A stretch of 61,506 nucleotides of DNA from IMG/VR virus record IMGVR_UViG_3300025570_000016, positions 1-61,506 of that record. The stretch is one strand, 5' to 3'. The DNA is from a virus. The notes under the pieces are model-generated. The model saw nothing but the letters and a program-made list of their open reading frames with translations, was not told the origin of the DNA and did no database searches. The first letter of the stretch is position 1, and each line of letters opens with the position of its first letter. Below are positions 1 to 61,506 of this stretch, piece by piece. The position numbers and the translations under genes were made by a program.

Positions 1-160
1 ACTAGTATGGAATGAGGAGTAGTGATTGTCAATTATGTCACCGATGAAAATGACTTGATTGCAGTTGTATTTAGCGTATGTCTCCTTGCAGAAATCAAGG
101 TAACCATCAAGGACAAAAGGAGCATGAACATCCCCGATAACGAGAATCCTACGCTCCTTC
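1..160. repeat. Terminal direct repeat, left copy (assembly overlap)
   Basis: Positions 1-160 match 61347-61506 base for base except at 1 (a versus g) and 34 (t versus a). Both differences fall on third codon positions of the metallophosphoesterase gene and are silent (Ser and Ile codons). The gene is complete only when the ends are joined. The simplest reading is a circular or circularly permuted molecule of 61,346 bp, with the overlap left in by the assembler. The silent differences suggest strain variants in the sample. A true 160-bp terminal repeat is possible but less likely. Confidence 0.9.
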
Positions 161-231
161 TTATTGATATTGTCGTATGCTACTTTCTTGTTACCACTAA
201 GTCGTGGTCTGTAATCCTTCTTATAGTTCAT
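1..231 (-). CDS. Metallophosphoesterase, N-terminal part (continues at 61346 across the circle junction)
   Basis: The ATG is at 231-229 and the frame runs off the left edge after 77 codons. It continues without a break at 61346 down to the stop at 60858, giving 239 residues. Calcineurin-type metallophosphoesterase motifs are visible: GDVH at residues 33-36 and GDIID at 64-68 in this part, then GNHD, VHGEGG and GHIH in the other part. These bind two metal ions and hydrolyse phosphoesters. In phages such enzymes act on nucleic-acid ends or cyclic nucleotides; the substrate here cannot be told. The start overlaps the end of the preceding small gene by 11 bases, so translation is probably coupled. 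Confidence 0.9.
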   Translation of the reverse strand, partial: MNYKKDYRPRLSGNKKVAYDNINKKERRILVIGDVHAPFVLDGYLDFCKETYAKYNCNQVIFIGDIIDNHYSSFHTS

Positions 232-412
232 CTTGTAGGGATTCAAGCACACCGTTTAGATTCTTAATAAGACTCTTAATCTCCTTCCTAGCCTTCTTAT
301 GCTCACGGTCTATAAGAGATTCGTAAACCTCATTAGTAGAGTCGTGTATCCCTTCCATTAATAAATTGATGTGCTTGATTCTAGTGTGATGGAGATTGGA
401 TTTTGTAGACAT
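221..412 (-). CDS. Small unknown early protein, 63 aa
   Basis: This is a charged, helix-rich 63-residue protein (many Lys, Glu, Arg) with no family I recognise. The ATG at 412 is preferred over one at 433 because it lies four bases after the stop of the upstream gene (TAA at 419-417). Its end overlaps the metallophosphoesterase ATG. The heptad-like pattern in the second half suggests a coiled coil. Confidence 0.65.
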   Translation of the reverse strand: MSTKSNLHHTRIKHINLLMEGIHDSTNEVYESLIDREHKKARKEIKSLIKNLNGVLESLQDEL

Positions 413-416
413 TTGA

Positions 417-650
417 TTATGAGTCCATTGCATTTAGGAACGTAGTTCCCATCGTTGGATTTATTGTTTTGATTAGTTTGTAAATCTTTTTTGACTTAAC
501 CCTAACGTCAGAAGCTTCCTTCTTTGTAGAGTCAACTCCTAAGTTCGTGTACATCTTACAATCTATACGCAACAACTCATCTAGCTTCTGCCTCTCTGAC
601 CAAGTTTTAAACTCGGCTATCTTCTCTATGTCGCTATACGTATACTCCAT
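417..650 (-). CDS. Small unknown early protein, 77 aa
   Basis: This 77-residue Lys/Glu-rich, probably all-helical protein has no family I recognise. It starts at ATG 650 and overlaps the end of the HTH gene (stop at 634) by 17 bases, the usual packing in this operon. It sits between a DnaA-domain-IV-like protein and the metallophosphoesterase. Confidence 0.65.
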   Translation of the reverse strand: MEYTYSDIEKIAEFKTWSERQKLDELLRIDCKMYTNLGVDSTKKEASDVRVKSKKIYKLIKTINPTMGTTFLNAMDS

Positions 651-1161
651 TGTAAAATCTATTTAGTTTTTTCTCTATCTCTCTTTCCGTATTAGGTCTA
701 GTCCTTTGTCTTATAATCTGTATAAGGTTTCTATACTTATTATCTTCCTTTTTAAGGAGAGAGTTATCTTTAATTAAAGCATCATTCACCAAATATAAAT
801 CTTTTATTTTATTTTCCAAGGAAATTACTTGTTTTTTTAAATCATTTACTGTATTCAAACCATGAACCGGGTCGTATCCATCATAAAACAAGGTTCGGCA
901 CTCTAAATATTTAGCTCGTAAAACCTCATCATACTTGACTATATCTTGAAATTTAAGCCAATAATTATGAACCGTTGCATGGTTACAATTAAAAGTTCTA
1001 GCAATGTGGCTAGAGCCTAAGTTTAAATCCTTGAGTATATCGCAGTAAACCATTCTTGCGTTTACGTACTTCCTTAACCTTGTCTTCTTTGTTAAGTCTA
1101 AGGCAAATACTCCGTTAACTATCCTCTTGAGTTTCTCCTCCTGTTGTTCCTTCAGTTCCAT
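634..1161 (-). CDS. HTH protein resembling DnaA domain IV, with coiled-coil tail
   Basis: The protein has 175 residues. Residues about 30-72 read like the DNA-binding C-terminal domain of DnaA: an Arg/Tyr-rich helix, then a helix ending in a SSHIARTFNCNHATVHNY segment that resembles the DnaA signature helix-turn-helix (compare the family DHTTV/DHSTV box). A coiled coil follows (about 105-150) and then a basic tail. There is no AAA+ domain, so it is not a full initiator. It could recognise a DnaA-like box at the phage origin or act as a regulator. It lies in the primase-helicase operon. Start ATG 1161. Confidence 0.65.
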   Translation of the reverse strand: MELKEQQEEKLKRIVNGVFALDLTKKTRLRKYVNARMVYCDILKDLNLGSSHIARTFNCNHATVHNYWLKFQDIVKYDEVLRAKYLECRTLFYDGYDPVHGLNTVNDLKKQVISLENKIKDLYLVNDALIKDNSLLKKEDNKYRNLIQIIRQRTRPNTEREIEKKLNRFYNGVYV

Positions 1162-1483
1162 TTGATGTAAGTGTTTTTTGGTTTGTAATTAAATCTAAGT
1201 ATTCGTCCAACTCTATTGGTATGATGTCTAAGTACACAGCCTTCTCGCCCTCCTGCTTGAGATATTCTATCTCAAAAAAGAATGGCACTTCGCCCTTAAC
1301 TACGCCACCAACCATTTGAGTTAGTCCGTTTAGTGATACTAAATCTTCTTCGTGGTTTATGAGTTGACGTACAACCTCCTCTTGGATATTATCGGGATAC
1401 ATATCCAACTCCTCTATAAAGTAAACGTCAAATTTAAGAGTCGTCTTCTTCTCCCCCTCGGTAAACTTCTGTTCTGAATCCAT
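1115..1483 (-). CDS. Unknown acidic early protein, 122 aa
   Basis: This is an acidic protein of 122 residues with a central region of alternating hydrophobic strands (around 55-95) and a low-complexity Thr/Gly/Glu tail. I do not recognise the family. Its first 50 bases overlap the VRR nuclease gene and its end overlaps the HTH gene by 47 bases, so reading frames are tightly compressed here. Confidence 0.6.
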   Translation of the reverse strand: MDSEQKFTEGEKKTTLKFDVYFIEELDMYPDNIQEEVVRQLINHEEDLVSLNGLTQMVGGVVKGEVPFFFEIEYLKQEGEKAVYLDIIPIELDEYLDLITNQKTLTSNGTEGTTGGETQEDS

Positions 1484-1691
1484 ATCCTTTTAATTCTTTT
1501 AGTCTATACTCCTGCAACTTTGATACTTTTCCTGTTGGCCTCTTCACCTCGCTGAATAAAACATCTGCGTTAGGCTTGAAGGCAACTAAGTCGGGAATCC
1601 CATTCTTATTAGTCTTCACTAACTTGAGGACATAATAACCTTCGGACTCCAACTCCTTGATTCTTTTAGATTGTATCTGTTGCTCTGTCAT
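1434..1691 (-). CDS. VRR-NUC-type nuclease, 85 aa
   Basis: This is a minimal VRR-NUC domain (PD-(D/E)XK superfamily). The N-terminal helix with Glu is followed by GIPDLVAF (the catalytic Asp) and then by FSEVKR (the catalytic Glu and Lys). The length matches stand-alone phage VRR-NUC proteins, which act as structure-specific nucleases such as Holliday junction resolvases. It sits just after the SF2 helicase and a small basic protein, consistent with a replication or recombination role. Start ATG 1691. Confidence 0.85.
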   Translation of the reverse strand: MTEQQIQSKRIKELESEGYYVLKLVKTNKNGIPDLVAFKPNADVLFSEVKRPTGKVSKLQEYRLKELKGYGFRTEVYRGGEEDDS

Positions 1692-1692
1692 T

Positions 1693-1950
1693 TTATAAAG
1701 ATACTAAATCCAAATCTTTTCTAACGTATAAATCTTTTGATACTAATTTTATAGCACCCTTCTTAATACCTTTATCTAACAATTTTCTTACATTTCTTTT
1801 AGATAAACCTCCTTTACCTAAGGTTATATAAACATTATTAAGGCTAAAGGGTTTAGTGCTTTTATTTACCTTCCTTAAAAAAGTAGAATATGCATCAGTA
1901 GAGTTGGTAATTGATGCTGTATTGTATCTGAGTCCGTTTCTATTTTTCAT
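1693..1950 (-). CDS. Small basic protein, winged-helix-like
   Basis: The protein has 85 residues and is strongly basic. The stretch from about 35 to 80 (a LGKGGLSKRNVRKLLDKGIK helix pair followed by two beta strands) looks like a small winged helix-turn-helix. The exact family is not recognised. Start and stop nest between the SF2 helicase (4-base overlap) and the VRR nuclease (1-base gap), so it is probably cotranslated with them. Confidence 0.6.
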   Translation of the reverse strand: MKNRNGLRYNTASITNSTDAYSTFLRKVNKSTKPFSLNNVYITLGKGGLSKRNVRKLLDKGIKKGAIKLVSKDLYVRKDLDLVSL

Positions 1951-3185
1951 AGTAAATCTTTTTTAAAGTGTCTAAGTGTATAATCCTTCTTCTTTGTTAC
2001 TGCTTTGTATATGTCTGTCTCGATGCCGCCCTTAGAGAATATCCAATAAACTCTATTCTTAAGCCTGTCCTTGGTTGTCATCCTGTCCTTTGACTGCCAA
2101 TAACTCGTAGCACTAAAGTCAATATTATAGTACACTAAGTAGTCAGCATGCTTAAGTGATATTCCTTCACGCCCACTGACAATCTGAAGCGCAATATTAT
2201 TATCGGTAGTATCAAATTCATACAACTCTGTTGTTAAGTCATCGCCAAAGACCTCCTTCAAAGCTTTAAGCTCCTGCTTAAACTTATAGAATATCCCAAT
2301 CTTCTTACCCTTGAATCGCTCCTTTATAAACTTTGCTTTGGTGTAATCCAATACCATTGAGTTACCACTCTCAAACTTTATAGTTCCCGAATAGATTTGG
2401 TGTAGCTTCATCATCAGCTTCACGGGTGTGTCAGCTAGGATAACATCCTCCTCACCCTCAATGACTAAGTCACGCTTCAACCTGTTGGCTATCTCGTAAG
2501 TCTTGTCTTCAAGCTGAACCTCAAGCACATTCTCCATAGTCTCGGTGACAAACCCCGCATCCTTCTGCGTTAGCGATATGGTATATGGCTTCATCTTTTC
2601 TATGATAGATTCATTACCTCTTGTGTAATCCTTTATCATCATACCGTTTATTTTTCGCTCTCTAACATCTACATACCTATCACAGAACCTGTAGAAGTTC
2701 TTGAAAGACTGAAACGGGTTACCGTTTATACCGTATACCTGATGGTACATCTGACTATACGACTCAGGTGACGGTGTACCCGACAGCAGGATAACCTTTG
2801 CCTTAGTCTTTAGTATCAAATCCCTAACAGCCTTCGCTCTTTTATTTGGTTTAGGGAATGCTCCAAGGCCGTGAGCCTCATCACATATAATGACATCCCA
2901 CTTAAGGTCGGGAGCTTTGTGCATTGACTCGTAGTTGATTGTAAACATCACGAAGGATGCAGGACAAAGCACATCGTAGTCTTTAGTTATAGAGCTCATA
3001 GCTTTCTTCTTTGTCAGGAATAAAACATTCTCCACTCCAAGCTTATCGCATATACCGAGACTCGTGAGAGTCTTTCCTGTACGCACCTCCATGGCTAGGT
3101 ATACAAAGTTATTCCTCTGTATTATATCTGTGGCCTTATCAATTATATCCGATTGATAATCTCTCCACTCGAATGCTCCTACCAT
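1947..3185 (-). CDS. SF2 DNA helicase (SNF2-like)
   Basis: This 412-residue helicase has RecA-like lobe 1 motifs: a Q-motif-like FEWRDYQ near residue 6, Walker A (GKT 37-39, preceded by EVRT), DEAH at 102-105 and SGTP at 135-138. Lobe 2 carries a REGISL motif and the QSKDRMTTKDR motif VI. It is an ATP-driven translocase on duplex DNA of the kind many phages encode for replication, recombination or fork restart. It lies downstream of the primase-helicase in the same operon. The ATG at 3185 overlaps the preceding gene by 7 bases. Confidence 0.9.
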   Translation of the reverse strand: MVGAFEWRDYQSDIIDKATDIIQRNNFVYLAMEVRTGKTLTSLGICDKLGVENVLFLTKKKAMSSITKDYDVLCPASFVMFTINYESMHKAPDLKWDVIICDEAHGLGAFPKPNKRAKAVRDLILKTKAKVILLSGTPSPESYSQMYHQVYGINGNPFQSFKNFYRFCDRYVDVRERKINGMMIKDYTRGNESIIEKMKPYTISLTQKDAGFVTETMENVLEVQLEDKTYEIANRLKRDLVIEGEEDVILADTPVKLMMKLHQIYSGTIKFESGNSMVLDYTKAKFIKERFKGKKIGIFYKFKQELKALKEVFGDDLTTELYEFDTTDNNIALQIVSGREGISLKHADYLVYYNIDFSATSYWQSKDRMTTKDRLKNRVYWIFSKGGIETDIYKAVTKKKDYTLRHFKKDLL

Positions 3186-3445
3186 TCGTCAACTGCAAAG
3201 ATTGGCGTCTTTTCTCCAACATAAGAACCAAGAACATTGTAACTCATATAATCTACCGCATCCGTGTAACTCATGCCGTCACTTATAAGTATGTTCAAGC
3301 ATTTCTTTGTTGAATAAATCAATCGCCTTGATTGGTAACAGAACCCGATGACCGCGTCATCGAATCCGTCTGCCTTTAAAAATTGCTCATCGTTGTAGTG
3401 TTCAACGAGAAACTCTAGCATGTTTTTGTAGTTTAACTTTTCCAT
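3179..3445 (-). CDS. Conserved phage protein, 88 aa
   Basis: This resembles a small uncharacterised protein seen in many phages, with a FDDAVIGFC box, a YST/KCLNIL helix, a DGMSYTDA box and an ending of the type NVLGSYVGEKTPIF. No biochemical role is known to me. It sits between primase-helicase and SF2 helicase, with 1-base and 7-base overlaps. Family recognition is from memory of the motif pattern. Confidence 0.75.
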   Translation of the reverse strand: MEKLNYKNMLEFLVEHYNDEQFLKADGFDDAVIGFCYQSRRLIYSTKKCLNILISDGMSYTDAVDYMSYNVLGSYVGEKTPIFAVDEW

Positions 3446-5859
3446 TACTCTTCTATTTGTGTTTGAATTATAGGTTTCTTTTTAATAATCATGTACTTTC
3501 CGTGTACATCCTTTCCAATCTCAGGTTGTACACCTGTTTTATGTAGGGCATAAGATGCTAACCATCTATAAAACCTTATCCTAGATATAGTCATCTTTGC
3601 TTTAGGCCCGAAGTCAGGATACTCCTCAATGAAGTCATAGTACAACTGCTGAGAGTTAAGCTTGGTTTCCAACATTAAAGATGGGTTAGAGCTCTGACCT
3701 TTAAGTAGGCCGCACCACTCTATAAAGTCGTGACATGTCTCTGCAGATAGTTGACGTATCTTTAGGTTTACAAACTGACTCTTCTGTAATCCTTTAGCAA
3801 GGTAGTTCTGAAGACAGCCAATCATGTAATTATCAAAGCTACACCAATCCCTCTCACTCCAATCACCAAACATCAACTTACCAAACTCATCCATCGGGGT
3901 GAAGTTCTTATTGTAGTGCTGATGAAGTTCAAGCTCCCACTTACGCCTAGCGAATGAGTTACCTGCACCCTTGATAGCATAGTTAGTTGTGATAGCAATC
4001 TTAGGTGATTTGCTGAAAGGAATCTTGATAGCATCCTTATTCTTCTTCTCAAGAGTCAACCCTTCTGTCACAACGCTAAACAATCTCTCGAAGTCGAAGT
4101 TCTTTTTAACATCATCGAAGACAAGTATCTGCGTATCTGCTGATACAAGCTGATAAGCAAACGAGCGTTCAAATGTAAACGACTTACCATCTATCGTTAC
4201 CACCTTCTTCATCTTTGATAAAGCATTCATAAACAAACCTTTACCTGTACCACCCTCAGGGTTATCTGATATAACCTCATCGTTTAAGATTATTGCCGGG
4301 CAGTATGATAAATTCTTATGTGCATGCAGCATGAAGCCTATCGTACTCTCCATTGAATTAATCCTAGCATCTTCATTACCACATACGTTGCCTATAAATG
4401 TTTTGTAGTCGCAGTCAGTAACCTCACAGATATTAAAGTTCCTATCTATAACGTGGTCTTTCCAAACGTAACCACCCAAATCTAAGTAGTCGATGGTTAT
4501 CACCTCATCCTTCTTAATCTCAACCGCGCAGTTGTTGTAGTACAAGAACGCTGAGTCTTTGGTGTCTGACATGAAGTGAATGTCAATCGTTGCGAGCAAG
4601 GTTAGAAACTCTTCTCTGAACAACCTTGTGTTATCTGCAAAGTAATTGTATATACTTAAGTCATCTAAGTCTATTAGGTGACCCAATATAAAGTCTTTAA
4701 TCTCCTTCTCTGACGTGTGGTCTATTAAATTATTGGTAACCTTTACGAATACGTAGTTCTTACTACCCTCAGGACAATACTTGTAAAAGCCATTATCCTC
4801 TAAGAAGTGCTTAAATAGAATATGCACAATCTTTATAGTCCCCTTATCATTCTTAGTCCAAAATTGTTTAAGAGCGTTCTCCTCCGTCACACGAGTCAGC
4901 ACCGATTCAATTACATCGCTATCAATGTTTGACTCCTCTAATTGATTGCGAATCTCTTTTTTTGTTGCGCCGCGTCTTAGCTTAGCTTTGATATTGTTTA
5001 CCTGCTCATCGTCTTCGTAGTATTTCGTTCCGAAGTTTTGTGTGTTAGCATAAGCTGAGTCAATAGTCCTTGTGATTTCTGACAAAGAGAAACTCTCATT
5101 AGCGAAACCATTAAGAACATAAGAAGCTAAACTTTTATTGATTCCATAATCATTAAAAGCCATTGCAAGTATGAAAGCATTCTGATTACGCTGACCTTCA
5201 GACATAGGGTATTTTTTCTCCCACCATTTAACAAGTATCTCTACAATCTTGTTCTCGTCTGTGATTGGAATTGTAGGAGCGTCTCTTATTACAGAAACCT
5301 CTTTATATTCTACATCCTCTATTGTATCCCAAACCTCTGAGTCTTCATTAACATAAATCATTGGGTCAAATGACTCATAGCAAACACGACTTAAGTTCTT
5401 GCATGTTTTATCAAAGTACGGAGAGTTAAAGTGATTCTCTAGCGAGTTAAAGTAGTTGACGTGATTGTCTACATCCTGTGGTATCCTAACCAAAGCCTTT
5501 AACCCATTACCTGACGGAGATATAAATACTGAATAAGTAAACTCACTCTTGGTTAACTTTTCTTTGTCAGCTAATAAGTCCTTCCTTTTTTCATACCCAT
5601 CAAAGTCTAAGCATATCAAACCACTATGCTCAGTTAGTGAGTTGTCGTTACGCTTAGTGAATATACCTGAGAAGCATATCGCAGGTAACATCTTCTTAAG
5701 TTCGTTACGAGCTGACTTATCCTTCTCCTGACGGATACCCTTGACGAGTTCCTTAGAAGCTCCATCTTTAATTCTTTGTAGTACCACACTGACTTCCCGA
5801 TGGAATGGAGTCGCGGTTTCCTTGATATTTTTAAATATCGTGACGTTTTTTGTGCTCAT
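3445..5859 (-). CDS. Primase-helicase (VirE-N/BT4734-like domain plus SF3-type helicase)
   Basis: The protein has 804 residues. The N-terminal domain carries CFSGIF, GLICLDFDG (Asp pair near residues 83-87) and SPSGNGLKALVRI, the pattern of the BT4734-like VirE-N domain related to archaeo-eukaryotic primases. A helical linker follows (about 200-330). The C-terminal half has a Walker A (PEGGTGKG, about 530-540), a Walker B (ILVFDD) and an ITTNYAI sensor, as in SF3 or D5-like helicases. It is therefore a probable primase plus replicative helicase and the only obvious replisome enzyme encoded here. The leader AAACACAATG starts it. A promoter (5939-5970) and an operator-like dyad (5901-5919) lie upstream. 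Confidence 0.88.
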   Translation of the reverse strand: MSTKNVTIFKNIKETATPFHREVSVVLQRIKDGASKELVKGIRQEKDKSARNELKKMLPAICFSGIFTKRNDNSLTEHSGLICLDFDGYEKRKDLLADKEKLTKSEFTYSVFISPSGNGLKALVRIPQDVDNHVNYFNSLENHFNSPYFDKTCKNLSRVCYESFDPMIYVNEDSEVWDTIEDVEYKEVSVIRDAPTIPITDENKIVEILVKWWEKKYPMSEGQRNQNAFILAMAFNDYGINKSLASYVLNGFANESFSLSEITRTIDSAYANTQNFGTKYYEDDEQVNNIKAKLRRGATKKEIRNQLEESNIDSDVIESVLTRVTEENALKQFWTKNDKGTIKIVHILFKHFLEDNGFYKYCPEGSKNYVFVKVTNNLIDHTSEKEIKDFILGHLIDLDDLSIYNYFADNTRLFREEFLTLLATIDIHFMSDTKDSAFLYYNNCAVEIKKDEVITIDYLDLGGYVWKDHVIDRNFNICEVTDCDYKTFIGNVCGNEDARINSMESTIGFMLHAHKNLSYCPAIILNDEVISDNPEGGTGKGLFMNALSKMKKVVTIDGKSFTFERSFAYQLVSADTQILVFDDVKKNFDFERLFSVVTEGLTLEKKNKDAIKIPFSKSPKIAITTNYAIKGAGNSFARRKWELELHQHYNKNFTPMDEFGKLMFGDWSERDWCSFDNYMIGCLQNYLAKGLQKSQFVNLKIRQLSAETCHDFIEWCGLLKGQSSNPSLMLETKLNSQQLYYDFIEEYPDFGPKAKMTISRIRFYRWLASYALHKTGVQPEIGKDVHGKYMIIKKKPIIQTQIEE

Positions 5860-5900
5860 TGTGTTTAGATTATGATGGGTTAAATTTACTAACTTACTAG

Positions 5901-5919
5901 TTATCAGTAGTGTTGATAA
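5901..5919. promoter_or_regulatory. Operator-like dyad, copy 1
   Basis: TTATCA, six bases, then TTGATAA forms an inverted repeat just downstream of the primase promoter. The same geometry recurs at 16489-16507 ahead of groEL, and the 20 bases beginning at the right half-site (TTGATAATAATGATRACTTT) are shared apart from one base. A regulator binding here could block the transcript. No binding protein is identified; the winged-helix protein at 19150-19584 or a DnaA-like protein are candidates. Confidence 0.55.
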
Positions 5920-5938
5920 TAATGATGACTTTATTCTT

Positions 5939-5970
5939 CAAATATAGGAATAAAAAAAATAATTACCAAT
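5939..5970 (-). promoter_or_regulatory. Promoter for the primase-helicase operon
   Basis: On the minus strand the -7 element TATATTTG lies at 5946-5939, with ATTG at 5970-5967 exactly 20 bases upstream (Bacteroidota consensus TTTG). It follows a terminator hairpin at 6022-6054, so a new transcription unit begins here. Confidence 0.75.
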
Positions 5971-6021
5971 AAAAAATATATATATATAGTAGGGCGGTAG
6001 GAGTTTTAATATTTCATCAGG

Positions 6022-6054
6022 AAAAAAAAGAGGAGGACTCCCACAGTCCCCCTC
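6022..6054 (-). terminator. Rho-independent terminator (minus strand)
   Basis: A ten-base-pair stem (6030-6039 with 6045-6054, one G-U pair) and a five-base loop are followed on the minus strand by eight T at 6029-6022. It ends the transcript that carries the recombination genes and the tRNA, just before the primase promoter. Confidence 0.85.
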
Positions 6055-6089
6055 GATTCTCTCGTGCTGATTTCTAAATCCATAGATTT

Positions 6090-6141
6090 AAAAATTGCCT
6101 GCTTTCCTACGGCAGGACTTGGTTTGCACCACTCACGCAGG
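6090..6141 (-). other. Alternative-pairing hairpin region downstream of the tRNA
   Basis: On the minus strand CCTGC occurs twice (6141-6137 and 6116-6112) before a single GCAGG (6102-6098). Pairing with the second copy makes a hairpin followed by five T (6094-6090), like a weak terminator; pairing with the first would prevent it. Apart from this and the short ORF at 6191, I see nothing convincing in the roughly 200 bases between the tRNA and the 6030 terminator. Confidence 0.35.
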
Positions 6142-6190
6142 TTGCTCTCGTTTGGTATTAACGCTTTACTTTATGTGCTATATTTGTATT

Positions 6191-6262
6191 ATGAATACAT
6201 TCACAAAGTTGTTGTACGCGCTCCTTATAATAGGATTCTATACGATTGGTATATTGCTGTGA
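6191..6262 (+). CDS. Possible 23-aa single-pass membrane peptide
   Basis: The ATG at 6191 opens a 23-residue reading frame with a short Lys-containing start and a continuous hydrophobic stretch ending in IGILL. A TATATTTG -7 element sits at 6180-6187, very close upstream, so the transcript might be nearly leaderless. It is antisense to, and overlaps by five bases, the tRNA 3' end. It would be the only plus-strand gene in the left arm, which lowers confidence. Confidence 0.3.
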   Translation: MNTFTKLLYALLIIGFYTIGILL

Positions 6263-6403
6263 GAGAAGGACTCGAACCTCCACGTAGCGGTTAGCTATAG
6301 GACAAGTTGTGCACAATGGTGGTCAACCCGCTATCCTAAAGTTTATTCCGTTGCCTACACCCCCGAGACAGGAGGGCATGTCTGCCAATTTCATCACCTC
6401 ACA
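6258..6403 (-). tRNA. Oversized tRNA-like gene (Leu-type D arm, 146 nt)
   Basis: Cloverleaf parts on the minus strand are: acceptor 6403-6397 paired with 6264-6258 (seven pairs, one G-U); a D arm with a three-pair stem and the Leu-type AAATTGGCAGA loop (6394-6378); a five-pair stem with seven-base loop CTGTCTC (6376-6360, formal anticodon GUC at 6369-6367); and a perfect T arm GGAGG, TTCGAGT, CCTTC (6281-6265). About 78 bases lie between the putative anticodon arm and the T arm, far beyond a normal variable arm, and they hold further nested pairings. GUC (Asp) does not suit a Leu-type body. Either an insertion or intron interrupts a tRNA-Leu, or it is a decayed tRNA. No CCA is encoded. Confidence 0.7.
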
Positions 6404-6448
6404 TTATAAGTGGATGCAAATATACAAATTTACACCCACTTATTTAAT

Positions 6449-6721
6449 TTAGAATGGCAGATTTTCTTCAGCCTCTTCTACACTCTTAGCCGCTGCCTGT
6501 TGAGACTTTGGTTTAAAGGTATCCAACTCTACGTATGGATTACCGCTGCGCCCTACAAGGACGTTTAGGTTTACCCATCCACGGTCTGCACCGTGTTGCT
6601 TAAGAAAAGGAATAGCATCCTCAATCTTAATTGATACTCTCCCAACTACGAAGTCGGGTTGATTTTCTCTCGTTGAAAACGAGAAGCCGTCTGCAAAGAT
6701 TTTTTCTTTTTTCTCTGACAT
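6449..6721 (-). CDS. Probable single-stranded DNA-binding protein, 90 aa
   Basis: The protein has 90 residues. A beta-rich N-terminal part (residues 8-62) is followed by a Gln/Ala/Ser-rich linker and an acidic tail ending EEAEENLPF, the layout of phage SSBs whose acidic aromatic tail recruits partners. It follows the exonuclease and annealing-protein genes, supporting a role in recombination and replication. The OB fold itself is inferred, not proven. Start ATG 6721. Confidence 0.6.
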   Translation of the reverse strand: MSEKKEKIFADGFSFSTRENQPDFVVGRVSIKIEDAIPFLKQHGADRGWVNLNVLVGRSGNPYVELDTFKPKSQQAAAKSVEEAEENLPF

Positions 6722-6809
6722 AACATGTGTTTAAGTACCTAGTAATGAAAGACTTACAAAACCTCTAGGCAGGTTAAGTTCGCCATCTGTGTGAATCCGT
6801 TATAACGGA
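6722..6809 (-). other. Structured intergenic spacer with palindrome (exonuclease-SSB gap)
   Basis: This gap follows the exonuclease stop. The palindrome AATCCGTTATAACGGATT (6794-6811) overlaps the stop codon. Then come a possible GGC/GCC hairpin (6784 to about 6768), CCTAG paired with CTAGG across about 22 bases, and an AAACACATGTT leader before the SSB ATG. The layout (stop, palindrome hairpin, structured spacer, leader) mirrors the hammerhead-bearing gaps, but I find no CTGATGA core here. Confidence 0.4.
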
Positions 6810-7544
6810 TTAATCAATGTAATCTTCAATATAATAATCCTCAATAGTCTCTGAAGCATTCTCTCCAAAGAAATTGTGATAGACCTCTATAGCTCTCTCA
6901 ACCTTGTCCTCGCCACGCTTAATGAAATCCTCAGTAGGTCTGAAGACTCCTAGCATCTGAGTAGACTTGTCAATGACTAAGAATATTAATGGTTTACCAA
7001 ATAACTCTTGGTATATGTAAGCTTGACTATCGTAGTTGTATAGGTTAGCAGACCTCTTGAACTTTTTAATGTCTCCCGTGGTCTTTAAATCAATCAAGAC
7101 GTCATTACCTACAATATCTGCCTTACCCTTCCACATAACTCCTTTAATCTCTTTTATGCTAGGAACTTCAAACTCATTACCCTCTGCATAAATCATATCA
7201 AAGAAATCCATATTAGACTTCATGGTATCTGTCCATGACTTAATCTCTGCAACCTCCTTGTCAAGTAGTACAAAGTCTAACTCATTATCTGATATGAAAT
7301 CCTTATACTTCTTCGTGTTACGTGATGATACGTCAAGTGATATGGTATCCTTAGCCTTCTCGGGCTCAAGGATTATCTGATGAAACACTCTACCCTTAGC
7401 GAAGATAGGGTTATCTGCCTTAGACACTCCAAAATCTTTTGGGTTGTTAAGTAGCGCGCTGATGTCTGAGTTAGAGAGATAGTTCTTACCTATCCCTCCG
7501 TAATACTCAGCGTCATCTCTAAGTTTTTCTATAACATCCTTCAT
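6810..7544 (-). CDS. RecE/PDDEXK-type exonuclease
   Basis: The protein has 244 residues with PD-(D/E)XK nuclease motifs: GKADIV then LIDLKTT (catalytic Asp, then Asp-x-Lys, near 139-154) and the YDSQAYIYQELFG helix with its conserved Gln and Tyr, as in RecE-like exonucleases (DUF3799/PDDEXK_1 type). It would resect double-stranded ends to make 3' single strands for the annealing protein encoded immediately upstream. I chose ATG 7544, two bases after the upstream stop; ATG 7562 is possible. The palindrome TCCGTTATAACGGA overlaps the region of the stop codon. Confidence 0.85.
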   Translation of the reverse strand: MKDVIEKLRDDAEYYGGIGKNYLSNSDISALLNNPKDFGVSKADNPIFAKGRVFHQIILEPEKAKDTISLDVSSRNTKKYKDFISDNELDFVLLDKEVAEIKSWTDTMKSNMDFFDMIYAEGNEFEVPSIKEIKGVMWKGKADIVGNDVLIDLKTTGDIKKFKRSANLYNYDSQAYIYQELFGKPLIFLVIDKSTQMLGVFRPTEDFIKRGEDKVERAIEVYHNFFGENASETIEDYYIEDYID

Positions 7545-7545
7545 C

Positions 7546-8130
7546 TTACATAGCCTTTTCAATCTCCTTCTTAACGGAAACCTTTATCTTGTACTTGGTC
7601 TCAAGATTCTTTACAATCTCTGATAAGCCAATACCCTTGTTAGCTGATATGTACTTCATAACCTTAACCCAATTACCATCTCCAACCTCAAGCGATATCT
7701 TTGAATCCTTAGCAATCTTTGTAGGCTTCTCGGTAACCATCTCAGGCACATCCTCTCCCGTCCATAAAGACAATCCAAGACCGTGCATTGCAATAGCTTT
7801 AGCCGTAGACCTTTGTATGGCCTTATTAACATCCATTGACGTAACCTTATCCAATGCAATAGAATTATTTCTAAAATCCATGATAGGTAGGTAGTCAATA
7901 TGCTCCAAGCCATCTACCTCAATACCAACCTTGACGTAAGCCGTGTTGCCATCTGTAAAGTAGTTCAACTCAGTAGACTGAGACTCATAAATTTTTCTCT
8001 GTGCATTAGGGTAGTTACTCTTAAGCATGTGCCATGCGTTTGCCCATGATATGTAATCTAATTTCCCTTTTCGCTCAACCTTATCCTTGATAGGGAGCGT
8101 TGATAGTGTAGTGTAACTGTTCTTACTCAT
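7546..8130 (-). CDS. Single-strand annealing protein (DUF1071/Sak3-like)
   Basis: The protein has 194 residues. The N-terminal region KLDYISWANAWHMLKSNYPNAQ is typical of the DUF1071 family of single-strand annealing proteins, followed by strands and the helix of AIQRSTAKAIAMHGLGLSLW. The C-terminal 45 residues look like a small winged helix. With the adjacent exonuclease it forms a Red/RecET-like recombination pair. It starts with the common leader AAACACAATG. Confidence 0.85.
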   Translation of the reverse strand: MSKNSYTTLSTLPIKDKVERKGKLDYISWANAWHMLKSNYPNAQRKIYESQSTELNYFTDGNTAYVKVGIEVDGLEHIDYLPIMDFRNNSIALDKVTSMDVNKAIQRSTAKAIAMHGLGLSLWTGEDVPEMVTEKPTKIAKDSKISLEVGDGNWVKVMKYISANKGIGLSEIVKNLETKYKIKVSVKKEIEKAM

Positions 8131-8135
8131 TGTGT

Positions 8136-8537
8136 TTATTTTAAAAGATTCAATTTATTTGTGACTTTAGTGTACTTATTCATAGTGTTTTTTCTGCGCT
8201 CATGCCAATAATTAAGCTCTCTTTTAGGTGCTGAATTACTTATAGCCTCCTTAATTTTCTCGTCGAACACTTCAAGTTTTCTACGATAGTTAGACAAAGA
8301 TACAACATACACACCGTATCTCCAACCGTTTTGAAAGAAATTATCATACTCATCCTTAGTAATTTCTTGATAATAATCACCACCTCTTGACGTGTTAAGT
8401 ATCTCAATATCACCATTTTCACGGTCTCTTGCTATCTTAACTCCGAAAGCAACTCTTGACTCTACGTAGCTATCATCAAGGTCTCCCGCATACTCATCTT
8501 CCATGGCTTCTCTGAATACTGATTCTAAACTTCGCAT
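8136..8537 (-). CDS. Unknown early protein, 133 aa
   Basis: The 133 residues start with an acidic N-terminus; a middle part with aromatic strands (GWRYGVYVVSLSNYRRK near 90-106) precedes a basic helical C-terminus. It overlaps the preceding gene by 13 bases and sits between a DnaA-like domain protein and the annealing protein. Function is not recognised. Confidence 0.65.
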   Translation of the reverse strand: MRSLESVFREAMEDEYAGDLDDSYVESRVAFGVKIARDRENGDIEILNTSRGGDYYQEITKDEYDNFFQNGWRYGVYVVSLSNYRRKLEVFDEKIKEAISNSAPKRELNYWHERRKNTMNKYTKVTNKLNLLK

Positions 8538-8827
8538 GACATCTCAAATCTTTTAACGATGGATGCGTAGTCTTTGTCATTCTCGACCCTATCGCTAACA
8601 ATTTTTACTCCGTAAATTATAGGCGAATGCGCTATGTCGTAACCTCTCTCGGCCATAAACATCTGTATCCAAGTTATCCGCATTGGCCTTGTAGCACATA
8701 AATAATATAGCATGTACCTTGCGTCTACATACTCCTTCTTTTTAGACTTCTTAAATAAGTGCTTTTCGTTCACTCGAAACAAATCTGCAACGAGCGTAAC
8801 ATACTGATTAAATACCTGTCTTTTCAT
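8525..8827 (-). CDS. DnaA domain-IV-like DNA-binding protein, 100 aa
   Basis: The 100-residue protein matches the pattern of DnaA's C-terminal DNA-binding domain: the VDARYMLYYLCATRP helix, then a helix-turn-helix reading AERGYDIAHSPIIYGVK, comparable to the DHTTV-x-G box, then a helix with KIVSDRVEND. No ATPase domain is present. It is the second DnaA-IV-like protein here (the other is at 634-1161). It may bind origin sequences or regulate transcription. Confidence 0.7.
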   Translation of the reverse strand: MKRQVFNQYVTLVADLFRVNEKHLFKKSKKKEYVDARYMLYYLCATRPMRITWIQMFMAERGYDIAHSPIIYGVKIVSDRVENDKDYASIVKRFEMSCEV

Positions 8828-9092
8828 TGTTGTCGTCTATTGAAATCATTAATAAAATAAGGTAACCACATAGGTCAAATAGCGTATCCTCCGTGCTATC
8901 TGATACACCTACGTTCTTTATCCTCGCTAACTTGTCATCAATCCTTGCGCATAATGAATCCGTTGACTTACCCTTATTGAATATGTTCAATGGCTCAAGC
9001 GCAGAACTTCCGTAATCCTTGTTCTTCTGTAGTAGCATGTCTCTAACCTTGTCAGCCTTCTGCTTTATCTGTAAACCTCTATCCTTGCTCAT
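8808..9092 (-). CDS. DUF1599 / Nmad1-like protein, 94 aa
   Basis: It contains the KNKDYGSSALEPLNIF segment and the ARIDDKLARIKN helix seen in DUF1599 proteins, an all-alpha family related in sequence pattern to nucleotide-pyrophosphohydrolase folds and often found in phages. A role in nucleotide or modified-base metabolism has been proposed for the family and is not shown by this sequence. Both ends overlap neighbours (20 and 14 bases). Confidence 0.8.
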   Translation of the reverse strand: MSKDRGLQIKQKADKVRDMLLQKNKDYGSSALEPLNIFNKGKSTDSLCARIDDKLARIKNVGVSDSTEDTLFDLCGYLILLMISIDDNNEKTGI

Positions 9093-9435
9093 CTATACTC
9101 TGCTTTACGTAATTAAATAATGAATACTCTACATGCTTTATGTCTACATCCTCATGCCATGCCCAACCAAACTTACCATTCTCAAGAAACTCAATACAGA
9201 AGCCTCCAATATACTTGCATACGGCCTTAGTACCTTTAGTTAGATTGGTGTTAGGATACCTCTGCTTAAGCCTATCCTCAGTCATAATCTGTCCCGTGGA
9301 GATGAATGTTTTATGGTCTAAGTTCTTAAGGTCTCCTAAGATTCTATTGCCGTTCTGAACGTAGTATTTATCCTTACTACCACTCATCTTCTCGGCAAGC
9401 AAATCTCTATTTATCAACTCTCTTATCGTCATCAT
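9079..9435 (-). CDS. Unknown early protein, 118 aa
   Basis: The 118-residue protein has a mixed alpha/beta pattern and aromatic strands near the end (FGWAWHEDVDIKHVEYSLFN). No family is recognised. It overlaps the small membrane protein gene upstream (stop at 9407) by 29 bases and DUF1599 downstream by 14. Two adjacent start codons (9435, 9432) are possible. Confidence 0.65.
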   Translation of the reverse strand: MMTIRELINRDLLAEKMSGSKDKYYVQNGNRILGDLKNLDHKTFISTGQIMTEDRLKQRYPNTNLTKGTKAVCKYIGGFCIEFLENGKFGWAWHEDVDIKHVEYSLFNYVKQSIDEQG

Positions 9436-9538
9436 CTTGTTTTGCTTTTAAATCTCTTGAATACTTTACCATCTCCCACGCTATGAATATAGCTATGATG
9501 GTTATCGTGGTTATTACACCCATAAATAATCCTCCCAT
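9407..9538 (-). CDS. Small single-pass membrane protein, 43 aa
   Basis: The ATG at 9538 overlaps the stop of the DUF3846 gene (TAATG). The 43-residue product has a hydrophobic helix in residues 3-20 (IT/I-rich) and a charged tail containing four consecutive Asp. This looks like an N-out or N-in single-pass protein with a cytoplasmic tail. The coupling to the upstream gene and absence of other coding in this gap support it. Function is unknown. Confidence 0.7.
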   Translation of the reverse strand: MGGLFMGVITTITIIAIFIAWEMVKYSRDLKAKQDDDDKRVDK

Positions 9539-9786
9539 TATACTTGTTTTAGTTCGTTCTTGCTCAGTAATACTGCGTTACCTACTATTACCATCCCCGC
9601 GAGATGTGAGGCTTCTGTGTTATGTGGTAGTGATTCGTTAAGGCCATTGTCGTTAACCACCAAGCCTTCGCCGTTAGGTAGGTAAACAATCTCTATGTAG
9701 CCGTCAACCGCTTGTTGCATACCACTCAATGTAAGTTCTGTGAAATTCTCTTGACGTGTTCCGTCAGATTTGATTAATGTTGCCAT
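9538..9786 (-). CDS. DUF3846-like protein, 82 aa
   Basis: The segment YIEIVYLPNGEGLVVNDNG and the following AGMVIVGNAVLL strand fit DUF3846, a small phage/plasmid family of unknown function. I chose ATG 9786, preceded by the leader AAACACA, over an upstream ATG at 9816 that overlaps the -7 element of the promoter. It is the first gene of the recombination operon. Confidence 0.8.
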   Translation of the reverse strand: MATLIKSDGTRQENFTELTLSGMQQAVDGYIEIVYLPNGEGLVVNDNGLNESLPHNTEASHLAGMVIVGNAVLLSKNELKQV

Positions 9787-9813
9787 TGTGTTTGTTTTAG
9801 TGTTAGTGTTGTA

Positions 9814-9845
9814 CAAATATAGTATAACTTTTGTTTAATTCCAAA
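9814..9845 (-). promoter_or_regulatory. Promoter for the recombination operon
   Basis: On the minus strand TTTG at 9845-9842, a 20-base spacer and TATATTTG at 9821-9814 form a near-perfect Bacteroidota promoter. It lies between the 9855-9882 terminator and the DUF3846 gene. Confidence 0.85.
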
Positions 9846-9854
9846 TTTAAAGAG

Positions 9855-9882
9855 AAAAAAAAGAATCCGTGATAACGGATTC
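9855..9882 (-). terminator. Rho-independent terminator using the common palindrome
   Basis: The hairpin at 9863-9882 (a variant of the recurrent palindrome, GAATCCG paired with CGGATTC) is followed on the minus strand by eight T at 9862-9855. It closes the unit that starts at 11471. Confidence 0.85.
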
Positions 9883-9891
9883 CCTTCTCTC

Positions 9892-9987
9892 TGTCTTTGA
9901 ATACCTTTGCCAATATGAAAGTCTAACTAAAAGACTCGTGGTCTTGGCTATTAACCATAAGCAGGTATCCCCTCAATCCCCAAGACA
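9892..9987 (-). ncRNA. Structured noncoding RNA candidate
   Basis: The 126 bases between the 79-aa gene and the terminator hold no good gene but several nested pairings on the minus strand: TGTCTT (9987-9982) with AAGACA (9897-9892); ATACCT with AGGTAT inside it; GCC with GGC; and a hairpin AAGAC, CACGA, GTCTT. The segment GCTTATGGTTAATAGC looks like a tRNA D arm, but no acceptor or T arm fits. It may be a decayed tRNA or an untyped small RNA processed from the 3' end of the transcript. Confidence 0.45.
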
Positions 9988-10008
9988 TCGGAGATTTTTA
10001 AATGACCA

Positions 10009-10248
10009 CTACAAATGTCCTCCGTATGTTGGTATACCCTCAGAATCTAATTCATCGTATCTCCACACCTCTCCATCCAAGACATGCTTCGTATCCACAA
10101 ACTTATTCTTTATTTTCCAATCGTACTTATCTTCGTTCTGCCAAAGCCACGTATCTAAATGCTCTTGGTCTACGTTTTCGGGTATCTCAATCTCCACGAT
10201 TACTTTCTTGAAATACTTTCTCTCTGCCGTTATTCTTACCTTTCTCAT
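10009..10248 (-). CDS. Unknown early protein, 79 aa
   Basis: It begins MRKVRITAERKYFKKV, a basic beta strand, and continues with an acidic IEIPENVDQEHLDTWL segment and a Trp-rich middle, ending GIPTYGGHL. ATG 10248 lies five bases after the stop of the 26-aa membrane peptide. No family is recognised. Confidence 0.65.
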   Translation of the reverse strand: MRKVRITAERKYFKKVIVEIEIPENVDQEHLDTWLWQNEDKYDWKIKNKFVDTKHVLDGEVWRYDELDSEGIPTYGGHL

Positions 10249-10252
10249 AATG

Positions 10253-10333
10253 TTATTCTTTAAAATCGTTTGCACTCACTATGACTATCAAAATCATAGC
10301 TATTGTTGTTGCTATAAATAAAGTTGCGTACAT
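10253..10333 (-). CDS. Tiny membrane peptide, 26 aa
   Basis: The frame from ATG 10333 to TAA 10253 encodes 26 residues, almost all one hydrophobic helix (ATTIAMILIVIV) with a polar SANDFKE tail. It sits between two genes in the same direction with short gaps (9 and 4 bases). Position and composition support expression; function is unknown. Confidence 0.55.
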   Translation of the reverse strand: MYATLFIATTIAMILIVIVSANDFKE

Positions 10334-10342
10334 GTTTTTGTC

Positions 10343-11410
10343 TTAAAAGTTATACACTTCTGCTAATGTGTACCAATCATCGCACCCATTACAATGGTAT
10401 TGGTTTATGGTATCATCGTATTGTAGAGGCTGAAAGCAAATCATACACTCCTTAGATTGTGTATCACAACAATCATCATCGGTAGCTAAGTCTACATCGT
10501 AGTAGCTATTAAAGTTTATCTGCTGACACGTATCCACAACCCTTGGTCTTCGGTACCCCGTGTAGTTCTGAACGTAACTCTTATGCATCTCTGTACTTGA
10601 ATCAACCTTCTTAGGGTTAAAGTATAACCACGCGTTAATCACTCTACCATCCTTCATTCTGATAGGTATCTGCCTGCGCTTGTACCAATTAGGGTGACCC
10701 TCTAATGCGTCAATCTCCTTGAATGCCTTATCTGAGACCTTGAAGATGTCCACCTCAACATGATGTCCACTACCCCTTTGGTCTACCATGTATGGCAACC
10801 CCTCAATCAGTAATGGGTATTTGTCGTAAGTCTCCCCTCTACCTAAATGCTTTGATGATGTTAGGTATGAGTAGTAGTTGCTATAACCTTTCTTCAACGT
10901 GCCGTATACTGCAATAAGATTGTCTTGCAGTACATTGGCTTTTGAGTACCATATACCGTCTCGGTATGTGTAGGCATCTCTGTTGTACATTTGGAATGAA
11001 CGATTACGCTTGTTGACCGTTACAAACCGTGAGTCATACTGCTCCAACTCTTTCTTCCATAGTTGCCTTGGTATCTGACCAAGCGATATAGCTAACGCTT
11101 TTGAATCTGACATCTGAGCATTACCCATACCCTTGATAGTTCCATTCATCATTAGCCACTCATCTTTCTGCACCCCACATTGGAATGGGTGCATGTTCTC
11201 TCTGTTTACTGCTCCGACAGTAGCATATCTAAAGTGAGCAATAAACGGTCTATCTGTTAGTAGTAGACCATAGTCTTTTGACTCGTGATACGTTATCTCA
11301 AACGTATCTAACCACACGATACCAAGTCCGTGAGGATTAATCCTTGCTGATGTCTTCGCAATCTCTCGCGACATCATCTGCTTTTTCTGTTTAATAATAA
11401 TTACGCACAT
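10343..11410 (-). CDS. Class II glutamine amidotransferase / gamma-glutamylcyclotransferase fusion with zinc ribbon
   Basis: The protein has 355 residues from ATG 11410, which places Cys at position 2 as the N-terminal nucleophile of class II amidotransferases. HFRYAT (59-64), ENMHPF (71-76) and MNGTI (88-92) match the fold. Residues about 166-275 form a gamma-glutamylcyclotransferase (AIG2-like) domain with YGTLKKG (169-175) and the catalytic Glu in ALEGH (237). Two CxxC pairs (322-325, 340-343) make a zinc ribbon. In known gene neighbourhoods of amidoligases these two activities co-occur with an amidoligase, and one is encoded at 13732-14688. The enzyme likely supplies ammonia and/or trims gamma-glutamyl products. 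The upstream frame to 11473 is rejected because it would bury Cys2. Confidence 0.88.
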   Translation of the reverse strand: MCVIIIKQKKQMMSREIAKTSARINPHGLGIVWLDTFEITYHESKDYGLLLTDRPFIAHFRYATVGAVNRENMHPFQCGVQKDEWLMMNGTIKGMGNAQMSDSKALAISLGQIPRQLWKKELEQYDSRFVTVNKRNRSFQMYNRDAYTYRDGIWYSKANVLQDNLIAVYGTLKKGYSNYYSYLTSSKHLGRGETYDKYPLLIEGLPYMVDQRGSGHHVEVDIFKVSDKAFKEIDALEGHPNWYKRRQIPIRMKDGRVINAWLYFNPKKVDSSTEMHKSYVQNYTGYRRPRVVDTCQQINFNSYYDVDLATDDDCCDTQSKECMICFQPLQYDDTINQYHCNGCDDWYTLAEVYNF

Positions 11411-11426
11411 TGTGTTTAATGTTTGT

Positions 11427-11454
11427 GAGGAATCCGTTATAACGGACTGACCTC
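11427..11454 (-). promoter_or_regulatory. 5' UTR hairpin built on the common palindrome
   Basis: AGTCCGTTATAACGGATT (11448-11431) is extended by GAGG and CCTC with a two-base bulge. It lies between the 11471-11502 promoter and the amidotransferase ATG, so it would be in the leader of that mRNA. No terminator T-run follows. It could be an operator, an RNA-processing hairpin or a ribosome-access control. Confidence 0.5.
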
Positions 11455-11470
11455 TGATTAGTGAATTGTA

Positions 11471-11502
11471 CAAATATAAGACAAAATTTAGACATAGCCA
11501 AA
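11471..11502 (-). promoter_or_regulatory. Promoter for the amidotransferase unit
   Basis: On the minus strand TTTG at 11502-11499, a 20-base spacer and TATATTTG at 11478-11471 are present. Spacer and flanks resemble the 13205-13236 promoter (shared TATGTCTAAATTT), so the two are probably coregulated. Confidence 0.85.
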
Positions 11503-11503
11503 T

Positions 11504-11662
11504 TTAATGTCCGTTATCTATCAAGGCTTCTGTTACCTTCATTCCTTGCTTCTTAGCTTCCTCTTCCAATGTAGGAAAACAAGCTATGAATAGTTCTTCT
11601 GTTTCAAACGTAGCCACGCATTCAGCATGATTACTGCTCTCAAAGTATACTTCTACGTACAT
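11504..11662 (-). CDS. Small early protein, 52 aa
   Basis: The frame from ATG 11662 to TAA 11504 encodes 52 residues beginning MYVEVYFESSNHAEC and continuing with an acidic helix (TLEEEAKKQG). It is preceded by the recurrent leader CCTAAAAAGAAGTA. It fills an otherwise empty gap and stops right at the next promoter. No family is recognised. Confidence 0.6.
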   Translation of the reverse strand: MYVEVYFESSNHAECVATFETEELFIACFPTLEEEAKKQGMKVTEALIDNGH

Positions 11663-11702
11663 GATTTACTTCTTTTTAGGTTTAGTTTTAGTTTAGTTTG
11701 TA

Positions 11703-11945
11703 TTAGATATGATAAAATTTTATCGTATCAGTATATTTAGGTAGCTTCTTAAAACCATCTTGTCTTTTTATTTCAATAACTCCATTTTCTACTGCCACAT
11801 ATTCCCAACCATAATTAGTCATGCCATAGGCATTGATTATTCCTACTATCTCTTTGACGTTATTTGTTGGTAGGTCGCAGATAGTCATTTGCGTTTCGCT
11901 AAATTCGTCTAAAAATGTGCATTCGTAAAGTTTCTTACTTTCCAT
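11703..11945 (-). CDS. Small early protein, 80 aa
   Basis: The 80-residue protein has strand-rich ends and a central helix NNVKEIVGIINAYG. Its leader CCTAAAAAGAAGTA is shared with the two neighbouring genes. No family is recognised; small host-takeover proteins are common at such positions. Confidence 0.6.
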   Translation of the reverse strand: MESKKLYECTFLDEFSETQMTICDLPTNNVKEIVGIINAYGMTNYGWEYVAVENGVIEIKRQDGFKKLPKYTDTIKFYHI

Positions 11946-11970
11946 AATTTCTACTTCTTTTTAGGTTTAG

Positions 11971-12198
11971 TTAGATGCACCAACATCCGTCTTCGGTTTC
12001 TTTTAATATGTATAACTTCTTCTTATTAGCTTTTTCTTTATCAAGAAACTGAATACCATTGACAACAAGATCGTCTATGTTTAACTCGTTTAAATCTACA
12101 TCCATTTCAAGTAGATAATCCATAAGCTCTTCGTAATACTCATTGTCTATGTCTACACAACAAGACATCATAAGTCTGTTTAAATTAAATTCTTTCAT
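11971..12198 (-). CDS. Small acidic early protein, 75 aa
   Basis: The 75-residue protein is acidic and Leu/Asp-rich in the middle (LLEMDVDLNELNIDDLV) and ends in CWCI, with a second Cys pair at residues 13-14. It carries the CCTAAAAAGAAGTA leader. Function is unknown. Confidence 0.6.
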   Translation of the reverse strand: MKEFNLNRLMMSCCVDIDNEYYEELMDYLLEMDVDLNELNIDDLVVNGIQFLDKEKANKKKLYILKETEDGCWCI

Positions 12199-12217
12199 AA
12201 CTTACTTCTTTTTAGGT

Positions 12218-12403
12218 TTAAATTAAATCTCCGTTCTCATCAAAAGAACCTATTACATCTTCTTCTTCAGTTTCTTTTTCTTTCTTGTAGATTGACATTC
12301 TGTACTCATCATCTACCATACGTTTAGTCATCTGTTGTTCAATGCTAATGCCTTCAATCATGCCTTGCATCATGGACTCGAATAATTTTTTGGTCTGTCC
12401 CAT
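12218..12403 (-). CDS. Small early protein, 61 aa, translated from the hammerhead-cleaved leader
   Basis: This 61-residue, Met-rich helical protein (LFESMMQGMIEG) has an acidic tail. The ATG at 12403 follows AAACACA. The predicted cleavage point of the type I hammerhead is at 12425/12424, so the processed mRNA would start 21 bases upstream of this ATG. No family is recognised. Confidence 0.6.
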   Translation of the reverse strand: MGQTKKLFESMMQGMIEGISIEQQMTKRMVDDEYRMSIYKKEKETEEEDVIGSFDENGDLI

Positions 12404-12418
12404 TGTGTTTAATTTATT

Positions 12419-12482
12419 GGTTAAGACTCAAATCCGCTATAACGGATTCAAGTTTCGGATATTCAACCCTCATCAGTTAACC
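12419..12482 (-). ncRNA. Hammerhead ribozyme, type I
   Basis: All core elements are present on the minus strand in order. Helix I 5' strand GGTTAA is at 12482-12477. CTGATGA follows at 12476-12470. Helix II (12469-12457) has four pairs including one G-U. GAAA is at 12456-12453. Helix III is ten pairs around loop TTATAG (12452-12427), the stem being the recurrent palindrome. U16.1 is at 12426, C17 at 12425, and helix I 3' strand TTAACC at 12424-12419 pairs perfectly with the start. Cleavage is predicted between 12425 and 12424. It lies between the stop of the 102-aa gene (12487) and the next ATG (12403). Confidence 0.9.
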
Positions 12483-12486
12483 TATT

Positions 12487-12795
12487 TTAGGTAGTTATTA
12501 TCTCAAAGTTATACGCCTCTATTTCATTCTTAATAAAATTTTTACCCTCTTCCGTTGTTACAACTTCGTCTATCCATAAAGAGAATAAAGAATTGTGTAG
12601 TTTATCAAATTCATCATCTGAAACACATTGTATTATCTTGTGAAATATGGGTGCAATTTCTTTGTTGTTAATCCACCACTCACCTAAAGATTCGTCACAT
12701 ACGTATCTTAAGAAAAATCTATATGCTGAAATAGTTGGCTCGTTTTCTACAATAAACTTGTTTAAATCGTTATCATAAATTGAAACTCTTTTCAT
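12487..12795 (-). CDS. Unknown early protein, 102 aa
   Basis: The 102-residue protein is helical, aromatic-rich and acidic (FFLRYVCDESLGEWW, SLWIDEVV). The stop codon lies only four bases before the type I hammerhead, so ribozyme folding could compete with terminating ribosomes. No family is recognised. Confidence 0.65.
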   Translation of the reverse strand: MKRVSIYDNDLNKFIVENEPTISAYRFFLRYVCDESLGEWWINNKEIAPIFHKIIQCVSDDEFDKLHNSLFSLWIDEVVTTEEGKNFIKNEIEAYNFEIITT

Positions 12796-12815
12796 ATCGT
12801 TTTAGTTTTAAAGGT

Positions 12816-13007
12816 TTATAGGTCTAATTTATATTCTAATCTGTTCTGCATCTCCGTTTCAATCATAGCAATAAATGTCGAATCGTATTTACAGCCTTTC
12901 GGGAATTCTTTTCTGTACTCTGTTATGTCTCTGTGGACTAACTTCAATGTGTAATCACTCATAAGACCTATTAGGTCATAAGCAGATTGTGTTTCTAAAT
13001 GTGCCAT
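12816..13007 (-). CDS. Small early protein, 63 aa
   Basis: The 63-residue helical protein has a DYTLKLVHRDITEYRKEFP middle and a charged C-terminus. ATG 13007 follows the upstream stop by 11 bases. No family is recognised. Confidence 0.6.
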   Translation of the reverse strand: MAHLETQSAYDLIGLMSDYTLKLVHRDITEYRKEFPKGCKYDSTFIAMIETEMQNRLEYKLDL

Positions 13008-13018
13008 AGCTTTGTAGT

Positions 13019-13183
13019 TTAAGTTATTTCGTATCCAAACGAATGTATTGAATTCTCGTTGAGCATCTTCAATAACTGCTTGTACTCTCTTGTCGCAGTC
13101 GGTCTCTTGCAGTCACGCACTGCCAATGTAGATGAGTTAATTCCAACCCCTTTTAACGTGTAGAAAAATCTTACTCTTAACAT
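13019..13183 (-). CDS. Small basic early protein, 54 aa
   Basis: The 54-residue protein starts MLRVRFFYTLKGVG and has an LNENSIHSFGYEI ending. ATG 13183 is preferred to 13207 because the latter overlaps the promoter -7 element at 13205-13212. It is the first gene of its unit. No family is recognised. Confidence 0.55.
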   Translation of the reverse strand: MLRVRFFYTLKGVGINSSTLAVRDCKRPTATREYKQLLKMLNENSIHSFGYEIT

Positions 13184-13204
13184 AGTTTCTGTGTTTGATT
13201 TAGA

Positions 13205-13236
13205 CAAATATAATACTAAATTTAGACATATCCAAA
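13205..13236 (-). promoter_or_regulatory. Promoter for the 13.2-11.5 kb unit
   Basis: On the minus strand TTTG at 13236-13233, a 20-base spacer and TATATTTG at 13212-13205 are present. It shares TATGTCTAAATTT in the spacer with the promoter at 11471-11502. Confidence 0.85.
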
Positions 13237-13238
13237 TG

Positions 13239-13400
13239 TTAGTCTATATTTTTATGTGTTAATACTAAGTATAACGTGTATACTCCAAATGGTAGTAGGT
13301 AAATGTATCCTACCTCTGTCGTGATAGCAAACAAGAATATTATCATAATGTTTGCCATAATCAATGCGAATATTGTCGCGTAGTCTAAAATCTTCTTCAT
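13239..13400 (-). CDS. Two-pass membrane protein, 53 aa
   Basis: The 53-residue protein has two hydrophobic helices: about residues 8-26 (IFALIMANIMIIFLFAI) and 31-47 (YIYLLPFGVYTLYLVL). I chose ATG 13400, immediately after the upstream stop, over the longer frame to 13490. It may act at the host membrane early in infection, but no family is recognised. Confidence 0.7.
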   Translation of the reverse strand: MKKILDYATIFALIMANIMIIFLFAITTEVGYIYLLPFGVYTLYLVLTHKNID

Positions 13401-13401
13401 C

Positions 13402-13626
13402 TTATTTGTCGTTTTGCTTGAATGCTTCCAATGTCTTTGTGTAATTGGATAGCTTCGTTTGTAATAATTTAATGGTCTCACGCGTATCATCGCACACGTA
13501 GGTGTTACACTCCGCCAATCTGAATTGGTAGAAATGAATGCTGTGGTTAACCTTATCTAGGTCAGCAATATACTGCTCAGTAGATGCGATTAAATTTCTC
13601 AATTCTCTTCTCTCAATTGTATCCAT
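13402..13626 (-). CDS. Coiled-coil early protein, 74 aa
   Basis: The 74-residue protein begins MDTIERRELRNLIAS, with heptad-like helices throughout and two Cys in the middle. ATG 13626 is chosen because the longer frame to 13728 would be translated through the hammerhead at 13647-13697. The ATG lies 21 bases after the end of that ribozyme. No family is recognised. Confidence 0.6.
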   Translation of the reverse strand: MDTIERRELRNLIASTEQYIADLDKVNHSIHFYQFRLAECNTYVCDDTRETIKLLQTKLSNYTKTLEAFKQNDK

Positions 13627-13646
13627 ATCAATATGTTTAAATGGTT

Positions 13647-13697
13647 TCCGTTTCGACCTTTTGGTCTCATCAGCACAAGCACTCACTTGTGGACGGA
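13647..13697 (-). ncRNA. Hammerhead ribozyme, type III (copy 2)
   Basis: Minus-strand core in order: helix III 5' strand TCCG (13697-13694), U16.1 13693 and C17 13692. Helix I follows as CACAAG (13691-13686), loop TGAGTG and CTTGTG (13679-13674). CTGATGA is at 13673-13667, helix II GACC/GGTC with loop AAAA at 13666-13655, GAAA at 13654-13651 and CGGA at 13650-13647. Predicted cleavage is between 13692 and 13691. Helix I differs from copy 1 at several positions on both strands and still pairs perfectly. It sits between the amidoligase stop and the next gene. Confidence 0.93.
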
Positions 13698-13698
13698 T

Positions 13699-13724
13699 GA
13701 GGAATCCGTTATAACGGACTCCCC
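13699..13724 (-). other. Palindrome hairpin abutting hammerhead copy 2
   Basis: A ten-pair stem with core TCCGTTATAACGGA lies one base 5' of the type III ribozyme and right after the amidoligase stop codon (13732). The same arrangement occurs at copy 1. No T-run follows, so it is not a standard terminator. It could protect the 3' end of the upstream message or stack on helix III. Confidence 0.7.
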
Positions 13725-13731
13725 ACATACG

Positions 13732-14688
13732 TCATCTTAAAGTCTCCGCTCTAAGGCTTCTTGTGTACAAGTGACTCAAGTTACCAAATCGGTCAACGAA
13801 TGGTTTCACTGCGTGGTTAATTTTACGCGTCATCAACATCTTTCTGAAATGCTTTGATAACTCCATAACCTCAGACACCTTATCTGCGTCGCCATTGTAC
13901 ATCATCATGAGAATTGGTTTCAACTTGCTTAGAAGACCTCTATGCGTTCCATTTGGCTTATTCACCGCGTAGTTAACAATCTCATACATCAATCTGTATC
14001 TAAAGTTCAAATCAGCTACACTCTTCACCCTACTCGGCAATCTAAACTCAATCCTATTGTCATCAATACGGCATACTTGGTATTTGTGATGAGTACTAAT
14101 TCCGTCCCACTCAGACCGGCATACATCCATGAAGATGTTTGACTGACACCACGTTCTTCGCAATCTGAATCGGTATAGCGCGTAGATGATTCCACTGAAT
14201 GGTCTAATTGCGTCAGCTAACTCTTCTCCGCTCATCCCTTTAACCGCTAGGTTAATGTGACCCCCACATTCGATGTCTGACGGCGAGAATTGGTCATCAA
14301 TGACATGCTTCGCTTCGCTGAACATATTGAAGATTTTGTTCCTCCAAACGGATTTGCCAATCAACGGAAGTACATTTGTGATAGCTTCAACACCACATGA
14401 CCCGTCAGTCTCAAAGTGACTGAGCAAAGGGTATTCCTTGACCGCATTACGATGAAATGTGTTCTTCTCAATCTCAAAGCCAATAGTAAAACGCGACTCA
14501 ATCTCTCCCTCATCAGTTACATTGGTAGTTAAATTCATTTCATTGTGAGGTAAATGCTTTAGGTCATATTGGAATGGTGTTTTGTCAAACATCCTATAAG
14601 GCAATCCATTGCGCTTTGCCCACCCATAAGATAGCATTCGACCGCGGTCCTCATTGCCCTCAGTAGTGTAAGTGATTTGTGCATTCAT
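13732..14688 (-). CDS. Amidoligase-family enzyme (ATP-grasp-like COOH-NH2 ligase)
   Basis: The 318-residue protein has the family pattern: GFEIE (70-74), DGSCGVEAIT (95-104), CGGHIN (141-146) and RIEFRLPS (212-219), matching the metal/ATP-binding Glu, Asp and Arg positions of the amidoligase_2 type. Such enzymes form amide or isopeptide bonds on peptides or metabolites. Family gene neighbourhoods pair them with class II amidotransferases and gamma-glutamylcyclotransferases; this phage carries those as a fusion at 10343-11410. Hammerhead ribozymes lie directly before and after the gene. The real target is unknown. Confidence 0.82.
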   Translation of the reverse strand: MNAQITYTTEGNEDRGRMLSYGWAKRNGLPYRMFDKTPFQYDLKHLPHNEMNLTTNVTDEGEIESRFTIGFEIEKNTFHRNAVKEYPLLSHFETDGSCGVEAITNVLPLIGKSVWRNKIFNMFSEAKHVIDDQFSPSDIECGGHINLAVKGMSGEELADAIRPFSGIIYALYRFRLRRTWCQSNIFMDVCRSEWDGISTHHKYQVCRIDDNRIEFRLPSRVKSVADLNFRYRLMYEIVNYAVNKPNGTHRGLLSKLKPILMMMYNGDADKVSEVMELSKHFRKMLMTRKINHAVKPFVDRFGNLSHLYTRSLRAETLR

Positions 14689-14713
14689 AATCTATGTAGT
14701 TAATGGTTTAAAA

Positions 14714-14764
14714 TCCGTTTCGACCTCTTGGTCTCATCAGCGCAGGACACTACCTGCGGACGGA
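14714..14764 (-). ncRNA. Hammerhead ribozyme, type III (copy 1)
   Basis: Minus-strand core in order: TCCG (14764-14761), U16.1 14760 and C17 14759. Helix I is CGCAGG (14758-14753), loop TAGTGT and CCTGCG (14746-14741). CTGATGA is at 14740-14734, helix II GACC/GGTC with loop AAGA at 14733-14722, GAAA at 14721-14718 and CGGA at 14717-14714. Predicted cleavage is between 14759 and 14758, 70 bases before the amidoligase ATG. All catalytic residues of the hammerhead consensus are intact. Confidence 0.93.
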
Positions 14765-14765
14765 A

Positions 14766-14793
14766 CAGAAAATCCGTTATAACGGATTCTCTG
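14766..14793 (-). other. Palindrome hairpin abutting hammerhead copy 1
   Basis: An eleven-pair stem around TCCGTTATAACGGA (two G-U pairs) ends one base before the ribozyme. It lies in the gap after the 229-aa gene. Same layout as 13699-13724. Confidence 0.7.
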
Positions 14794-14807
14794 CATCATC
14801 TTAGTGA

Positions 14808-15497
14808 TTAGCTCCATATACCAATTGCTCTGATGATTTTCAATGAGTCAGCTTCAAATTCATCCTTAATGTATTGAGGCACCTTGTCTGCGTCTCCGTC
14901 AATTGTCCATTGAGCATCATCGTATAGCTTCACTACAACTCCAATTCCGTCTTCGAATAACTGCCCGTTAACAATGTAAGATTTGATAACCTTACTTGTA
15001 GTTTCCTCAGCATTTGCTTCAGCGCTCGCTTCAGCGGTAGCTTCAGCAGATTCCTCTGTGCTTACTACCTGCGCATCATCTCCGCTTTGCTCAGCCTTGA
15101 TAAACTTGATAAGATTAGCAATTGAGCGCGATGCAGTTACGTTCCCTGAATTCTCCATGGTTGTACATTGTCGCTTGTATTTCGATACAATGTTTTGGTC
15201 TTCCACAACAACCTTACCCACTCTGTTTTGGTCAGCAAAGAATGAATACTTCCACCCGAAGATATCCATAGCGAATTCTTCTTTGGTCATCACAATACCG
15301 GCATACTCAAAGCACTGCTTTCCCTCAGGCGATTTAAACCATTGGTAGGTCAGGTGCACCTTTTTAGCTAGCTTGATTTTCTTGTCGAATGCAGTCACGT
15401 CATTAGCATTCAATTCATTCAATAGAGCAACTGCACCATTGAATTCCGCTACATTGCTTTCTAGCAATTCAGCTACATTTGTGTTTAATGTTCTCAT
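14808..15497 (-). CDS. Unknown first gene of the early arm, 229 aa
   Basis: The N-terminal half is helical, with a SPEGKQCFEYAGIVMTKEEF region. A low-complexity Glu/Ala/Thr linker follows (about 143-168), then a compact C-terminal domain with strands (SYIVNGQLFEDGIGVVVKLY). I do not recognise a family. As the promoter-proximal gene next to the putative origin, and in the same unit as the amidoligase, it could be a host-takeover protein or an amidoligase partner. Confidence 0.7.
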   Translation of the reverse strand: MRTLNTNVAELLESNVAEFNGAVALLNELNANDVTAFDKKIKLAKKVHLTYQWFKSPEGKQCFEYAGIVMTKEEFAMDIFGWKYSFFADQNRVGKVVVEDQNIVSKYKRQCTTMENSGNVTASRSIANLIKFIKAEQSGDDAQVVSTEESAEATAEASAEANAEETTSKVIKSYIVNGQLFEDGIGVVVKLYDDAQWTIDGDADKVPQYIKDEFEADSLKIIRAIGIWS

Positions 15498-15547
15498 AAT
15501 CAGTAGTTTAAGTGGTTATCGCTCGGGGTGTATCCCCAACCGCACAG

Positions 15548-15579
15548 CTAAGATACGTCTAATTCTCGTATAAAAAAAC
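15548..15579 (-). promoter_or_regulatory. Possible leftward early promoter
   Basis: TATCTTAG at 15555-15548 (minus) is one base from the TAnnTTTG consensus; the -33 region (GTTT at 15579-15576) is weak. A promoter is expected here because the 229-aa gene starts at 15497 and nothing is encoded upstream on this strand. Confidence 0.4.
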
Positions 15580-15600
15580 TATATGCAGATTATTTATACA

Positions 15601-15970
15601 TTATTTTGACAGAATTTGTACAAGCGCAGTAAACACGCAATATGCAGCGCGGTGTATTTGGGGCAATTTATTTGGGGCTAATTTGGTCGGGCGGGGGCAA
15701 TCTCTTATGTGCTGATATGCAATATTGAGATTTGTCTTTGGGGCAAAGACATGGAGCGCAGTGAATACGCGGTAGAATCCGTTATAACGGAACACGTAAA
15801 ACGTGGACGGACGGGGGACGGGGGACGGACGGACGGGGGACGGGGACGCGTAGCAAAACGTCAAAAAATCCACATGCGCAGGACAAAAGCACACCCCCAC
15901 CCTTGAAAAAAAAATCGGTTTCGTTCGAGGGTGCGCGCGCGTGCGGCGGGGGGGAACCCACAACCTACAC
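15601..15970. other. G-rich repeat region between divergent arms, putative origin
   Basis: About 400 bases have base composition unlike the AT-rich genome. Features are three copies of TTTGGGGC (near 15657, 15671 and 15737), two near-identical 16-mers (AGCGCAGTAAACACGC 15623-15638 and AGCGCAGTGAATACGC 15755-15770), tandem GGACGGGGGAC-type units at about 15805-15847, one palindrome TCCGTTATAACGGA (15778-15791), a hairpin CACGTAAAACGTG, and an alternating GC run near 15930. Open frames here have no coding character. The position between the divergent arms, iteron-like repeats and DnaA-domain proteins suggest an origin. Confidence 0.5.
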
Positions 15971-15999
15971 ATATCTAAAAATTTTTGTATCTTTACCCC

Positions 16000-16152
16000 A
16001 TGTATGAGATAGAACTACAGAATAGAATTAAGATAGGTTTTTGCTTAGGCTTTGGTATATACCCAAACGATAAGGATTATAACTTCTCGGAGTACATTTT
16101 ATATTTAGGATTAATTAGTATACACATAAAAATTTTCAGGGATGAACTATAG
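16000..16152 (+). CDS. Small conserved-looking phage protein, 50 aa
   Basis: The frame ATG 16000 to TAG 16152 encodes 50 residues with an IKIGFCLGFGIYP strand pair, an acidic turn, then YILYLGLISIHIKIF. This pattern (short beta-hairpin protein ending in an YLGLI strand) recurs in many phages as small unknown proteins. Its end overlaps the next ATG (16142) by 11 bases. A TATCTTTA element at 15988-15995 lies only five bases upstream, so a leaderless message is possible. Confidence 0.6.
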   Translation: MYEIELQNRIKIGFCLGFGIYPNDKDYNFSEYILYLGLISIHIKIFRDEL

Positions 16153-16330
16153 TGGATTAAAAGTAAAGGACGGTCGATTGATTAATGATAGACCAACAGG
16201 TAAAAGCGGTATTGAAGAGGCTTCAGAAATTCGCAAGGCTGTAAAGATGAACGAGAAGGCAAATGTTATTGCTAACGGAATAGAAAAAGCTGAAATGCGT
16301 AAGGATATGCGCAACATGTTCGGCAAATAA
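16142..16330 (+). CDS. Small unknown protein, 62 aa
   Basis: The 62-residue, basic and charged protein (GKSGIEEASEIRKAVKM, then a Lys/Met-rich helix) has no family I recognise. It is followed by a clear terminator at 16384. Confidence 0.6.
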   Translation: MNYSGLKVKDGRLINDRPTGKSGIEEASEIRKAVKMNEKANVIANGIEKAEMRKDMRNMFGK

Positions 16331-16383
16331 CATCATTGTGTTTGATGGTTGAATTGATTGGGTAGTGACTTTCAATTCGTAAG

Positions 16384-16407
16384 AGAGGGGTTATCCCCTC
16401 TTTTTTT
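16384..16407 (+). terminator. Rho-independent terminator (plus strand)
   Basis: A seven-pair stem AGAGGGG/CCCCTCT with loop TTAT (16384-16401) is followed by a T-run to 16407. It separates the two small genes from the groEL unit. Confidence 0.9.
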
Positions 16408-16488
16408 GTTTATGCTTTGACAATAGTCGTCATAAATAGTTAATATTATGATGATTTAATGACAACTTTAAAAACGTAAAATATTGGT

Positions 16489-16507
16489 TATCAATTACTT
16501 TGATAAT
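16489..16507. promoter_or_regulatory. Operator-like dyad, copy 2
   Basis: TTATCA, six bases, TTGATAA, followed by TAATGATAACTTT, matches the dyad at 5901-5919 in sequence and spacing. A TTTG at 16500-16503, inside the dyad, could serve as the -33 element for a weak TTAATTTG at 16525-16532, so a bound protein would cover the promoter. Downstream, 16537-16585 is AG- and AT-repeat low-complexity DNA. Confidence 0.55.
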
Positions 16508-16629
16508 AATGATAACTTTTTACTTAATTTGTAGTGAATAAAAAAAGAGAGAGAGAGATATATTATATATATATATATAGAGCGACCCTAACGAATCAAT
16601 AGTTTATTACTTTATTAAAAAAGATTTAC

Positions 16630-16637
16630 TATCTTTG
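16630..16637 (+). promoter_or_regulatory. Promoter -7 element for groEL-phoH-groES
   Basis: TATCTTTG lies 22 bases before the chosen groEL ATG and is followed by the late leader AAATCAAATCAAAT. The -33 region is only TTTA-like. Confidence 0.65.
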
Positions 16638-16659
16638 TGTGAAATCAAATCAAATAACA

Positions 16660-18270
16660 ATGAATCAAACAGGATACACTCCGAAAGATTTACACTTCGA
16701 TAAGGAAGGTAGAGAAAAACTATTCAGCGGTTTAGATAAAATTGCTACCGCTGTGAAGAGCACACTTGGTCCTCAAGGTAACACGGTGCTTATTGAATCA
16801 CAAGAACATACTCATGGGATGACTGTCACCAAGGATGGTGTAACTGTAGCGAAGTCAATTGCTTTGCTTGACCCTGTGGAGAATCTAGCAGTCAGAATCA
16901 TGAAGGAGGCTTCGGAGAAGACTGCTGTATCTGCGGGTGATGGAACGACTACAGCTATTGTTCTATCTGAGGCTTTGGTAAACGCAGGTGTTTTATGCAT
17001 TGATGAAGATAATAATAAAACTGCTGTTTTCAGGGAGCTAGTTAAAGCAACTAGTCATGTTGTGGACAAGTTAAAGAAAATGAGTAAGCCTGTTACTGAT
17101 AAGAAGCTAGCTAGTGTAGCTACTATATCGGCTAACAATGACCCTGCGGTTGGTAAGATTATTGCTGACGTGTATAAGGAGGTTGGTTCAAATGGTATCG
17201 TTACCGTTGAGCGCAGTCAAACTGCTCAGACCTACTACGAGACTACTAAGGGTATTAAGGTTGACAGGGGCTATACCTCTAACTTATTCATTAACAATCA
17301 CAAGAAGGACGAGTGCATACTCGAGGATACTTATGTCTTGGTTAGTGACGCTGAGATAAGTAACGTGCTACAGATTGAGAATGTTCTCAAGCCTATCATT
17401 ACTAACAACAGCAAGCTGCTTATTATTGCGCCATGCTCTACTAATGTGGTAAACACGTTGGCCGCTAACGTAATGAAGAACGGCTTAAAGATATGCGTGA
17501 TACAGCCGCCGAACTTTGGCTACAAGCAGCACGAGCTGATGAATGATATTGCATTGTCTGTTGGGGCTACCTACTACAGTGAGAAGACGGGTGATGACCT
17601 GAGCTTAATTACCGCGGATGACTTGGGTAAAGCCAAGAAGGTTATCGTGGGTAGAAACCAAACAATTGTCATCAAGGATGATGAGGTGGTGTCAGAAGAA
17701 TCTATACAGGAGCGTGTAGAGCAATTACAGGACGCTCACGAGCTTTCAATGAGTAAGGATGAGAAAGAGTTCATTCTGTCTAGGATAGCGTCTCTAACGG
17801 GCGGAATCGGCGTTATATACGTAGGTGGTAACACTGACCTAGAGCAGAAGGAGTTGCATGACCGTGTTGACGATGCTGTATGCGCAGTTCGCTCAGCTAC
17901 CGTCGAGGGTATACTACCGGGAGCGGGTATGTCTTTAGCTTACATTGCCGAGAACATCGAACTGAATCATGAGTGGGGTGCTGACAAGTTCTCTGCCTAT
18001 GAGATGCTTAAGATAGCTTTAAAAGCTCCTGCACAAACAATTCTTGAGAACGCGGGTCTTAGTTACTATGAAATGTATAGTGAGGATAAACCGAAAAAGG
18101 GGTACGGGTATGACGTTAAAAATGGCAAGCACGGTAACCTAATGAGCATGGGCGTTATTGACCCAATGAAGGTTACTAAGAGTGCGCTTCAAAATGCTGT
18201 GTCAGTAGCTGTCACACTTCTCAGCACCAACGCTATTGTGACAATGGCACGTAGCTATGAGACCAAGTAA
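16660..18270 (+). CDS. groEL: Phage-encoded chaperonin GroEL (Hsp60)
   Basis: The 536-residue protein covers all three GroEL domains: LGPQGN (36-41), the nucleotide-binding GDGTTT (93-98), intermediate and apical domains, then RVDDAV (equivalent to RVEDAL with the catalytic Asp) and GILPGAGMSLAYIA. The C-terminal Gly-Gly-Met tail is absent. It folds proteins in an ATP-driven double ring with GroES. ATG 16660 is chosen over GTG 16639, which almost abuts the -7 element. The stop overlaps the phoH ATG. Few phages carry groEL; here it probably folds capsid or ejection proteins. Confidence 0.96.
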   Translation: MNQTGYTPKDLHFDKEGREKLFSGLDKIATAVKSTLGPQGNTVLIESQEHTHGMTVTKDGVTVAKSIALLDPVENLAVRIMKEASEKTAVSAGDGTTTAIVLSEALVNAGVLCIDEDNNKTAVFRELVKATSHVVDKLKKMSKPVTDKKLASVATISANNDPAVGKIIADVYKEVGSNGIVTVERSQTAQTYYETTKGIKVDRGYTSNLFINNHKKDECILEDTYVLVSDAEISNVLQIENVLKPIITNNSKLLIIAPCSTNVVNTLAANVMKNGLKICVIQPPNFGYKQHELMNDIALSVGATYYSEKTGDDLSLITADDLGKAKKVIVGRNQTIVIKDDEVVSEESIQERVEQLQDAHELSMSKDEKEFILSRIASLTGGIGVIYVGGNTDLEQKELHDRVDDAVCAVRSATVEGILPGAGMSLAYIAENIELNHEWGADKFSAYEMLKIALKAPAQTILENAGLSYYEMYSEDKPKKGYGYDVKNGKHGNLMSMGVIDPMKVTKSALQNAVSVAVTLLSTNAIVTMARSYETK

Positions 18271-18926
18271 TGGACAACAAGAAGAAGACACCCCCAAAGG
18301 GGAATGTACGGTTTAACGTAAGCTTATCGGCAGAGCAGAAGAAGGCCAAGGAGAATATTATAGCTCATGCGTTCAGCTTTGTTGTAGGTAAGGCAGGGTC
18401 GGGAAAGACCCTCCTTGCTGTACAAGTGGCTTTGGATATGTTCTTCAAGCGTCAGTACAATAAGATAATCATTACTCGGCCAACCATCGCCACTGAGGAC
18501 AATGGATTCCTGCCCGGCAACGAGAAGGAGAAGCTAGAGCCGTGGCTTGTACCTATTATGTCTAACATGCGTAAGGTGTATAACAAGCCTGACAAGATAG
18601 CTAAGATGGTTGAGCAGGAGGAGATTGAGCTAGTGTCACTAGCACACTTCCGTGGACGCACCTTTGACAATGCTGTGGTTATAGTGGATGAGTTTCAGAA
18701 CCTCACCAAGGCGCAGTTGCGTATGGCACTAGGTAGGCTAGGGAAGGACTCGATAATGATTTTCTGCGGGGACAATCAACAGATTGACCTAGGGGATGTA
18801 AACAACTCAGCGATACAAGAGCTTGCAAAGATAAAAGATAGCGACCATGTGTTCAAGGTTATCCTAGAGGACAACCACAGGCACAAAGCTATTGACGATG
18901 TACTTAAACTTTTAACAGGATACTAA
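18270..18926 (+). CDS. phoH: PhoH-like ATPase
   Basis: The 218-residue protein has Walker A GKAGSGKT (40-47), TRPTI, a FLPGNEKEKLEPWLVP segment, VDEFQN (Walker B, near 140) and a GDNQQIDLGD motif. The PhoH family is common in marine phages, and it is an ATPase linked to RNA metabolism or phosphate stress; its phage role is unsettled. It lies between groEL and groES with 1-base overlap and no gap, so it is cotranslated. Confidence 0.95.
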   Translation: MDNKKKTPPKGNVRFNVSLSAEQKKAKENIIAHAFSFVVGKAGSGKTLLAVQVALDMFFKRQYNKIIITRPTIATEDNGFLPGNEKEKLEPWLVPIMSNMRKVYNKPDKIAKMVEQEEIELVSLAHFRGRTFDNAVVIVDEFQNLTKAQLRMALGRLGKDSIMIFCGDNQQIDLGDVNNSAIQELAKIKDSDHVFKVILEDNHRHKAIDDVLKLLTGY

Positions 18927-19184
18927 ATGAAACCAATAGGAAAATATATTGCAATCAAAAAGGTTAAGGAAGAGATAACCACCAAGTCAGGACTACTTCT
19001 CTCAGGAGATGATGTCGATGGTATAAGATACAAGAAAGCAACAGTCGCTGAGTCGGGTACTGACGTAACTGTAATCAATAAGGGAGACACGATTTACTAT
19101 GACAGCAGAACGGGTTACACCATGTTCATTGAGGACGAGCAGTTTACTATTATTCAGGAGCACGATGTCGTTGTTGTCGTATAG
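18927..19184 (+). CDS. groES: Co-chaperonin GroES (Cpn10)
   Basis: The 85-residue protein starts MKPIGKYIAIKKV, then TTKSGLLLSGDD (mobile-loop region), VINKGDTIYYDSRTGY and a strand ending in VVVVV, a complete Cpn10 barrel slightly shorter than bacterial GroES. It follows phoH directly. Its 3' end overlaps the convergent winged-helix gene by 35 bases. Confidence 0.93.
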   Translation: MKPIGKYIAIKKVKEEITTKSGLLLSGDDVDGIRYKKATVAESGTDVTVINKGDTIYYDSRTGYTMFIEDEQFTIIQEHDVVVVV

Positions 19185-19584
19185 ACTTATTTAGATTCTT
19201 TATAAAATTTCGATACACCTTATCGGTGTATTTAACATTCTTAGCGAACATAGGGTTTGCTGATTGGCTAGTGGGGATTTCTTCCCCACTTAGTTTTTTA
19301 TAGATAGAGGTGCACACTCTCTTAGCCTTGTATGACAGAACGTATACCGCCTTGGTAGGGCCGTTACGTTTTCTGAAGGTCTGTATCCATCCCTTGGCGT
19401 GTAGCCTGTCAAACCTTTTATCCTCCCAACTTAGTAGCTCATCAAACTCATTGAACTTATCCTTAGTGAAGTATCCTTCTGAGTTTAAGAATAATATTAC
19501 ATCAAGGTCTGACTGTGTTAGGCCGTACTTAGCTTTTATGAAGTATCGTATTACTCTCCAATACTTTAGGTAGTCATTATTCAT
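19150..19584 (-). CDS. Winged-helix (MarR-like) transcription regulator
   Basis: The 144-residue protein has a helix-turn-helix at residues about 18-60 (YGLTQSDLDVILFLNSEGYFT) followed by a wing reading WIQTFRKRNGPTKAVYVLSYKAKR, the MarR-like pattern, and a basic C-terminus. ATG 19584 is chosen. It is the only minus-strand gene in the right arm, transcribed from a promoter that faces the plus-strand promoter across a perfect palindrome (19602-19617). It could repress itself and switch early and late transcription. Confidence 0.75.
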   Translation of the reverse strand: MNNDYLKYWRVIRYFIKAKYGLTQSDLDVILFLNSEGYFTKDKFNEFDELLSWEDKRFDRLHAKGWIQTFRKRNGPTKAVYVLSYKAKRVCTSIYKKLSGEEIPTSQSANPMFAKNVKYTDKVYRNFIKNLNKSIRQQRHRAPE

Positions 19585-19598
19585 TCGATTTAATTTTG

Positions 19599-19620
19599 TA
19601 GATTTGTAATTACAAATATA
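19599..19620. promoter_or_regulatory. Divergent promoters sharing a 16-bp palindrome
   Basis: The plus-strand -7 TAGATTTG (19599-19606) and minus-strand -7 TATATTTG (19620-19613) face each other. Between and within them is the perfect palindrome ATTTGTAATTACAAAT (19602-19617). One dimeric regulator bound here would cover both start regions; the winged-helix gene next door is the obvious candidate. Confidence 0.75.
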
Positions 19621-19626
19621 GTAATT

Positions 19627-19911
19627 ATGAAACAACCTAGTAAGCAGAATAAATTAACTAGAGTGAGTAAGAAGATAGAGTCTTTAAAAAAGAAGTTATC
19701 GAACCCTGACACAGCATCCTCTAAGGTAAACGCTTTAAGCTCAGAGCTTAAGGCTAATAAGAAGAAGTTAAAAGATTTAAAAGGTGGTGGAAAAGGAATA
19801 ATAACATACGCAGGACCTAGGAAGACAGGTTTTGATAAGGCGTGGCAGAAGAGAACTAATGACCTAGCAAGTGTGTGGAACGGTACATACGTATCTAAAA
19901 AGAAGAAGTAG
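19627..19911 (+). CDS. Basic coiled-coil protein, 94 aa
   Basis: The 94-residue, very Lys-rich protein has a heptad helix (about 10-52), a GGGKG hinge and a C-terminal part with an ITYAGPRKTGFDKAW segment and a Lys tail. It starts the structural region, so it may be a DNA-associated virion or assembly protein. No family is recognised. Confidence 0.65.
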   Translation: MKQPSKQNKLTRVSKKIESLKKKLSNPDTASSKVNALSSELKANKKKLKDLKGGGKGIITYAGPRKTGFDKAWQKRTNDLASVWNGTYVSKKKK

Positions 19912-20391
19912 ATGACTAATATACCTGAGGGAACAAAATTTCACGGAGTAGCATCATTTGTAGACACCACCAATAGAGGGTCGGTATCCGCTAACGCTAT
20001 GCGTGACGCTTATACTATTGAGGATATAGGCTCGGCTGTAGACACTTATATTATTGAGAATGGTATAACAAAGCTTATACCTGAGTTTATAACTATAGGT
20101 CCTGACACTACTACAGTGTACACAGGTAATAGGAATATAGTGGACCTTGATTGGGTAGGCGGTTCAGGTGTTCATATATTTCAGCTACCTGCCGCAGACG
20201 CTATTCCTTATAGAGTTATACGTATTGTAAATAATTCAACGGTTACTGCTAATGATAAGGTTCACGTCTCACCTATAGTTCCTGAAACGGTTGATGGAGA
20301 CCCGTACTATGTACTTAACAAACCCTACAATGGGGTGGCAGTATGGTCTGATGGAACTAATTGGACAGTAATACAAGCTAAGTCAACTTAA
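19912..20391 (+). CDS. Probable virion surface protein, 159 aa
   Basis: The 159-residue protein is strand-rich, with repeated Thr/Val strands and an ending VWSDGTNWTVIQAKST typical of the trimeric tips of phage surface or fibre proteins. It abuts the previous gene with no gap. Decoration or fibre role is inferred from composition. Confidence 0.6.
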   Translation: MTNIPEGTKFHGVASFVDTTNRGSVSANAMRDAYTIEDIGSAVDTYIIENGITKLIPEFITIGPDTTTVYTGNRNIVDLDWVGGSGVHIFQLPAADAIPYRVIRIVNNSTVTANDKVHVSPIVPETVDGDPYYVLNKPYNGVAVWSDGTNWTVIQAKST

Positions 20392-20404
20392 AATAATTTT
20401 TAGC

Positions 20405-20412
20405 TATCTTTG
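20405..20412 (+). promoter_or_regulatory. Promoter -7 element
   Basis: TATCTTTG lies 18 bases before the ATG of the 72-aa gene; the -33 region is poor. Confidence 0.6.
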
Positions 20413-20429
20413 TATAAAATAATAGTATT

Positions 20430-20648
20430 ATGAAAAAGCAAGGTTACAATTCAAGATTAGATGAATCATTAGGAGCTAAGAACGGTAAGAAGTCACAGTC
20501 AATGAAAGATAGACGTGATGAGTCAAAGGCTATATCAAAGAAAGACTACGGCCACGCATACGGTGGAGACCACTCAATGTCTTACGAGCACCAATGTATT
20601 AAGGACCGCAAAGTAGGAGCACACCTAGGAGCTATAATTAAAAAGTAA
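20430..20648 (+). CDS. Small basic phage protein, 72 aa
   Basis: The 72-residue basic, Gly-containing protein begins MKKQGYNSRLDESLGAKNG and has a DYGHAYGGDHSM segment. Similar short basic proteins occur in structural regions of marine phages. Function is unknown; it may be packaged in the virion. Confidence 0.65.
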   Translation: MKKQGYNSRLDESLGAKNGKKSQSMKDRRDESKAISKKDYGHAYGGDHSMSYEHQCIKDRKVGAHLGAIIKK

Positions 20649-20663
20649 CAATACAACTACCAA

Positions 20664-20825
20664 ATGAAATCAAGAGGACTAGGAGATTCAATAGAAAAGT
20701 TCACTCAGGCAACCGGTATTAAGAAGGTTGTTCAGCAGGTGGAGAAGGTTACAGGGAAAGACTGTGGCTGCGGTAAAAGAAAGGATACATTAAACAGGGC
20801 GTTCCCCTATAACAAAAACAAATAA
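20664..20825 (+). CDS. Small Cys-Gly-Cys-Gly protein, 53 aa
   Basis: The 53-residue protein has a helical half (TQATGIKKVVQQVEKVTG) followed by DCGCGKRKDTLNRAFPY. The CGC plus RK-x-x-LN-x-x-FPY pattern matches a small protein common near structural genes of Bacteroidota phages. A metal-binding or disulfide role is possible. The stop overlaps the next ATG (TAATG). Confidence 0.7.
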   Translation: MKSRGLGDSIEKFTQATGIKKVVQQVEKVTGKDCGCGKRKDTLNRAFPYNKNK

Positions 20826-21307
20826 TGGCATATCAAAGATTACAAGTTGGAAGGGCTTTAGGAGTAATTCCAAGTGACACTATTAACATTCCTAATGTAG
20901 CAGCAGTAGCAACTTCAGGAACAACCACTAACGCTTCAGGACCTCCCGGAGTCCTTCTTGCGGATAGCACTAAAAACTTTCCTGAGCTAGGAGTTAAGGT
21001 AGGTGATATTGTTGTTGCGGGTAACGACATTTATACTGTTACAGGCTTAGTAGGTACTAATTATGTAGAAATTTCAGGGTCAACCTCTGTATCAAGCGGT
21101 GTTTCTTACACTATATACTCACAAGCTGACAACCCAAGTAATGGTTGTACCCTTTATGTAGGGCTTGCGGGTAACCTAACTGTACAGACTGTTGGCGGTG
21201 ATGTTGTTCAGTTCACAGGAGTACCTACAGGTTCATTTATACCTGTTCATGTTCTTAAGGTTATGTCAACAGGAACAGACGCGCAGAATATTGTAGCCCT
21301 TTGGTAG
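20825..21307 (+). CDS. Probable head decoration or structural protein, 160 aa
   Basis: The 160-residue protein is Val/Thr/Gly-rich and all-beta in pattern (ELGVKVGDIVVAGNDIYTVTGL, then TLYVGLAGNLTVQTVGGDVVQF), with a conserved-looking FIPVHVLKVMSTGT ending typical of small beta-barrel decoration proteins. The role is inferred. Confidence 0.6.
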   Translation: MAYQRLQVGRALGVIPSDTINIPNVAAVATSGTTTNASGPPGVLLADSTKNFPELGVKVGDIVVAGNDIYTVTGLVGTNYVEISGSTSVSSGVSYTIYSQADNPSNGCTLYVGLAGNLTVQTVGGDVVQFTGVPTGSFIPVHVLKVMSTGTDAQNIVALW

Positions 21308-21308
21308 T

Positions 21309-22010
21309 ATGATAGGAACAGGTAATGGTATAGGGATAGGTGCAGGTAATGGACTACTGTCAAATACTTGGGGTGCAGGAGAGGAGCTGTTTAAGGATGG
21401 CTACTTTGTTCATATTCTTGAGCAGGTAGGTGGTGACTTTTTACGTAATCAAATTACCCAACAACTTTGGCCTGAAGGCCCCCCAAATCCAAATAGAGTT
21501 TTTAACTATTTTAGTGGTACTATAGAGAATAAGCCTTATTCAGGCAATAGCTTTTATAACACCTCAAGTACAGGTTGGGTAAGCATTCAAACAACGGGAG
21601 CTCAAGGATGGGGCGGCGGTGGATACGCTGTTGGAAGTACACCTGTTTTCGTTCCTGCAAATTTTAGTTCTTTTACATTTAATTTTCATGTAGCTCTTAA
21701 AGCAACGCAAGATTTTGCATTTCAGTTAGAGTTAGGTGGGATAAGTAATAGTCAAGCTATATTAACATTTGGCTCATCACAAGGAGGCCCTGAAGATTAT
21801 TATTTACCAAGAGACGGTAAGTGGCACTCGTTTGATATTCCTGCATCAGTTATAGTAGGAAAAGGCTACATTGCATCCAACCCCGGAAATTCCGGAACAA
21901 TAACAAACCAAGGATACCTAGCTTTTATCTTTCCCGTTAATCCTGTTGGAGGTGGGTTAGGAATAGAGGTAGATGCAACATTTTTTTATAACCCTAATGG
22001 TTCAAGATAA
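21309..22010 (+). CDS. Gly-rich protein with jelly-roll-like domain, 233 aa
   Basis: A Gly-rich N-terminus (GTGNGIGIGAGNG) is followed by a beta-sandwich-like domain (about 60-233) with patterns shared by carbohydrate-binding jelly rolls: FTFNFHVALKATQDFAFQLEL, then GKWHSFDIPASVI. It is likely a virion surface or receptor-binding component. Carbohydrate binding is inferred. Confidence 0.6.
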   Translation: MIGTGNGIGIGAGNGLLSNTWGAGEELFKDGYFVHILEQVGGDFLRNQITQQLWPEGPPNPNRVFNYFSGTIENKPYSGNSFYNTSSTGWVSIQTTGAQGWGGGGYAVGSTPVFVPANFSSFTFNFHVALKATQDFAFQLELGGISNSQAILTFGSSQGGPEDYYLPRDGKWHSFDIPASVIVGKGYIASNPGNSGTITNQGYLAFIFPVNPVGGGLGIEVDATFFYNPNGSR

Positions 22011-22063
22011 TGAATTGGGATACTAACACAACCTTCGGGGATTACGAAATTATTTACGTATGA
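22010..22063 (+). CDS. Seventeen-codon linker ORF
   Basis: The ATG overlaps the upstream stop (TAATG) and the stop overlaps the next ATG (ATGA at 22060). The 17-residue product reads MNWDTNTTFGDYEIIYV. It exactly bridges the gap, which suggests a translational-coupling leader; whether the peptide itself matters is unknown. Confidence 0.45.
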   Translation: MNWDTNTTFGDYEIIYV

Positions 22064-22356
22064 TAAATAAAGCAAAGAAAGAATCGGCAATAAAGAGGGC
22101 AGGTGTTAGAGGTTTAAACAAACCTAAGAGAACACCATCTCACAAGAGTAAGTCACACGTCGTGGTTACAAACTGCAACGGGAAAATAAAGACTATACGC
22201 TTTGGTGAGCAAGGTGCTAGCACCGCAGGAAAGCCTAAGGCAGGAGAAGGAAGTAAGATGAGAGCTAAAAGAAAATCTTTCAAAGCTCGTCATGCAAAGA
22301 ATATAGCTAAAGGAAAATGCTCTGCAGCGTATTGGGCTAATAAAGAAAAATGGTAA
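22060..22356 (+). CDS. DUF5872-like basic protein, 98 aa
   Basis: The 98-residue, highly basic protein has VVTNCNGKIKTIRFGEQG, then KRKSFKARHAKN and a YWANKEKW ending, a pattern also found in cyanophage and other marine-phage proteins (DUF5872 type). Probably virion-associated; function unknown. Confidence 0.7.
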   Translation: MINKAKKESAIKRAGVRGLNKPKRTPSHKSKSHVVVTNCNGKIKTIRFGEQGASTAGKPKAGEGSKMRAKRKSFKARHAKNIAKGKCSAAYWANKEKW

Positions 22357-22360
22357 GCTA

Positions 22361-22633
22361 ATGAAATTAGGAAAGGATACAGATATTAGTTTAACCTTTG
22401 AATCCCTAGGAATGGTAGGGTTTTTTATATTTAGCCTAGTAGCGATGTGGTTCACTCTGCAGAATGATATAGCAGAAGCAAAAGAGTTACCTAAACCTAC
22501 TGACCCTGAGATTACAAGGATAGAGTTTGATATGAAGGACCAACTGATTCGTCAGACTATTATGTCTACTCAGGAGGATGTATCGGAAATGAAGGATGAC
22601 ATAAAGCTCATCAAAGAAAAGCTGTATGAATAA
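22361..22633 (+). CDS. Membrane-anchored coiled-coil protein, 90 aa (lysis region)
   Basis: One transmembrane helix at about residues 16-34 (MVGFFIFSLVAMWFTL) is followed by a polar coiled coil to the end. It resembles the 114-aa protein at 23052-23396. In a cassette with endolysin and holin this is a candidate inner-membrane spanin component. Confidence 0.6.
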   Translation: MKLGKDTDISLTFESLGMVGFFIFSLVAMWFTLQNDIAEAKELPKPTDPEITRIEFDMKDQLIRQTIMSTQEDVSEMKDDIKLIKEKLYE

Positions 22634-22985
22634 AATTCTACTTACATTGTTTTTCTCATTAACTCCCTTAACAGCAAAGGGTCAATCCTCAATAGGGGTC
22701 GATAACTTTGATTGGGAGATACGAAGAGGTGTTACAGTAGTGGAGTTTTGGGCAGGATGGAATAGAGGGAATGAAATATTATTTCTACATGAGTTAAATA
22801 ATTGCAGGGCTTATAGACATATAATAAAAAGAGATAGGTCACTTTTAGAAAGATTTAAAGTATCCGCAGCTCCAACCTTAATAATATTTAAGAACGGAGA
22901 GGAAAAGTATAGGTTTGCCCCAAACATTATGTTAAAGGTAACCGCGACTAAAGAACAAGTACAATCAGCTGTCAACGATTTATAA
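22626..22985 (+). CDS. Exported thioredoxin-like protein lacking the active-site cysteines
   Basis: An N-terminal signal peptide (about 1-19, ending TAKGQ) is followed by a thioredoxin fold: VTVVEFWAGW (36-45), then residues where CxxC is expected read N-R-G-N (46-49), and APTLIIFKNG with the cis-proline (83). Without CxxC it cannot do dithiol exchange, so it is probably a periplasmic binding or scaffold protein. It overlaps the preceding gene by 8 bases within the lysis region. Confidence 0.75.
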   Translation: MNKILLTLFFSLTPLTAKGQSSIGVDNFDWEIRRGVTVVEFWAGWNRGNEILFLHELNNCRAYRHIIKRDRSLLERFKVSAAPTLIIFKNGEEKYRFAPNIMLKVTATKEQVQSAVNDL

Positions 22986-22993
22986 TTAAAACA

Positions 22994-23065
22994 ATGATTA
23001 CCATTTGCTCATCAGTAGTATTATCAACAGTAATATTAAGCTACGTTTATTGTGGAGGAAGATAA
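22994..23065 (+). CDS. Tiny hydrophobic peptide, 23 aa
   Basis: ATG 22994 to TAA 23065 encodes 23 residues, mostly one hydrophobic segment (SSVVLSTVILSYVYC) with a GGR end. It overlaps the GTG start of the next gene by 14 bases. Within a lysis cassette it could be a small accessory holin or antiholin, which is speculative. Confidence 0.45.
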   Translation: MITICSSVVLSTVILSYVYCGGR

Positions 23066-23396
23066 GTTAAACATATCGGAAGGCTCTAAGATTAATCTAG
23101 ATATAAAGACGCTTATCAGTATCGTCATAGGTATAGTTTCTATGGCAGGGATATGGTTTACACTGACCGCTGAGATAGCTCAACTACAATTAGATGTGGT
23201 TCGCATGCAGGATGCTGTACATCTAAACGAAGAGTTTAGAATTAAATGGCCTCGTGGTGAGATGGGTGCATTGCCTGACGACGCAAAACAAGACCTTAGA
23301 ATTTCGTATCTTCAAAAAGACGTAGATTACTTAAGAACTGTAGTCAAAGAATTAGAAATAACCCAAGCAAAAAATCAAGTAGATGAGATTAAGTAA
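23052..23396 (+). CDS. Membrane-anchored coiled-coil protein, 114 aa (lysis region)
   Basis: It starts with GTG at 23052. A short polar N-terminus, one transmembrane helix (about 20-42, LISIVIGIVSMAGIWFTL) and a long coiled coil (LQKDVDYLRTVVKELEITQ) follow. It shares the G-x-WFTL transmembrane ending and layout with the 90-aa protein at 22361, suggesting duplication. Candidate spanin-like component. Confidence 0.65.
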   Translation: MEEDKLNISEGSKINLDIKTLISIVIGIVSMAGIWFTLTAEIAQLQLDVVRMQDAVHLNEEFRIKWPRGEMGALPDDAKQDLRISYLQKDVDYLRTVVKELEITQAKNQVDEIK

Positions 23397-23853
23397 GAAC
23401 TTTGTATTGTCTGAAATAACGCATAGCAATACAGCTAAAAGATTAGGGATAAAGAATGAACCTACGAAAGACCATCTTAAGAATCTCCAACTCCTTGTCA
23501 GAGGTGTGGTACAGCCTGTTCGTGATGGGGTTGGTGCTATCAGGGTTAGTAGTGGTTATCGCAACCCGACACTCAATGAGGCGATTGGCGGAAGCTCTCG
23601 CAGTCAGCATTGTAAGGGTCAAGCGGTGGACATCCAACATTGGTCAAAAGGTCAGATGGATAATAAAAAAATTTACGACTATATTCTAGATAACGATATT
23701 GAGTTCGACCAAATGATTAATGAGTTTGATTACTCGTGGATTCATATATCTTACAGTGAAACTAAGAACCGTAAGCAAGTGTTAGAGGCTTATAAGGACG
23801 ACAACAACAAGACGGCTTACAGACACCCAAGCGACAACATAAAAGCATTATGA
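23383..23853 (+). CDS. Endolysin, peptidase M15A family
   Basis: The 156-residue protein has the M15A pattern SSGYRNPTLNEAIGG (56-70), SQHCKGQAVDI with zinc ligands His76 and Asp83, and WIHISY with ligand His121. It cleaves peptide cross-links of peptidoglycan. No signal peptide is present, so release depends on the holin encoded next. It overlaps neighbours by 14 and 4 bases. Confidence 0.93.
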   Translation: MRLSKNFVLSEITHSNTAKRLGIKNEPTKDHLKNLQLLVRGVVQPVRDGVGAIRVSSGYRNPTLNEAIGGSSRSQHCKGQAVDIQHWSKGQMDNKKIYDYILDNDIEFDQMINEFDYSWIHISYSETKNRKQVLEAYKDDNNKTAYRHPSDNIKAL

Positions 23854-24239
23854 TAAAAACAATTATACAAAGCCTCGTAGGACAAGCTTCTACAATTATT
23901 GACGAAGTAGTTACTACAGATGAAGAAAGAATACAGCTTAAGCAGCAATTTAAAAAAGCTGTTAAGGAGCATGAGAAAGATATGTTTGCCCTCGAGGTTA
24001 AAGACCGAGATAGTGCACGAGAGATATATAAAGATGATGCTATTATACAGAAGGTATTAGCGATAATATTTACAGTCGCTTATTTCTTTTTGTCTTACAC
24101 GATGTTTAAGTATTTTGTACTTAACACACTAGAGCTTTCAGATTACGAGATAGGATTTATTAGTACGGTGTTTGGTGCTATGAGTAGTAAGGTGAATACG
24201 ATAATTGATTTCTTCTTTGGTGGCTCTTCAAAAAAGTAA
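23850..24239 (+). CDS. Holin (Holin_3TM-like)
   Basis: The 129-residue protein has an amphipathic charged N-terminal half with DRDSAREIYKDDAIIQKVLA, typical of this holin family, then hydrophobic helices at about 68-91 and 100-124 and a short basic end. It would permeabilise the inner membrane for the M15 endolysin. It overlaps the endolysin gene by four bases. Confidence 0.82.
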   Translation: MIKTIIQSLVGQASTIIDEVVTTDEERIQLKQQFKKAVKEHEKDMFALEVKDRDSAREIYKDDAIIQKVLAIIFTVAYFFLSYTMFKYFVLNTLELSDYEIGFISTVFGAMSSKVNTIIDFFFGGSSKK

Positions 24240-24258
24240 ACCATGAAAAATTAATTTG

Positions 24259-24266
24259 TATCTTTG
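24259..24266 (+). promoter_or_regulatory. Promoter -7 element
   Basis: TATCTTTG with the late leader AAATTAAATCAAATG lies before the 77-aa gene; the -33 element is not clear. Confidence 0.6.
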
Positions 24267-24285
24267 CTGTACTAAATTAAATCAA

Positions 24286-24519
24286 ATGAAAAAGTTAGAA
24301 CAACAGGAGTTAGACACGCTACAAGAGTCTATGAAGAAGTACAATGAATGTAAGATGCAGTTGGGAGAAACTGTCTTACGTCAGCAAGCTTTAATGATGC
24401 AGGTTACAATGATTCAGAAAGAGTCAAAATCTTTTGAGGATTTATTGATAAAGAAGTACGGTCAAGACTCAGTGATAGATATGAAAACCGGGGAGGTAAA
24501 GCCTTCTGAAAAAAAATAA
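24286..24519 (+). CDS. Coiled-coil protein, 77 aa
   Basis: The 77-residue protein is a long Gln/Met/Glu-rich coiled coil (about 1-55) followed by KKYGQDSVIDMKTGEVKPSE. ATG 24286 follows the AAATCAA leader. It is likely a small virion or assembly protein; no family is recognised. Confidence 0.65.
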   Translation: MKKLEQQELDTLQESMKKYNECKMQLGETVLRQQALMMQVTMIQKESKSFEDLLIKKYGQDSVIDMKTGEVKPSEKK

Positions 24520-24522
24520 GAT

Positions 24523-24777
24523 ATGCCAAAAATTAGCTCATATAACCAAGCAGCACCCGCAGAATTAACGGATAAGTTAATAGGTACAGAAACTTCAGCT
24601 CTTAATGCTACTAAAAATTTCACATTAGGTGGCGTGCTAGCTTTATTTAATAGTGCTAGTATTCCCTCAACTTTAACATCAACAGGGACTAAAGGTCAGA
24701 TTGCTGCAAACGAAACACATTTATATATATGTGTGGCCACTGATACTTGGAGAAGAGTAGCTTTATCTACATTCTAG
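24523..24777 (+). CDS. Small structural-type protein, 84 aa
   Basis: The 84-residue protein begins MPKISSYNQAAPAELTDKLIGT, a form seen in phage fibre and collar proteins, and ends TKGQIAANETHLYICVATDTW plus RRVALSTF, like the C-terminal motif of phage surface proteins. Function is inferred as virion surface. Confidence 0.65.
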   Translation: MPKISSYNQAAPAELTDKLIGTETSALNATKNFTLGGVLALFNSASIPSTLTSTGTKGQIAANETHLYICVATDTWRRVALSTF

Positions 24778-24781
24778 AGTT

Positions 24782-25006
24782 ATGGATATTAGAAAAATAT
24801 CTGTAGGCCCTGACTACAAGTCGGGAGCTATGCATTACCTCGTAGGGCAGGATATACTTAACAGCTCTCACAAGATACATCTTATTCAGCAAGATAAGGA
24901 TTCTCAATCTATAAAAGTTTGGATTCAGAGGGAGGATGAGATTCTTCTTTGGAAAGAATTCAATTCAAATATGCCAATTTCAATCGAGTACAATATAAAT
25001 TTTTAA
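24782..25006 (+). CDS. Conserved-looking small protein, 74 aa
   Basis: The 74-residue protein begins MDIRKISVGPDYKSGAMHY and continues with alternating strands. Similar openings occur in small proteins upstream of terminase genes in marine phages. Function is unknown. Confidence 0.65.
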   Translation: MDIRKISVGPDYKSGAMHYLVGQDILNSSHKIHLIQQDKDSQSIKVWIQREDEILLWKEFNSNMPISIEYNINF

Positions 25007-25007
25007 G

Positions 25008-25163
25008 ATGAGCGAAGACCAAAAAGATGCCTTAGAGCAACTTAAGAAATCAGAAGAGTCAGCAAAAGATACGTTTGACTCATGGGTAAACAACTTAGAA
25101 GACCAAGAACAGCCTGATGCTTGCAGCATTGATGACGAGGACTGTGAAGCCTGTGGGTCGTAA
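25008..25163 (+). CDS. Small acidic protein with Cys cluster, 51 aa
   Basis: The 51-residue, strongly acidic protein has a helical front (QLKKSEESAKDTFDSWVNNL) and ACSIDDEDCEACGS at the end, three Cys that could bind metal. TAATG couples it to the next gene. No family is recognised. Confidence 0.6.
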   Translation: MSEDQKDALEQLKKSEESAKDTFDSWVNNLEDQEQPDACSIDDEDCEACGS

Positions 25164-25726
25164 TGAAGTCTCCATTTAATTTTATTGTACGCCCTTTAGA
25201 AGGGAAGAGATATAACAACACCAAGAGTATTGGAGGGATGGAGTTTGTGGTTAGCACATCAGAGGAAGACCATAAGTTCTCTAACCGAGAGGCTATTGTT
25301 GTCGAGACACCTGTAGGATATACAGGGGATATAAAGATTGGGGATACACTGCTTGTGCACCACAACGTGTTTAAGTTCTACAACGACATGAAGGGTAGGC
25401 GTAAGAGTGGTAAGAGTTACTTTAAGGATGATTTGTTCTTTGTAGATAACGACCAATTTTATTTATACAAGCAGGATGGTAAATGGAATAGCCACGATAG
25501 GTTCTGTTTTATAGAGCCTGTAGCAGTTGTAGAAACCTTTATAGATAAGTCGTGTAAGTACGAACCCTTAATAGGTCGTGTTAAGTACCCTAACGATTAC
25601 TTAAAGTCAAAGGACATAAAGGAAGGTGACTTGGTTACCTTCAGTCCTGATAGTGAGTACGAGTTTAAGGTAGATGATAAAACCCTTTACAGAGTATTCG
25701 ACCATCAGGTAACCATGAAGCTATAG
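25163..25726 (+). CDS. Probable tandem GroES-like barrel protein, 187 aa
   Basis: The first half reads like Cpn10: FIVRPLEGKRYNN, IGGMEFVV, then VVETPVGYTGDIKIGDTLL and HHNVFK. The second half has LIGRVKYPNDYL, KEGDLVTFSPDSEYEF and LYRVFDH, again a GD-containing beta-barrel pattern. It may be a second co-chaperonin, gp31-like in role, or an unrelated barrel. It lies just upstream of terminase, not beside groEL. Confidence 0.5.
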   Translation: MKSPFNFIVRPLEGKRYNNTKSIGGMEFVVSTSEEDHKFSNREAIVVETPVGYTGDIKIGDTLLVHHNVFKFYNDMKGRRKSGKSYFKDDLFFVDNDQFYLYKQDGKWNSHDRFCFIEPVAVVETFIDKSCKYEPLIGRVKYPNDYLKSKDIKEGDLVTFSPDSEYEFKVDDKTLYRVFDHQVTMKL

Positions 25727-25727
25727 T

Positions 25728-26009
25728 ATGGACTCAAAAGATTTACGTAAGGAAATTATAGAGGCGGGTTATAAAGCTGTCAAGCAACTCATTAAGGTTG
25801 CGAAGGAGGATATTATAAAGCCTGACCCTATGGATGAGCTTGCAGCGGATAAGTTAAAAAACGCAGCAGCATCAAAGAAGCTTTCTATATTCGATGCTTT
25901 TGAGATATTAAAAAGAATTGACAGCGAGCAGGAAACTTTAGATATAGAATCTAAAGGCCCTAATAGAACAGACACTAAACAAGGATTTGCAGAACGAAGG
26001 TCAAAATAA
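25728..26009 (+). CDS. Possible terminase small subunit, 93 aa
   Basis: The 93-residue helical protein (ADKLKNAAASKKLSIFDAFE) ends with a basic tail and overlaps the large-subunit gene by 23 bases. Position and size fit a small terminase, but no clear DNA-binding HTH is visible. Confidence 0.5.
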   Translation: MDSKDLRKEIIEAGYKAVKQLIKVAKEDIIKPDPMDELAADKLKNAAASKKLSIFDAFEILKRIDSEQETLDIESKGPNRTDTKQGFAERRSK

Positions 26010-28233
26010 CTTATATCGTGTTATTCCCGATTACATTCCCTCAAGGCCACTATCGAAAAAGAATGGTAGCCGAAGTTGGTTGTATGGGTACAACGAGGAG
26101 TATGACTTTATAAACATTTCTAAGACAGGGCAGGTAGGTGAGGTAGTTGAAATCTCAGGGCTACGAATAGGGTTACCGCCTGCACCTAAGGATTGCCATA
26201 AAAGACATAACGCAAAATCACAGCAGTATTGGGAGCGTCAAGAGTTTCCAAAAGAACTACAAAAAATAAACTCTATATTTCAATGGAATGAGATGCCGTC
26301 ACCTTTTAAGGATAGATGGGTTGACTATATAGAGTCTGAGTTTGATAGAAGGGAGGAGGGGCATTGGTTTATGAATCATGGTGACCCGACCTACATAACA
26401 GGTTCACACTATATGTATCTTCAATGGACTAGTATAGATGTAGGTTATCCCGACTATCGAGAAGCTAACAGAATATTTTTTATTTTTTGGGAGGCGTCAA
26501 AAGCTGACAAGCGTTCTTTTGGTATGACATACCTTAAGATAAGACGTTCAGGATTTTCCTTTATGGGGTCCTCGGAAGCAGTGAATACGGGTACGCTAGC
26601 AAAAGACTCTAGGGTAGGTATACTATCTAAAACAGGTTCGGATGCTAAGAAAATGTTTACCGACAAGGTTGTGCCTATTAACAGTAGACTACCTTTCTTC
26701 TTTAAGCCAATCATGGACGGTATGGATAAGCCAAAGACAGAGCTTGCCTTTAGAATTCCTGCATCTAAGATTACTAAGAAGAATATGTACGACACTGAGG
26801 CTGAGGAGCTTGAGGGGTTGGATACTACAATAGATTGGAAAAATACGGATGACAACTCCTATGATGGTGAGAAGTTATTACTGCTAGTACATGATGAGAG
26901 TGGTAAATGGATTAAGCCGAACAACATCTTAAATAATTGGCGTGTAACAAAAACATGTCTACGTTTGGGTAGTAAGATTATCGGTAAGTGTATGATGGGT
27001 TCTACATCCAATGCATTATCTAAGGGTGGTAACAACTTTAAGAAACTTTACGAAGACTCTGATGTAAATACTAGGAATGCCAACGGGCAGACTAAGAGTG
27101 GTATGTACGCACTGTTTATTCCTATGGAATGGAACATGGAAGGTTTTATTGATAGATACGGCATGCCTGTATTTAAAAAACCTAAGAAGCCTGTGTTAGG
27201 TGTTGATGGTGAGATGATAAGTAATGGAGCTGTAGATTATTGGGAGGCTGAGGTTGAGTCACTTAAAAGTGACGCTGACGCTTTAAATGAATTCTACAGA
27301 CAGTTTCCTAGAACAGAGTCGCATGCTTTTAGGGATGAGAGCAAGTCGTCGTTATTTAACCTTACTAAAATATATCAGCAGATAGACTATAACGATTCAT
27401 TGATTACAGAGCACCACGTAACGCGTGGCTCATTTCATTGGAAGGGAGGGGTGAAGGATACTGAGGTTGTATTTAGCCCCGATACTCGTGGTAGGTTCTT
27501 GGTAAGTTGGATTCCTAATAAGAATCTTCAGAACAGGTCTGTAAGTAAGAGAGGCAACAAGTACCCGGGTAATGAGCATATAGGTTCATTTGGATGTGAC
27601 TCCTATGATATATCAGGAACGGTAGGCGGTAAAGGGTCTAACGGCTCTTTGCATGGGCTTACTAAGTTTAACATGGATGAGGCACCTAGCAATGAGTTTT
27701 TCTTAGAGTATATAGCTAGGCCGCAGACTGCAGAGATATTTTTTGAGGAGGTTCTGATGGCGTGTATATTCTACGGCATGCCACTTCTTTGTGAGAACAA
27801 TAAACCAAGGCTCTTGTATCACTTTAAGAATAGAGGCTACAGAGGTTACTCAATGAATAGGCCTGACAAGGTATTTAATAAGCTTTCAAAAACAGAGAAA
27901 GAGTTAGGAGGAATACCTAACTCGTCTGAGGACGTAAAGCAATCACATGCCTCAGCTATTGAGTCGTACATAGAGAAGCATGTCGGTATAGATATGAGTG
28001 GTGCGTATAGGGATTCTGATGAAATGGGCTCAATGCCTTTTGCTAGAACTCTTGAGGATTGGGCTAGGTTTGACATTAACAATAGAACAAAGTTTGATGC
28101 CTCGATTAGCTCAGGGTTAGCTATCATGGCTAATCAGAAAAGCTCGTATCAGCCCGAACAAAAACAGTCAAAAATAAGTGTTACCTTTGCTAGATACAAT
28201 AACAAAGGGTCAATCAGTGAATTACTAAGATAG
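25987..28233 (+). CDS. Terminase large subunit
   Basis: The 748-residue protein has a Walker-A-like segment KIRRSGFSFMGSSE in the ATPase half, LLLLVHDESGKW (Walker B), SVNTGT/SKTGSDAKKMF-type sensor segments, and FGCDSYDISGTVGG, the first acidic cluster of the RNase H-like nuclease, further down. This is the layout of large terminases of Bacteroidota podoviruses. It packages DNA into proheads. The frame begins with TTG at 25987; no ATG occurs until about residue 99, so TTG is probably the true start. Confidence 0.85.
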   Translation: MQNEGQNNLYRVIPDYIPSRPLSKKNGSRSWLYGYNEEYDFINISKTGQVGEVVEISGLRIGLPPAPKDCHKRHNAKSQQYWERQEFPKELQKINSIFQWNEMPSPFKDRWVDYIESEFDRREEGHWFMNHGDPTYITGSHYMYLQWTSIDVGYPDYREANRIFFIFWEASKADKRSFGMTYLKIRRSGFSFMGSSEAVNTGTLAKDSRVGILSKTGSDAKKMFTDKVVPINSRLPFFFKPIMDGMDKPKTELAFRIPASKITKKNMYDTEAEELEGLDTTIDWKNTDDNSYDGEKLLLLVHDESGKWIKPNNILNNWRVTKTCLRLGSKIIGKCMMGSTSNALSKGGNNFKKLYEDSDVNTRNANGQTKSGMYALFIPMEWNMEGFIDRYGMPVFKKPKKPVLGVDGEMISNGAVDYWEAEVESLKSDADALNEFYRQFPRTESHAFRDESKSSLFNLTKIYQQIDYNDSLITEHHVTRGSFHWKGGVKDTEVVFSPDTRGRFLVSWIPNKNLQNRSVSKRGNKYPGNEHIGSFGCDSYDISGTVGGKGSNGSLHGLTKFNMDEAPSNEFFLEYIARPQTAEIFFEEVLMACIFYGMPLLCENNKPRLLYHFKNRGYRGYSMNRPDKVFNKLSKTEKELGGIPNSSEDVKQSHASAIESYIEKHVGIDMSGAYRDSDEMGSMPFARTLEDWARFDINNRTKFDASISSGLAIMANQKSSYQPEQKQSKISVTFARYNNKGSISELLR

Positions 28234-30669
28234 ATGAAAGAGGTAAATGTAAACATATCGGCTGCAGGTTTTCCTAGTCAATTTGTTTCAGATGCAGAGA
28301 AAGCAACTGAAGAATTTGGGATACAGATAGGTCAAGCAATACAGTACGAATGGTTCAAGAGAGATGGTAATTCATGTAGATACTACGACCAATGGAGAGA
28401 CTTTCATAGGCTAAGGTTATACGCAAGGGGTGAGCAGTCTGTTGCTAAATATAAGACTGAGCTTGCCGTTGATGGTGACCTTTCATATTTAAACCTTGAT
28501 TGGACTCCCGTGCCTATACTTCCTAAGTTTGTAGACATCGTTGTTAACGGAATGTCTGACAGACTTTTTAAGGTTAAGGCTTACGCTGAGGATGCAATAT
28601 CACAAGAGAATAGAAGTAAGTTTCAGGAAATGATTCAAGGTCAGATGGTTGCTAAACCAATCCTTGAGACGATACAGAAGAACACAGGTATGAACCCGTT
28701 TACTATGGAGCCTGACGACTTACCTGAGAATGACGAGGAGCTTTCCTTGTACATGAACTTAAACTACAAGCCGGCTATTGAAATAGCTGAGGAGACTGCT
28801 ATTGATACTTTATTCTCAGAGAATAAGTACGCAGACCTACGAAAAAGATTTGACTACGACCTTACCGTTTTAGGTATAGGTGTAGCAAAGCATGAGTTTT
28901 TACCGGGTGCAGGAGTTCAGGTAAGCTATGTAGACCCTGCGAATGTGGTGTACAGCTACACCGAAGACCCACACTTTAAAGATTGTTTTTATTGGGGTGA
29001 GATTAAAACTGTACCTATTGTTGAGTTAATTAAGATTGACCAATCACTTACTAATGAGGATTTAGAAAAAATCTCTCAGCACAGTCAGAGTTGGTATGAC
29101 TACTACAACACGGCTCAGTTTTACGAGAATGATATTTTCTATAAGGACACAGCTACCTTAATGTACTTTAACTATAAGACAACTAAAAAGATTGTCTACA
29201 AGAAAAAGGTATATGACAATGGTGGTTCTAAGATGATTGAGAAGGATGACCAATTCAACCCACCCGTGGAGATGATGGATGAGGGTAACTTCGAGAAGGT
29301 AGAAAAAACTATTGACGTTTGGTACGAAGGCGTTATGGTTATGGGAACAAACATATTACTTAAATGGGAAATGGCTGAGAATATGGTTAGGCCTAAGTCT
29401 GCTAGTCAGCACGCTATCCCTAACTATGTAGCCGTAGCTCCTAGGATGTATAAAGGAAATATTGAGTCTTTAGTAAGAAGAATGATTCCTTTTGCTGATT
29501 TGATTCAGATGACACATCTAAAGCTTCAGCAGGTAATATCAAGAGTTGTTCCTGACGGTGTTTATATTGATGCGGATGGACTGAATGAGGTAGACCTTGG
29601 AACAGGTAGCGCGTATAACCCTGAGGATGCTTTAAGATTATACTTCCAAACAGGTAGTGTAATTGGTAGGAGCTACACGCAGGATGGTGACTACAATCAA
29701 GGTAAAGTTCCTATTCAGCAGCTAACGTCAAATTCAGGTGCTAGTAAGACGCAAATGCTTATTGGTAACTATAACCATTACCTAGGAATGATTCGAGCTG
29801 TAACAGGCTTAAATGAAGCTAGAGACGGTTCTACACCCGACCCTAATTCTTTGGTTGGTGTACAAAAGTTAGCAGCGTTAAATTCTAACACAGCTACAAG
29901 GCACATTCTAGATGGTAGCCTTTATATGTATAAAACATTAGCTGAAGCTTTGACGTACAGGGTTTCTGATATACTAGAGTATGCTGACTTTAAAGATGAG
30001 TTTGTTAATCAGATAGGTAAATACAACGTGTCCATCCTAAACGAGATTAACAGTCTATACATTTATGACTTTGGAGTTTTCATTGAGGTATCTCCTGATG
30101 AAGAAGAAAAGGCTCAGCTTGAGCAGAATATACAGATGGCTTTATCTAAGGGTGATATAAACCTAGAGGACGCTATTGATATTAGAGAGATAAGAAATTT
30201 AAAGCTCGCTAATCAATTACTTAAAGTAAAGAGAATTAAGAAGCAAGAGCGTGACGAGAAGATGGCTATGCAGAAGCAGGCCATGACAGCTCAGCAACAA
30301 TTAAAATCTCAAGAAATGGCGTCTCAGGTAGCTATGCAAAAGATTCAAGCAGAGAGTCAGGCTAAGATGCAGCTCAAGCAAGCTGAGATAGCTTTTGAAA
30401 TTGAGAAGATGAATAATGAGGCTCAGCTTAAATCCATGCTAATGGATAAAGAGTTTAGTCTTAACATGCAGCTACGTGGTGTATCTGAGCAAGCTTTAGA
30501 CCAAAGAGAATCTCAAAGAGAGGACGCTAAATCAGCTCGTATTAGTCAGCAGAACACAGAGCAGAGTAAATTAATAAATCAGCGTAAGAACAACCTACCG
30601 CCTCAGAACTTTGAATCTAATGAGGATAGTTTAGATGGGTTTGATTTAGCTGAATTTAACCCAAGGTAG
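28234..30669 (+). CDS. Portal protein
   Basis: The 811-residue protein begins immediately after terminase. The N-terminal part has the portal-like WFKRDGNSCRYYDQWRDFHRLRLYARG, and the middle NSGASKTQMLIGNYNHYLGM and VTGLNEARDG segments occur in podovirus portals of this group. The C-terminal 170 residues are a Gln/Lys/Met-rich coiled coil, as in the crown or barrel region. It forms the dodecameric ring for DNA passage. Confidence 0.85.
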   Translation: MKEVNVNISAAGFPSQFVSDAEKATEEFGIQIGQAIQYEWFKRDGNSCRYYDQWRDFHRLRLYARGEQSVAKYKTELAVDGDLSYLNLDWTPVPILPKFVDIVVNGMSDRLFKVKAYAEDAISQENRSKFQEMIQGQMVAKPILETIQKNTGMNPFTMEPDDLPENDEELSLYMNLNYKPAIEIAEETAIDTLFSENKYADLRKRFDYDLTVLGIGVAKHEFLPGAGVQVSYVDPANVVYSYTEDPHFKDCFYWGEIKTVPIVELIKIDQSLTNEDLEKISQHSQSWYDYYNTAQFYENDIFYKDTATLMYFNYKTTKKIVYKKKVYDNGGSKMIEKDDQFNPPVEMMDEGNFEKVEKTIDVWYEGVMVMGTNILLKWEMAENMVRPKSASQHAIPNYVAVAPRMYKGNIESLVRRMIPFADLIQMTHLKLQQVISRVVPDGVYIDADGLNEVDLGTGSAYNPEDALRLYFQTGSVIGRSYTQDGDYNQGKVPIQQLTSNSGASKTQMLIGNYNHYLGMIRAVTGLNEARDGSTPDPNSLVGVQKLAALNSNTATRHILDGSLYMYKTLAEALTYRVSDILEYADFKDEFVNQIGKYNVSILNEINSLYIYDFGVFIEVSPDEEEKAQLEQNIQMALSKGDINLEDAIDIREIRNLKLANQLLKVKRIKKQERDEKMAMQKQAMTAQQQLKSQEMASQVAMQKIQAESQAKMQLKQAEIAFEIEKMNNEAQLKSMLMDKEFSLNMQLRGVSEQALDQRESQREDAKSARISQQNTEQSKLINQRKNNLPPQNFESNEDSLDGFDLAEFNPR

Positions 30670-30670
30670 T

Positions 30671-30826
30671 ATGGCGACAAAAGGTAGAACAAAAAAGAAT
30701 AAGATATGTCCTGCAGGGATTGCTTGGGCTAAAAGAACATTCGATAGATACCCTTCAGCTTATGCAAACATGGCTGCAAGCAAATATTGTAAAGACCCTA
30801 ACTACGCTAAAAAATCTAAAAAGTAA
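30671..30826 (+). CDS. Small basic Cys protein, 51 aa
   Basis: The 51-residue protein reads KICPAGIAWAKRTFDRYPSA, then YCKDPNYAKK. The ICPAG/YCKDP pair is seen in small basic proteins next to structural genes of marine phages. It is coupled by TAATG to the next micro-ORF. Possibly virion-packaged; function unknown. Confidence 0.7.
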   Translation: MATKGRTKKNKICPAGIAWAKRTFDRYPSAYANMAASKYCKDPNYAKKSKK

Positions 30827-30876
30827 TGGCAGCATACGGAACTAAAAAGAAGAAGCCTAAAAAACCAAAGTACTAA
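30826..30876 (+). CDS. Sixteen-residue basic micro-ORF
   Basis: The frame MAAYGTKKKKPKKPKY is bounded by TAATG overlaps on both sides, so ribosomes would re-initiate through it. The peptide is strongly basic, like its neighbours. It may be a coupling device or a real peptide. Confidence 0.45.
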   Translation: MAAYGTKKKKPKKPKY

Positions 30877-31121
30877 TGGGTGAGCTTAAGAAGTGGAGAG
30901 ATGAGAAATGGGTTCGCATAGGGACTGACGGTTCTATTAAAGGAGCGTGCGGTACTAGTAAGGATAAGAAGAACCCTGATAGATGCTTACCGCTTAACAA
31001 AGCTAACAGCATGAGTAAGGCAGAACGAGCTTCAACGGCTAAGAAGAAAAAGAAGTACGGAAGAACAAAGCAGTTTGTGTCCAATACCAAGGCCGGTAAG
31101 GTGACAAGGAAAAGCGTCTAA
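30876..31121 (+). CDS. DUF6321-like basic protein, 81 aa
   Basis: The 81-residue, Lys-rich protein has KNPDRCLPLNKANSMSKAERASTAKKKKK, here in the middle of the chain, a pattern found in cyanophage and other marine-phage small proteins (DUF6321 type). It lies between portal and scaffold. Probably binds DNA in the virion; function unproven. Confidence 0.7.
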   Translation: MGELKKWRDEKWVRIGTDGSIKGACGTSKDKKNPDRCLPLNKANSMSKAERASTAKKKKKYGRTKQFVSNTKAGKVTRKSV

Positions 31122-31140
31122 AATATAAATAAATTTTGTT

Positions 31141-31148
31141 TAACTTTG
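31141..31148 (+). promoter_or_regulatory. Promoter -7 element for scaffold and capsid
   Basis: TAACTTTG is followed by the late leader AAAATCAAATCAAATG. High expression of capsid would be expected from here. Confidence 0.65.
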
Positions 31149-31164
31149 CATAAAATCAAATCAA

Positions 31165-32265
31165 ATGGAAATTAAAGTAAAAGCGTTAGACGGTGTAGAG
31201 CAGAAGTCTACATCGGAGGTGGAAGGGGAATTGCTAGAAAAGCATGAAGAGCAGTTTGAGGACTCAGCACCAACAGAAGAAACTCAGGTAATAGAAGAAC
31301 CGCAAACCGAAGAGGTTGAGCAGCAAGAGCCGCAAGGCATTACCGAGGAGCAAGTTCTTTCACATATTAAAGAAAGATACAATAAGGAGATTACATCAGT
31401 AGATGAGTTGTTTGTAGAGCGAGAAGCTCAAGAAGAATTACCTGAGGATGTGGCTGCTTATTTTAAGTATAAAAAAGAAACAGGGCGAGGCATCAGTGAC
31501 TATGTTAAATTACAACAGGACTTTGATGAGGTAAACCCTGAATCTTTGCTAAGAGATTATCTTAAGGCTACGGAAACAGCTCTTGACGATGACGACATTC
31601 AGTCGTTGATGGATGAGTATTCCTACGATGCAGACTTGGATGAAGAGTCGGATATTAAGAAAATCAAGGTAGCAAAGAAAAAAGCTATTGCTAAGGCTAA
31701 GAACTACTTTACCGAGCAGCAGGAGATGTACAAGCAACCACTTGAGTCAAGACAGGAAGCTATCTCTGAAAGCGAGAATGAGGAGTACAAAGCGTATAAG
31801 CAGTATTTGAATGAGGCGGCAACGCAGCAAGAGGAGACAAAAAGAAAGTCTGAGTGGTTCTCACAAAAGACTGACGAGGTTTTCAGCAATGATTTCAAAG
31901 GTTTTGATTTCAAGATTGGGGAAGACCAAATCACTTTTAATCCGGGTAGTGCAGAGGAAGTAAAGAAAGCTCAGCTATCACCAATGAATTTTGTTAACAA
32001 GTATTTGGATGATAACGGACTTATGAATGACGCTGCAGGATACCACAAAGCACTAGCCGTTGCAATGAATCCTGAGAAGTTTGCTCAATTTTTTTATGAG
32101 CAGGGTAAAGCAAACGCAACAGAGGATGTTATGAGGAAGACTAAGAATATTAATATGACAACTCGCAACGCCCCTGCTTCAACTGTTAAATCAGGAACAC
32201 AGTATAAATCTTTGAGTAACGACTCAGGTCGAGGTTTAAAGATTAGAAGTATTAAAAGAAAATAA
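31165..32265 (+). CDS. Capsid scaffolding protein
   Basis: The 366-residue protein is very acidic in its first 90 residues (Glu/Gln-rich), then long helical with EEYKAYKQYLNEAATQQEE, and has a basic C-terminus. This composition and the position between portal and major capsid are those of scaffolding proteins, which guide prohead assembly and are then removed. No protease motif is seen. Confidence 0.75.
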   Translation: MEIKVKALDGVEQKSTSEVEGELLEKHEEQFEDSAPTEETQVIEEPQTEEVEQQEPQGITEEQVLSHIKERYNKEITSVDELFVEREAQEELPEDVAAYFKYKKETGRGISDYVKLQQDFDEVNPESLLRDYLKATETALDDDDIQSLMDEYSYDADLDEESDIKKIKVAKKKAIAKAKNYFTEQQEMYKQPLESRQEAISESENEEYKAYKQYLNEAATQQEETKRKSEWFSQKTDEVFSNDFKGFDFKIGEDQITFNPGSAEEVKKAQLSPMNFVNKYLDDNGLMNDAAGYHKALAVAMNPEKFAQFFYEQGKANATEDVMRKTKNINMTTRNAPASTVKSGTQYKSLSNDSGRGLKIRSIKRK

Positions 32266-32283
32266 TCTTAAAAAAACAAAAAA

Positions 32284-33720
32284 ATGGCAGGTTCAGTACA
32301 GGGCACTCCGGGCTTTAATTTACAGCCGAGTGCAGAACAGGTTGCTACAAGTAGCAACTACATTACAGATTTTAACTTCTTGAATCAGTATCTACCGGAT
32401 ACTTACGAGAAGGAATTCGAGCGTTATGGTAACCGTACCGTAGCATCTTTCCTACGATTGGTAGGAGCAGAGATGCCAACTAACTCAGACCTTATCAAAT
32501 GGGCTGAGCAAGGAAGGCTTCACACTAAATACGTAGACGTAACGACAACCGCTACAGGAGCTCAAGATACAGCTACATTTACAGTTAATGACGTTTTATC
32601 TCCGGGTTCAGGTGCTATCGCTATTCGTACCGGTCAAACTCTTATGTTTACCAACAATGCGGGTGGTCAGAACTTTAAAGCAGTTGTAACTTCTGTTGAC
32701 ACAGCAAACGGGACTTTCGTTGCAGCGTTCTACGATGCTTCAGTAACTTTTGCAGCAGCAACATTTACTTGTTTTGTTTACGGTTCTGAGTTCAAGAAAG
32801 GAACATTGGGTATGGAAGGTTCTTTGGAAGCTGATGACGTATTCTTTGAAAACAAACCAATTATCCTTAAAGATAAGTACGCAGTATCAGGTTCTGATAT
32901 GGCTCAAATCGGATGGGTTGAGGTTACTACAGAGAACGGTGCTACAGGATACCTTTGGTACTTGAAGTCTGAGCACGAAACTCGTCTTCGTTTTGATGAC
33001 TACCTAGAAACAGCTATGCTAGAAGCAATTCCTGCAGCAGTTAATTCAGGTGCTCAAGCTGCACTAGGTAATAATACTACTACAGCAGGAGCTCCAACAG
33101 GAGCAGGTTCTGAGGGTGTGTTCTACGCAGTAGAGAACAGAGGTAACGTGTGGTCAGGTGGTAACCCTAACGTATTGGGTGACTTTGACGCTGTTATCCA
33201 ACGTCTTGACAAGCAAGGTTCTATTGAGGAGAACGTAATCTTCGTTGACCGTCAGTTTGGATTCGACATTGATGACATGTTAGCTGCTCAGAACTCTTAC
33301 GGTGCAGGTGGTACGTCTTACGGACTATTTGACAATGACGAAGAGATGGCTCTTAACTTAGGATTCACAGGATTCCGAAGAGGGTATGACTTCTACAAGT
33401 CTGATTGGAAATACTTGAATGACCCAACTATGCGTGGTGGTTTACCATCAGGAGCAGGTTCAGGAAAAATTAACGGATTGTTAGTTCCTGCAGGTTCAAC
33501 TTCAGTGTATGACCAAATCTTAGGTAAGAACGCTAAGCGTCCTTTCTTACATGTACGTTACCGTGCTTCACAAACTGAAGACCGACGTTACAAGACTTGG
33601 ATTACAGGTTCAGCAGGTGGCGCAGCTACTTCTAGCTTGGATGCAATGGAGGTTAACTTCTTGTCTGAGAGAGCTGTATGTACCTTAGGTGCAAACAACT
33701 TCTTCTTATTCCAAGAGTAG
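32284..33720 (+). CDS. Major capsid protein
   Basis: The 478-residue protein follows the scaffold, has its own upstream A-rich leader and is closed by a strong hairpin. The codons are notably uniform (highly expressed gene). Segments such as YEKEFERYGNRTVASFLRLVGAEMPT and the C-terminal AMEVNFLSERAVCTLGANNFFLF fit HK97-fold capsid proteins of Bacteroidota podoviruses. A beta-rich insert (about 85-165) may be a surface domain. Confidence 0.85.
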   Translation: MAGSVQGTPGFNLQPSAEQVATSSNYITDFNFLNQYLPDTYEKEFERYGNRTVASFLRLVGAEMPTNSDLIKWAEQGRLHTKYVDVTTTATGAQDTATFTVNDVLSPGSGAIAIRTGQTLMFTNNAGGQNFKAVVTSVDTANGTFVAAFYDASVTFAAATFTCFVYGSEFKKGTLGMEGSLEADDVFFENKPIILKDKYAVSGSDMAQIGWVEVTTENGATGYLWYLKSEHETRLRFDDYLETAMLEAIPAAVNSGAQAALGNNTTTAGAPTGAGSEGVFYAVENRGNVWSGGNPNVLGDFDAVIQRLDKQGSIEENVIFVDRQFGFDIDDMLAAQNSYGAGGTSYGLFDNDEEMALNLGFTGFRRGYDFYKSDWKYLNDPTMRGGLPSGAGSGKINGLLVPAGSTSVYDQILGKNAKRPFLHVRYRASQTEDRRYKTWITGSAGGAATSSLDAMEVNFLSERAVCTLGANNFFLFQE

Positions 33721-33726
33721 TATATT

Positions 33727-33759
33727 AAAAAGGGAGTCCGTTATAACGGACTCTCTTTT
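33727..33759 (+). terminator. Terminator after the capsid gene, built on the common palindrome
   Basis: A thirteen-pair stem from AAAAGGGAG to CTCTCTTTT encloses TCCGTTATAACGGA. The flanking A and T runs make it work in both directions. It lies seven bases after the capsid stop. Confidence 0.8.
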
Positions 33760-33786
33760 ACTTTTTTAAATTCTAATTAAATTCAA

Positions 33787-34539
33787 ATGAAAAAAACAGT
33801 AGAGTACGTAGACAAGCAGTATAAGTTATTAGGTAGCAGTGTACCATTATCATTTATGCTCGCATCAAGAAACACAAGAAGATTTCCATTGCTATGGTTT
33901 GATGAGGAGAAAGGTGAGAACAGAGCCCTTCGATACGCAAGAAACCAAAAGAGTCCGTTTGAGGATGAGCAAGATGGGAATGCAATATTAGAGCCTATCA
34001 TATTCGATGACGGCTTCCTTACAGTTCCAAAAACAAATCAGGTATTACAGAAGTTCTTAGAGATACACCCGTCTAATGGTGTTAAGTACGCTACCATTGA
34101 TAAAGCTAAAGAGGCTAAGGAGATAGTAGAAGACCTTAACGTAGAGGTTGACGCATTGATTGCAGCTCGCGAGCTTTCAATAGAGCAGATAGAGGCTGTA
34201 ACCCGTGTAGCTTTTGGTACAGACCCAAGCAATATCACATCGGCAGAACTTAGAAGGGATATACTTTTATTCGCTAAGCAGGACCCGCACGCATTCTTAG
34301 CGGTTGTAGGAGATGCTTCTCTTCAGATTGACTCCAAGGTTCAGTCGTTCTTTGATAAGAGCGTGTTGACGTTTAGAAACAATAAGAAGGAGGTATTCTT
34401 TAATACACCAAGCAACAAGAAGCGTATGCTGACAATACCTTTCGGTGAGGACCCGTTGTATGTGGTATCATCATATTTACAGAGCGATGAGGGGCTTGAT
34501 GTCCTTGAGTTCTTAGAGAAGGTCGCAGAGACCAAGTAG
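33787..34539 (+). CDS. Unknown virion or assembly protein, 250 aa
   Basis: The 250-residue protein is mixed alpha/beta: an N-terminal domain with SFMLASRNTRRFPLLWFDEEKG, a helical middle (AKEAKEIVEDLNVEVDALI) and a C-terminal KRMLTIPFGEDPLYVVSSYL. It directly follows the capsid gene, has the leader AAATTCAAATG and ends at a terminator. A head-completion role is likely by position only. Confidence 0.6.
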   Translation: MKKTVEYVDKQYKLLGSSVPLSFMLASRNTRRFPLLWFDEEKGENRALRYARNQKSPFEDEQDGNAILEPIIFDDGFLTVPKTNQVLQKFLEIHPSNGVKYATIDKAKEAKEIVEDLNVEVDALIAARELSIEQIEAVTRVAFGTDPSNITSAELRRDILLFAKQDPHAFLAVVGDASLQIDSKVQSFFDKSVLTFRNNKKEVFFNTPSNKKRMLTIPFGEDPLYVVSSYLQSDEGLDVLEFLEKVAETK

Positions 34540-34546
34540 TAAAAGA

Positions 34547-34573
34547 GGAGGCAGAAATGCTTCCTTTTTTTTT
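34547..34573 (+). terminator. Rho-independent terminator
   Basis: Seven pairs GGAGGCA/TGCTTCC with a GAAA loop (34547-34564) are followed by a run of nine T. The next promoter begins at once. Confidence 0.9.
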
Positions 34574-34575
34574 GC

Positions 34576-34583
34576 TATCTTTG
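34576..34583 (+). promoter_or_regulatory. Promoter -7 element for the paralogue array
   Basis: TATCTTTG directly follows the terminator T-run and precedes six small paralogous genes. Confidence 0.65.
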
Positions 34584-34617
34584 TTTCATTATTAATCATC
34601 TAATATTTTTTTTAACG

Positions 34618-34899
34618 ATGGCAAAATTCTTAACATTTAACAACTCAGGTCAGAGTTTTCTACTCCCTGCTGATGGTTTTATTATGGCTAAAAAATTTGA
34701 TGCTACATCAACAATCTTGTACTACATCTCGGCAAACGACAAGGAACAAATAAGGCTCACACACGCGTCTCAGTCAGGTCATGAAATAGCTGACTTTATT
34801 CAAGACCAATTTATTAACTTAGCTCAAACGAATTGGAGAAATGCGGTTGTAAACATTACATCTTCATCTCCACTAACCTTAGTTGCAGAAATACGATGA
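34618..34899 (+). CDS. Small paralogue, family A copy 1 (93 aa)
   Basis: It begins MAKFLTFNNSGQSFLLPADGF and contains QIRLTHA, IADFIQDQFINLAQTNWRNAVVNIT. Copies 2 and 3 lie at 35192 and 35797, alternating with family B. The same core (initial MAK-F/Y-L strand, then an LTH-like strand and an amphipathic helix) appears split in the large tail proteins at 36397 and 38219. Probably a small virion oligomerisation unit, perhaps decoration or fibre base; function inferred. Confidence 0.7.
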   Translation: MAKFLTFNNSGQSFLLPADGFIMAKKFDATSTILYYISANDKEQIRLTHASQSGHEIADFIQDQFINLAQTNWRNAVVNITSSSPLTLVAEIR

Positions 34900-35189
34900 A
34901 AAAGTTTTTAAAAATATACAACGACTCAGAGTCAAGGTATGTAGCTATTAATGCTGACGAAGTTAATTTTCTTTTAAGTACATCTACAACTTTAGAGTTT
35001 TTTTACAGCGTAACAGATGATTTTAAAAATAATGTAAATGTAAATTATGGTTCAGTTAATGATGAAACCAAAAGAGAGATTAAAAACGTCGTTATAACGG
35101 CATTTCAAAAATTAATGTGTAAGTCTTACTCTAAAGCAACAATAGATGTAAAGCTACCTGCAACTGTAACATCAATAGTAATACAATAA
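34896..35189 (+). CDS. Small paralogue, family B copy 1 (97 aa)
   Basis: It begins MKKFLKIYNDSESRYVAINA and ends with SYSKATIDVKLPATVTSIVI. I chose the internal ATG 34896, which matches the start of the two other B copies and overlaps the A copy by four bases. B shares a distant overall plan with A (KFL strand, Tyr/Val strand, terminal beta strand). Confidence 0.7.
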   Translation: MKKFLKIYNDSESRYVAINADEVNFLLSTSTTLEFFYSVTDDFKNNVNVNYGSVNDETKREIKNVVITAFQKLMCKSYSKATIDVKLPATVTSIVIQ

Positions 35190-35191
35190 TT

Positions 35192-35494
35192 ATGGCAAAA
35201 TTTTTAACAATAGATACAGGTGTTGAAGGGAAGTTTTTAATCCCTGCAGATGGTTTTGTTTTTAGTAGAAAAGAATCAGACATAAAGACATACATTTTTC
35301 TTAAAAACAACAATGTTCGTGATACTTTGGTTCTTACATACGATTCTGTAAGTGGTTTTGATGAAAACGCTTTAACTAAGTTTATTCAAGACGAGATGGT
35401 GGAGTTAGCTCAAACTCATTGGACTAATGCTGTTGTAGACATTACAGATAGAATACCTAAGCCTTATAATATAACAAACGTATCAATATTATAA
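35192..35494 (+). CDS. Small paralogue, family A copy 2 (100 aa)
   Basis: It starts MAKFLTIDTGVEGKFLIPADGF and has FIQDEMVELAQTHWTNAVVDIT, clearly homologous to copies at 34618 and 35797. It has diverged strongly at DNA level, so the duplication is old and maintained by selection. Confidence 0.7.
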   Translation: MAKFLTIDTGVEGKFLIPADGFVFSRKESDIKTYIFLKNNNVRDTLVLTYDSVSGFDENALTKFIQDEMVELAQTHWTNAVVDITDRIPKPYNITNVSIL

Positions 35495-35496
35495 TT

Positions 35497-35793
35497 ATGA
35501 AGAAGTTTTTAAATATATACAACGACGCTGATGATATGTACGTTTTGTGTAATGTATCAGACATTAAGTTTGTAACTGTTAGTGCTCTTAACCCAACAAC
35601 TGAAACGCAATTGTTTTACAACTTAAAGGACTCAACCACCGACCAAATAATAATAACACATGCTGTTGACTCTTTAGGTTTGAATAGGAACGCTATTGTA
35701 GCCGCTATAAAGGAAGTGTCAAGTAAGGGTTATACTAAATCTTTTATTGAGGTTAAACTACCGATAGCGGTAACACAAATAACAAACGGATAA
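35497..35793 (+). CDS. Small paralogue, family B copy 2 (98 aa)
   Basis: It starts MKKFLNIYNDADDMYVLCNV and ends GYTKSFIEVKLPIAVTQI, matching B copies at 34896 and 36090. It sits two bases after the A copy 2 stop. Confidence 0.7.
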   Translation: MKKFLNIYNDADDMYVLCNVSDIKFVTVSALNPTTETQLFYNLKDSTTDQIIITHAVDSLGLNRNAIVAAIKEVSSKGYTKSFIEVKLPIAVTQITNG

Positions 35794-35796
35794 GAC

Positions 35797-36087
35797 ATGG
35801 CAAAATTTTTAACAGTAACAGTAAGTGGTGCAGATTACATAATTCCTCAGAATGGTTTTGTTGCAGTTTCGCAAGAGCCAACTGATAACACTAGAACAAA
35901 TGTAAACTATGTTTCAGCAAACATTAGCGACCAAATTCTATTGTATCATTCGGCAGACGCAGGGAAACTTGTTCAGGATTTTTTAAAAGAAAAGTTTAAA
36001 GAGATGGCAGAAACAAATTGGACGAATGCAATAATTGACATTACCGATGACTGCCCTTTAAGTATAACATCTGTAACAATAGTTTAG
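35797..36087 (+). CDS. Small paralogue, family A copy 3 (96 aa)
   Basis: It starts MAKFLTVTVSGADYIIPQNGF and contains FLKEKFKEMAETNWTNAIIDIT. Third A member of the alternating array. Confidence 0.7.
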   Translation: MAKFLTVTVSGADYIIPQNGFVAVSQEPTDNTRTNVNYVSANISDQILLYHSADAGKLVQDFLKEKFKEMAETNWTNAIIDITDDCPLSITSVTIV

Positions 36088-36089
36088 AT

Positions 36090-36386
36090 ATGGAAAAGTT
36101 TTTAGAAATATACAATGACGCTGATGGTAAATACGTTTTAGTTTCAGCAAATAGAATTAAGTTTGTAGCTAAAGAAACAGGTAGCACTGTTAATACTTGG
36201 ATATATTATAACGCTCAAAGCACGGATGAAGATATTGTTCAGGTAGAAACAGCAGTAACCTCTTCAGGTTATGAAGTACAAAACGAAATTATAGATGCTA
36301 TTGCTAAAATTGCAAGCGAGGATTATACCAAGTCTTCTTTAAAGTTAAAACTATCTTTAGAGGTAGCTAGTATTTCAATTATTTAA
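36090..36386 (+). CDS. Small paralogue, family B copy 3 (98 aa)
   Basis: It starts MEKFLEIYNDADGKYVLVSA and ends DYTKSSLKLKLSLEVASISI. Last member of the ABABAB array; the next gene begins with an A-like segment and carries large inserts. Confidence 0.7.
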   Translation: MEKFLEIYNDADGKYVLVSANRIKFVAKETGSTVNTWIYYNAQSTDEDIVQVETAVTSSGYEVQNEIIDAIAKIASEDYTKSSLKLKLSLEVASISII

Positions 36387-36396
36387 AAAGAATGAA

Positions 36397-38217
36397 ATGG
36401 CAAAATATTTAGGAATACCACTTACAGTTTCTAACGGTAATAGGATACCACTTACAGCTCAGCCCAATAAGGTTGAAAATCCAACTTTTGAAGGCACTCA
36501 GACTCCTAGTGGAGTAAATTTTGTCCTTTCTTCAGGGTGGAGGTTGAATAACTCAGGTGCGGGTGCTGCCGCTTCTTCTTCTGAGTTTACATCTGAAGGA
36601 GCTAAAATTGAATGGCCTGCGGCTAACCCTCCTTCATCAACTTATTTAAGAGCTTGGAACGTAAGCTCTGCCTCAAATTTAATTGTGTTTACAAAAGGAA
36701 AAGCGTATAAGATGACTTATACTATTAGCTCCTCTAACAATGATTCAGGCTTGAGGCTTGAAAACGGAGCTTCTATTGTTTCTTTAAATACATCCGTTGG
36801 TACTCATGAGATTAACTTTATAGCTGATATTGATATATTTACAATAATACGTAATAACAATGTTAACTCAGGAGCTACAATAGTGGTTAGTTCTGTTTAC
36901 GTAAAAGAAATAGCCGCAACTGAAACACCTACGTATGGTTCGCCTGAGCTTGTTGAAAACAGTGAGTTTAATAAGGGTAATGTTGATTGGACTTTTTTAG
37001 GGACAAATCCTCCCTCAATTAATAACACTACTGATACTTTAGATTTTACAAACTCCCCGACTACTGCGGCAGCTAAAACTACCAATACAATATTAGAGCA
37101 GGGAAAAAGGTATGTAGCTACAATTGATATAGAATCAATAACTTCAGGAGGATTAGCATTGGTGTATTCTGCAGGAGCGTATTCTCCTACCTTTACATCA
37201 GCAGGCGTTTATAACTATGATTTTGTACAAGACGGAAGTTTAAATCTTGCTAGTTTAGAGTGTTATTCTAGGGATGCTTCAACAACGGCTGTGGTAAACA
37301 GTATAAAAGTAAAAGAAGTTCCTTATGTAATAGGGACTCGTGAGTTTGTTAAGAACGGCGATTTTAAAAATGGGACTACAGGTTGGGCACCATACACAAA
37401 CGCATCTTTAAGTGTGCAAAATAATAAATTAGTTATAGTCCCAACTGTTGCATCTACGTCTAGAGCAACTCAAGGCTTTGACACTGAAATTGGTAAAACT
37501 TATTCAATAACAGCAAGCTTTGAAAACCCTAATTCAAGTACAGTTTTAATTGGATTATCACCAAATGAGAATGGCAGTAGTCCTACTGCTGACCAATCTA
37601 CAGATTCTAGTGGGACTATTAATGTTTTTTATACAGCAACATCTTCAACTACCTATGCCTCATTAAGTAGAAACGCTAATGATACTAATCCTATATATTA
37701 TAGTGATGTTTCAGTAGTAGAAATAGGATACAATTATCTACAGGTAGCTGACGGTGGGTTTAAGAAGTCAGTTAAAGAGGGTGATGTAATTTTCAATACG
37801 TCTACAAACACAGAGGGTGCTGTTAAACAGGTTATAGACAACAACGTACTATTAATGTCTAATAACAACTTCTCAACGGCAGGTGAGTTCTTTAACGTCT
37901 TCGCAGCTAATGGGGATACAAGAGGAAATCAGGTTGTACGAACAGATAAGTACATTATGTCTGAGTACGATGAGAACCCAAGTAATCCTCAGGAGTCGTC
38001 ATTTTGGTACGCAGGTGGTGTGGATGCTGATAAGGTAACCCTTACTCATTTAGTTCCTGCAACGAATACGTTCTTTGTAGCGAATCTAATTGAGGATTAC
38101 ACTCAAAGGTTAAATGCTCAGTCAGCTACAGCAAGCAGGTTAGACATTCCTTTAGACGCATTTAGAGACCACAAGAATAGCGAGGTGCTAGTAACAACTT
38201 CTATAACACTTTCATAG
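36397..38217 (+). CDS. Modular tail surface protein with three jelly-roll inserts (606 aa)
   Basis: The N-terminal MAKYLGIPLTVSNGN resembles family A. Three jelly-roll, carbohydrate-binding-like modules follow (starting near residues 25, 180 and 320, each opening with a (V)ENPTFEG or ELVENSEF or EFVKNGDF type motif and a Trp). The C-terminal 160 residues (YLQVADGGFKKSVKEGDV to the end) contain the VTLTH strand and FVANLIEDYTQRLNAQ helix of family A. It is a likely receptor or glycan-binding tail component. Confidence 0.7.
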   Translation: MAKYLGIPLTVSNGNRIPLTAQPNKVENPTFEGTQTPSGVNFVLSSGWRLNNSGAGAAASSSEFTSEGAKIEWPAANPPSSTYLRAWNVSSASNLIVFTKGKAYKMTYTISSSNNDSGLRLENGASIVSLNTSVGTHEINFIADIDIFTIIRNNNVNSGATIVVSSVYVKEIAATETPTYGSPELVENSEFNKGNVDWTFLGTNPPSINNTTDTLDFTNSPTTAAAKTTNTILEQGKRYVATIDIESITSGGLALVYSAGAYSPTFTSAGVYNYDFVQDGSLNLASLECYSRDASTTAVVNSIKVKEVPYVIGTREFVKNGDFKNGTTGWAPYTNASLSVQNNKLVIVPTVASTSRATQGFDTEIGKTYSITASFENPNSSTVLIGLSPNENGSSPTADQSTDSSGTINVFYTATSSTTYASLSRNANDTNPIYYSDVSVVEIGYNYLQVADGGFKKSVKEGDVIFNTSTNTEGAVKQVIDNNVLLMSNNNFSTAGEFFNVFAANGDTRGNQVVRTDKYIMSEYDENPSNPQESSFWYAGGVDADKVTLTHLVPATNTFFVANLIEDYTQRLNAQSATASRLDIPLDAFRDHKNSEVLVTTSITLS

Positions 38218-38218
38218 T

Positions 38219-39958
38219 ATGGCAAAGTATTTAGGGATACCGTTAACAGTTTCAAATGGGAACAAAGTGCCTCTTACAGCTCAGCCTGAGTTGGTTGACA
38301 CTACTGTTACACAATCTTCAGATTGGTTTGCCGCTGCAACTTCTCCCTCAACAGCATCTATTACATCAGATGGTGGGTTAGTAAATGTAGTTTCGGGAAA
38401 CTTTGCTTATGTTAGAACAAGTGTTAATAGTTTGTTTACAATTGGCAAGTCTTACACTGCAACTGTTCGATTTCAAAGGATAAGTGGTTCAGGCGGGAGC
38501 GTTGGTGTTAGGCAAACAATAGGTTCGCCTTTAGTTATTAAAAATCTTACAGGAGGAATCCAAGAGATTACTTATAATTTTACAGCTTATGTGGATGACC
38601 AACTTTACATTTTAAGAGAAGGTACGGGGGATTATAGTTTTTTAGTATCCTACGTATCCGTCAAAGAAATAGCTGCGACAGAAACACCTACTTATGGTTC
38701 GCCTGAGCTTGTTACGAATGGTGATTTTAATGATGCTAGTGATTGGTCAGGAACAAATTGGACTATAAGTGGTAACGGTAAAGCTGTTCACGCAACTACT
38801 AATACTAATTACCTTATTCAATCAATGGGGTTGGAATCAGGTAAGAAATATGCAATACAGTGGACTGTTGCAGATTACAGTTCAGGTACTTTAGGTATAT
38901 CCGCCTCTAGTGGAACTAAGTCAGGTGATGACGCTGTAAGTGCTAACGGAACTTACAATACCGTTTTAGTAAGCAACGGTACAGCTCTTCAGATTTACGC
39001 TACCGGGGTAACTTCATTATCAAGCGTATCCGTAAAAGAAATTCCTTATGTAATGGGAACTCGTGAGTTTGTTAAGAACGGGGATTTTTCTGATGGCACA
39101 AATGGGTGGGATGCAACTAATGAAGCTGAGCTTAGCATTAGTAGCGGCAGACTAAGGGTGACCTCAAAAACCGCGAATTACGCATACGGGTATCAATATA
39201 TTCATGTAGAGGCGGGTAAAACTTACAGATTTACAGGTGACGTGCATTATGTTTCCGGTGCTGTGGGGTGGTTGATAGTAGATGGTTTTGATGAAAATAA
39301 TGTTTATCACGAATATGGAATAGTAAGTGTAAACAGTTCTACGACCACAAACTCTTTAGATATAACCTTTGTAGCCAAAACAAATTTATTTACAGTTAAA
39401 GGTCAAGTATATGATAACCCCTCCGGTTTAGCGGTTGAAATAGATAACATATCGGTAAAAGAACTTGAGTACAATTATTTACAGGTAGCTGACGGAGGAT
39501 TTACTAAATCGGTTAAAGAGGGTGATGTTGTATTTAATACATCTACAGGAACTGAAGGTGTAGTTAAGGAAGTTATAGACAATAATGTACTATTGATGTC
39601 TAATGATAACTTCTCTACAGCAGATGAGTTTTTTAACGTGTTTGCCGCGAACGGTGATACGAGAGGGAATCAACTTATAAAGACAGACAACTACATAATG
39701 TCTGAGTATGATGAAAATACATCCAACCCACAAGAATCATCGTTTTGGTTTGCGGGAGGGAAGAACTCAGATAAAGTTGTTTTAACGCAACTCAACCCTG
39801 CAACCAACACATTCTTTGTAGCAGGCGTAATTGAAGAATACCTTGAGAGACTTAACAGTCAATCAGCAACAGATAGTAGATTAGATATACCACTTGATGC
39901 GTTCAGAGACCATCAGTACAACGAAATATTAACAACAACAGCTATAACACTTTCATAA
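38219..39958 (+). CDS. Modular tail surface protein, paralogue of the preceding gene (579 aa)
   Basis: It shares the N-terminal 25 residues and the C-terminal 150 with the 606-aa protein; nucleotide identity is still visible there. The three middle jelly-roll modules are much more diverged (PELVDTTVT, PELVTNGDF, TREFVKNGDF openings). The second module is closely similar to one in the 584-aa protein at 47924. This pattern of constant ends and variable middle points to module swapping in host recognition. Confidence 0.7.
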   Translation: MAKYLGIPLTVSNGNKVPLTAQPELVDTTVTQSSDWFAAATSPSTASITSDGGLVNVVSGNFAYVRTSVNSLFTIGKSYTATVRFQRISGSGGSVGVRQTIGSPLVIKNLTGGIQEITYNFTAYVDDQLYILREGTGDYSFLVSYVSVKEIAATETPTYGSPELVTNGDFNDASDWSGTNWTISGNGKAVHATTNTNYLIQSMGLESGKKYAIQWTVADYSSGTLGISASSGTKSGDDAVSANGTYNTVLVSNGTALQIYATGVTSLSSVSVKEIPYVMGTREFVKNGDFSDGTNGWDATNEAELSISSGRLRVTSKTANYAYGYQYIHVEAGKTYRFTGDVHYVSGAVGWLIVDGFDENNVYHEYGIVSVNSSTTTNSLDITFVAKTNLFTVKGQVYDNPSGLAVEIDNISVKELEYNYLQVADGGFTKSVKEGDVVFNTSTGTEGVVKEVIDNNVLLMSNDNFSTADEFFNVFAANGDTRGNQLIKTDNYIMSEYDENTSNPQESSFWFAGGKNSDKVVLTQLNPATNTFFVAGVIEEYLERLNSQSATDSRLDIPLDAFRDHQYNEILTTTAITLS

Positions 39959-39959
39959 A

Positions 39960-41564
39960 ATGGCGAATTATTTAAAACTAAACAAGTCGTACATAGGTAA
40001 CGACTTATTGGAAAACCCTGAGTTTAACATGCTAGGACCTGAAGAGGTGTTAAATGCAGACTTTTCTCAATCTTACCCATCAACAGTTCCTGACATTGAA
40101 GGGGTTATGTTCAACAATTGGACGGTAGAGAATGGATTAGGAGGAAGCTCTTATAGATTAGAGGCTATACCTAACGGGTATAAGCAAACGCTTATTACTT
40201 TACCTACTGCACCCGGTTCTGTGTATCTAACAAGGCTAAAGCAGGACCTTTCATCAGTTCTTGAGGTAGGTAAGGTTTATAAAATTAGCTATGAAATAAA
40301 AGGAAGTAGTAATTACATTTTTTACAATTCTGTAGCTAAACTAACTAGCCAAGATACTTTAACTTCTACACCGAATATAAGTATGGGGGATAACCAAGAA
40401 ACCATTAAGGTTGAGCATGAGTTTGCGGTAACTGACTTATTAGACTCAGGCAACAACCCTGTAACTGTAGGCCAACACATATCGTTTTACATGTCAACAA
40501 ACGCTCAAGTTGGTGATTGGATAGAGGTTACTAACATTACTTTAAAAGAAATAGGACAGGTTGAATATTCTCCTGACCCTTTATTTTCAAGTGCAACCAA
40601 AGACACTTCTGTAAGTGCTTTATCAGGTTGGGGTACTTGGAATACCCCTGTTTCAAATAATGTGATTTCGTCTTCAGGTAAATATGTTCTTGAAATAGTA
40701 ACTAACGGGCCCACGCAAGGTGCTTGGTTATCTTTAGCTGATATACCTGATGGAATGGAGGTTAATATTAAAATAGAAAGTGTAACAGGAGATGTTGGGA
40801 TTCTTCTGTTGGGTGGTGAAAATATTTTTATTCCAACAGAGTCAGGTTTTGTTGACTTTACTTTTGTTAAAAAGTCAAATATTAATTATTTATATTTTGG
40901 AGTCGATGGTGCAGGTACTACAAACTACTACAATATTACAGTTCGACCTACTAATGTGTTTGCTTATGGTTGGCAAAGAAATCCAAATGAGGCTCAAGAA
41001 GGAGTTACCTTTAGTAATAACAACGTGACTATGGCAGGTCAGTTTACTAAAATTAAAGGCCTTTCTAGTTCATACCCTTCAGGAACTGAAGTTTTGTTAA
41101 AGTTTGATGTACTCTCATTTACTGAGGGTGTAAACTTTAGAGTATCTAAAGGTGCGGGTGAAATTGAAATTAAAGATTTAAAACTCGGTGAGAATGAACT
41201 TAGGTATACTACGACAGCATCACAAACAGATGTAATAATTAGCACTAGTAATGATAGCGATGATTACGAAATAACTCTTGATTCTATGTCAGTTCAAGAG
41301 GTTAAAAACCAACCGAAGCTTATCGGGGTTGATAATGTGTCTACAGTAAGCGCACCAACAAACAGTACGGTTGTAATCAACAACGGTCTAACTGATGGGG
41401 CTGACACTATAACTATCACGTATGCAGAGGCTGACGCGAGCTCAACGGTGCAGATGAGGAACTTCTTCCAAGACGCAATCGTAGAGTCTGCTAACGCAAA
41501 TAACACAGGTAAGGTAATTGAGATTAAGTCTCCTGTCCTTATCAACGACATTGTAGCATCTTAA
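39960..41564 (+). CDS. Third modular tail surface protein (534 aa)
   Basis: An A-like start (MANYLKLNKSYIGND) is followed by jelly-roll modules (around 20-200, 200-330, 330-450). The last 80 residues, with DTITITYAEADASSTVQMRN and an FFQDAIVESANA helix, correspond to the family A C-terminal half. It ends the modular trio and is followed by a terminator. Confidence 0.68.
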   Translation: MANYLKLNKSYIGNDLLENPEFNMLGPEEVLNADFSQSYPSTVPDIEGVMFNNWTVENGLGGSSYRLEAIPNGYKQTLITLPTAPGSVYLTRLKQDLSSVLEVGKVYKISYEIKGSSNYIFYNSVAKLTSQDTLTSTPNISMGDNQETIKVEHEFAVTDLLDSGNNPVTVGQHISFYMSTNAQVGDWIEVTNITLKEIGQVEYSPDPLFSSATKDTSVSALSGWGTWNTPVSNNVISSSGKYVLEIVTNGPTQGAWLSLADIPDGMEVNIKIESVTGDVGILLLGGENIFIPTESGFVDFTFVKKSNINYLYFGVDGAGTTNYYNITVRPTNVFAYGWQRNPNEAQEGVTFSNNNVTMAGQFTKIKGLSSSYPSGTEVLLKFDVLSFTEGVNFRVSKGAGEIEIKDLKLGENELRYTTTASQTDVIISTSNDSDDYEITLDSMSVQEVKNQPKLIGVDNVSTVSAPTNSTVVINNGLTDGADTITITYAEADASSTVQMRNFFQDAIVESANANNTGKVIEIKSPVLINDIVAS

Positions 41565-41590
41565 TGTTATAATGTAATAGGTTGAAAGAG

Positions 41591-41617
41591 GAGCTCCATA
41601 GGGGCTCTTTTTTTTTT
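41591..41617 (+). terminator. Rho-independent terminator
   Basis: The stem GAGCTCC/GGGGCTC (one G-T pair) with loop ATA (41591-41607) is followed by ten T (41608-41617). Confidence 0.9.
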
Positions 41618-41620
41618 GCG

Positions 41621-41628
41621 TATATTTG
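41621..41628 (+). promoter_or_regulatory. Promoter -7 element for neck and tail genes
   Basis: TATATTTG lies just after the terminator and 16 bases before ATG 41644. Confidence 0.65.
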
Positions 41629-41643
41629 TGAAAAGATTTAATA

Positions 41644-42340
41644 ATGATAGATTCAGTAAGAAGCACAGTTCTCGCTGTGTTAAATAAGAATAACTACGGG
41701 TATTTATCTCCAATGGATTTTAACCTGTACGCTTAAGCAAGCGCAGCTTGAAATATTCGAGAACTTATTTTACCAATACAATAATCAAATAAACTCAGAG
41801 AACGCTCGTAGGTCAGGTACTGACTATGCTGACATATCAAAAGGAATCCTTGAGGATATAGATTTGTTTAGCAAGGACTCAATTTTAAGCAGTAATTATG
41901 GAGCACATGCATTACCAAGCGATTATTACTTTATAAATAGAATTACAATAAGTATTAGCAATGTTGATGTTGAGGTTGAAAGAGTGTCTCAAGGCAAGAT
42001 TACAGCTTTAAAAATGTCTCCTCTTACAGCCCCAAGCAATGAGTTTCCTGTATACACCCAAGAGGGTAGTATTATAGAAATTACTCCTGATTCGGGGCAA
42101 GCTACCGCAAGATATATTAGATATCCATCTGAGCCTAAGTGGACTTATACCTCCGTTGGTAATAACGTACCTATATTTAATCCAAGTGCGGGGGATTATA
42201 AAGACTTTGAGCTACCCTTTAGCTATCAAAACGAGTTGGTGAATAAGATACTTAAGTACGCAGGAGTTGAGATTCGTGAGACTATGGTAGTTGATTTTGC
42301 TAATAAACAGGAACAACAAAATAATATAGAGCAACAATAA
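41644..42340 (+). CDS. Neck/adaptor-type protein interrupted by a +1 frameshift (231 aa if joined)
   Basis: Frame 1 runs from ATG 41644 for 30 codons (ending MDFNLYA) to TAA at 41734-41736. Skipping the T at 41734 after GCT continues with AAG CAA GCG CAG in another frame to the stop at 42338, giving NLYAKQAQLEIFENLFYQYN, which is a motif of phage neck-region proteins. No start with a leader exists inside the second frame (only TTG 41864). The GCT TAA G context resembles the RF2 +1 shift site. It could be programmed frameshifting or one extra T in the assembly. Confidence 0.7.
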
Positions 42341-43263
42341 TGGCATATATATCTCAATACGAATATTACGATAACAGCGGCTCTAATCCTCAGGATAAGA
42401 ATTGGGGTTCGTATCAGTACGTTAGCCTAAAGGATATAGTAACAAACTTCATGCTTATGTATCAAGGGAATCATTCCCTTGTAAATAACGAGGAGCGATA
42501 CAAGATTATATTCCACGCCAAACGTGCGATTCAAGAGCTTAACTATGATGCGTTCAAGGAAATCAAGGCATTAGAGATTTCGCTGCCGGATACGGTGCGA
42601 TACGTGCTTCCTTCGGACTATGTTAATTGGGTTAGGGTGTCGATGTTTGAGAATGGTGTATTATTCCCGTTAACTGAAAATATTCAAGCTACTACCGCTC
42701 AAGCATATCTTAAAGATAATAGCGGAGCTTTATTGTTTGATGAAAACGGTGAGGTGTTAAACCCTGAGTTCTCAGACTTTGACCTTGCAAGAATTAAAGG
42801 AACTAAGAAGAGTATATACCTAAACGATTCTAGCCCATTCAATGGTAGCGAAGGTTACTGCTATGACGGGGCTTGGTATTTTGACTACGCTATAGGTGCT
42901 CGTTACGGACTTAATACAGAGACCGCAAACGCTAACCCAACCTTTAGGATAGATTCTAAGGCGGGTGTTATAAACTTTGACTCTACAATGGCAGGTAAGT
43001 CTGTTATATTAGAGTACGTGTCTGATGGTATGGAAGGTGGTAATAACTCACTTATTACTGTAAACAAGTTGTTTGAGGAGTACGTGTACGCATACATTCA
43101 GTACGCTATACTTAATAGTAAGCTTGGTGTTCAGGAGTACATTGTTGCTCGAGCAAGAAAGCAAAAGTCAGCACTACTACGCAATGCTAAAATAAGAATT
43201 AGTAACATACACCCCGGTAGACTCCTAATGAATCTAAGAGGGCAATCTAAGTGGATTAAATAA
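42340..43263 (+). CDS. Neck ring / head-tail adaptor-type protein, 307 aa
   Basis: The 307-residue protein has YKIIFHAKRAIQELNYDAFK, ISLPDTVRYVLPSDYVNWVRV and a long C-terminal helix (YIVARARKQKSALLRNAKIR) ending LMNLRGQSKWIK. This protein is widespread between portal and tail hub in Bacteroidota podoviruses and crAss-like phages, where relatives form neck rings. TAATGG couples it to the frameshifted gene. Confidence 0.72.
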   Translation: MAYISQYEYYDNSGSNPQDKNWGSYQYVSLKDIVTNFMLMYQGNHSLVNNEERYKIIFHAKRAIQELNYDAFKEIKALEISLPDTVRYVLPSDYVNWVRVSMFENGVLFPLTENIQATTAQAYLKDNSGALLFDENGEVLNPEFSDFDLARIKGTKKSIYLNDSSPFNGSEGYCYDGAWYFDYAIGARYGLNTETANANPTFRIDSKAGVINFDSTMAGKSVILEYVSDGMEGGNNSLITVNKLFEEYVYAYIQYAILNSKLGVQEYIVARARKQKSALLRNAKIRISNIHPGRLLMNLRGQSKWIK

Positions 43264-43265
43264 AT

Positions 43266-46200
43266 ATGGCTAACTTAAAAAGGCACTTTATAGCCGGTAG
43301 GATGAATAAGTCTGTCGATGAACGGCTAGTACCTAACGGTGAGTATGTGGATGCAATGAATGTTCGCCTTGGTTCTACTGAGGAATCTGAGATAGGTTCT
43401 GTAGAATCATCAAAAGGTAACGAGCTTTTAACCGCAATCAACTTAGGTACTTACTCAGATATTCAATATGACTTAAGTGCAAACGCAAGGTGTATTGGAG
43501 CTTTTGAGGACGGTGCTAATGAAACCATATATTGGTTTATACACGATAATAATGCGTCAGATACAGGTACAAATAAAGCTGACCTTATTGTGTCTTACAA
43601 TACAAATGTAAAGTCGGCGGAATATCACGTTATTAGTTTTAAAAACGATGACGACCCTACAAATACCACGTTAAACTTTAACCCGAGCTATCTTATTAGC
43701 AACGTAAACAAGGTTGGTAACTTTTTGTTTTTTACAGACAACTACAATCCACCAAGAAAAATAAATGTAAACTCAAATTACGAATACCCAACTTCAATAA
43801 CGGGTAGTGATAACTTTGAGTACAATGATATATTAGTAGTTTTAGACCCACCTGCTCAAGCACCTTTGGTTACAGGTATTGACAACCCAAGTATCACTGA
43901 TACTTTTATGCAGGACAGGTTTATATGCTTTGGTTACAGGTATGAGTACGCTGACGGCGAGTACTCAGCTACATCACAGTTTACCAACCCAAGCTTTTTA
44001 CCTAAACCATTTGAGCTTTCGCCTGAAAGTGGTGTAAACGATGGTATGGTAAATAGTATAAACACTGCTGAGGTTACATTTTACACAGGCGGCCCTCAGG
44101 TAAAAGGCGTTGAGATATTATTTAAAGAGTCTGACTCAGGAACTATTAAGGTTATTGAGAAGCTTAACAAGCAACAGTTGAACTACTTAGACTATACGAA
44201 TTATACGTATTCATTTACCGATAGTAAAATATTTACTATATTATCAGAAGGTGAGATATTGCGTTTGTATGACAACGTACCATTACTTGCTAAAACACAA
44301 ACCTTAATGGGTAACCGTATTATGTATGGTAACTACATTGAGGGTTACGATTTAAAACGTGGCGGTCAAAATACTCGACTATCTTATACGGTAGATGTTA
44401 ACAGTACAGATATTGGTTTTAACGCATTATCTAATAATGGGTTTAACAGTGTCGCGTACGACATTAACCCTGCAACATCAGTAACTACTCTTGGTAATGT
44501 GGTTGTAGACTTATCAAACATACAGGATAAATTAACAGCAGGCTCCGCCTTTTCATTTAGCTTTAGATTAGAACATAATAGTTTTAATGGGGCACCTACA
44601 ACCTTACCTGCATCTACAAATAACAACATGGAGTTTGGGTTTACATACATACTCCCTCAAAACTTTAGCAATACAACAGAGCTTTTAAATAGCACGGACT
44701 TTCAGGATAAGTTAGGCTTATCATCTTCTATAGTGCCTATAAGTACAGCTTGTGAAAGACAGACTTTAACAGATAGATATAACTGCGCGTTGTCAGACAC
44801 TCTTCAAGGGGGCTATAGTCTTTATAGCAGCGGTATTTCTGCTGTTGAACAACCTATCATTGTAGGTCCTTCATCAGGTACGGAGATGAGTCTAGTTGTT
44901 TTGGCAGCGGTATATACAAACGACCCTGCTCAACCTGTTATAGGTAACTTAGCTTTTGAGTATTTTGATATAGCTGAGGCTGAGTTTTCTTTTCAGCAAG
45001 AACCAAGCTCAGCGAGCCTTCATAGTAACAGAGGGTACGAGGTAGGTATTGTTTATATGGATGAGTTTAACAGAGCTACAACAGCTTTGGTAAGTGAGTC
45101 GAATACAGTTTATATCCCCTGCTCAGCAAGTCCGACTAAAAATGAGGTGGTTGTAAATATACCCCCATCTCAGTTAGCTCCTGACTTTGCTAAGAGATAT
45201 AAGTTTGTAATAAAACCTGACGGTGAGCAGTACGAAACTATTTACTCAAACATTTACTTTAAAGACTCTGAAAGCGATTTCACATACTTCTTATTGGAAG
45301 GTGAGAACATTGCTAAGGTTGAAGAGGGTGATAGATATATCGTAAAACGAGACTCAACAGGGCCGTTGAGGAGCTGTGCTCAAGCAACTGTATTGGAAAA
45401 GAAAGCTCAGGCAGAGGATTTTATAACGGTTTTTGATTCAGGTGGAGATAATGTAACAGTTCCCGCAGGAACTTATATGAAGATGATGACCACTAACTTT
45501 GTAGCAGGCTCATCAAGTTCTTCGTTCAATCAATCAGGTATTCAATCATCTGAGCAAAACGTGCCTAGCACAATCACGTATCTTCAGTATGATGGGTTTA
45601 GCACACCTGCTTCAGGTGGTGGTAGCCCATACTCAAATACTCTTATACCAAGAGGGTCTAGAATTAATATTAGTATTGATTGGTATAGAGCAGGAACTAA
45701 CTATATAGGAGATAGAAATTGTAACAAGTTAGAATACAACTTCACAGCTAATGTTGAAGCTTCTCAAGAATACACAGATATTATAGGCTTGTGGAACGGT
45801 GAGAATGTATCAGACTTATTGCCTAATGATTTTGTTTACAACTCAACATTACTTACCACTCCTGCGGAAATAATTGCATTTGAACAAAGCGGAACCTCTT
45901 CAACTAGAAGGTTGCAGTGGTTTGAAAACGCAGCTGATAACCAAATAAAACTTTTAATTAGTGGCTATCAATCTTGTGCAAGCGGTACTACTTCAAGTAT
46001 TACCTCTAACTTTCAAATATTTATAGCAGGAGAGACTAATCTTATTGTTTTTGAAACCGAACCTACAGATGCTTTACCTGACGTTTGGTATGAGGGTCAA
46101 GACTCGTATCCAATTGATACAGTTACAGGATACCACTTGGATGGTGGTAACTTTGCTGACCCTGATGACCAAGACCAAAGCGCAACAGAGCCTGCTATAT

Positions 46201-47924
46201 TACACCTTAAGTTTTCTAACTGCTACGCTTTTGGTAACGGTGTAGAGAGTTATACCGTTAGAGATTCTGTAAAAGGAAGAGCTATGAGTTTGGGTAATCG
46301 GGTAACTACAGTTTCAGAGCAGGACTACAAAAGAGCTCATAGAAGCAGTGATATTACTTACAGTGGTATATACAACGATGAGACGAACTTAAATAGATTA
46401 AACGAGTTCAACTTAGGGTTAGCTAACTTTAAGGCGTTAGAAGACTCCTTTGGCCCTATAAACAAACTATTTGCTCGTGAAACAAATATACTCGCGCTTC
46501 AGGAAGATAAAATATCTTACGTTCTTTCGGGTACAAATTTATTGTCAGACGCAAGTGGTGGTGGTGTTTTAACGTCTGTACCTGAGGTGTTAGGAAAGCA
46601 GATAGCTAGAATAGAAGACTATGGTATTAGTGATAATACTGAGAGCTTTGCCTCGTATGGTAGCAGTAAGTTCTTTACAGACGCTAAGCGAGGTGCTGTT
46701 ATACAGTTAAAAGGCGACGGCCCATCAGAAAGTCTTAATGTTATTTCAGAGCTTGGAATGCGCAGTTGGTTTAGAGACTTATTTACTGATAGCTTTGAAA
46801 CTCAAAAGCTTGGCGGTTATGACCCTTACATGAATGAGTATGTTTTATCTAACAACGACATACTACTCCCTAAAGAAGATGAGTGTATTCCTTGTGGTCA
46901 AAGGCAAACTTTTTCATTAAAGCCTAGCGGAACTAAATCTTTTTGTGTAGACTTGTTAACAACGCTTGGCGAGGTTCCATTTATTTTTTCTGCAGGAGCT
47001 GATGAATTTACGGTATCAATAAATTGGGATGGCAGCACTAACATATACCCAAGCATAACAGGTAATGAAACTAGAACTCTTAATAAAGATAAGACAACCC
47101 CAACAAAAGCATTAATATCTATACAAAATAATAGTTCGGAAAATGATGCAACTATTGATTTAACTTCAGGGTGTCCTACGGGTACTGAATTAAAAGTAAG
47201 GACTATTGTTCTTACAAACAACTCTGATTCAAATAAAATTTTAAATTGTTTTTATAGTTACAATGGGGGCAGTGCTGAAGTATTTAGCCCTAATAACATT
47301 GTTACTTTCCAAAACAATCCTAATACATTAATATTTGCGTCTTCTTACGAAACTTACACAGGAGACCAAGGGCAGGGCTCAATACCTGTAAAAGGAAATG
47401 ATGTTACTATAAGAACATCTGCGCACGCTTCAACTTTCTATAACTTAAATAATAAAGACAGGTTTTTGTGGTTAAATACTAATACAGACTACGCAAATAC
47501 GTCAGCAGATTTATTTAGTTTAGTTACCGCAGCAAACTCTCTGACACCAAATAATAATGGTGCAAATGAGTTTAGTGCTACATTTACCCTTCCAAGTTCT
47601 GTATATGATTATATTTATTTAATATGGGATTTAAGAAGAGAAGACTCTTCATTTTTATGTGAACAAGCGGGTGAACAAACAGTTCCTAACCTTGAAGAGG
47701 TTTGCTGTGCTTGTGGGTGTGAAGATGGTTCAGGTAGCTCTATTCCAACTGAATATACAATTACAAACTCAGGAAGCACGACTTTAACTTTAACATACAA
47801 TGGTGGTTCTACGTTAAGTATTTTAGGTAATACGGTAACAGACTTCTGCTCATCGACTACACCAACATATACACCTACAACTGCGTCAGGTGTTTTAATA
47901 ACCGCTAAATCTTGTGATTGCTAA
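43266..47924 (+). CDS. Tail hub / stabilisation protein (P22 gp10-like type), 1552 aa
   Basis: The opening FIAGRMNKSVDERLVPNGEYVDAMNVRLG and the following RKINVN and FGYRYEYADGEYSA segments are typical of the large stabilisation or hub proteins that plug podovirus necks. The chain is nearly all beta. A late segment has a Cys cluster (VCCACGCEDG, near 1480) and the very end resembles a fibre tip. It probably binds the neck ring and anchors tail fibres. Confidence 0.75.
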   Translation: MANLKRHFIAGRMNKSVDERLVPNGEYVDAMNVRLGSTEESEIGSVESSKGNELLTAINLGTYSDIQYDLSANARCIGAFEDGANETIYWFIHDNNASDTGTNKADLIVSYNTNVKSAEYHVISFKNDDDPTNTTLNFNPSYLISNVNKVGNFLFFTDNYNPPRKINVNSNYEYPTSITGSDNFEYNDILVVLDPPAQAPLVTGIDNPSITDTFMQDRFICFGYRYEYADGEYSATSQFTNPSFLPKPFELSPESGVNDGMVNSINTAEVTFYTGGPQVKGVEILFKESDSGTIKVIEKLNKQQLNYLDYTNYTYSFTDSKIFTILSEGEILRLYDNVPLLAKTQTLMGNRIMYGNYIEGYDLKRGGQNTRLSYTVDVNSTDIGFNALSNNGFNSVAYDINPATSVTTLGNVVVDLSNIQDKLTAGSAFSFSFRLEHNSFNGAPTTLPASTNNNMEFGFTYILPQNFSNTTELLNSTDFQDKLGLSSSIVPISTACERQTLTDRYNCALSDTLQGGYSLYSSGISAVEQPIIVGPSSGTEMSLVVLAAVYTNDPAQPVIGNLAFEYFDIAEAEFSFQQEPSSASLHSNRGYEVGIVYMDEFNRATTALVSESNTVYIPCSASPTKNEVVVNIPPSQLAPDFAKRYKFVIKPDGEQYETIYSNIYFKDSESDFTYFLLEGENIAKVEEGDRYIVKRDSTGPLRSCAQATVLEKKAQAEDFITVFDSGGDNVTVPAGTYMKMMTTNFVAGSSSSSFNQSGIQSSEQNVPSTITYLQYDGFSTPASGGGSPYSNTLIPRGSRINISIDWYRAGTNYIGDRNCNKLEYNFTANVEASQEYTDIIGLWNGENVSDLLPNDFVYNSTLLTTPAEIIAFEQSGTSSTRRLQWFENAADNQIKLLISGYQSCASGTTSSITSNFQIFIAGETNLIVFETEPTDALPDVWYEGQDSYPIDTVTGYHLDGGNFADPDDQDQSATEPAILHLKFSNCYAFGNGVESYTVRDSVKGRAMSLGNRVTTVSEQDYKRAHRSSDITYSGIYNDETNLNRLNEFNLGLANFKALEDSFGPINKLFARETNILALQEDKISYVLSGTNLLSDASGGGVLTSVPEVLGKQIARIEDYGISDNTESFASYGSSKFFTDAKRGAVIQLKGDGPSESLNVISELGMRSWFRDLFTDSFETQKLGGYDPYMNEYVLSNNDILLPKEDECIPCGQRQTFSLKPSGTKSFCVDLLTTLGEVPFIFSAGADEFTVSINWDGSTNIYPSITGNETRTLNKDKTTPTKALISIQNNSSENDATIDLTSGCPTGTELKVRTIVLTNNSDSNKILNCFYSYNGGSAEVFSPNNIVTFQNNPNTLIFASSYETYTGDQGQGSIPVKGNDVTIRTSAHASTFYNLNNKDRFLWLNTNTDYANTSADLFSLVTAANSLTPNNNGANEFSATFTLPSSVYDYIYLIWDLRREDSSFLCEQAGEQTVPNLEEVCCACGCEDGSGSSIPTEYTITNSGSTTLTLTYNGGSTLSILGNTVTDFCSSTTPTYTPTTASGVLITAKSCDC

Positions 47925-49678
47925 TGGCTAAATTTGGACAATACTATATAGATGGAGATAACTTAGGAAACGCAACCGCTGTATTTTCTAATGAAAAAAT
48001 GACTACACTAGCACCTGAAGGGTACTACTCAGAAGGTAATATAACTAGATATTTTAACACTACAGGTAAAGGTCCTGAGTTAATTAAAAATGGTAATTTT
48101 AACCTTGGAATTAATTCATGGGCTACTATTCCTTTAGGGAACGGTAACTTTACACCGGGTCAAGTTGTTATAACTACAGGAGGAGCTCCGGGACAAACCA
48201 AGTTGTTTAATATTCCCGGTCAAGAGACTTTAAATTTATTCCCTACAGGTCAAGTAGAGTTTTATTTTGAATACGCCGTTTCAGCAACAACAGGTAATCC
48301 AACCCTTCAATACTTTGATGGGACTAATTTTATAAACACAGACACAAGTGCTAGTGAAGAGATTTTATTTACATCTACAAATACTATAAATGACTTTCAA
48401 ATAAACATTGCTAGCAGCACTGCTACAGACACAATAACTATAACCAACCTTTCTTTTAGACAAAAAATTCCAATTGGATTAAGTGGTAACCTTGACTGCC
48501 CTTTATGTACTGTAGACTGCGCAGTTCAACCATTAATTACTACTCCTAATAATGCAGCGGGTATAGCTAATATAAACACCAAGTTTGGAAGTGCGACGGG
48601 TGCAATAAAAGTAACGGTTAACACAAGTAAACCTATAGGTCTTTTTCTTAAAAATCAAACATCCTCCAACACATATAATGAGTTTGTAGATGCAAACGAT
48701 GGTCTTAATGTAACCGCAGACCCATCTGCTGTAAGTTATTATTATGGTGGTGGCTATACAGATACTTGTACCAATTGGGATAACAACGTATTAAGCAACC
48801 CTCCTGTCTTTGAGTATAATGTAAATACAGGCGGGTTTGACTTTGTTGGTAACAACCCTACGTCTAGCACGTCTAATAAAGTTTCTGTAGGCTCTGATAA
48901 ATTTTTATCTTTAGTTAATTATATCCCTAAAGCTTTTGTTACTGATTTTGTTTTAGAAGGTGAGTTTGCGTTTCCTTGTGGTGGGGATGAGGATGCAAGT
49001 AATTACGCAAACATTCAAATATCTTGCCCTTCACCACTACCGTCAGTAAATTGGTTAAACCTTAGTTTTACAAGTCATGCAGATGCATGCAGTTCCAATA
49101 TTGGTCCTGAACTAGCTACAAATGGTAGTTTCGGAAGTGCTAGTGATTGGTCTGATACAGGAAATTGGACTATAAACTCAGGTTTAGCTAAGCATACTGC
49201 TTCCGGAAACAATTTACTATATCAAAACATGGGACTTGTTTCAGGGAAAAGCTATCAGGTACAATGGGTTGTAGATTACAATACGTCAGGAACTGTTGGT
49301 ATATATGAAGGTTCATACGGTACTGTAACGGGTGATAATCATGTGTCTAGTGCAGGAACTTATAATTCGGTTCTCTTAAGTACAGACCCTCTTTTTGTGT
49401 TTTACTCTTATGGGGTTTGCGGTATAGATAGTGTTTCTGTAAAAGAAATTATTAGTTCAACTCCTCTAAATACCGGTACAATGTATATAGGTCGAGTTAG
49501 TACAAGTGCAGGTCGAAATAATATTGAGATTAACGATTTAATTTATCATACTTCATCCGCAGAAGGTGGTCTTAGTATTGGCTACTATAAAGTTGCAGGC
49601 TCTGATGTTGGTTCAGCGGCAGTTAATTCTACAGTAAAAGTAGTGGATAGAGTAGTAACAGAAATACAAGATTGTTAA
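47924..49678 (+). CDS. Tail fibre-type protein with jelly-roll module, 584 aa
   Basis: ATG 47924 overlaps the hub stop (TAATGG). The protein has two jelly-roll modules: GPELIKNGNFNLGINSWAT (residue about 50) and GPELATNGSFGSASDWSDTG (about 400), the latter closely similar to module 2 of the 579-aa protein. A CPLCTVDC cysteine segment lies between. It is probably a fibre attached to the hub. Confidence 0.68.
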   Translation: MAKFGQYYIDGDNLGNATAVFSNEKMTTLAPEGYYSEGNITRYFNTTGKGPELIKNGNFNLGINSWATIPLGNGNFTPGQVVITTGGAPGQTKLFNIPGQETLNLFPTGQVEFYFEYAVSATTGNPTLQYFDGTNFINTDTSASEEILFTSTNTINDFQINIASSTATDTITITNLSFRQKIPIGLSGNLDCPLCTVDCAVQPLITTPNNAAGIANINTKFGSATGAIKVTVNTSKPIGLFLKNQTSSNTYNEFVDANDGLNVTADPSAVSYYYGGGYTDTCTNWDNNVLSNPPVFEYNVNTGGFDFVGNNPTSSTSNKVSVGSDKFLSLVNYIPKAFVTDFVLEGEFAFPCGGDEDASNYANIQISCPSPLPSVNWLNLSFTSHADACSSNIGPELATNGSFGSASDWSDTGNWTINSGLAKHTASGNNLLYQNMGLVSGKSYQVQWVVDYNTSGTVGIYEGSYGTVTGDNHVSSAGTYNSVLLSTDPLFVFYSYGVCGIDSVSVKEIISSTPLNTGTMYIGRVSTSAGRNNIEINDLIYHTSSAEGGLSIGYYKVAGSDVGSAAVNSTVKVVDRVVTEIQDC

Positions 49679-49679
49679 T

Positions 49680-50468
49680 ATGGCAAATTACACACTAACA
49701 TACAGCGAAGGTTCAAAAGGGTTTCCTTCTTTTTACAGCTACTACCCTGATTACATGATTGGGATGAATAATTATTTTTACACGTTTAAAGGCGGTCAAA
49801 TGTATAGGCATAATACCAACGACATTCATAACAGGTATTATGAAACTACTCATAGTTCAATAATTAAAACTGTAATAAATCAAGCCCCACTACAGAATAA
49901 GCTATTTAAAACAATTAACTTAGAGTCTACTGATGCTTGGATGACTGATATTTTAACTGACGTTAACTCTCAGTTAGGCAAGATACCTTCCGATGAGTTT
50001 GTGAAAAAAGAAGGTAATTACTTTGGCTATGTACGGAATCAAGGGGTGAGTAATACTCAAGCTGTTATATCGAATTCTGATTTAAACTCAAGAACTGTTG
50101 GTGGTTTAGGTGTTCCATACACTCAAAATGCAGGTAGCATGAAGTTTTATCTTTCAGAGACGAGTCTTAGTATTGGGGATTACATATATAGGTATGATAG
50201 TTTTCCCAACTCTCTGATATTTGTAGGTAAGGTTACGAATCTTGTTTATTCAACTCTATCTCCAAATAATACTTCAGTTTTAACCGTTACGCATAACGGA
50301 ACCACCGTTTCTTCCGGCACGTCTATAATGTACGCTAAGGATACCGCGGCTGAGTCAATGGGTGTTATGGGTCATTATGCTGAGGTAACTTTAACACTTC
50401 CAAGTACAGTAACAGGCCCTAGTGAGCTTTTTGCTATTGAATCTGAAACAATGAAAAGCTATCCTTAA
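49680..50468 (+). CDS. Tail-associated structural protein, 262 aa
   Basis: The 262-residue protein has an aromatic N-terminal domain (FPSFYSYYPDYMIGMNNYFY, then a THSSIIKTVINQAPLQNKLFK segment) seen in tail proteins of this phage group, and a beta-rich C-terminus. It follows the fibre gene by one base. Precise role unknown. Confidence 0.65.
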   Translation: MANYTLTYSEGSKGFPSFYSYYPDYMIGMNNYFYTFKGGQMYRHNTNDIHNRYYETTHSSIIKTVINQAPLQNKLFKTINLESTDAWMTDILTDVNSQLGKIPSDEFVKKEGNYFGYVRNQGVSNTQAVISNSDLNSRTVGGLGVPYTQNAGSMKFYLSETSLSIGDYIYRYDSFPNSLIFVGKVTNLVYSTLSPNNTSVLTVTHNGTTVSSGTSIMYAKDTAAESMGVMGHYAEVTLTLPSTVTGPSELFAIESETMKSYP

Positions 50469-50475
50469 ATTTTAG

Positions 50476-50483
50476 TATCTTTG
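50476..50483 (+). promoter_or_regulatory. Promoter -7 element
   Basis: TATCTTTG lies seven bases before ATG 50491, a very short leader; the -33 region is unclear. Confidence 0.55.
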
Positions 50484-50490
50484 TTGTTAT

Positions 50491-50901
50491 ATGATATTTA
50501 GCACAAAAGCACTACGAGCCGAAGATTATGACAACACCTTAGTAGGGTGGTGGAACGATTGGGGAGGTCAAGCTCCAAGTAAGGAGTTTCTTCCTGAGGA
50601 TGGATTGTCAGGGTTAATGATTTGGGATGAGGATACACCTATATGTGCAGGTTTTTTGTATGACACCAACTCAAAGATAGCATGGATAGATTGGATTATA
50701 TCCAATAAGAATTATAGAAAGAAGCCACACCGCAATAACGCTATTAACTACTTATTAGATAGCTTGATTGGTGTAGCACAGAGTATGGATAAGAAATATA
50801 TTTTTGCAAACAACAACAACCCTTTACTCGTAAATCATTTTGTGGGTAAGGGATTTAGTGTTGGGGCTAAAAATCAAACAGAATTACTTTTAAAAATATA
50901 A
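50491..50901 (+). CDS. GNAT-like acetyltransferase fold protein, 136 aa
   Basis: The 136-residue protein has the pattern of a GNAT-like family common in phage tail regions: LVGWWNDWGGQAPSKEFLP, CAGFLYDTNSKIAWIDWII, then FANNNNPLLVNHFVGKGF. The acetyl-CoA P-loop is poorly preserved. It may modify a virion or host protein, or serve structurally. Confidence 0.68.
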   Translation: MIFSTKALRAEDYDNTLVGWWNDWGGQAPSKEFLPEDGLSGLMIWDEDTPICAGFLYDTNSKIAWIDWIISNKNYRKKPHRNNAINYLLDSLIGVAQSMDKKYIFANNNNPLLVNHFVGKGFSVGAKNQTELLLKI

Positions 50902-50903
50902 CT

Positions 50904-51512
50904 ATGGGAGTAGAATTAGCTGCTATGTCAGGTTTAGTTTCAGCGGGAATGTCTTTCTCGCAAGCCTCTAAAGCAAGAAAGGAAAGGGAACAAGCTCAAA
51001 ATCTAGCTGACGAAGCTTTTGCTGAGGCAAGAGAACAACTAGAGGTTAACTACTTAGAGGAGCTTAGTATAAGTAAAGAGCCATACGAAAGACAACGTGA
51101 AGCCCTTGCTCAGCAAGCTGCTCAAGCAATTGAAGTAGGCCGAGAGGGTGACCCTAGACTAGCCGCAGCTACTGCAGGTAGAGTTCTTGGTCAGGCTCAG
51201 AAGGCGGAGCAAGCAATTACTACTCAACAAACCCAAGACCTTGAGACTTTAGAGAGAGCTGTAGCTGATGAAGAAAAAGCTTTGGCTTCAAAAAGGGCTG
51301 AGCTTGATTTAGCTCAAGCTGAAGGGGCGGGTATAGCTGCTGCTGAAGCTGCTAATTTAGAGGCCACCTCTATGCAGTCTGCAACCCAAGGATTAGTTGA
51401 TACAGGTATGGGGTTGTACGAGATGTCTGAGTTATACCCTCAGCAAAAACTCGCAGGTGTAACGGGAACTAATCAGGGACGCGTAAAGGGTGCTCAAGGT
51501 AAAATTAGATAA
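50904..51512 (+). CDS. Internal virion / ejection protein, 202 aa
   Basis: The 202-residue protein has a short hydrophobic start (AAMSGLVSAGMSF), then Ala/Glu/Gln-rich helices throughout and a Gly-containing basic end. This composition and its place before two very large proteins match the small ejection protein of podoviruses. It could cross or line the host envelope during DNA entry. Confidence 0.68.
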   Translation: MGVELAAMSGLVSAGMSFSQASKARKEREQAQNLADEAFAEAREQLEVNYLEELSISKEPYERQREALAQQAAQAIEVGREGDPRLAAATAGRVLGQAQKAEQAITTQQTQDLETLERAVADEEKALASKRAELDLAQAEGAGIAAAEAANLEATSMQSATQGLVDTGMGLYEMSELYPQQKLAGVTGTNQGRVKGAQGKIR

Positions 51513-51514
51513 TA

Positions 51515-53305
51515 ATGGCAAAGTCGTATTATAAGTTTGATAAACGCCCTGACAAAGTAACTGTAGATTGGGGTGCTATAAGTAAAGATTTTTCTACTCG
51601 ATTATCTAAAGAAAGAAATCGTAGAGAGGATTTAAAGTCTGAGATTGCAGAGGATACTAAGAAGTATTTACGCACAGTGCAAGACACACCTCAGGGTCAG
51701 AACCAATCAGCTAATGATAGGATGGCTTCTTTTGCTGAAGCTGCAACAAAAACAAGATTGATGCAGGAGCAGAAGCTTAAAAGCGGAGAGCTTAAGCTTA
51801 GGGATTACTATGCTCAGAAAGCTAACCTTGAGCAAGGAACAACTGACCTGTTTGAGGTTGCTAAAAATTTCAACACCAACTTTGAGAAGAACATGCAGAG
51901 GGCTAATACCAACGCATCTCAGGTTGAGATATGGAATAATGGTAGGATGCAAGACTTTGCTAACCCTGCTCAGTCACAGATTATCGTAGACCCTGAGACC
52001 GGCGAGGTTTTAGTAGCTAAGATTGTAGACGGAGTTCCGTCTAAGACAGACATAGCTTCAGTGTTTAGTTTAAAGAGTGGTGTTAACCAAGAGATTGATA
52101 GGGTTGATGTAAAGGATTGGGCAAGTAAAACACTTGACACTTATAAGGAAGACTTTCAACAAGTTTTTGCAAGTGGTGGTTCAGTTACATCAAAATTAAA
52201 TAACCCTAAGTTTAAAAAAGCAATTGATAAAGATGTTGCTGCTAAATTAAAGACAGGTAGTTATACGGCTGCGAGTGTGTTGGCAGACAATACAGATAAA
52301 GAGTACACGTTCTCTACAGACGAGAAAGATAGAGGTAAGGACGGCGTTATAATGATGATACCAAACCCTAAGAACCCAAGCAGTGGTGTATTGATTCCTG
52401 ACCTAACAGAGGCACAGGAGAAGGAAGCTGCTAAGGTTCTTAAAGATTCAATACTTGGTAGATTAGGACGTAAAGAAACACCCGCACCTAAGGTAACTAA
52501 AAGTGACATTGAGGTTGCTAGCATTCAGGACAGGACTGCTAACTACAAGAAAGATATTACAGACGTTATTGTTTTAGGTGGGGACGATTTTTCGGAGTCG
52601 GCTGAAAGATTAATCACAAGGTACAATAAGGATTCAAAAAAGGGTGAGGATATAATTTTATCTATAGATAAAGCAGAGGACTCTATACTTATTGAATATG
52701 AAAACGAAGATGGTGGCACACGACTTGAAACGATTGATATTACAGGAAAATCATCTCAACAATTAGCCGCTGACCTTTCGGACAAACTAAAACCTAGAAA
52801 TATTAATATACCATCAGAAAGATTTGCTGAGCTTGAGATTAACCTTGAGCCGGGAAGAGGTGAGAGAGGTAAGGTAATGGAGAAAGCAACACCTATATTG
52901 CAAGATTACTTTTTATTAGCAGATGGTGCTAATATAAAGGTAGATGAAGCTTTTAGTGGTCAAGAAGCTGAGAAAGCTGTTGAGTTGACTAACGAGTTAC
53001 TCTCTAGGAACTTCTCTAACCTAAGAACCTCCACTGAAGAAATTGCCGGAACTAAAAATATTTTATTGAAAATAGGTGACCTTGAGATTAAGGTAGGTTA
53101 CAATAGTGATAACACTAGAGCATACCTAAACGACTTGCAAGAAATATTTGATGCAGTTAGAAGCGGAGACACTGAAGGCCTTAAAGATAAGTACGAAGTA
53201 GTTGTAGAGTATGGTGGAAGCAGGTCTGATGTGAGAAAAAGAGAATTGGAACGACAAGGCAAGAATCAGGATACATCCAAGAAAGTAGACTACAGTAACT
53301 TATAG
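51515..53305 (+). CDS. Internal virion / ejection protein, 596 aa
   Basis: The 596-residue charged protein has alternating helical and beta regions: KDFSTRLSKERNRREDLKSE at the start, two repeated-looking domains with ITDVIVLGGDDF and LEINLEPGRGERG, and a basic tail. No enzyme motif is seen. Role inferred from position. Confidence 0.62.
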   Translation: MAKSYYKFDKRPDKVTVDWGAISKDFSTRLSKERNRREDLKSEIAEDTKKYLRTVQDTPQGQNQSANDRMASFAEAATKTRLMQEQKLKSGELKLRDYYAQKANLEQGTTDLFEVAKNFNTNFEKNMQRANTNASQVEIWNNGRMQDFANPAQSQIIVDPETGEVLVAKIVDGVPSKTDIASVFSLKSGVNQEIDRVDVKDWASKTLDTYKEDFQQVFASGGSVTSKLNNPKFKKAIDKDVAAKLKTGSYTAASVLADNTDKEYTFSTDEKDRGKDGVIMMIPNPKNPSSGVLIPDLTEAQEKEAAKVLKDSILGRLGRKETPAPKVTKSDIEVASIQDRTANYKKDITDVIVLGGDDFSESAERLITRYNKDSKKGEDIILSIDKAEDSILIEYENEDGGTRLETIDITGKSSQQLAADLSDKLKPRNINIPSERFAELEINLEPGRGERGKVMEKATPILQDYFLLADGANIKVDEAFSGQEAEKAVELTNELLSRNFSNLRTSTEEIAGTKNILLKIGDLEIKVGYNSDNTRAYLNDLQEIFDAVRSGDTEGLKDKYEVVVEYGGSRSDVRKRELERQGKNQDTSKKVDYSNL

Positions 53306-53320
53306 TAAAAGATAAACATA

Positions 53321-56300
53321 ATGAACGAGCAGGTATTAAAAGATTTATACGATAGAGCTGTATCTAAAGGTTATCAAAAATCTATTGAAGAGTTTAATGC
53401 GTTACTACAAAGTAATGAGAATGTATTAGCCGACAACTATGGTTACGTGCAAGAGAAGGGATACCAAAAGTCTCTTGAAGATTTCTCTGTTTTAGTAGGA
53501 GTAAAAAAAAAAGAAGATTCGGTTTCAGTTTCTCAGCAGGTCGTTACGGATTCTACTATACCACAGCAGCAGGAAGAGGTTATTTCTTCGGAGTCTATCA
53601 CACTTGAAGAACCTTCTGAATATACTGTTGTACAGGATGCAGAACCAAGTAGAAGGTATCAGGGTGATAAACCGATTTCATTAGAGAAGTCTACCGCTAT
53701 TGAGAGAGTGTTCGGTAAGAACGAACTTACCGATTTGTTTGGTGACATCTATAGAGCAGGTGCAGCAGGTCAAGCCCAAGGTGGTTCTGTTGACGAGGCT
53801 TTAGAGTTGTTTGCAAAAGGTTCTGACGTTTCAGATGATGACATCCAAGAATTTATTGCTGCACAAAAACGCATGCAATCTATGGGTGAGTCTGATGAGA
53901 TGCGTGATTTCCAAGAAATTTATCAAGAGAATGGTGGCGGTTGGCTAGGCTTTGTAAAAGGTGTGGCTAAAAACCCTACCGTTATACCACAGTTATTCGT
54001 ATCGTCAGTTAGTGCTATGGCTACCCCTGCAGTCCTTGCGGGTGCAGCAGGTGGTGCAGCAGGTGGTGCTTTAGTTGGTGGGCCTGCCGGAGCTTTAATA
54101 GGTGCTATGGGTATGGCCGGTACTACGCTTGAGACAGGTCTTACTTACGCTGAGCTACTACAAGAGCAGCTTGGTGACAAGCCTATGACCACTGAGAATA
54201 TAAGAGCTGTATTAGGAGACAAGGAAGCGATGGATGAGATTCGCTTTAAAGCTGTAGGGCGTGGTCTTACAATTGGTACTATTGATGCTATCACGGGTGG
54301 TCTTGCAGGTAAGCTTACTACTAGCGTTGTAAAATCTACAGGTCGAAAACTTTTAGGTGCTACCGCAGGTGGTACTGTCGAGGCTGTAGGTGGTTCTGCG
54401 GGTGAGGTTGCAGGTAGATTGGTTGCGGGTCAAGAGATGGACGTTGCTGAGATTGGTTTTGAAGGTATTGCCGGTACAGCCACAGCCCCACTGACTGTAG
54501 GTTATGGTCTTTACAAAGCCCCTAAATACCATATAAATGGTAAGGATAAAAACGCTGCAGTATCAGGTCCTGATATGGCTAGGTTTATTAGAGAGGCTAA
54601 CCCTAACGATTTAATTAAGGCTGAGGTTAACATTGTTAACGACGATGTGCTGCAGGCTGAGTATACAAAGAAATACCAAGAGGCTGTAACTAAGAGAGAT
54701 ATATCTGAGGCTGACCCTGAGATGAACCAACCTACGCTTGACGCTATCACAGAGCTTCAGGTAGAGTTGAATAACCTTAAGGGTAAAGACAATCAGGTAG
54801 CTAAGGATAGAGCTAAGGTTATAAGAGAGGAGATAAAGAATCTTCAAGAGAACCCATTAACAGAAGAAACAGATGCCATTCAAGAGCCAAGCGCAGAGAC
54901 GGTGGATGTACAAGAACAAACCGGAGTTAGCGAAGGAGTTCGAGAAGGAGACACCGACATCACAGCAGTTACCGAAGAGGTTACACAAGAAGAAGTACAA
55001 GAACAAGATGTCTCTCCGGAGCTACAGAGCGAGGTAGACAAAGCTATTGCAGACGAGCAGTTAGACTTAACTGAGTTAGACCAAGCTATTACTGAAGAGG
55101 CGGCCACTGAACAGGCGGTTACTGAGGAGTCTATCGCTGAGGAAGTTGCACCTGAAGAGGTGGTTACCGAAGATGCTGTTGCTGAAGATGCTGTTACTGA
55201 AGTATCTATATCTAATAAAGAACAGGTTAACAACCTTATTGATAAAGTTGATTCTAATAAACAGCAAATAATAAATAGTGCAGTCAAAGCTGTTAATACC
55301 TTAAAGTCTGTATTACCTAACTTTGATATTATAATACACGACACCACTGATAGCTATAATTCTAAGATGGCTAAGGTTAATGGTAATGAAAATTCTCGTG
55401 GCAGCTTCTCTTATTCAATTAACGAGAACGGAGACTTTGTAGGTAGCATAGATATTAACTTAACTAATGCTAGGGTTAGAACGGTTGCTCATGAAGTGAC
55501 TCATGCTGTTTTACTAAAATCATTTGGTGAAGCCCCTGCTACATTTTCAAAATTTAAGAATAAAATATCGCAGATAATTAAATCAGATGACAACGTAGCT
55601 CTTCAAGAGTTTGCTGATTTATACGATAGAGATGTAGCTCCTGAGGAATATATTACAGAGCTTACTGCAATGCTTGCTGAGAAGGGGACTAAGATAAGCC
55701 CGTCTACATTACAAAAAATTGGAGCATTAATAAACGAATTAGTGTCTAAGATTACTAATGGTAAATTAAAACCATTTGAAGAACTGTCTAACATCAATGA
55801 GTTAGCTGATTTCTTTAACACCGTCTCTCAAGCAATAGCTGAGGGGGATGTGATTGACTCTGACGGCGTTACTGAGAAAATAAATGTAGACGCTACACCT
55901 AACGAAACAGAGGTTGATACCGGCAGCTTAACGTCTAAGTCAAGTTTAATTCAAGACTTAGGGCTTACTAGGTTTAAAGAGATGTCTTCAAGAATAAAGA
56001 CGGGCGTCACCATAAAAGATGTTGGAGAAGTAGAGTCTCATTTAACTTTCGCAGATAGATTAGTTACAGGTAAGGTTGGGACTGAAGATTATTTAGGCGG
56101 TATATTATTCGCCGCAGCGACAGGTAATGTTTGGGCCTCTTTTAAGCTAGGGAAAGTTAATTCTATAATCAAAGGAATGCCTAAAAATAAAGACGGCTTC
56201 CGATACTTAATGCCCGCTCTTCTTACTGAGTCATCGCACATGTCTAACAAGAACATGGTTATGACATCGTTAAAATTAATGAATGATTCCATAAAAAATA

Positions 56301-59300
56301 AATCTATATCGGCAAAGGACGCTAACGCTAGAATATCAAAAGCTTTAAATAAAAAATCTTTAGTAGAGTTAAAAGAGGTTTATGATTCAGAGATGAAGGG
56401 TAAATCTGTTAATGAAAAGAATGTAAGTGATTCAGTAAACAAGGCGGTCTTAGGCTCTAAATCCACATTTGATTTACGTAAATCATTCTTAGGCTCACTA
56501 CTTGGTGAAGCTAATATAAGAACCGCTTTAAAATTTGGGGACTTACCTTCATACTCAGAGCTTGCTAACGGATTGGCTGAGCCTATTACTAATGGCCATG
56601 ATTATGGGGACGTTCTTTTAACTATTAAAACTGATGGGGATTTAGTTGCGGTTCAACCTAAGGAAGGTGATGTGGATTACCACCCATCGTACCCTTGGGT
56701 TATACGTTCAGTTATGCCTGATGGTAGCAAAGCTAAAGTTGAAACTTTAATATTTAAAAATTCTTATAGTGCTGTTGATTTATTTCCTCAAGTAACGAAT
56801 AAGAAGGGGCAAACACTTACCTACGATGACTATATAGCTAAGTATGGTAAAGAAAGAGCTAAGTCAAGATACCTTGGTTACATAGGAGGGGGTGTCTTGA
56901 GTACATCCTTAACTGAGGTTGTTAAGACTGATGTTAAGAGTAAGTCAAAAATAAAATCAAAGGCACAAAAGAAAGCAGAAACCTCTAGTAAGGGTAAGGT
57001 AAAATCATTCGTTGAGAAAGCTCGTGGGTTAGGTTACTCAGATGCAGCTATCAGTGCATTGCTTACACAGAGAGGTGTAAAGCCTGAGTTGGTTGCCGAG
57101 ATTGTTACTACTGAGAAGACCGCAGCTCCAAAGCCTAAGCTTACAGAAGAGTTAGCTCCGGGACTTAAAAGGTTGATGAAAAGAATGCAAGAGTTTAAAA
57201 GTGCTGACGCAGCCATCAGTGCTCTTAAGAAGTCTGCATTATATAAAAGAGCTACTGACAACATTAAAGAGCAGTTAGTTAGAGATGTACGTAAGCAGTT
57301 TGGTTTAAAAGAAAAGACAGCACCTACACCAAGTAAGTTGCTTGGAGTTATAAGAGATGTTAAGAAAGTAACTCTTAAGGAAACTGAGCTCTTAAAGATT
57401 AGGTTGCAAGAGGCTGTTAAGGCTGCGAAGGATGCTAAGAATTTTATAGCTGATACGCAGCAAGCTTTATCCGCTGAGGTTGACGCTTTAATTAAGAAAG
57501 GTACTCTTACTCAAAAGCAAGCATCTGCTATATTGAAAAAGTTTGCTAAGACTGACGTAACTAAATCTAAGTCTGTAGACGCTTTCACTGAGTATGTAGC
57601 TAAAGTATTCAACGACTCAGAGGGAAAGTACAAGAAGGGTGTTATAAAACAAATACTAACATTTGTAGATAAAAAATCAGAGAAAGCTATCACTGACAGT
57701 AATAAAGCTAGAGGTAAAGGGTTAGATGCGCAAGGACAGCAGTTTTTTGCTGCAGCTAAAAGAGTTCTTAAGAGAATCCTTGAGGACGACTTTGACGCTG
57801 AATCAATAGAGAAGAAGTTCTTCCCTGATATTGATGATGTGCTATCCAAGGAAGGAAAGCTTACGGTTAAAGAGCAAAACCAACTTGATGCTTACATTGC
57901 TTTTGAATCATTCAAAGGCATAGAAGACATGAGTGTTCAAGAAGTTGAAGCACTATTAAAAGATTTAAAGGAAACTCGTTCTGAATCAATATCTAGGTTA
58001 AAAGAAAAACTTGAGGCTGAGAAGGCTGAGGTGAAGGCTCTTAGAGATGAGGCTGACTCTAATATACAGCAAGGATACTCAGCTCTTTACAATGAGGACG
58101 GTTCACCACTGACTGAAGAGCAGCTTAGAGCTCGTCAGAATGAAAGATATAATGCGTTGATGAGTGGTCAGCTAGGTAAAGCTTTCAAGCTTTATGTGTC
58201 TGAGTTTCCTTTAACCAAGCCGGGTAAATTCTTAACAGGTATAGCTAATAACTTAAAGCACTTAGGTACTCTAACAAATGGATTGGACAAGGTTGGTAAG
58301 TTCTTTACTAAGAATGTATACGAATCCCTTAACGCCATGGAGAGTTTGTATGCTAAAGGATTACAGAGTACTCGTACTAAGATGGATGAGATAGCTAGCT
58401 CCATAGATGGTATTAAGAACTATAAAGACATTCAAAGTAAACTAGCTTCAGGAGCTCACAAGATTGATGGTATCACCACGGGTGAGGGTAAGTCTTTAGG
58501 AACTAATCTTTTTAATGCAGACCAATTGATGAGAGTGTACGCTCTTAGTAAGAACGATGTTCAAAGAGAGAAGCTTAAAAAGCAAGGGTTTACTGATGAG
58601 AAGTTAAAGCAAATTGAAAGCATCCTTGGTAAGGATGTTGTAGAATTTACGGACAAGGTGGTAGAGTATTTAAGTACGGAGTACTTTGAGCAAACCAATG
58701 ATGTATACTCTGATGTAAATAACGTAAACTTAAGCTACATAGAGAACTACTTTCCTACTCAGACAATAAAAACTAAGGTTGACTCTAAACTTTTAGATGA
58801 AGGAGATTTTAACGGTGTGTTTAACGCTCAAGTAGCTCCTGCATTAAAGGAGAGGGTTGATTTGACGGGTGATGTATCTATACTTAACGCCGACTTTACA
58901 ACTACCTTAGAGAGTCATTTTGAAACTATAGAGCGATACAAGTCCTACGCTAAAGGTGTTAAAAAACTGAACGCAATATTCAAGTTTAAGTCGGTTGATA
59001 CGCTACTAGAACAAACAGGTTTAGGTAAAGTGGTTAGGAACTCTGTTAACTACGCAGTGAATCCTAATGGTGGGCAGCAAGCAATACAGCCTACCATTAT
59101 AGATAAGCTTATGACGAAGTACACAGGCTTTGCGCTAGCCTTTAAGTTAGCTCAGGTCGTGAAGCAGTCAACATCTTTTGTCAACGCGTTTGAAGACTAC
59201 TCATACAGAGGTAAAGGTAAAAGTAAAGTACCGGGGTTAGACCTTGTAATGTTTATGATGGAGGCTGCTTATACAGCGGCAACCCTTCCAATACAGATTC

Positions 59301-60340
59301 AGAAAGCGTACAACATGTCTCCTATGTTTAAGGAGCGTGTTAAAAAAGGTTTAGAGGGAGATGTATTTGGTTTAGAGACAGGTTCTGTTACCTTCAAGCC
59401 AATCGGTAAATCTAACACCATGTGGGGTAAAGCTGTTAGAGCTTTCAAAACAGGTGCAGGTTCACCTACAGTGCTTGGTGATATTCTCGGTGTGATGGGT
59501 TATATGATTAACTACAACCGAGACATTGCGAATGGTATGAGTGAGGCTGATGCTCTGAAGAAGTTTGAGAACTATAATGCTACTCAGCAATCTCGTAGAG
59601 CGACTGAGAAGATTCCTTTGCAGATGAATAGTAACTCTTTAGTTAGGGGCTTTACAATGTTTGGTAGCACACTATTTTTGCAGATGAACAAAGTTATGCA
59701 AGGCTTTACAAACGTAATGAGCTCAGCATCTAAAGGTAATATACCTACAGCTAAAGATACTAGAGCTATTATATTAAACCTTGGTGTAGCCAACGTAATG
59801 TTTGCTCTTGCAGCGAACTTAGCGAAGTTTATTAAGGGAGATGATGAGGATAGAGATGAGGCTTTACTTAGAATGAAGGACGCTATGATGGGTTTAAATC
59901 TTATCTATCAAGTGCCTTACTTTGGAGCAGCTATAGAGTCTGCGGTAAATAAATCAAGAGGTATTCATAGACCTGCCGACGTAGCTGTAAACCCATTCAA
60001 CTCTATAATAAGGAAGGTTAAGAAGTTGTCTAAGGACGGTAAGCCTATCGAGGCCGCTACTCGTGTTGCCGTGGAACTTACTATAGGAGCTCAGGTTGAC
60101 CCGTTTGTTGGTTTGTTTAACGGATTTACTGAAGGGTTTGATGAGGGTGTAATGTATGATATTCTTGGTGTGAGTTCCTCTTACCGACCTGCAAAACAAA
60201 CTGAGAGCAAGAAGGGTATAAGTAAATCCGCTTTGAAGAAGGCTAACCCTAGGGCTTACCAAAGATTATATGGCCCGGGCTCAGCTTACTATAAGCAACA
60301 GCAAAGAATTAAAGAGCTGAAGAGAAGACAAGGTAAATAA
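53321..60340 (+). CDS. Giant ejection protein with zincin motif, 2339 aa
   Basis: Two GYQKSIEEF-type repeats lie in the first 65 residues. A Gly/Ala zipper membrane segment follows (about 230-275), then an acidic Glu/Thr/Val low-complexity tract (about 520-630). HEVTH (724-728) with a downstream EEYITEL helix is a zinc-metallopeptidase signature. A beta domain with NGHDYGDVLLTIK lies near 1090, long coiled coils at about 1320-1600, and further helical domains to the basic end. It is probably injected with the DNA; the zincin may cut host envelope or other ejection proteins. No lytic transglycosylase motif was found. Confidence 0.75.
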   Translation: MNEQVLKDLYDRAVSKGYQKSIEEFNALLQSNENVLADNYGYVQEKGYQKSLEDFSVLVGVKKKEDSVSVSQQVVTDSTIPQQQEEVISSESITLEEPSEYTVVQDAEPSRRYQGDKPISLEKSTAIERVFGKNELTDLFGDIYRAGAAGQAQGGSVDEALELFAKGSDVSDDDIQEFIAAQKRMQSMGESDEMRDFQEIYQENGGGWLGFVKGVAKNPTVIPQLFVSSVSAMATPAVLAGAAGGAAGGALVGGPAGALIGAMGMAGTTLETGLTYAELLQEQLGDKPMTTENIRAVLGDKEAMDEIRFKAVGRGLTIGTIDAITGGLAGKLTTSVVKSTGRKLLGATAGGTVEAVGGSAGEVAGRLVAGQEMDVAEIGFEGIAGTATAPLTVGYGLYKAPKYHINGKDKNAAVSGPDMARFIREANPNDLIKAEVNIVNDDVLQAEYTKKYQEAVTKRDISEADPEMNQPTLDAITELQVELNNLKGKDNQVAKDRAKVIREEIKNLQENPLTEETDAIQEPSAETVDVQEQTGVSEGVREGDTDITAVTEEVTQEEVQEQDVSPELQSEVDKAIADEQLDLTELDQAITEEAATEQAVTEESIAEEVAPEEVVTEDAVAEDAVTEVSISNKEQVNNLIDKVDSNKQQIINSAVKAVNTLKSVLPNFDIIIHDTTDSYNSKMAKVNGNENSRGSFSYSINENGDFVGSIDINLTNARVRTVAHEVTHAVLLKSFGEAPATFSKFKNKISQIIKSDDNVALQEFADLYDRDVAPEEYITELTAMLAEKGTKISPSTLQKIGALINELVSKITNGKLKPFEELSNINELADFFNTVSQAIAEGDVIDSDGVTEKINVDATPNETEVDTGSLTSKSSLIQDLGLTRFKEMSSRIKTGVTIKDVGEVESHLTFADRLVTGKVGTEDYLGGILFAAATGNVWASFKLGKVNSIIKGMPKNKDGFRYLMPALLTESSHMSNKNMVMTSLKLMNDSIKNKSISAKDANARISKALNKKSLVELKEVYDSEMKGKSVNEKNVSDSVNKAVLGSKSTFDLRKSFLGSLLGEANIRTALKFGDLPSYSELANGLAEPITNGHDYGDVLLTIKTDGDLVAVQPKEGDVDYHPSYPWVIRSVMPDGSKAKVETLIFKNSYSAVDLFPQVTNKKGQTLTYDDYIAKYGKERAKSRYLGYIGGGVLSTSLTEVVKTDVKSKSKIKSKAQKKAETSSKGKVKSFVEKARGLGYSDAAISALLTQRGVKPELVAEIVTTEKTAAPKPKLTEELAPGLKRLMKRMQEFKSADAAISALKKSALYKRATDNIKEQLVRDVRKQFGLKEKTAPTPSKLLGVIRDVKKVTLKETELLKIRLQEAVKAAKDAKNFIADTQQALSAEVDALIKKGTLTQKQASAILKKFAKTDVTKSKSVDAFTEYVAKVFNDSEGKYKKGVIKQILTFVDKKSEKAITDSNKARGKGLDAQGQQFFAAAKRVLKRILEDDFDAESIEKKFFPDIDDVLSKEGKLTVKEQNQLDAYIAFESFKGIEDMSVQEVEALLKDLKETRSESISRLKEKLEAEKAEVKALRDEADSNIQQGYSALYNEDGSPLTEEQLRARQNERYNALMSGQLGKAFKLYVSEFPLTKPGKFLTGIANNLKHLGTLTNGLDKVGKFFTKNVYESLNAMESLYAKGLQSTRTKMDEIASSIDGIKNYKDIQSKLASGAHKIDGITTGEGKSLGTNLFNADQLMRVYALSKNDVQREKLKKQGFTDEKLKQIESILGKDVVEFTDKVVEYLSTEYFEQTNDVYSDVNNVNLSYIENYFPTQTIKTKVDSKLLDEGDFNGVFNAQVAPALKERVDLTGDVSILNADFTTTLESHFETIERYKSYAKGVKKLNAIFKFKSVDTLLEQTGLGKVVRNSVNYAVNPNGGQQAIQPTIIDKLMTKYTGFALAFKLAQVVKQSTSFVNAFEDYSYRGKGKSKVPGLDLVMFMMEAAYTAATLPIQIQKAYNMSPMFKERVKKGLEGDVFGLETGSVTFKPIGKSNTMWGKAVRAFKTGAGSPTVLGDILGVMGYMINYNRDIANGMSEADALKKFENYNATQQSRRATEKIPLQMNSNSLVRGFTMFGSTLFLQMNKVMQGFTNVMSSASKGNIPTAKDTRAIILNLGVANVMFALAANLAKFIKGDDEDRDEALLRMKDAMMGLNLIYQVPYFGAAIESAVNKSRGIHRPADVAVNPFNSIIRKVKKLSKDGKPIEAATRVAVELTIGAQVDPFVGLFNGFTEGFDEGVMYDILGVSSSYRPAKQTESKKGISKSALKKANPRAYQRLYGPGSAYYKQQQRIKELKRRQGK

Positions 60341-60344
60341 AAAA

Positions 60345-60376
60345 AAGGGGAGTCCGTTATAACGGATTCCCCTTTT
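60345..60376. terminator. Bidirectional terminator between the converging arms
   Basis: A hairpin from AAGGGG to CCCCTT encloses AGTCCGTTATAACGGATT, flanked by an A-run on the left and TTTT on the right. It lies between the end of the giant plus-strand gene and the minus-strand operon end, so it can stop both. Confidence 0.85.
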
Positions 60377-60464
60377 AGATTAAGCAATAAATTCCGTAAA
60401 GAATTACTGCGTTAATTATTAGTACGACTATAAAGTCTTTTATCTTACCATCAGAATCTGACAT
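60375..60464 (-). CDS. Tiny membrane protein, 29 aa
   Basis: ATG 60464 to TAA 60375 encodes 29 residues: a polar start (MSDSDGKIKDF) and a hydrophobic helix (IVVLIINAVILYGIY). It overlaps the end of the nuclease gene by 14 bases and finishes inside the shared terminator. Last gene of the minus-strand operon. Confidence 0.6.
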   Translation of the reverse strand: MSDSDGKIKDFIVVLIINAVILYGIYCLI

Positions 60465-60861
60465 ACTTGAATCCTTTTTGTTGTTCGTAATAAATCATTA
60501 ACTCCTCATCATTGAATGAGTTCTCTCTTGGCTTTCTACCACCCCACTTAACGCTACCCTGTATCTCTGATACCTTAGCGTAGATGATTCCATCCTCACA
60601 CGCCCATATCATCACAGGGTTTAACCTTTTGTCGCATAGCTTGACAATCTTTCGTGCTGCCACAGGGAGCGGATAAGCGTCTTTAAGAGCTCTTAATCTT
60701 CCTTTGACCTCCACGTAAGCGATAAGGTTGTTAGAGCTGTCAAACACTCTGTAATCAATGTCATTTGGGCCGAGCTTCTTATATGAGCCACCAAATATCC
60801 CAACGAATTTTTCAATCGCTTTCTTCTCTCGTGTTAAGTCTGACTTGTTTTCAAATCTCAT
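60451..60861 (-). CDS. PD-(D/E)XK-type nuclease, 136 aa
   Basis: The 136-residue protein has NDIDYRVF followed by IAYVEVKGR, the Asp and Glu-x-Lys of a PD-(D/E)XK active site, then a helix (LPVAARKIVKLC) and a WACEDGIIYAKV strand. ATG 60861 overlaps the metallophosphoesterase stop (ATGA). It may be a VRR-like resolvase or a recombination nuclease; substrate unknown. Confidence 0.75.
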   Translation of the reverse strand: MRFENKSDLTREKKAIEKFVGIFGGSYKKLGPNDIDYRVFDSSNNLIAYVEVKGRLRALKDAYPLPVAARKIVKLCDKRLNPVMIWACEDGIIYAKVSEIQGSVKWGGRKPRENSFNDEELMIYYEQQKGFKYVRF

Positions 60862-61506
60862 AGCTCCATTAGGCAGTTTATAGCAGTATGCCCACCGAAT
60901 ACAACACCGCACCCGATAGCTTGCTTCTTAAAGTTCTTAGCGTATGCAGCAGCGTAACTCTTACCGTCAACACCGCAGCCTACTTGCATTCCAAATATCC
61001 TAAAGTTTCTACCAACCATCCACTCGCAGTACGCCTGCGTATGTATGTGGCCTTGAACCGTAGACATCATATCGTTCTTAGACTTTGTCCTTGCAGTACC
61101 ACCCTCACCGTGCACGTACTGTACGTTGTCGTACACAACTCTGTCCTGCCAATTCCACTTCGTTCCAAGTACGTCGTTGTAACTCTTTATCCACCTCTGT
61201 GGTATCTGAGAGTCAAAAGCTTTACGCATAATAATCCTATCGTGGTTTCCTATAAGAACGTCCGCAACAGGGAATGCTTCATTCCACTTCTTAACCTCCT
61301 CGATTGCGTAGTCCAACTCATCACCACCACCCATTCCATCGGGGTCGCTAGTATGGAATGAGGAGTAGTGATTGTCAATAATGTCACCGATGAAAATGAC
61401 TTGATTGCAGTTGTATTTAGCGTATGTCTCCTTGCAGAAATCAAGGTAACCATCAAGGACAAAAGGAGCATGAACATCCCCGATAACGAGAATCCTACGC
61501 TCCTTC
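60858..61506 (-). CDS. Metallophosphoesterase, main part (joins 1-231)
   Basis: The frame enters from the right edge, covers the window's second copy of residues about 25-77, and ends at 60858. It contains GDVH and GDIID again, then GNHD (residues 110-113), VHGEGG (155-160) and GHIH (176-179), completing the metal ligands. The C-terminal part has YAKNFKKQAIGCG. Whole protein 239 aa when the circle is closed. It heads the last two genes of the primase operon. Confidence 0.9.
   Translation of the reverse strand, partial: KERRILVIGDVHAPFVLDGYLDFCKETYAKYNCNQVIFIGDIIDNHYSSFHTSDPDGMGGGDELDYAIEEVKKWNEAFPVADVLIGNHDRIIMRKAFDSQIPQRWIKSYNDVLGTKWNWQDRVVYDNVQYVHGEGGTARTKSKNDMMSTVQGHIHTQAYCEWMVGRNFRIFGMQVGCGVDGKSYAAAYAKNFKKQAIGCGVVFGGHTAINCLMEL
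61347..61506. repeat. Terminal direct repeat, right copy
   Basis: Second copy of window positions 1-160, differing only at 61347 and 61380. See the left copy for interpretation. Confidence 0.9.

Follow-up and report, generated by a model that had tools for sequence, protein, structure and literature searches.

The three hammerhead ribozymes encoded in the window, by which we mean the whole 61,506-base virus record analysed here, are probably (at a rough probability of 60%) hairpin-capped RNA-processing cassettes within a leftward polycistronic transcript. The folds of the ribozymes, the adjacent hairpins, the spacing between the two and the placement between stop and start codons can be read from the sequence, as can their conservation among relatives; what we infer beyond this is that cleavage occurs in vivo, that the hairpin is protective and that the messages on either side have separate fates. 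In both topologies present, a stable hairpin stands just 5′ of the predicted cut; in type I this is the ribozyme's own stem III and in type III a separate element abutting stem III. The presence of such a hairpin at every cut suggests a role in making a protected 3′ end, beyond cutting as such.

Hammerheads among the leftward genes

The record has a 159-bp direct terminal repeat and represents a phage of the marine Bacteroidetes type; its host class, judged from relatives, is likely Flavobacteriia. The contigs analysed are metagenomic, and gene calls are ORF-based. Functions of DNA metabolism (SSAP, exonuclease, helicase, primase-like) lie on the leftward genes, which are presumably early, and GroEL, PhoH, terminase, portal and virion proteins lie on the rightward genes. 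The terminase shares 76% identity with that of MW202828 and ~46% with those of Flavobacterium elemo phages. The first-pass annotation had placed three hammerheads of two topologies in gaps between minus-strand early genes, on both sides of an amidoligase gene and between two small genes, and a descriptor covering all three hammerhead topologies, run over the whole window, returned exactly three matches, all on the minus strand, at these sites (Table 1). Each lies after a stop codon and before a start codon, as had been claimed, with the qualification that this holds at the second site for the ATG at 13626; the longer frame 13402-13728, read from its first ATG, spans that hammerhead. The label amidoligase fared less well: the protein has no Pfam match even at E ≤ 1 and no PDB chain matches by profile, and the name therefore stays putative. 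The protein of the first leftward gene has no Pfam match; its model has a helical N-terminal part (mean pLDDT 76) with no PDB fold match.

Table 1. Features discussed in the text. Cuts are predicted 3′ of C17; stems are given as I/II/III; R1 and R2 are models of type III and type I, respectively, derived from the window together with relatives.
Feature	Coordinates	Strand	Details
Type III hammerhead, slot 5′ of putative amidoligase gene	14714..14764	-	cut at 14759; stems 6/4/5 bp; R1 70.7 bits, E 1.6e-16
Type III hammerhead, slot 3′ of putative amidoligase gene	13647..13697	-	cut at 13692; stems 7/4/5 bp; R1 80.4 bits, E 4.2e-19
Type I hammerhead between two small genes	12419..12482	-	cut at 12425; stems 6/4/12 bp; R2 83.4 bits, E 3.7e-24
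Hairpin abutting stem III, on TCCGTTATAACGGA (14773-14786)	14765..14794	-	13-bp fold; 45-nt dG -18.5, z -5.6; 6 nt from end to cut; U-tract absent
Hairpin abutting stem III, TCCGTTATAACGGA at 13705-13718	13698..13725	-	12-bp fold; 45-nt dG -18.0, z -3.9; 6 nt from end to cut
Stem III hairpin of type I hammerhead	12426..12453	-	cap is palindrome variant TCCGTTATAGCGGA (12433-12446); 1 nt from end to cut
First gene of leftward operon, 229 aa	14808..15497	-	stop upstream of first cassette
Putative amidoligase gene, 318 aa	13732..14688	-	one hammerhead on each side
Small gene downstream of second cassette	13402..13626	-	ATG at 13626
Small gene upstream of type I hammerhead	12487..12795	-	stop codon to stem I, 4 nt
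Small gene downstream of type I hammerhead	12218..12403	-	ATG 15 nt past hammerhead
Terminator-like copy of hairpin family	9853..9892	-	T-rich run after
Terminator-like copy behind phrog_13704 (virion structural protein) gene	33728..33759	+	U-tract after
Terminator-like copy after last rightward gene	60343..60377	+	
Palindrome in leader hairpin of GATase/GGACT gene	11429..11454	-	conserved leader AATCAGAGGTC-hairpin-CCTCAC

The hammerheads have the CUGANGA and GAAA core elements, three stems and NUH at the cut, and 100 dinucleotide shuffles gave no strict descriptor match and 32 loose ones. Among relatives the catalytic cores are invariant and the stems are kept by compensatory changes: 97.2% of cells are paired in type III, with both sides changed in 10 of 15 pairs, and 100% in type I, with both sides changed in 9 of 22 pairs, and in neither type did any of 500 shuffles reach the observed pairing or covariation score. 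The type III loop sequences are also conserved by sequence comparison (loop I GUGU/GAGU, loop II AAAA/GAAA). At Rfam gathering thresholds there was no match in the window or in six relative stretches, the gathering score being a library threshold that lies outside the chemical definition of a hammerhead. The type I site resembles RAGATH-1-hammerhead (RF03152) in a weak match covering the whole model, and differs in that its 26.1 bits fall short of the gathering score of 56.3. Folding is less favourable in two respects. In secondary-structure calculations without tertiary terms, stem III of type III is disfavoured by its native upstream sequence, with a mean probability of 0.54 alone and 0.23 with the hairpin; and the lowest-energy fold of the 14714 site pairs GAUG with CGUC at the cut. 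Both points count against the cassette reading.

Hairpins and the layout of stops and starts

Searched with R1, 22 of 50 records contain type III hammerheads at E ≤ 0.01, and 12 records have R2 matches above 44 bits, weaker R2 matches being mostly the hairpin alone. Three hammerheads of mixed type in one region had been thought unusual, a view that does not survive comparison with relatives, one of which (G022) has seven of type I in 3 kb and another (G029) four of type III; moreover, tandem and triple phage-linked loci are described in a 2011 paper (PMC3088659). The intercistronic placement in the first-pass annotation was correct and proves to be a rule across hundreds of phage hammerheads. 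At 64 sites in 23 records the upstream stop codon lies at a median of -1 nt (type I) or 36 nt (type III) from the ribozyme, and the next ATG downstream at 16 nt (type I) or 21 nt (type III). Pattern scans of IMG/VR gave at least 72 stretches with type III and at least 120 with type I, and a pattern scan of bacterial genomes gave 11 stretches, several of them from Patescibacteria MAGs. The wide set, among the matches listed, comprises 319 unique hammerheads, mostly from IMG/VR contigs (226 type I, 91 type III, 2 type II); its size and make-up are biased because it was found by patterns typical of these ribozymes, a bias from which the sets of 11 contigs fetched via the putative amidoligase and 12 fetched via the terminase are free. 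Among these 319, an ATG lies 10–45 nt downstream in 89% of type I and 80% of type III, against 19% and 16% at random positions, with the starts about 16–24 nt downstream and the stops just upstream; type I stop codons overlap stem I, at a median of -2 nt. Cultured carriers with laboratory hosts include 68 records of Flavobacterium elemo phages as well as the Cellulophaga phages phi19:3 and phi18:3; hammerhead sites in an elemo phage (host Flavobacterium sp. BAL314) and in phi19:3 (host Cellulophaga baltica) lie at W02:17290-17347 and W03:21769-21817. No hammerhead was found in phage phi38:1, nor, by R1 or R2, in MW202828; the latter has the same gene order as the window, which counts against the cassette reading.

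Of the 22 non-redundant type III sites in the first set, 21 have the separate hairpin ending 0–2 nt ahead of stem III, with 6–8 nt from its end to the cut; the mean z is -3.4. We chose z as the measure because a plain score for a hairpin near the end was less telling (88% versus 51% of shuffles). Among the matches listed in the wide set, a hairpin with z < -2 lies upstream of 64% of the non-redundant type III sites and 7% of type I, control stretches giving 10%; the hairpin thus appears to be gained by the topology that lacks one 5′ of its cut. In type I the corresponding element is stem III, with a median of -10.0 kcal/mol versus -2.3 for stem II among the matches listed. About one third of type III sites among these matches have no hairpin of z < -2, which counts against the cassette reading. 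The sequences of the hammerhead-linked hairpins vary widely (GUCCGUUCAAACGGAC, GUGUCUUCAAAGACAC and GGGGGCUUCGGCCCCC are examples) and therefore it is structure and place, rather than sequence, that seem to be kept. The first-pass annotation overlooked the hairpin at each of its three sites, the most informative feature there.

Conserved slots, terminators and the palindrome

In relatives the hammerheads sit between the homologue of the first gene, the putative amidoligase gene and the GATase/GGACT gene, with one further hammerhead after the last of these in two records (G029 and G044). Among the 11 contigs fetched via the putative amidoligase alone, the slot 3′ of this gene holds a type III hammerhead in 10 (nine detected by R1 and one, L016, by eye), and occupancy persists as protein identity falls to ~40%. 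At the 5′ slot, two records (G000 and G001) have type III and seven others have type I. The eleventh contig (L014) has no hammerhead in the 3′ slot; a strong intrinsic terminator stands there (-18.1 kcal/mol, with a U-tract), and beyond it come the promoter and leader of the GATase gene. Taken together, the conservation of the slot, the switch of topology and this terminator argue that the cut, and not one sequence, is what is kept. Counting against the cassette reading, of the 12 contigs (35 kb or longer) fetched via the terminase (TerL), 7 have no hammerhead and five do.

The cut might instead serve the downstream gene, by freeing its start codon or by setting a 5′-OH leader for translation or decay, with the hairpin incidental. 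The tight distance to the start codon among the matches listed would suit such a role, and the overlap of the type I stop codon with stem I means that terminating ribosomes could gate folding. Nonetheless, we consider this unlikely: it leaves unexplained the gain of a hairpin by type III alone, the topology without a 5′ hairpin of its own, and equally the terminator that L014 has in the 3′ slot.

It is informative to examine the hairpins in light of their other copies. Those of the window are built on the palindrome TCCGTTATAACGGA, present in 7 exact and 2 one-mismatch copies where 0.16 would be expected. Most hammerhead-bearing records have their own dominant palindrome, with 7–16 copies in the larger ones; in four (G022, G009, G010 and G041) none is dominant within the sequence covered. 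A U-tract follows the phage hairpin in 22 of 57 intergenic copies and in 0 of 35 hammerhead-linked copies, so that the hairpin precedes either a U-tract or a hammerhead, never both; the hairpin-then-U-tract arrangement of an intrinsic terminator is absent at hammerhead-linked copies and present, for example, at 33728-33759. Copies of the palindrome also occur away from hammerheads, including in coding sequence at conserved positions, which counts against the cassette reading, and it therefore has another role too; the copies in coding sequence are not explained by a model of 3′-end formation. In MW202828, which has no hammerhead, 12 copies of GTGTCGTTAACGACAC lie within 7 kb, often immediately behind a stop codon. 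The presence or absence of window genes across records singled out no factor that might read the palindrome.

The number of copies per genome, their phage-specific sequence and the conserved positions of some within genes would fit a DNA site for a phage-specific regulator, of which the hairpins would be a by-product, the ribozymes doing an unrelated job. As an account of the hairpins this is quite improbable, in that unrelated hairpin sequences (e.g. GGGGGCUUCGGCCCCC) hold the same spacing in other phages and in Patescibacteria MAGs, and GU pairs are commoner on the RNA strand than on its complement (44 versus 17). The DNA-site and RNA-hairpin roles of the palindrome can coexist.

We give very little credence to the suggestion that the hammerheads are selfish or decaying elements without a role for the phage. 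Relatives do differ in how many they carry, and the stem I partner appears to have been lost from one copy (G003:42495-42560); however, the invariant cores, the covarying stems and a slot filled across such protein divergence by different topologies are not what this predicts. Excision of the RNA between paired hammerheads, for circularisation or as small RNAs, is barely credible and no support for circular RNA was found: same-strand tandem hammerheads are common among the matches listed, but ordinary coding sequence lies between them, hammerheads occur singly in many records, and no RNA ligase occurs among the early genes scanned.

A proposed mechanism and its relation to known systems

Hammerhead cleavage chemistry is well established, yielding a 5′-OH and a cyclic phosphate. 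According to the cassette reading, the nascent RNA of each gap would fold the hairpin first and the hammerhead next and would then cut itself, past the hairpin by 1 nt in type I and by 6 nt in type III. This would give the upstream message a terminator-like 3′ end, consisting of the hairpin and a very short tail with a 2′,3′-cyclic phosphate, and such a hairpin-capped end should resist 3′ exonucleases. The downstream message would begin with a 5′-OH close to its start codon and, at type III sites, would keep the ribozyme core as a structured 5′ leader. RNA polymerase would not be stopped, and therefore the downstream genes would still be transcribed. As a possible refinement, the freed tail CCGUC may pair back to the base of the hairpin. 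Such pairing is seen in 27 of 67 type III minimum-energy folds, and competition is slightly greater with native upstream sequences than with swapped ones (p=0.003); these calculations weakly suggest that cleavage might be gated by base pairing or that the tail might pair back. The CCGUC pairing is at the same time an argument against the ribozyme folding easily.

For the three hammerheads of the window, we regard intercistronic RNA processing in vivo as the best reading of the sequence. It is tempting, if somewhat short of an even bet, to extend this to a widespread phage system in which mRNA 3′ ends are made by self-cleavage beside a hairpin, interchangeably with terminators and with transcription running on, perhaps also in Patescibacteria. 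A specific prediction, that cleavage makes a 3′ end, follows from the hairpin rule taken with the conservation of the slot, the change of topology there and the exchange for a terminator, and the function of phage hammerheads thereby becomes testable for a layout common to hundreds of these ribozymes among the matches listed.

The role of hammerheads in bacteria and phages has been termed an open question (PMC6155905). Within a literature largely outside the subscription journals, we came across no paper that links "hammerhead ribozyme" with "amidoligase" and none that deals with the hairpin rule, so that novelty is provisional; with this proviso the hairpin rule and the slot conservation appear to be new, and tandem and triple phage hammerheads are already known. 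Perreault et al. 2011 (PMC3088659) describe polycistronic loci linked to phages that carry hammerheads in tandem and in triples, for example the ardA triple of A. tumefaciens, and the HHphage hammerhead of haloviruses HF1/HF2, 13 nt ahead of the start of a phage helicase gene; cleavage was seen in vitro and, for the triple, also in E. coli, and the purpose of the triple is stated there as unknown. Those loci share with ours several same-strand hammerheads beside small phage genes, whereas a 5′ hairpin rule, a conserved slot that switches topology and a role in 3′-end formation do not feature in the passages covered.

Other systems bear a more partial likeness. The HDV-like theta ribozymes of gut phages, which act in RNA processing (Kienbeck et al. 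2024, PMC10879173), are likewise phage-encoded self-cleaving RNAs, as those described here are predicted from sequence to be, but they are of another ribozyme class and are linked to tRNAs rather than lying in mRNA gaps. Ribozyme-assisted polycistronic co-expression (Liu et al. 2022, cited in PMC12819055) also combines ribozymes with polycistronic RNA, to judge from its title, and differs in being engineered. Intrinsic terminators use the same hairpin at the same place after the stop codon, and one replaces the cassette in L014; they differ in that the hammerhead-linked copies have no U-tract, and there the 3′ end would come from cleavage.

The palindrome across the window and its relatives

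The 14-bp palindrome is phage-specific and spread across the whole genome, at nine sites. Relatives carry versions of their own (half-sites GTCTGTT, GTGTCTT, GTGTCCT and GTCTCTT), and copies also lie within coding sequence, at matching gene positions across relatives. In the relative MW202828.1, a 7-kb stretch of the leftward gene region holds 12 copies of the palindrome GTGTCGTTAACGACAC; a stop codon often stands immediately 5′ of the copy, and the copies in this stretch are without hammerheads.

Coordinates of palindromes and other features
Feature	Record	Position
Palindrome	window	6796, 9866, 11433, 12433, 13705, 14773, 15778, 33737, 60353
Palindrome	MW202828.1	764-7774
Conserved leader	window	11413-11470
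Conserved leader	L014	11150-11235
Terminal repeat	window	2-160, 61348-61506
C-rich repeats	window	15770-15970
Type I hammerhead	G003	42495-42560
RNA ligase family gene	NC_021789.1	752-1678

A conserved leader and the genome ends

The leader 5′ of the GATase/GGACT gene, AATCAGAGGTC...CCTCACAAA, is conserved between the window and L014, the contig with a terminator 3′ of its putative amidoligase gene; the leader is possibly a regulatory RNA. The window has a direct terminal repeat (159 bp, 99% identical) and probably represents the genome in full. C-rich repeats (CCCCGTCCGTCC) lie in the gap separating the leftward from the rightward gene block, together with one palindrome copy.

Hammerheads in other records

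Type III hammerheads with hairpins are predicted in contigs L228-L238, from MAGs that carry the labels Patescibacteria, Saccharibacteria, Parcubacteria and others. The type I hammerhead of record G003 has apparently lost its 3′ stem I strand and is likely a decaying copy. Cellulophaga phage phi19:3 carries both a type I hammerhead and a gene for an RNA ligase family protein, whose substrate could be the hammerhead cleavage products.

Follow-up and report, generated by a model that had tools for sequence, protein, structure and literature searches.

Nine consecutive genes of the window (the whole stretch of DNA analysed here, a 61.5-kb IMG/VR virus contig of 61,506 nucleotides) make up one cassette with promoter-like and terminator-like borders of its own, and all nine are of common descent: a single fold of ~95 aa used nine times. 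Six small genes (A1 to B3) encode the fold in its bare form, and in the three large genes that follow them (L1 to L3; locus numbers, by contrast, have three digits) jelly-roll modules have been inserted after the first strand of the fold. On balance we favour the reading that this accessory cassette encodes an exchangeable set of proteins displayed on the virion surface, either as head decoration or as fibres. The coordinates of the cassette and its borders are collected in Table 1.

Table 1. Genes, modules and border elements of the nine-gene cassette and its slot (positions in the window)
Feature	Position	Strand	Details
Upstream anchor gene	33787-34539	+	250 aa; conserved slot border, outside cassette
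Terminator-like hairpin, then T-run	34541-34570	+	cassette upstream border; dG -16.2 kcal/mol, z -3.6; kept in relatives
TATCTTTG, Bacteroidota-type -7 promoter-like box (TAnnTTTG)	34576-34583	+	from sequence; kept in relatives
A1	34618-34899	+	93 aa; bare small-fold protein
B1	34896-35189	+	97 aa; bare small-fold protein; ATGA overlap with A1
A2	35192-35494	+	100 aa; bare small-fold protein
B2	35497-35793	+	98 aa; bare small-fold protein
A3	35797-36087	+	96 aa; bare small-fold protein; structure modelled
B3	36090-36386	+	98 aa; bare small-fold protein
L1	36397-38217	+	606 aa; small fold split after first strand
L1 jelly-roll modules	36460-36921, 36937-37329, 37333-37734	+	
L1 linker module plus base	about 37771 to 38214	+	
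L2	38219-39958	+	579 aa; paralogue of L1
L2 modules (three)	38282-38680, 38696-39052, 39056-39475	+	
L3	39960-41564	+	534 aa; small fold interrupted by CBM-like jelly rolls
L3 CBM-like jelly rolls	about 40029-41300	+	base resumes at 41301-41561
Terminator-like hairpin	41584-41614	+	cassette downstream border; dG -17.1 kcal/mol, z -4.7
Promoter-like TATATTTG	41621-41628	+	after downstream hairpin, before ring-like gene
Downstream ring/connector-like gene	41647-42340	+	conserved slot border; 1-nt frameshift in this record

A sequence-only reading of this DNA had described six small genes that alternate in an ABABAB pattern with spacings of a few bases, and this description holds: there are six ORFs of 93-100 aa, separated by -4, 2, 2, 3 and 2 nt. 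Any two A proteins share 37-42% identity (shuffle z 16-21) and any two B proteins 32-40% (z 14-18), and between A and B the figure is 16-29%, which is still above shuffles (z 3.3-8.4). Profile-profile comparison aligns A and B end to end (94% probability, E 1.4e-7), and together with the shuffle scores this rules out a chance likeness and upholds the earlier suggestion that the pair itself goes back to an older duplication. The six genes do exist as ORFs; as a unit they were drawn too small, since L1 to L3 carry the same domain. The complete array is also found, gene for gene, in two other viruses (L006 and L007), and two loci that are cut by contig ends retain the first pair (L008) or the first gene and a half (L005), so the array is not an accident of one genome; L003, L004 and L009 are further copies of the virus from which the window comes.

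The kinship of the large genes with the small ones is clearest for L3, whose C-terminal part is matched by the HMM of the small proteins with an E value of 6.5e-8; for L1 and L2 the HMM matches are weak (E 0.007 and 0.02). Profile comparison with the small fold gives a probability of 98% for L3 and of 94% for L1/L2. The small proteins and L1 to L3 have in common a start stretch, M-x-(K/N)-(F/Y)-L, from which it follows that L1 to L3 each contain the small fold, broken after the first strand. The interruption can be seen against arm-free orthologues: L197, L198, L200, L201, L203 and L204 have an L1 of only 180-181 aa, which aligns to residues 1-14 and about 459-606 of the window L1, as well as a bare L3 of 100-101 aa (BLAST E values down to 7e-16, with full match to the family HMM). 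Other loci have one inserted module (L018 and L019; 305 and 310 aa), two (L013 and L014; 439 and 442 aa) or three (the window, L006 and L011; 562-606 aa). That L1 to L3 might be unrelated neighbours of the array is ruled out by the HMM and profile matches and by the arm-free orthologues.

Independently of this, a bare gene of 92-93 aa in a large outer group is followed by a copy of 169-177 aa with an insert of ~75 aa at the same point (profile A5 against profile A8, E 2.6e-12). L095 (263-943; also L096 and L099) shows another mode of arming: the bare gene is preceded by one of 226 aa that begins with the small fold and continues into a C-terminal extension. We also note, at the same slot in L061 (2599-3670) and L076 (5844 onward), two genes of ~175 aa with the starts MKFLKIYS/MSFLKIYK, besides one cut copy; they resemble further split forms, with no match to the family HMM.

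In a tree of all array copies, A and B each form one clade (support 100/100), and the copies largely group by position across the three viruses, firmly for A3 (97/93), B1 (99/99) and B3 (87/82) and more weakly for A1, A2 and B2, the window A2 not being firmly placed with the other A2s. Because orthologues mostly group in this way, both pair duplications are most likely old and would have preceded the divergence of these viruses. The proposed duplication of an AB pair is thus sustained, and the alignment and tree of the six proteins favour it, with the order of the copies weakly supported: the best topology is ((1,2),3) in both A and B, as expected from pair duplication, and a tree that joins A1 to B1 is rejected (AU p 0.0005), but alternative pairings of copies 1, 2 and 3 are not (AU p 0.10 to 0.33), and internal branch support appears too weak to prove that A and B branch congruently. 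This weakness, and the fact that other pair types clearly pass from phage to phage as units, would suit an origin in which the three AB pairs were imported separately and not duplicated in place. We regard such an origin as very unlikely, as a 41-row tree places all A (91/85) and all B (89/97) in clades exclusive of other pair types, which fits local duplication.

The cassette has the capsid genes on one side and a ring/connector-like gene on the other, in a fixed slot. Each of the 79 wider-family loci that were tested occupies this slot (in 73 both flanks are present, and the others are truncated at a contig end), on the same strand and in the same position as the capsid genes. The cassette is dispensable: among 71 complete loci found via the anchor gene, 57 contain no family member by HMM, and 56 of these have a spacer of 80-156 bp instead; in the empty-site relatives L001 and L091 a single hairpin plus box stands between the same two genes. 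Unrelated genes can also fill the site, with six reverse-strand genes in phi18:3 (L093, 9024-10806) and five small genes in Panino (L090, 20000-21103), which gives the slot the look of an accessory-gene hot spot. The TATCTTTG-type box recurs directly upstream of transcription units at 16630, 20405, 24259 and 50476, although the motif TAnnTTTG alone is common by chance. In the ring/connector-like gene, one extra T at 41716-41740 shifts the frame; as it is absent from the 99.7% identical contig L174 and from L011 and L177, the frameshift in this record probably arose in sequencing or assembly.

Cassettes and modules have been exchanged between phages in which the neighbouring protein is 98-100% identical. 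Among the window, L006 and L007, the anchor protein is 99-100% identical and DNA identity is 91-99% up to the start codon of A1; past this codon the window falls to about 60-70% identity with the other two. Within L1, identity is mostly 35-55% for modules 1 and 2 and 91-100% for module 3 together with the base, and module 2 of the window L2 is 86% identical to module 2 of the L1 of L011. A3 of the window and of L007 share 88% DNA identity and B3 71%, the two genes having different closest relatives. In L013 and L014 the first codons of one small gene are fused to the end of a second, the mark of a clean deletion of a small-gene pair. The dN/dS values of the six small genes (0.14-0.63, against 0.04 or less in the anchor gene) are rough, as synonymous sites are partly saturated, and indicate genes that are constrained, and so functional, but fast-changing.

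Partners tend to stay together. A related clade has three other types of small pair (s0+s2, s4+s5 and s6+s7), with the partners matched in 18 of 19 loci, some of them near-identical to one another; L194 is the exception. The same pair types occur with an L1 of 180, 305, 444-454 or 562 aa. Unarmed L1 accompanies unarmed L3 and armed accompanies armed, with an intermediate in L199 (a 252-aa L1 with a bare L3) and no L1 seen in L188. Such matching is what would be expected of an obligate partner, although tight linkage would give the same and the window's A3 and B3 differ in their closest relatives; A:B heterodimers are plausible on the strength of these gene patterns.

A model of the A3 base domain (88 relatives, pLDDT 74) predicts five strands, a helix and two further strands. 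In BFVD it resembles unnamed viral proteins (TM 0.84-0.91) and a 174-aa form (TM 0.76), matches that lend support to the model and give no function. Foldseek against the PDB returned chance-level rows only (kinase and serpin fragments, E of at least 0.3), which does not exclude that the predicted small fold is a known one. Its PH-like structural neighbours (Z 4.8 or less, within the chance range) are too weak for the fold to be named after them. The L3 model consists of consecutive jelly rolls (overall pLDDT 58), with good confidence only in residues 240-450 and low confidence at both ends, so that the case for the L3 base comes from sequence and not from the model. The best structural neighbours of L3 are CBM4 and CBM22 (Z 12.6, rmsd 3.1 over 150 residues, in a stretch of modest confidence); tandem CBM22 is matched with E 8e-9, and the CBA120 tailspike TSP4 is also among the structural matches. 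At the sequence level, there is a weak match to a GH10 CBM chain (E 0.0096), and the inserts of L1 to L3 have no CBM family match in Pfam or NCBIfam. The jelly rolls thus share their predicted fold with the CBM4 and CBM22 modules of polysaccharide-degrading enzymes but differ from them in their low sequence identity and in being inserted into a phage base domain. By this likeness, the CBM-like arms would bind sugar.

The family yielded no informative match in Pfam, NCBIfam, PHROG or the PDB, and none of its hits in Pfam or NCBIfam was significant. Known phage decoration and fibre proteins were rejected as homologues, the PHROG matches being weak and scattered. Among PDB sequences the family profile found no chain below E 0.5, and gp36 of phi-crAss001 was not listed; MCP, the anchor, the ring-like and the 307-aa proteins likewise had no match in PDB sequence searches. 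A search with tblastn of A3 and wider-family members against 50,697 phage records gave no match, one wider-family member, scanned against bacterial and archaeal genomes, had no relative there, and the family is not mentioned in the papers searched on cultured relatives. At least 495 relatives were matched in the IMG/VR scan.

The portal protein is 77% identical to that of a phage from Manatee Spring and 46-49% identical to the portals of the Flavobacterium elemo phage and the Maribacter phage Panino, a podovirus with a ~60-nm head (PMC11590407); the matches span 99% of its length. The window shares with the elemo phages, phi38:1, phi18:3 and Panino the order terminase, portal, MCP, anchor-like and ring-like gene, and by portal and structural gene order its virus appears to be related to the podoviruses of the Pervagoviridae/Pachyviridae/Elemovirus group. 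Unlike the window, elemo and Cellulophaga phi38:1 (Pervagoviridae) have an empty slot with a spacer of about 90 bp, and Cellulophaga phi18:3 (Pachyviridae) and Panino have unrelated small genes there; in the regions of these four that were examined, the HMM found no family member. The homologues of MCP and of the ring-like protein that flank the slot are virion proteins proven by mass spectrometry in phi18:3, and the anchor homologue is annotated there only as hypothetical. Further downstream, at 49680-50468, the window encodes a Pfam crassvirus muzzle C-terminal domain (E 8.7e-11), which links this podovirus group with the tail apparatus of the Crassvirales.

We favour a display set because in all 79 loci tested the slot lies within the structural cluster, because it is flanked by homologues of proven virion proteins, because identity drops from 98% to 60% at the start of the cassette and the modules are mosaic, because insertion is visible against arm-free orthologues and one- and two-module intermediates, because of the dN/dS values, the natural deletions and the matching of partners, because the inserted jelly rolls resemble CBM4 and CBM22, and because phi-crAss001 offers a precedent in a base with an inserted domain and in its head fibres. 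The cassette products would then be located on the virion surface, with the head as the likeliest place. The small fold would serve as a docking base; paired small genes would give hetero-oligomeric decorations, and paired large genes would present sugar-binding arms to the outside, by which the particle could stick to polysaccharide on cells or particles. Recombination that swaps pairs and modules would change what the particle can stick to. Against a display set, the slot also borders connector and tail genes and can hold unrelated genes, as in phi18:3 and Panino; the lack of any match to a known decoration or fibre protein and the low overall confidence of the L3 model count against it as well.

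As the slot directly precedes ring/connector-like genes, the proteins might belong to the neck or tail as collar fibres, an adaptor or receptor-binding proteins, the bare pairs forming a ring or collar to which the armed copies are attached. CBM-like modules do occur in phage tailspikes such as CBA120 TSP4, and fast modular exchange would be typical of receptor-binding proteins; the tail genes, however, lie downstream, where the muzzle domain is encoded, and the cassette is missing from many relatives that have these conserved flanks, so it does not encode an essential receptor-binding protein. We consider a neck or tail location unlikely. Products that act outside the virion, in or on the infected cell (secreted or at the surface, for instance, to block superinfection or to bind host polysaccharide), would agree with a dispensable cassette bordered by promoter-like and terminator-like elements of its own and with the unrelated accessory genes that other phages hold in the slot. 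This is distinctly improbable in our view, because every family locus tested shares its strand and position with the capsid genes, and the proteins seem to begin directly with the first strand of the fold, leaving no room for a signal peptide.

The sequence-only reading had placed three heterodimer variants at distinct symmetry positions of the virion. The conservation of the array order in three viruses and the partner fidelity of the other pairs would agree with three A:B heterodimers at three quasi-equivalent capsid positions, and phi-crAss001 has two different fibres at two types of hexon pocket (PMC10172136). Yet relatives whose anchor protein is up to 98% identical have a single, different pair or no small genes at all (L013 and L014), and since one pair or none suffices in these close relatives, three variants are not an architectural need. 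The different closest relatives of A3 and B3 also mean that pairs 1 to 3 are not evolving as fixed units, and rapid exchange suits a role facing the environment better than distinct symmetry positions. We give this proposal hardly any weight.

For a display set on the head, phi-crAss001 is a working parallel. Its gp36 is an auxiliary capsid protein of 333 aa, with a PH-like base, a FliD/FliC-like insert and nine copies per asymmetric unit, and its head fibres gp21/gp29 bear outward domains and occupy two different hexon pockets (PMC10172136). The cassette, for which a head location is predicted, resembles these accessory head proteins of a Bacteroidota podovirus in having a base with an inserted domain, and the muzzle domain is a further likeness to the Crassvirales. 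Unlike gp36, its base is ~95 aa, bare (proteins of 93-100 aa) or with CBM-like inserts (534-606 aa), repeated nine times and dispensable. We do not claim the cassette proteins as members of the gp36 family, as size and insert differ and no sequence link was found, and a remote relation is conceivable.

Decoration and Ig-like adhesion proteins of the T4 Hoc type are dispensable and modular and carry outward-facing domains on a capsid base. The likeness is one of analogy only, as fold and gene organisation differ and no homology was detected; to our knowledge, a tandem array of matched pairs has not been described for such proteins. Tentatively, the cassette may represent a widespread and undescribed capsid-surface platform, in which a docking fold, in matched pairs and up to nine per genome, acts as a socket for swappable glycan-binding arms. 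Each phage would then gain a head-adhesion phenotype that is combinatorial and does not depend on its tail receptor. The family is present in hundreds of IMG/VR contigs, always at one slot where tested, and the oddity of the ABABAB array is explained as part of a larger modular system. Close relatives provide a natural series of 0 to 3 sugar-binding-like modules and 0 to 3 small pairs, with deletions, that makes the role of head-surface proteins in these phages directly testable.

Elsewhere in the window, 16639-18270 encodes a GroEL-like chaperonin (Pfam Cpn60_TCP1, E 3e-55), which is also present in the Manatee Spring phage and in elemo.
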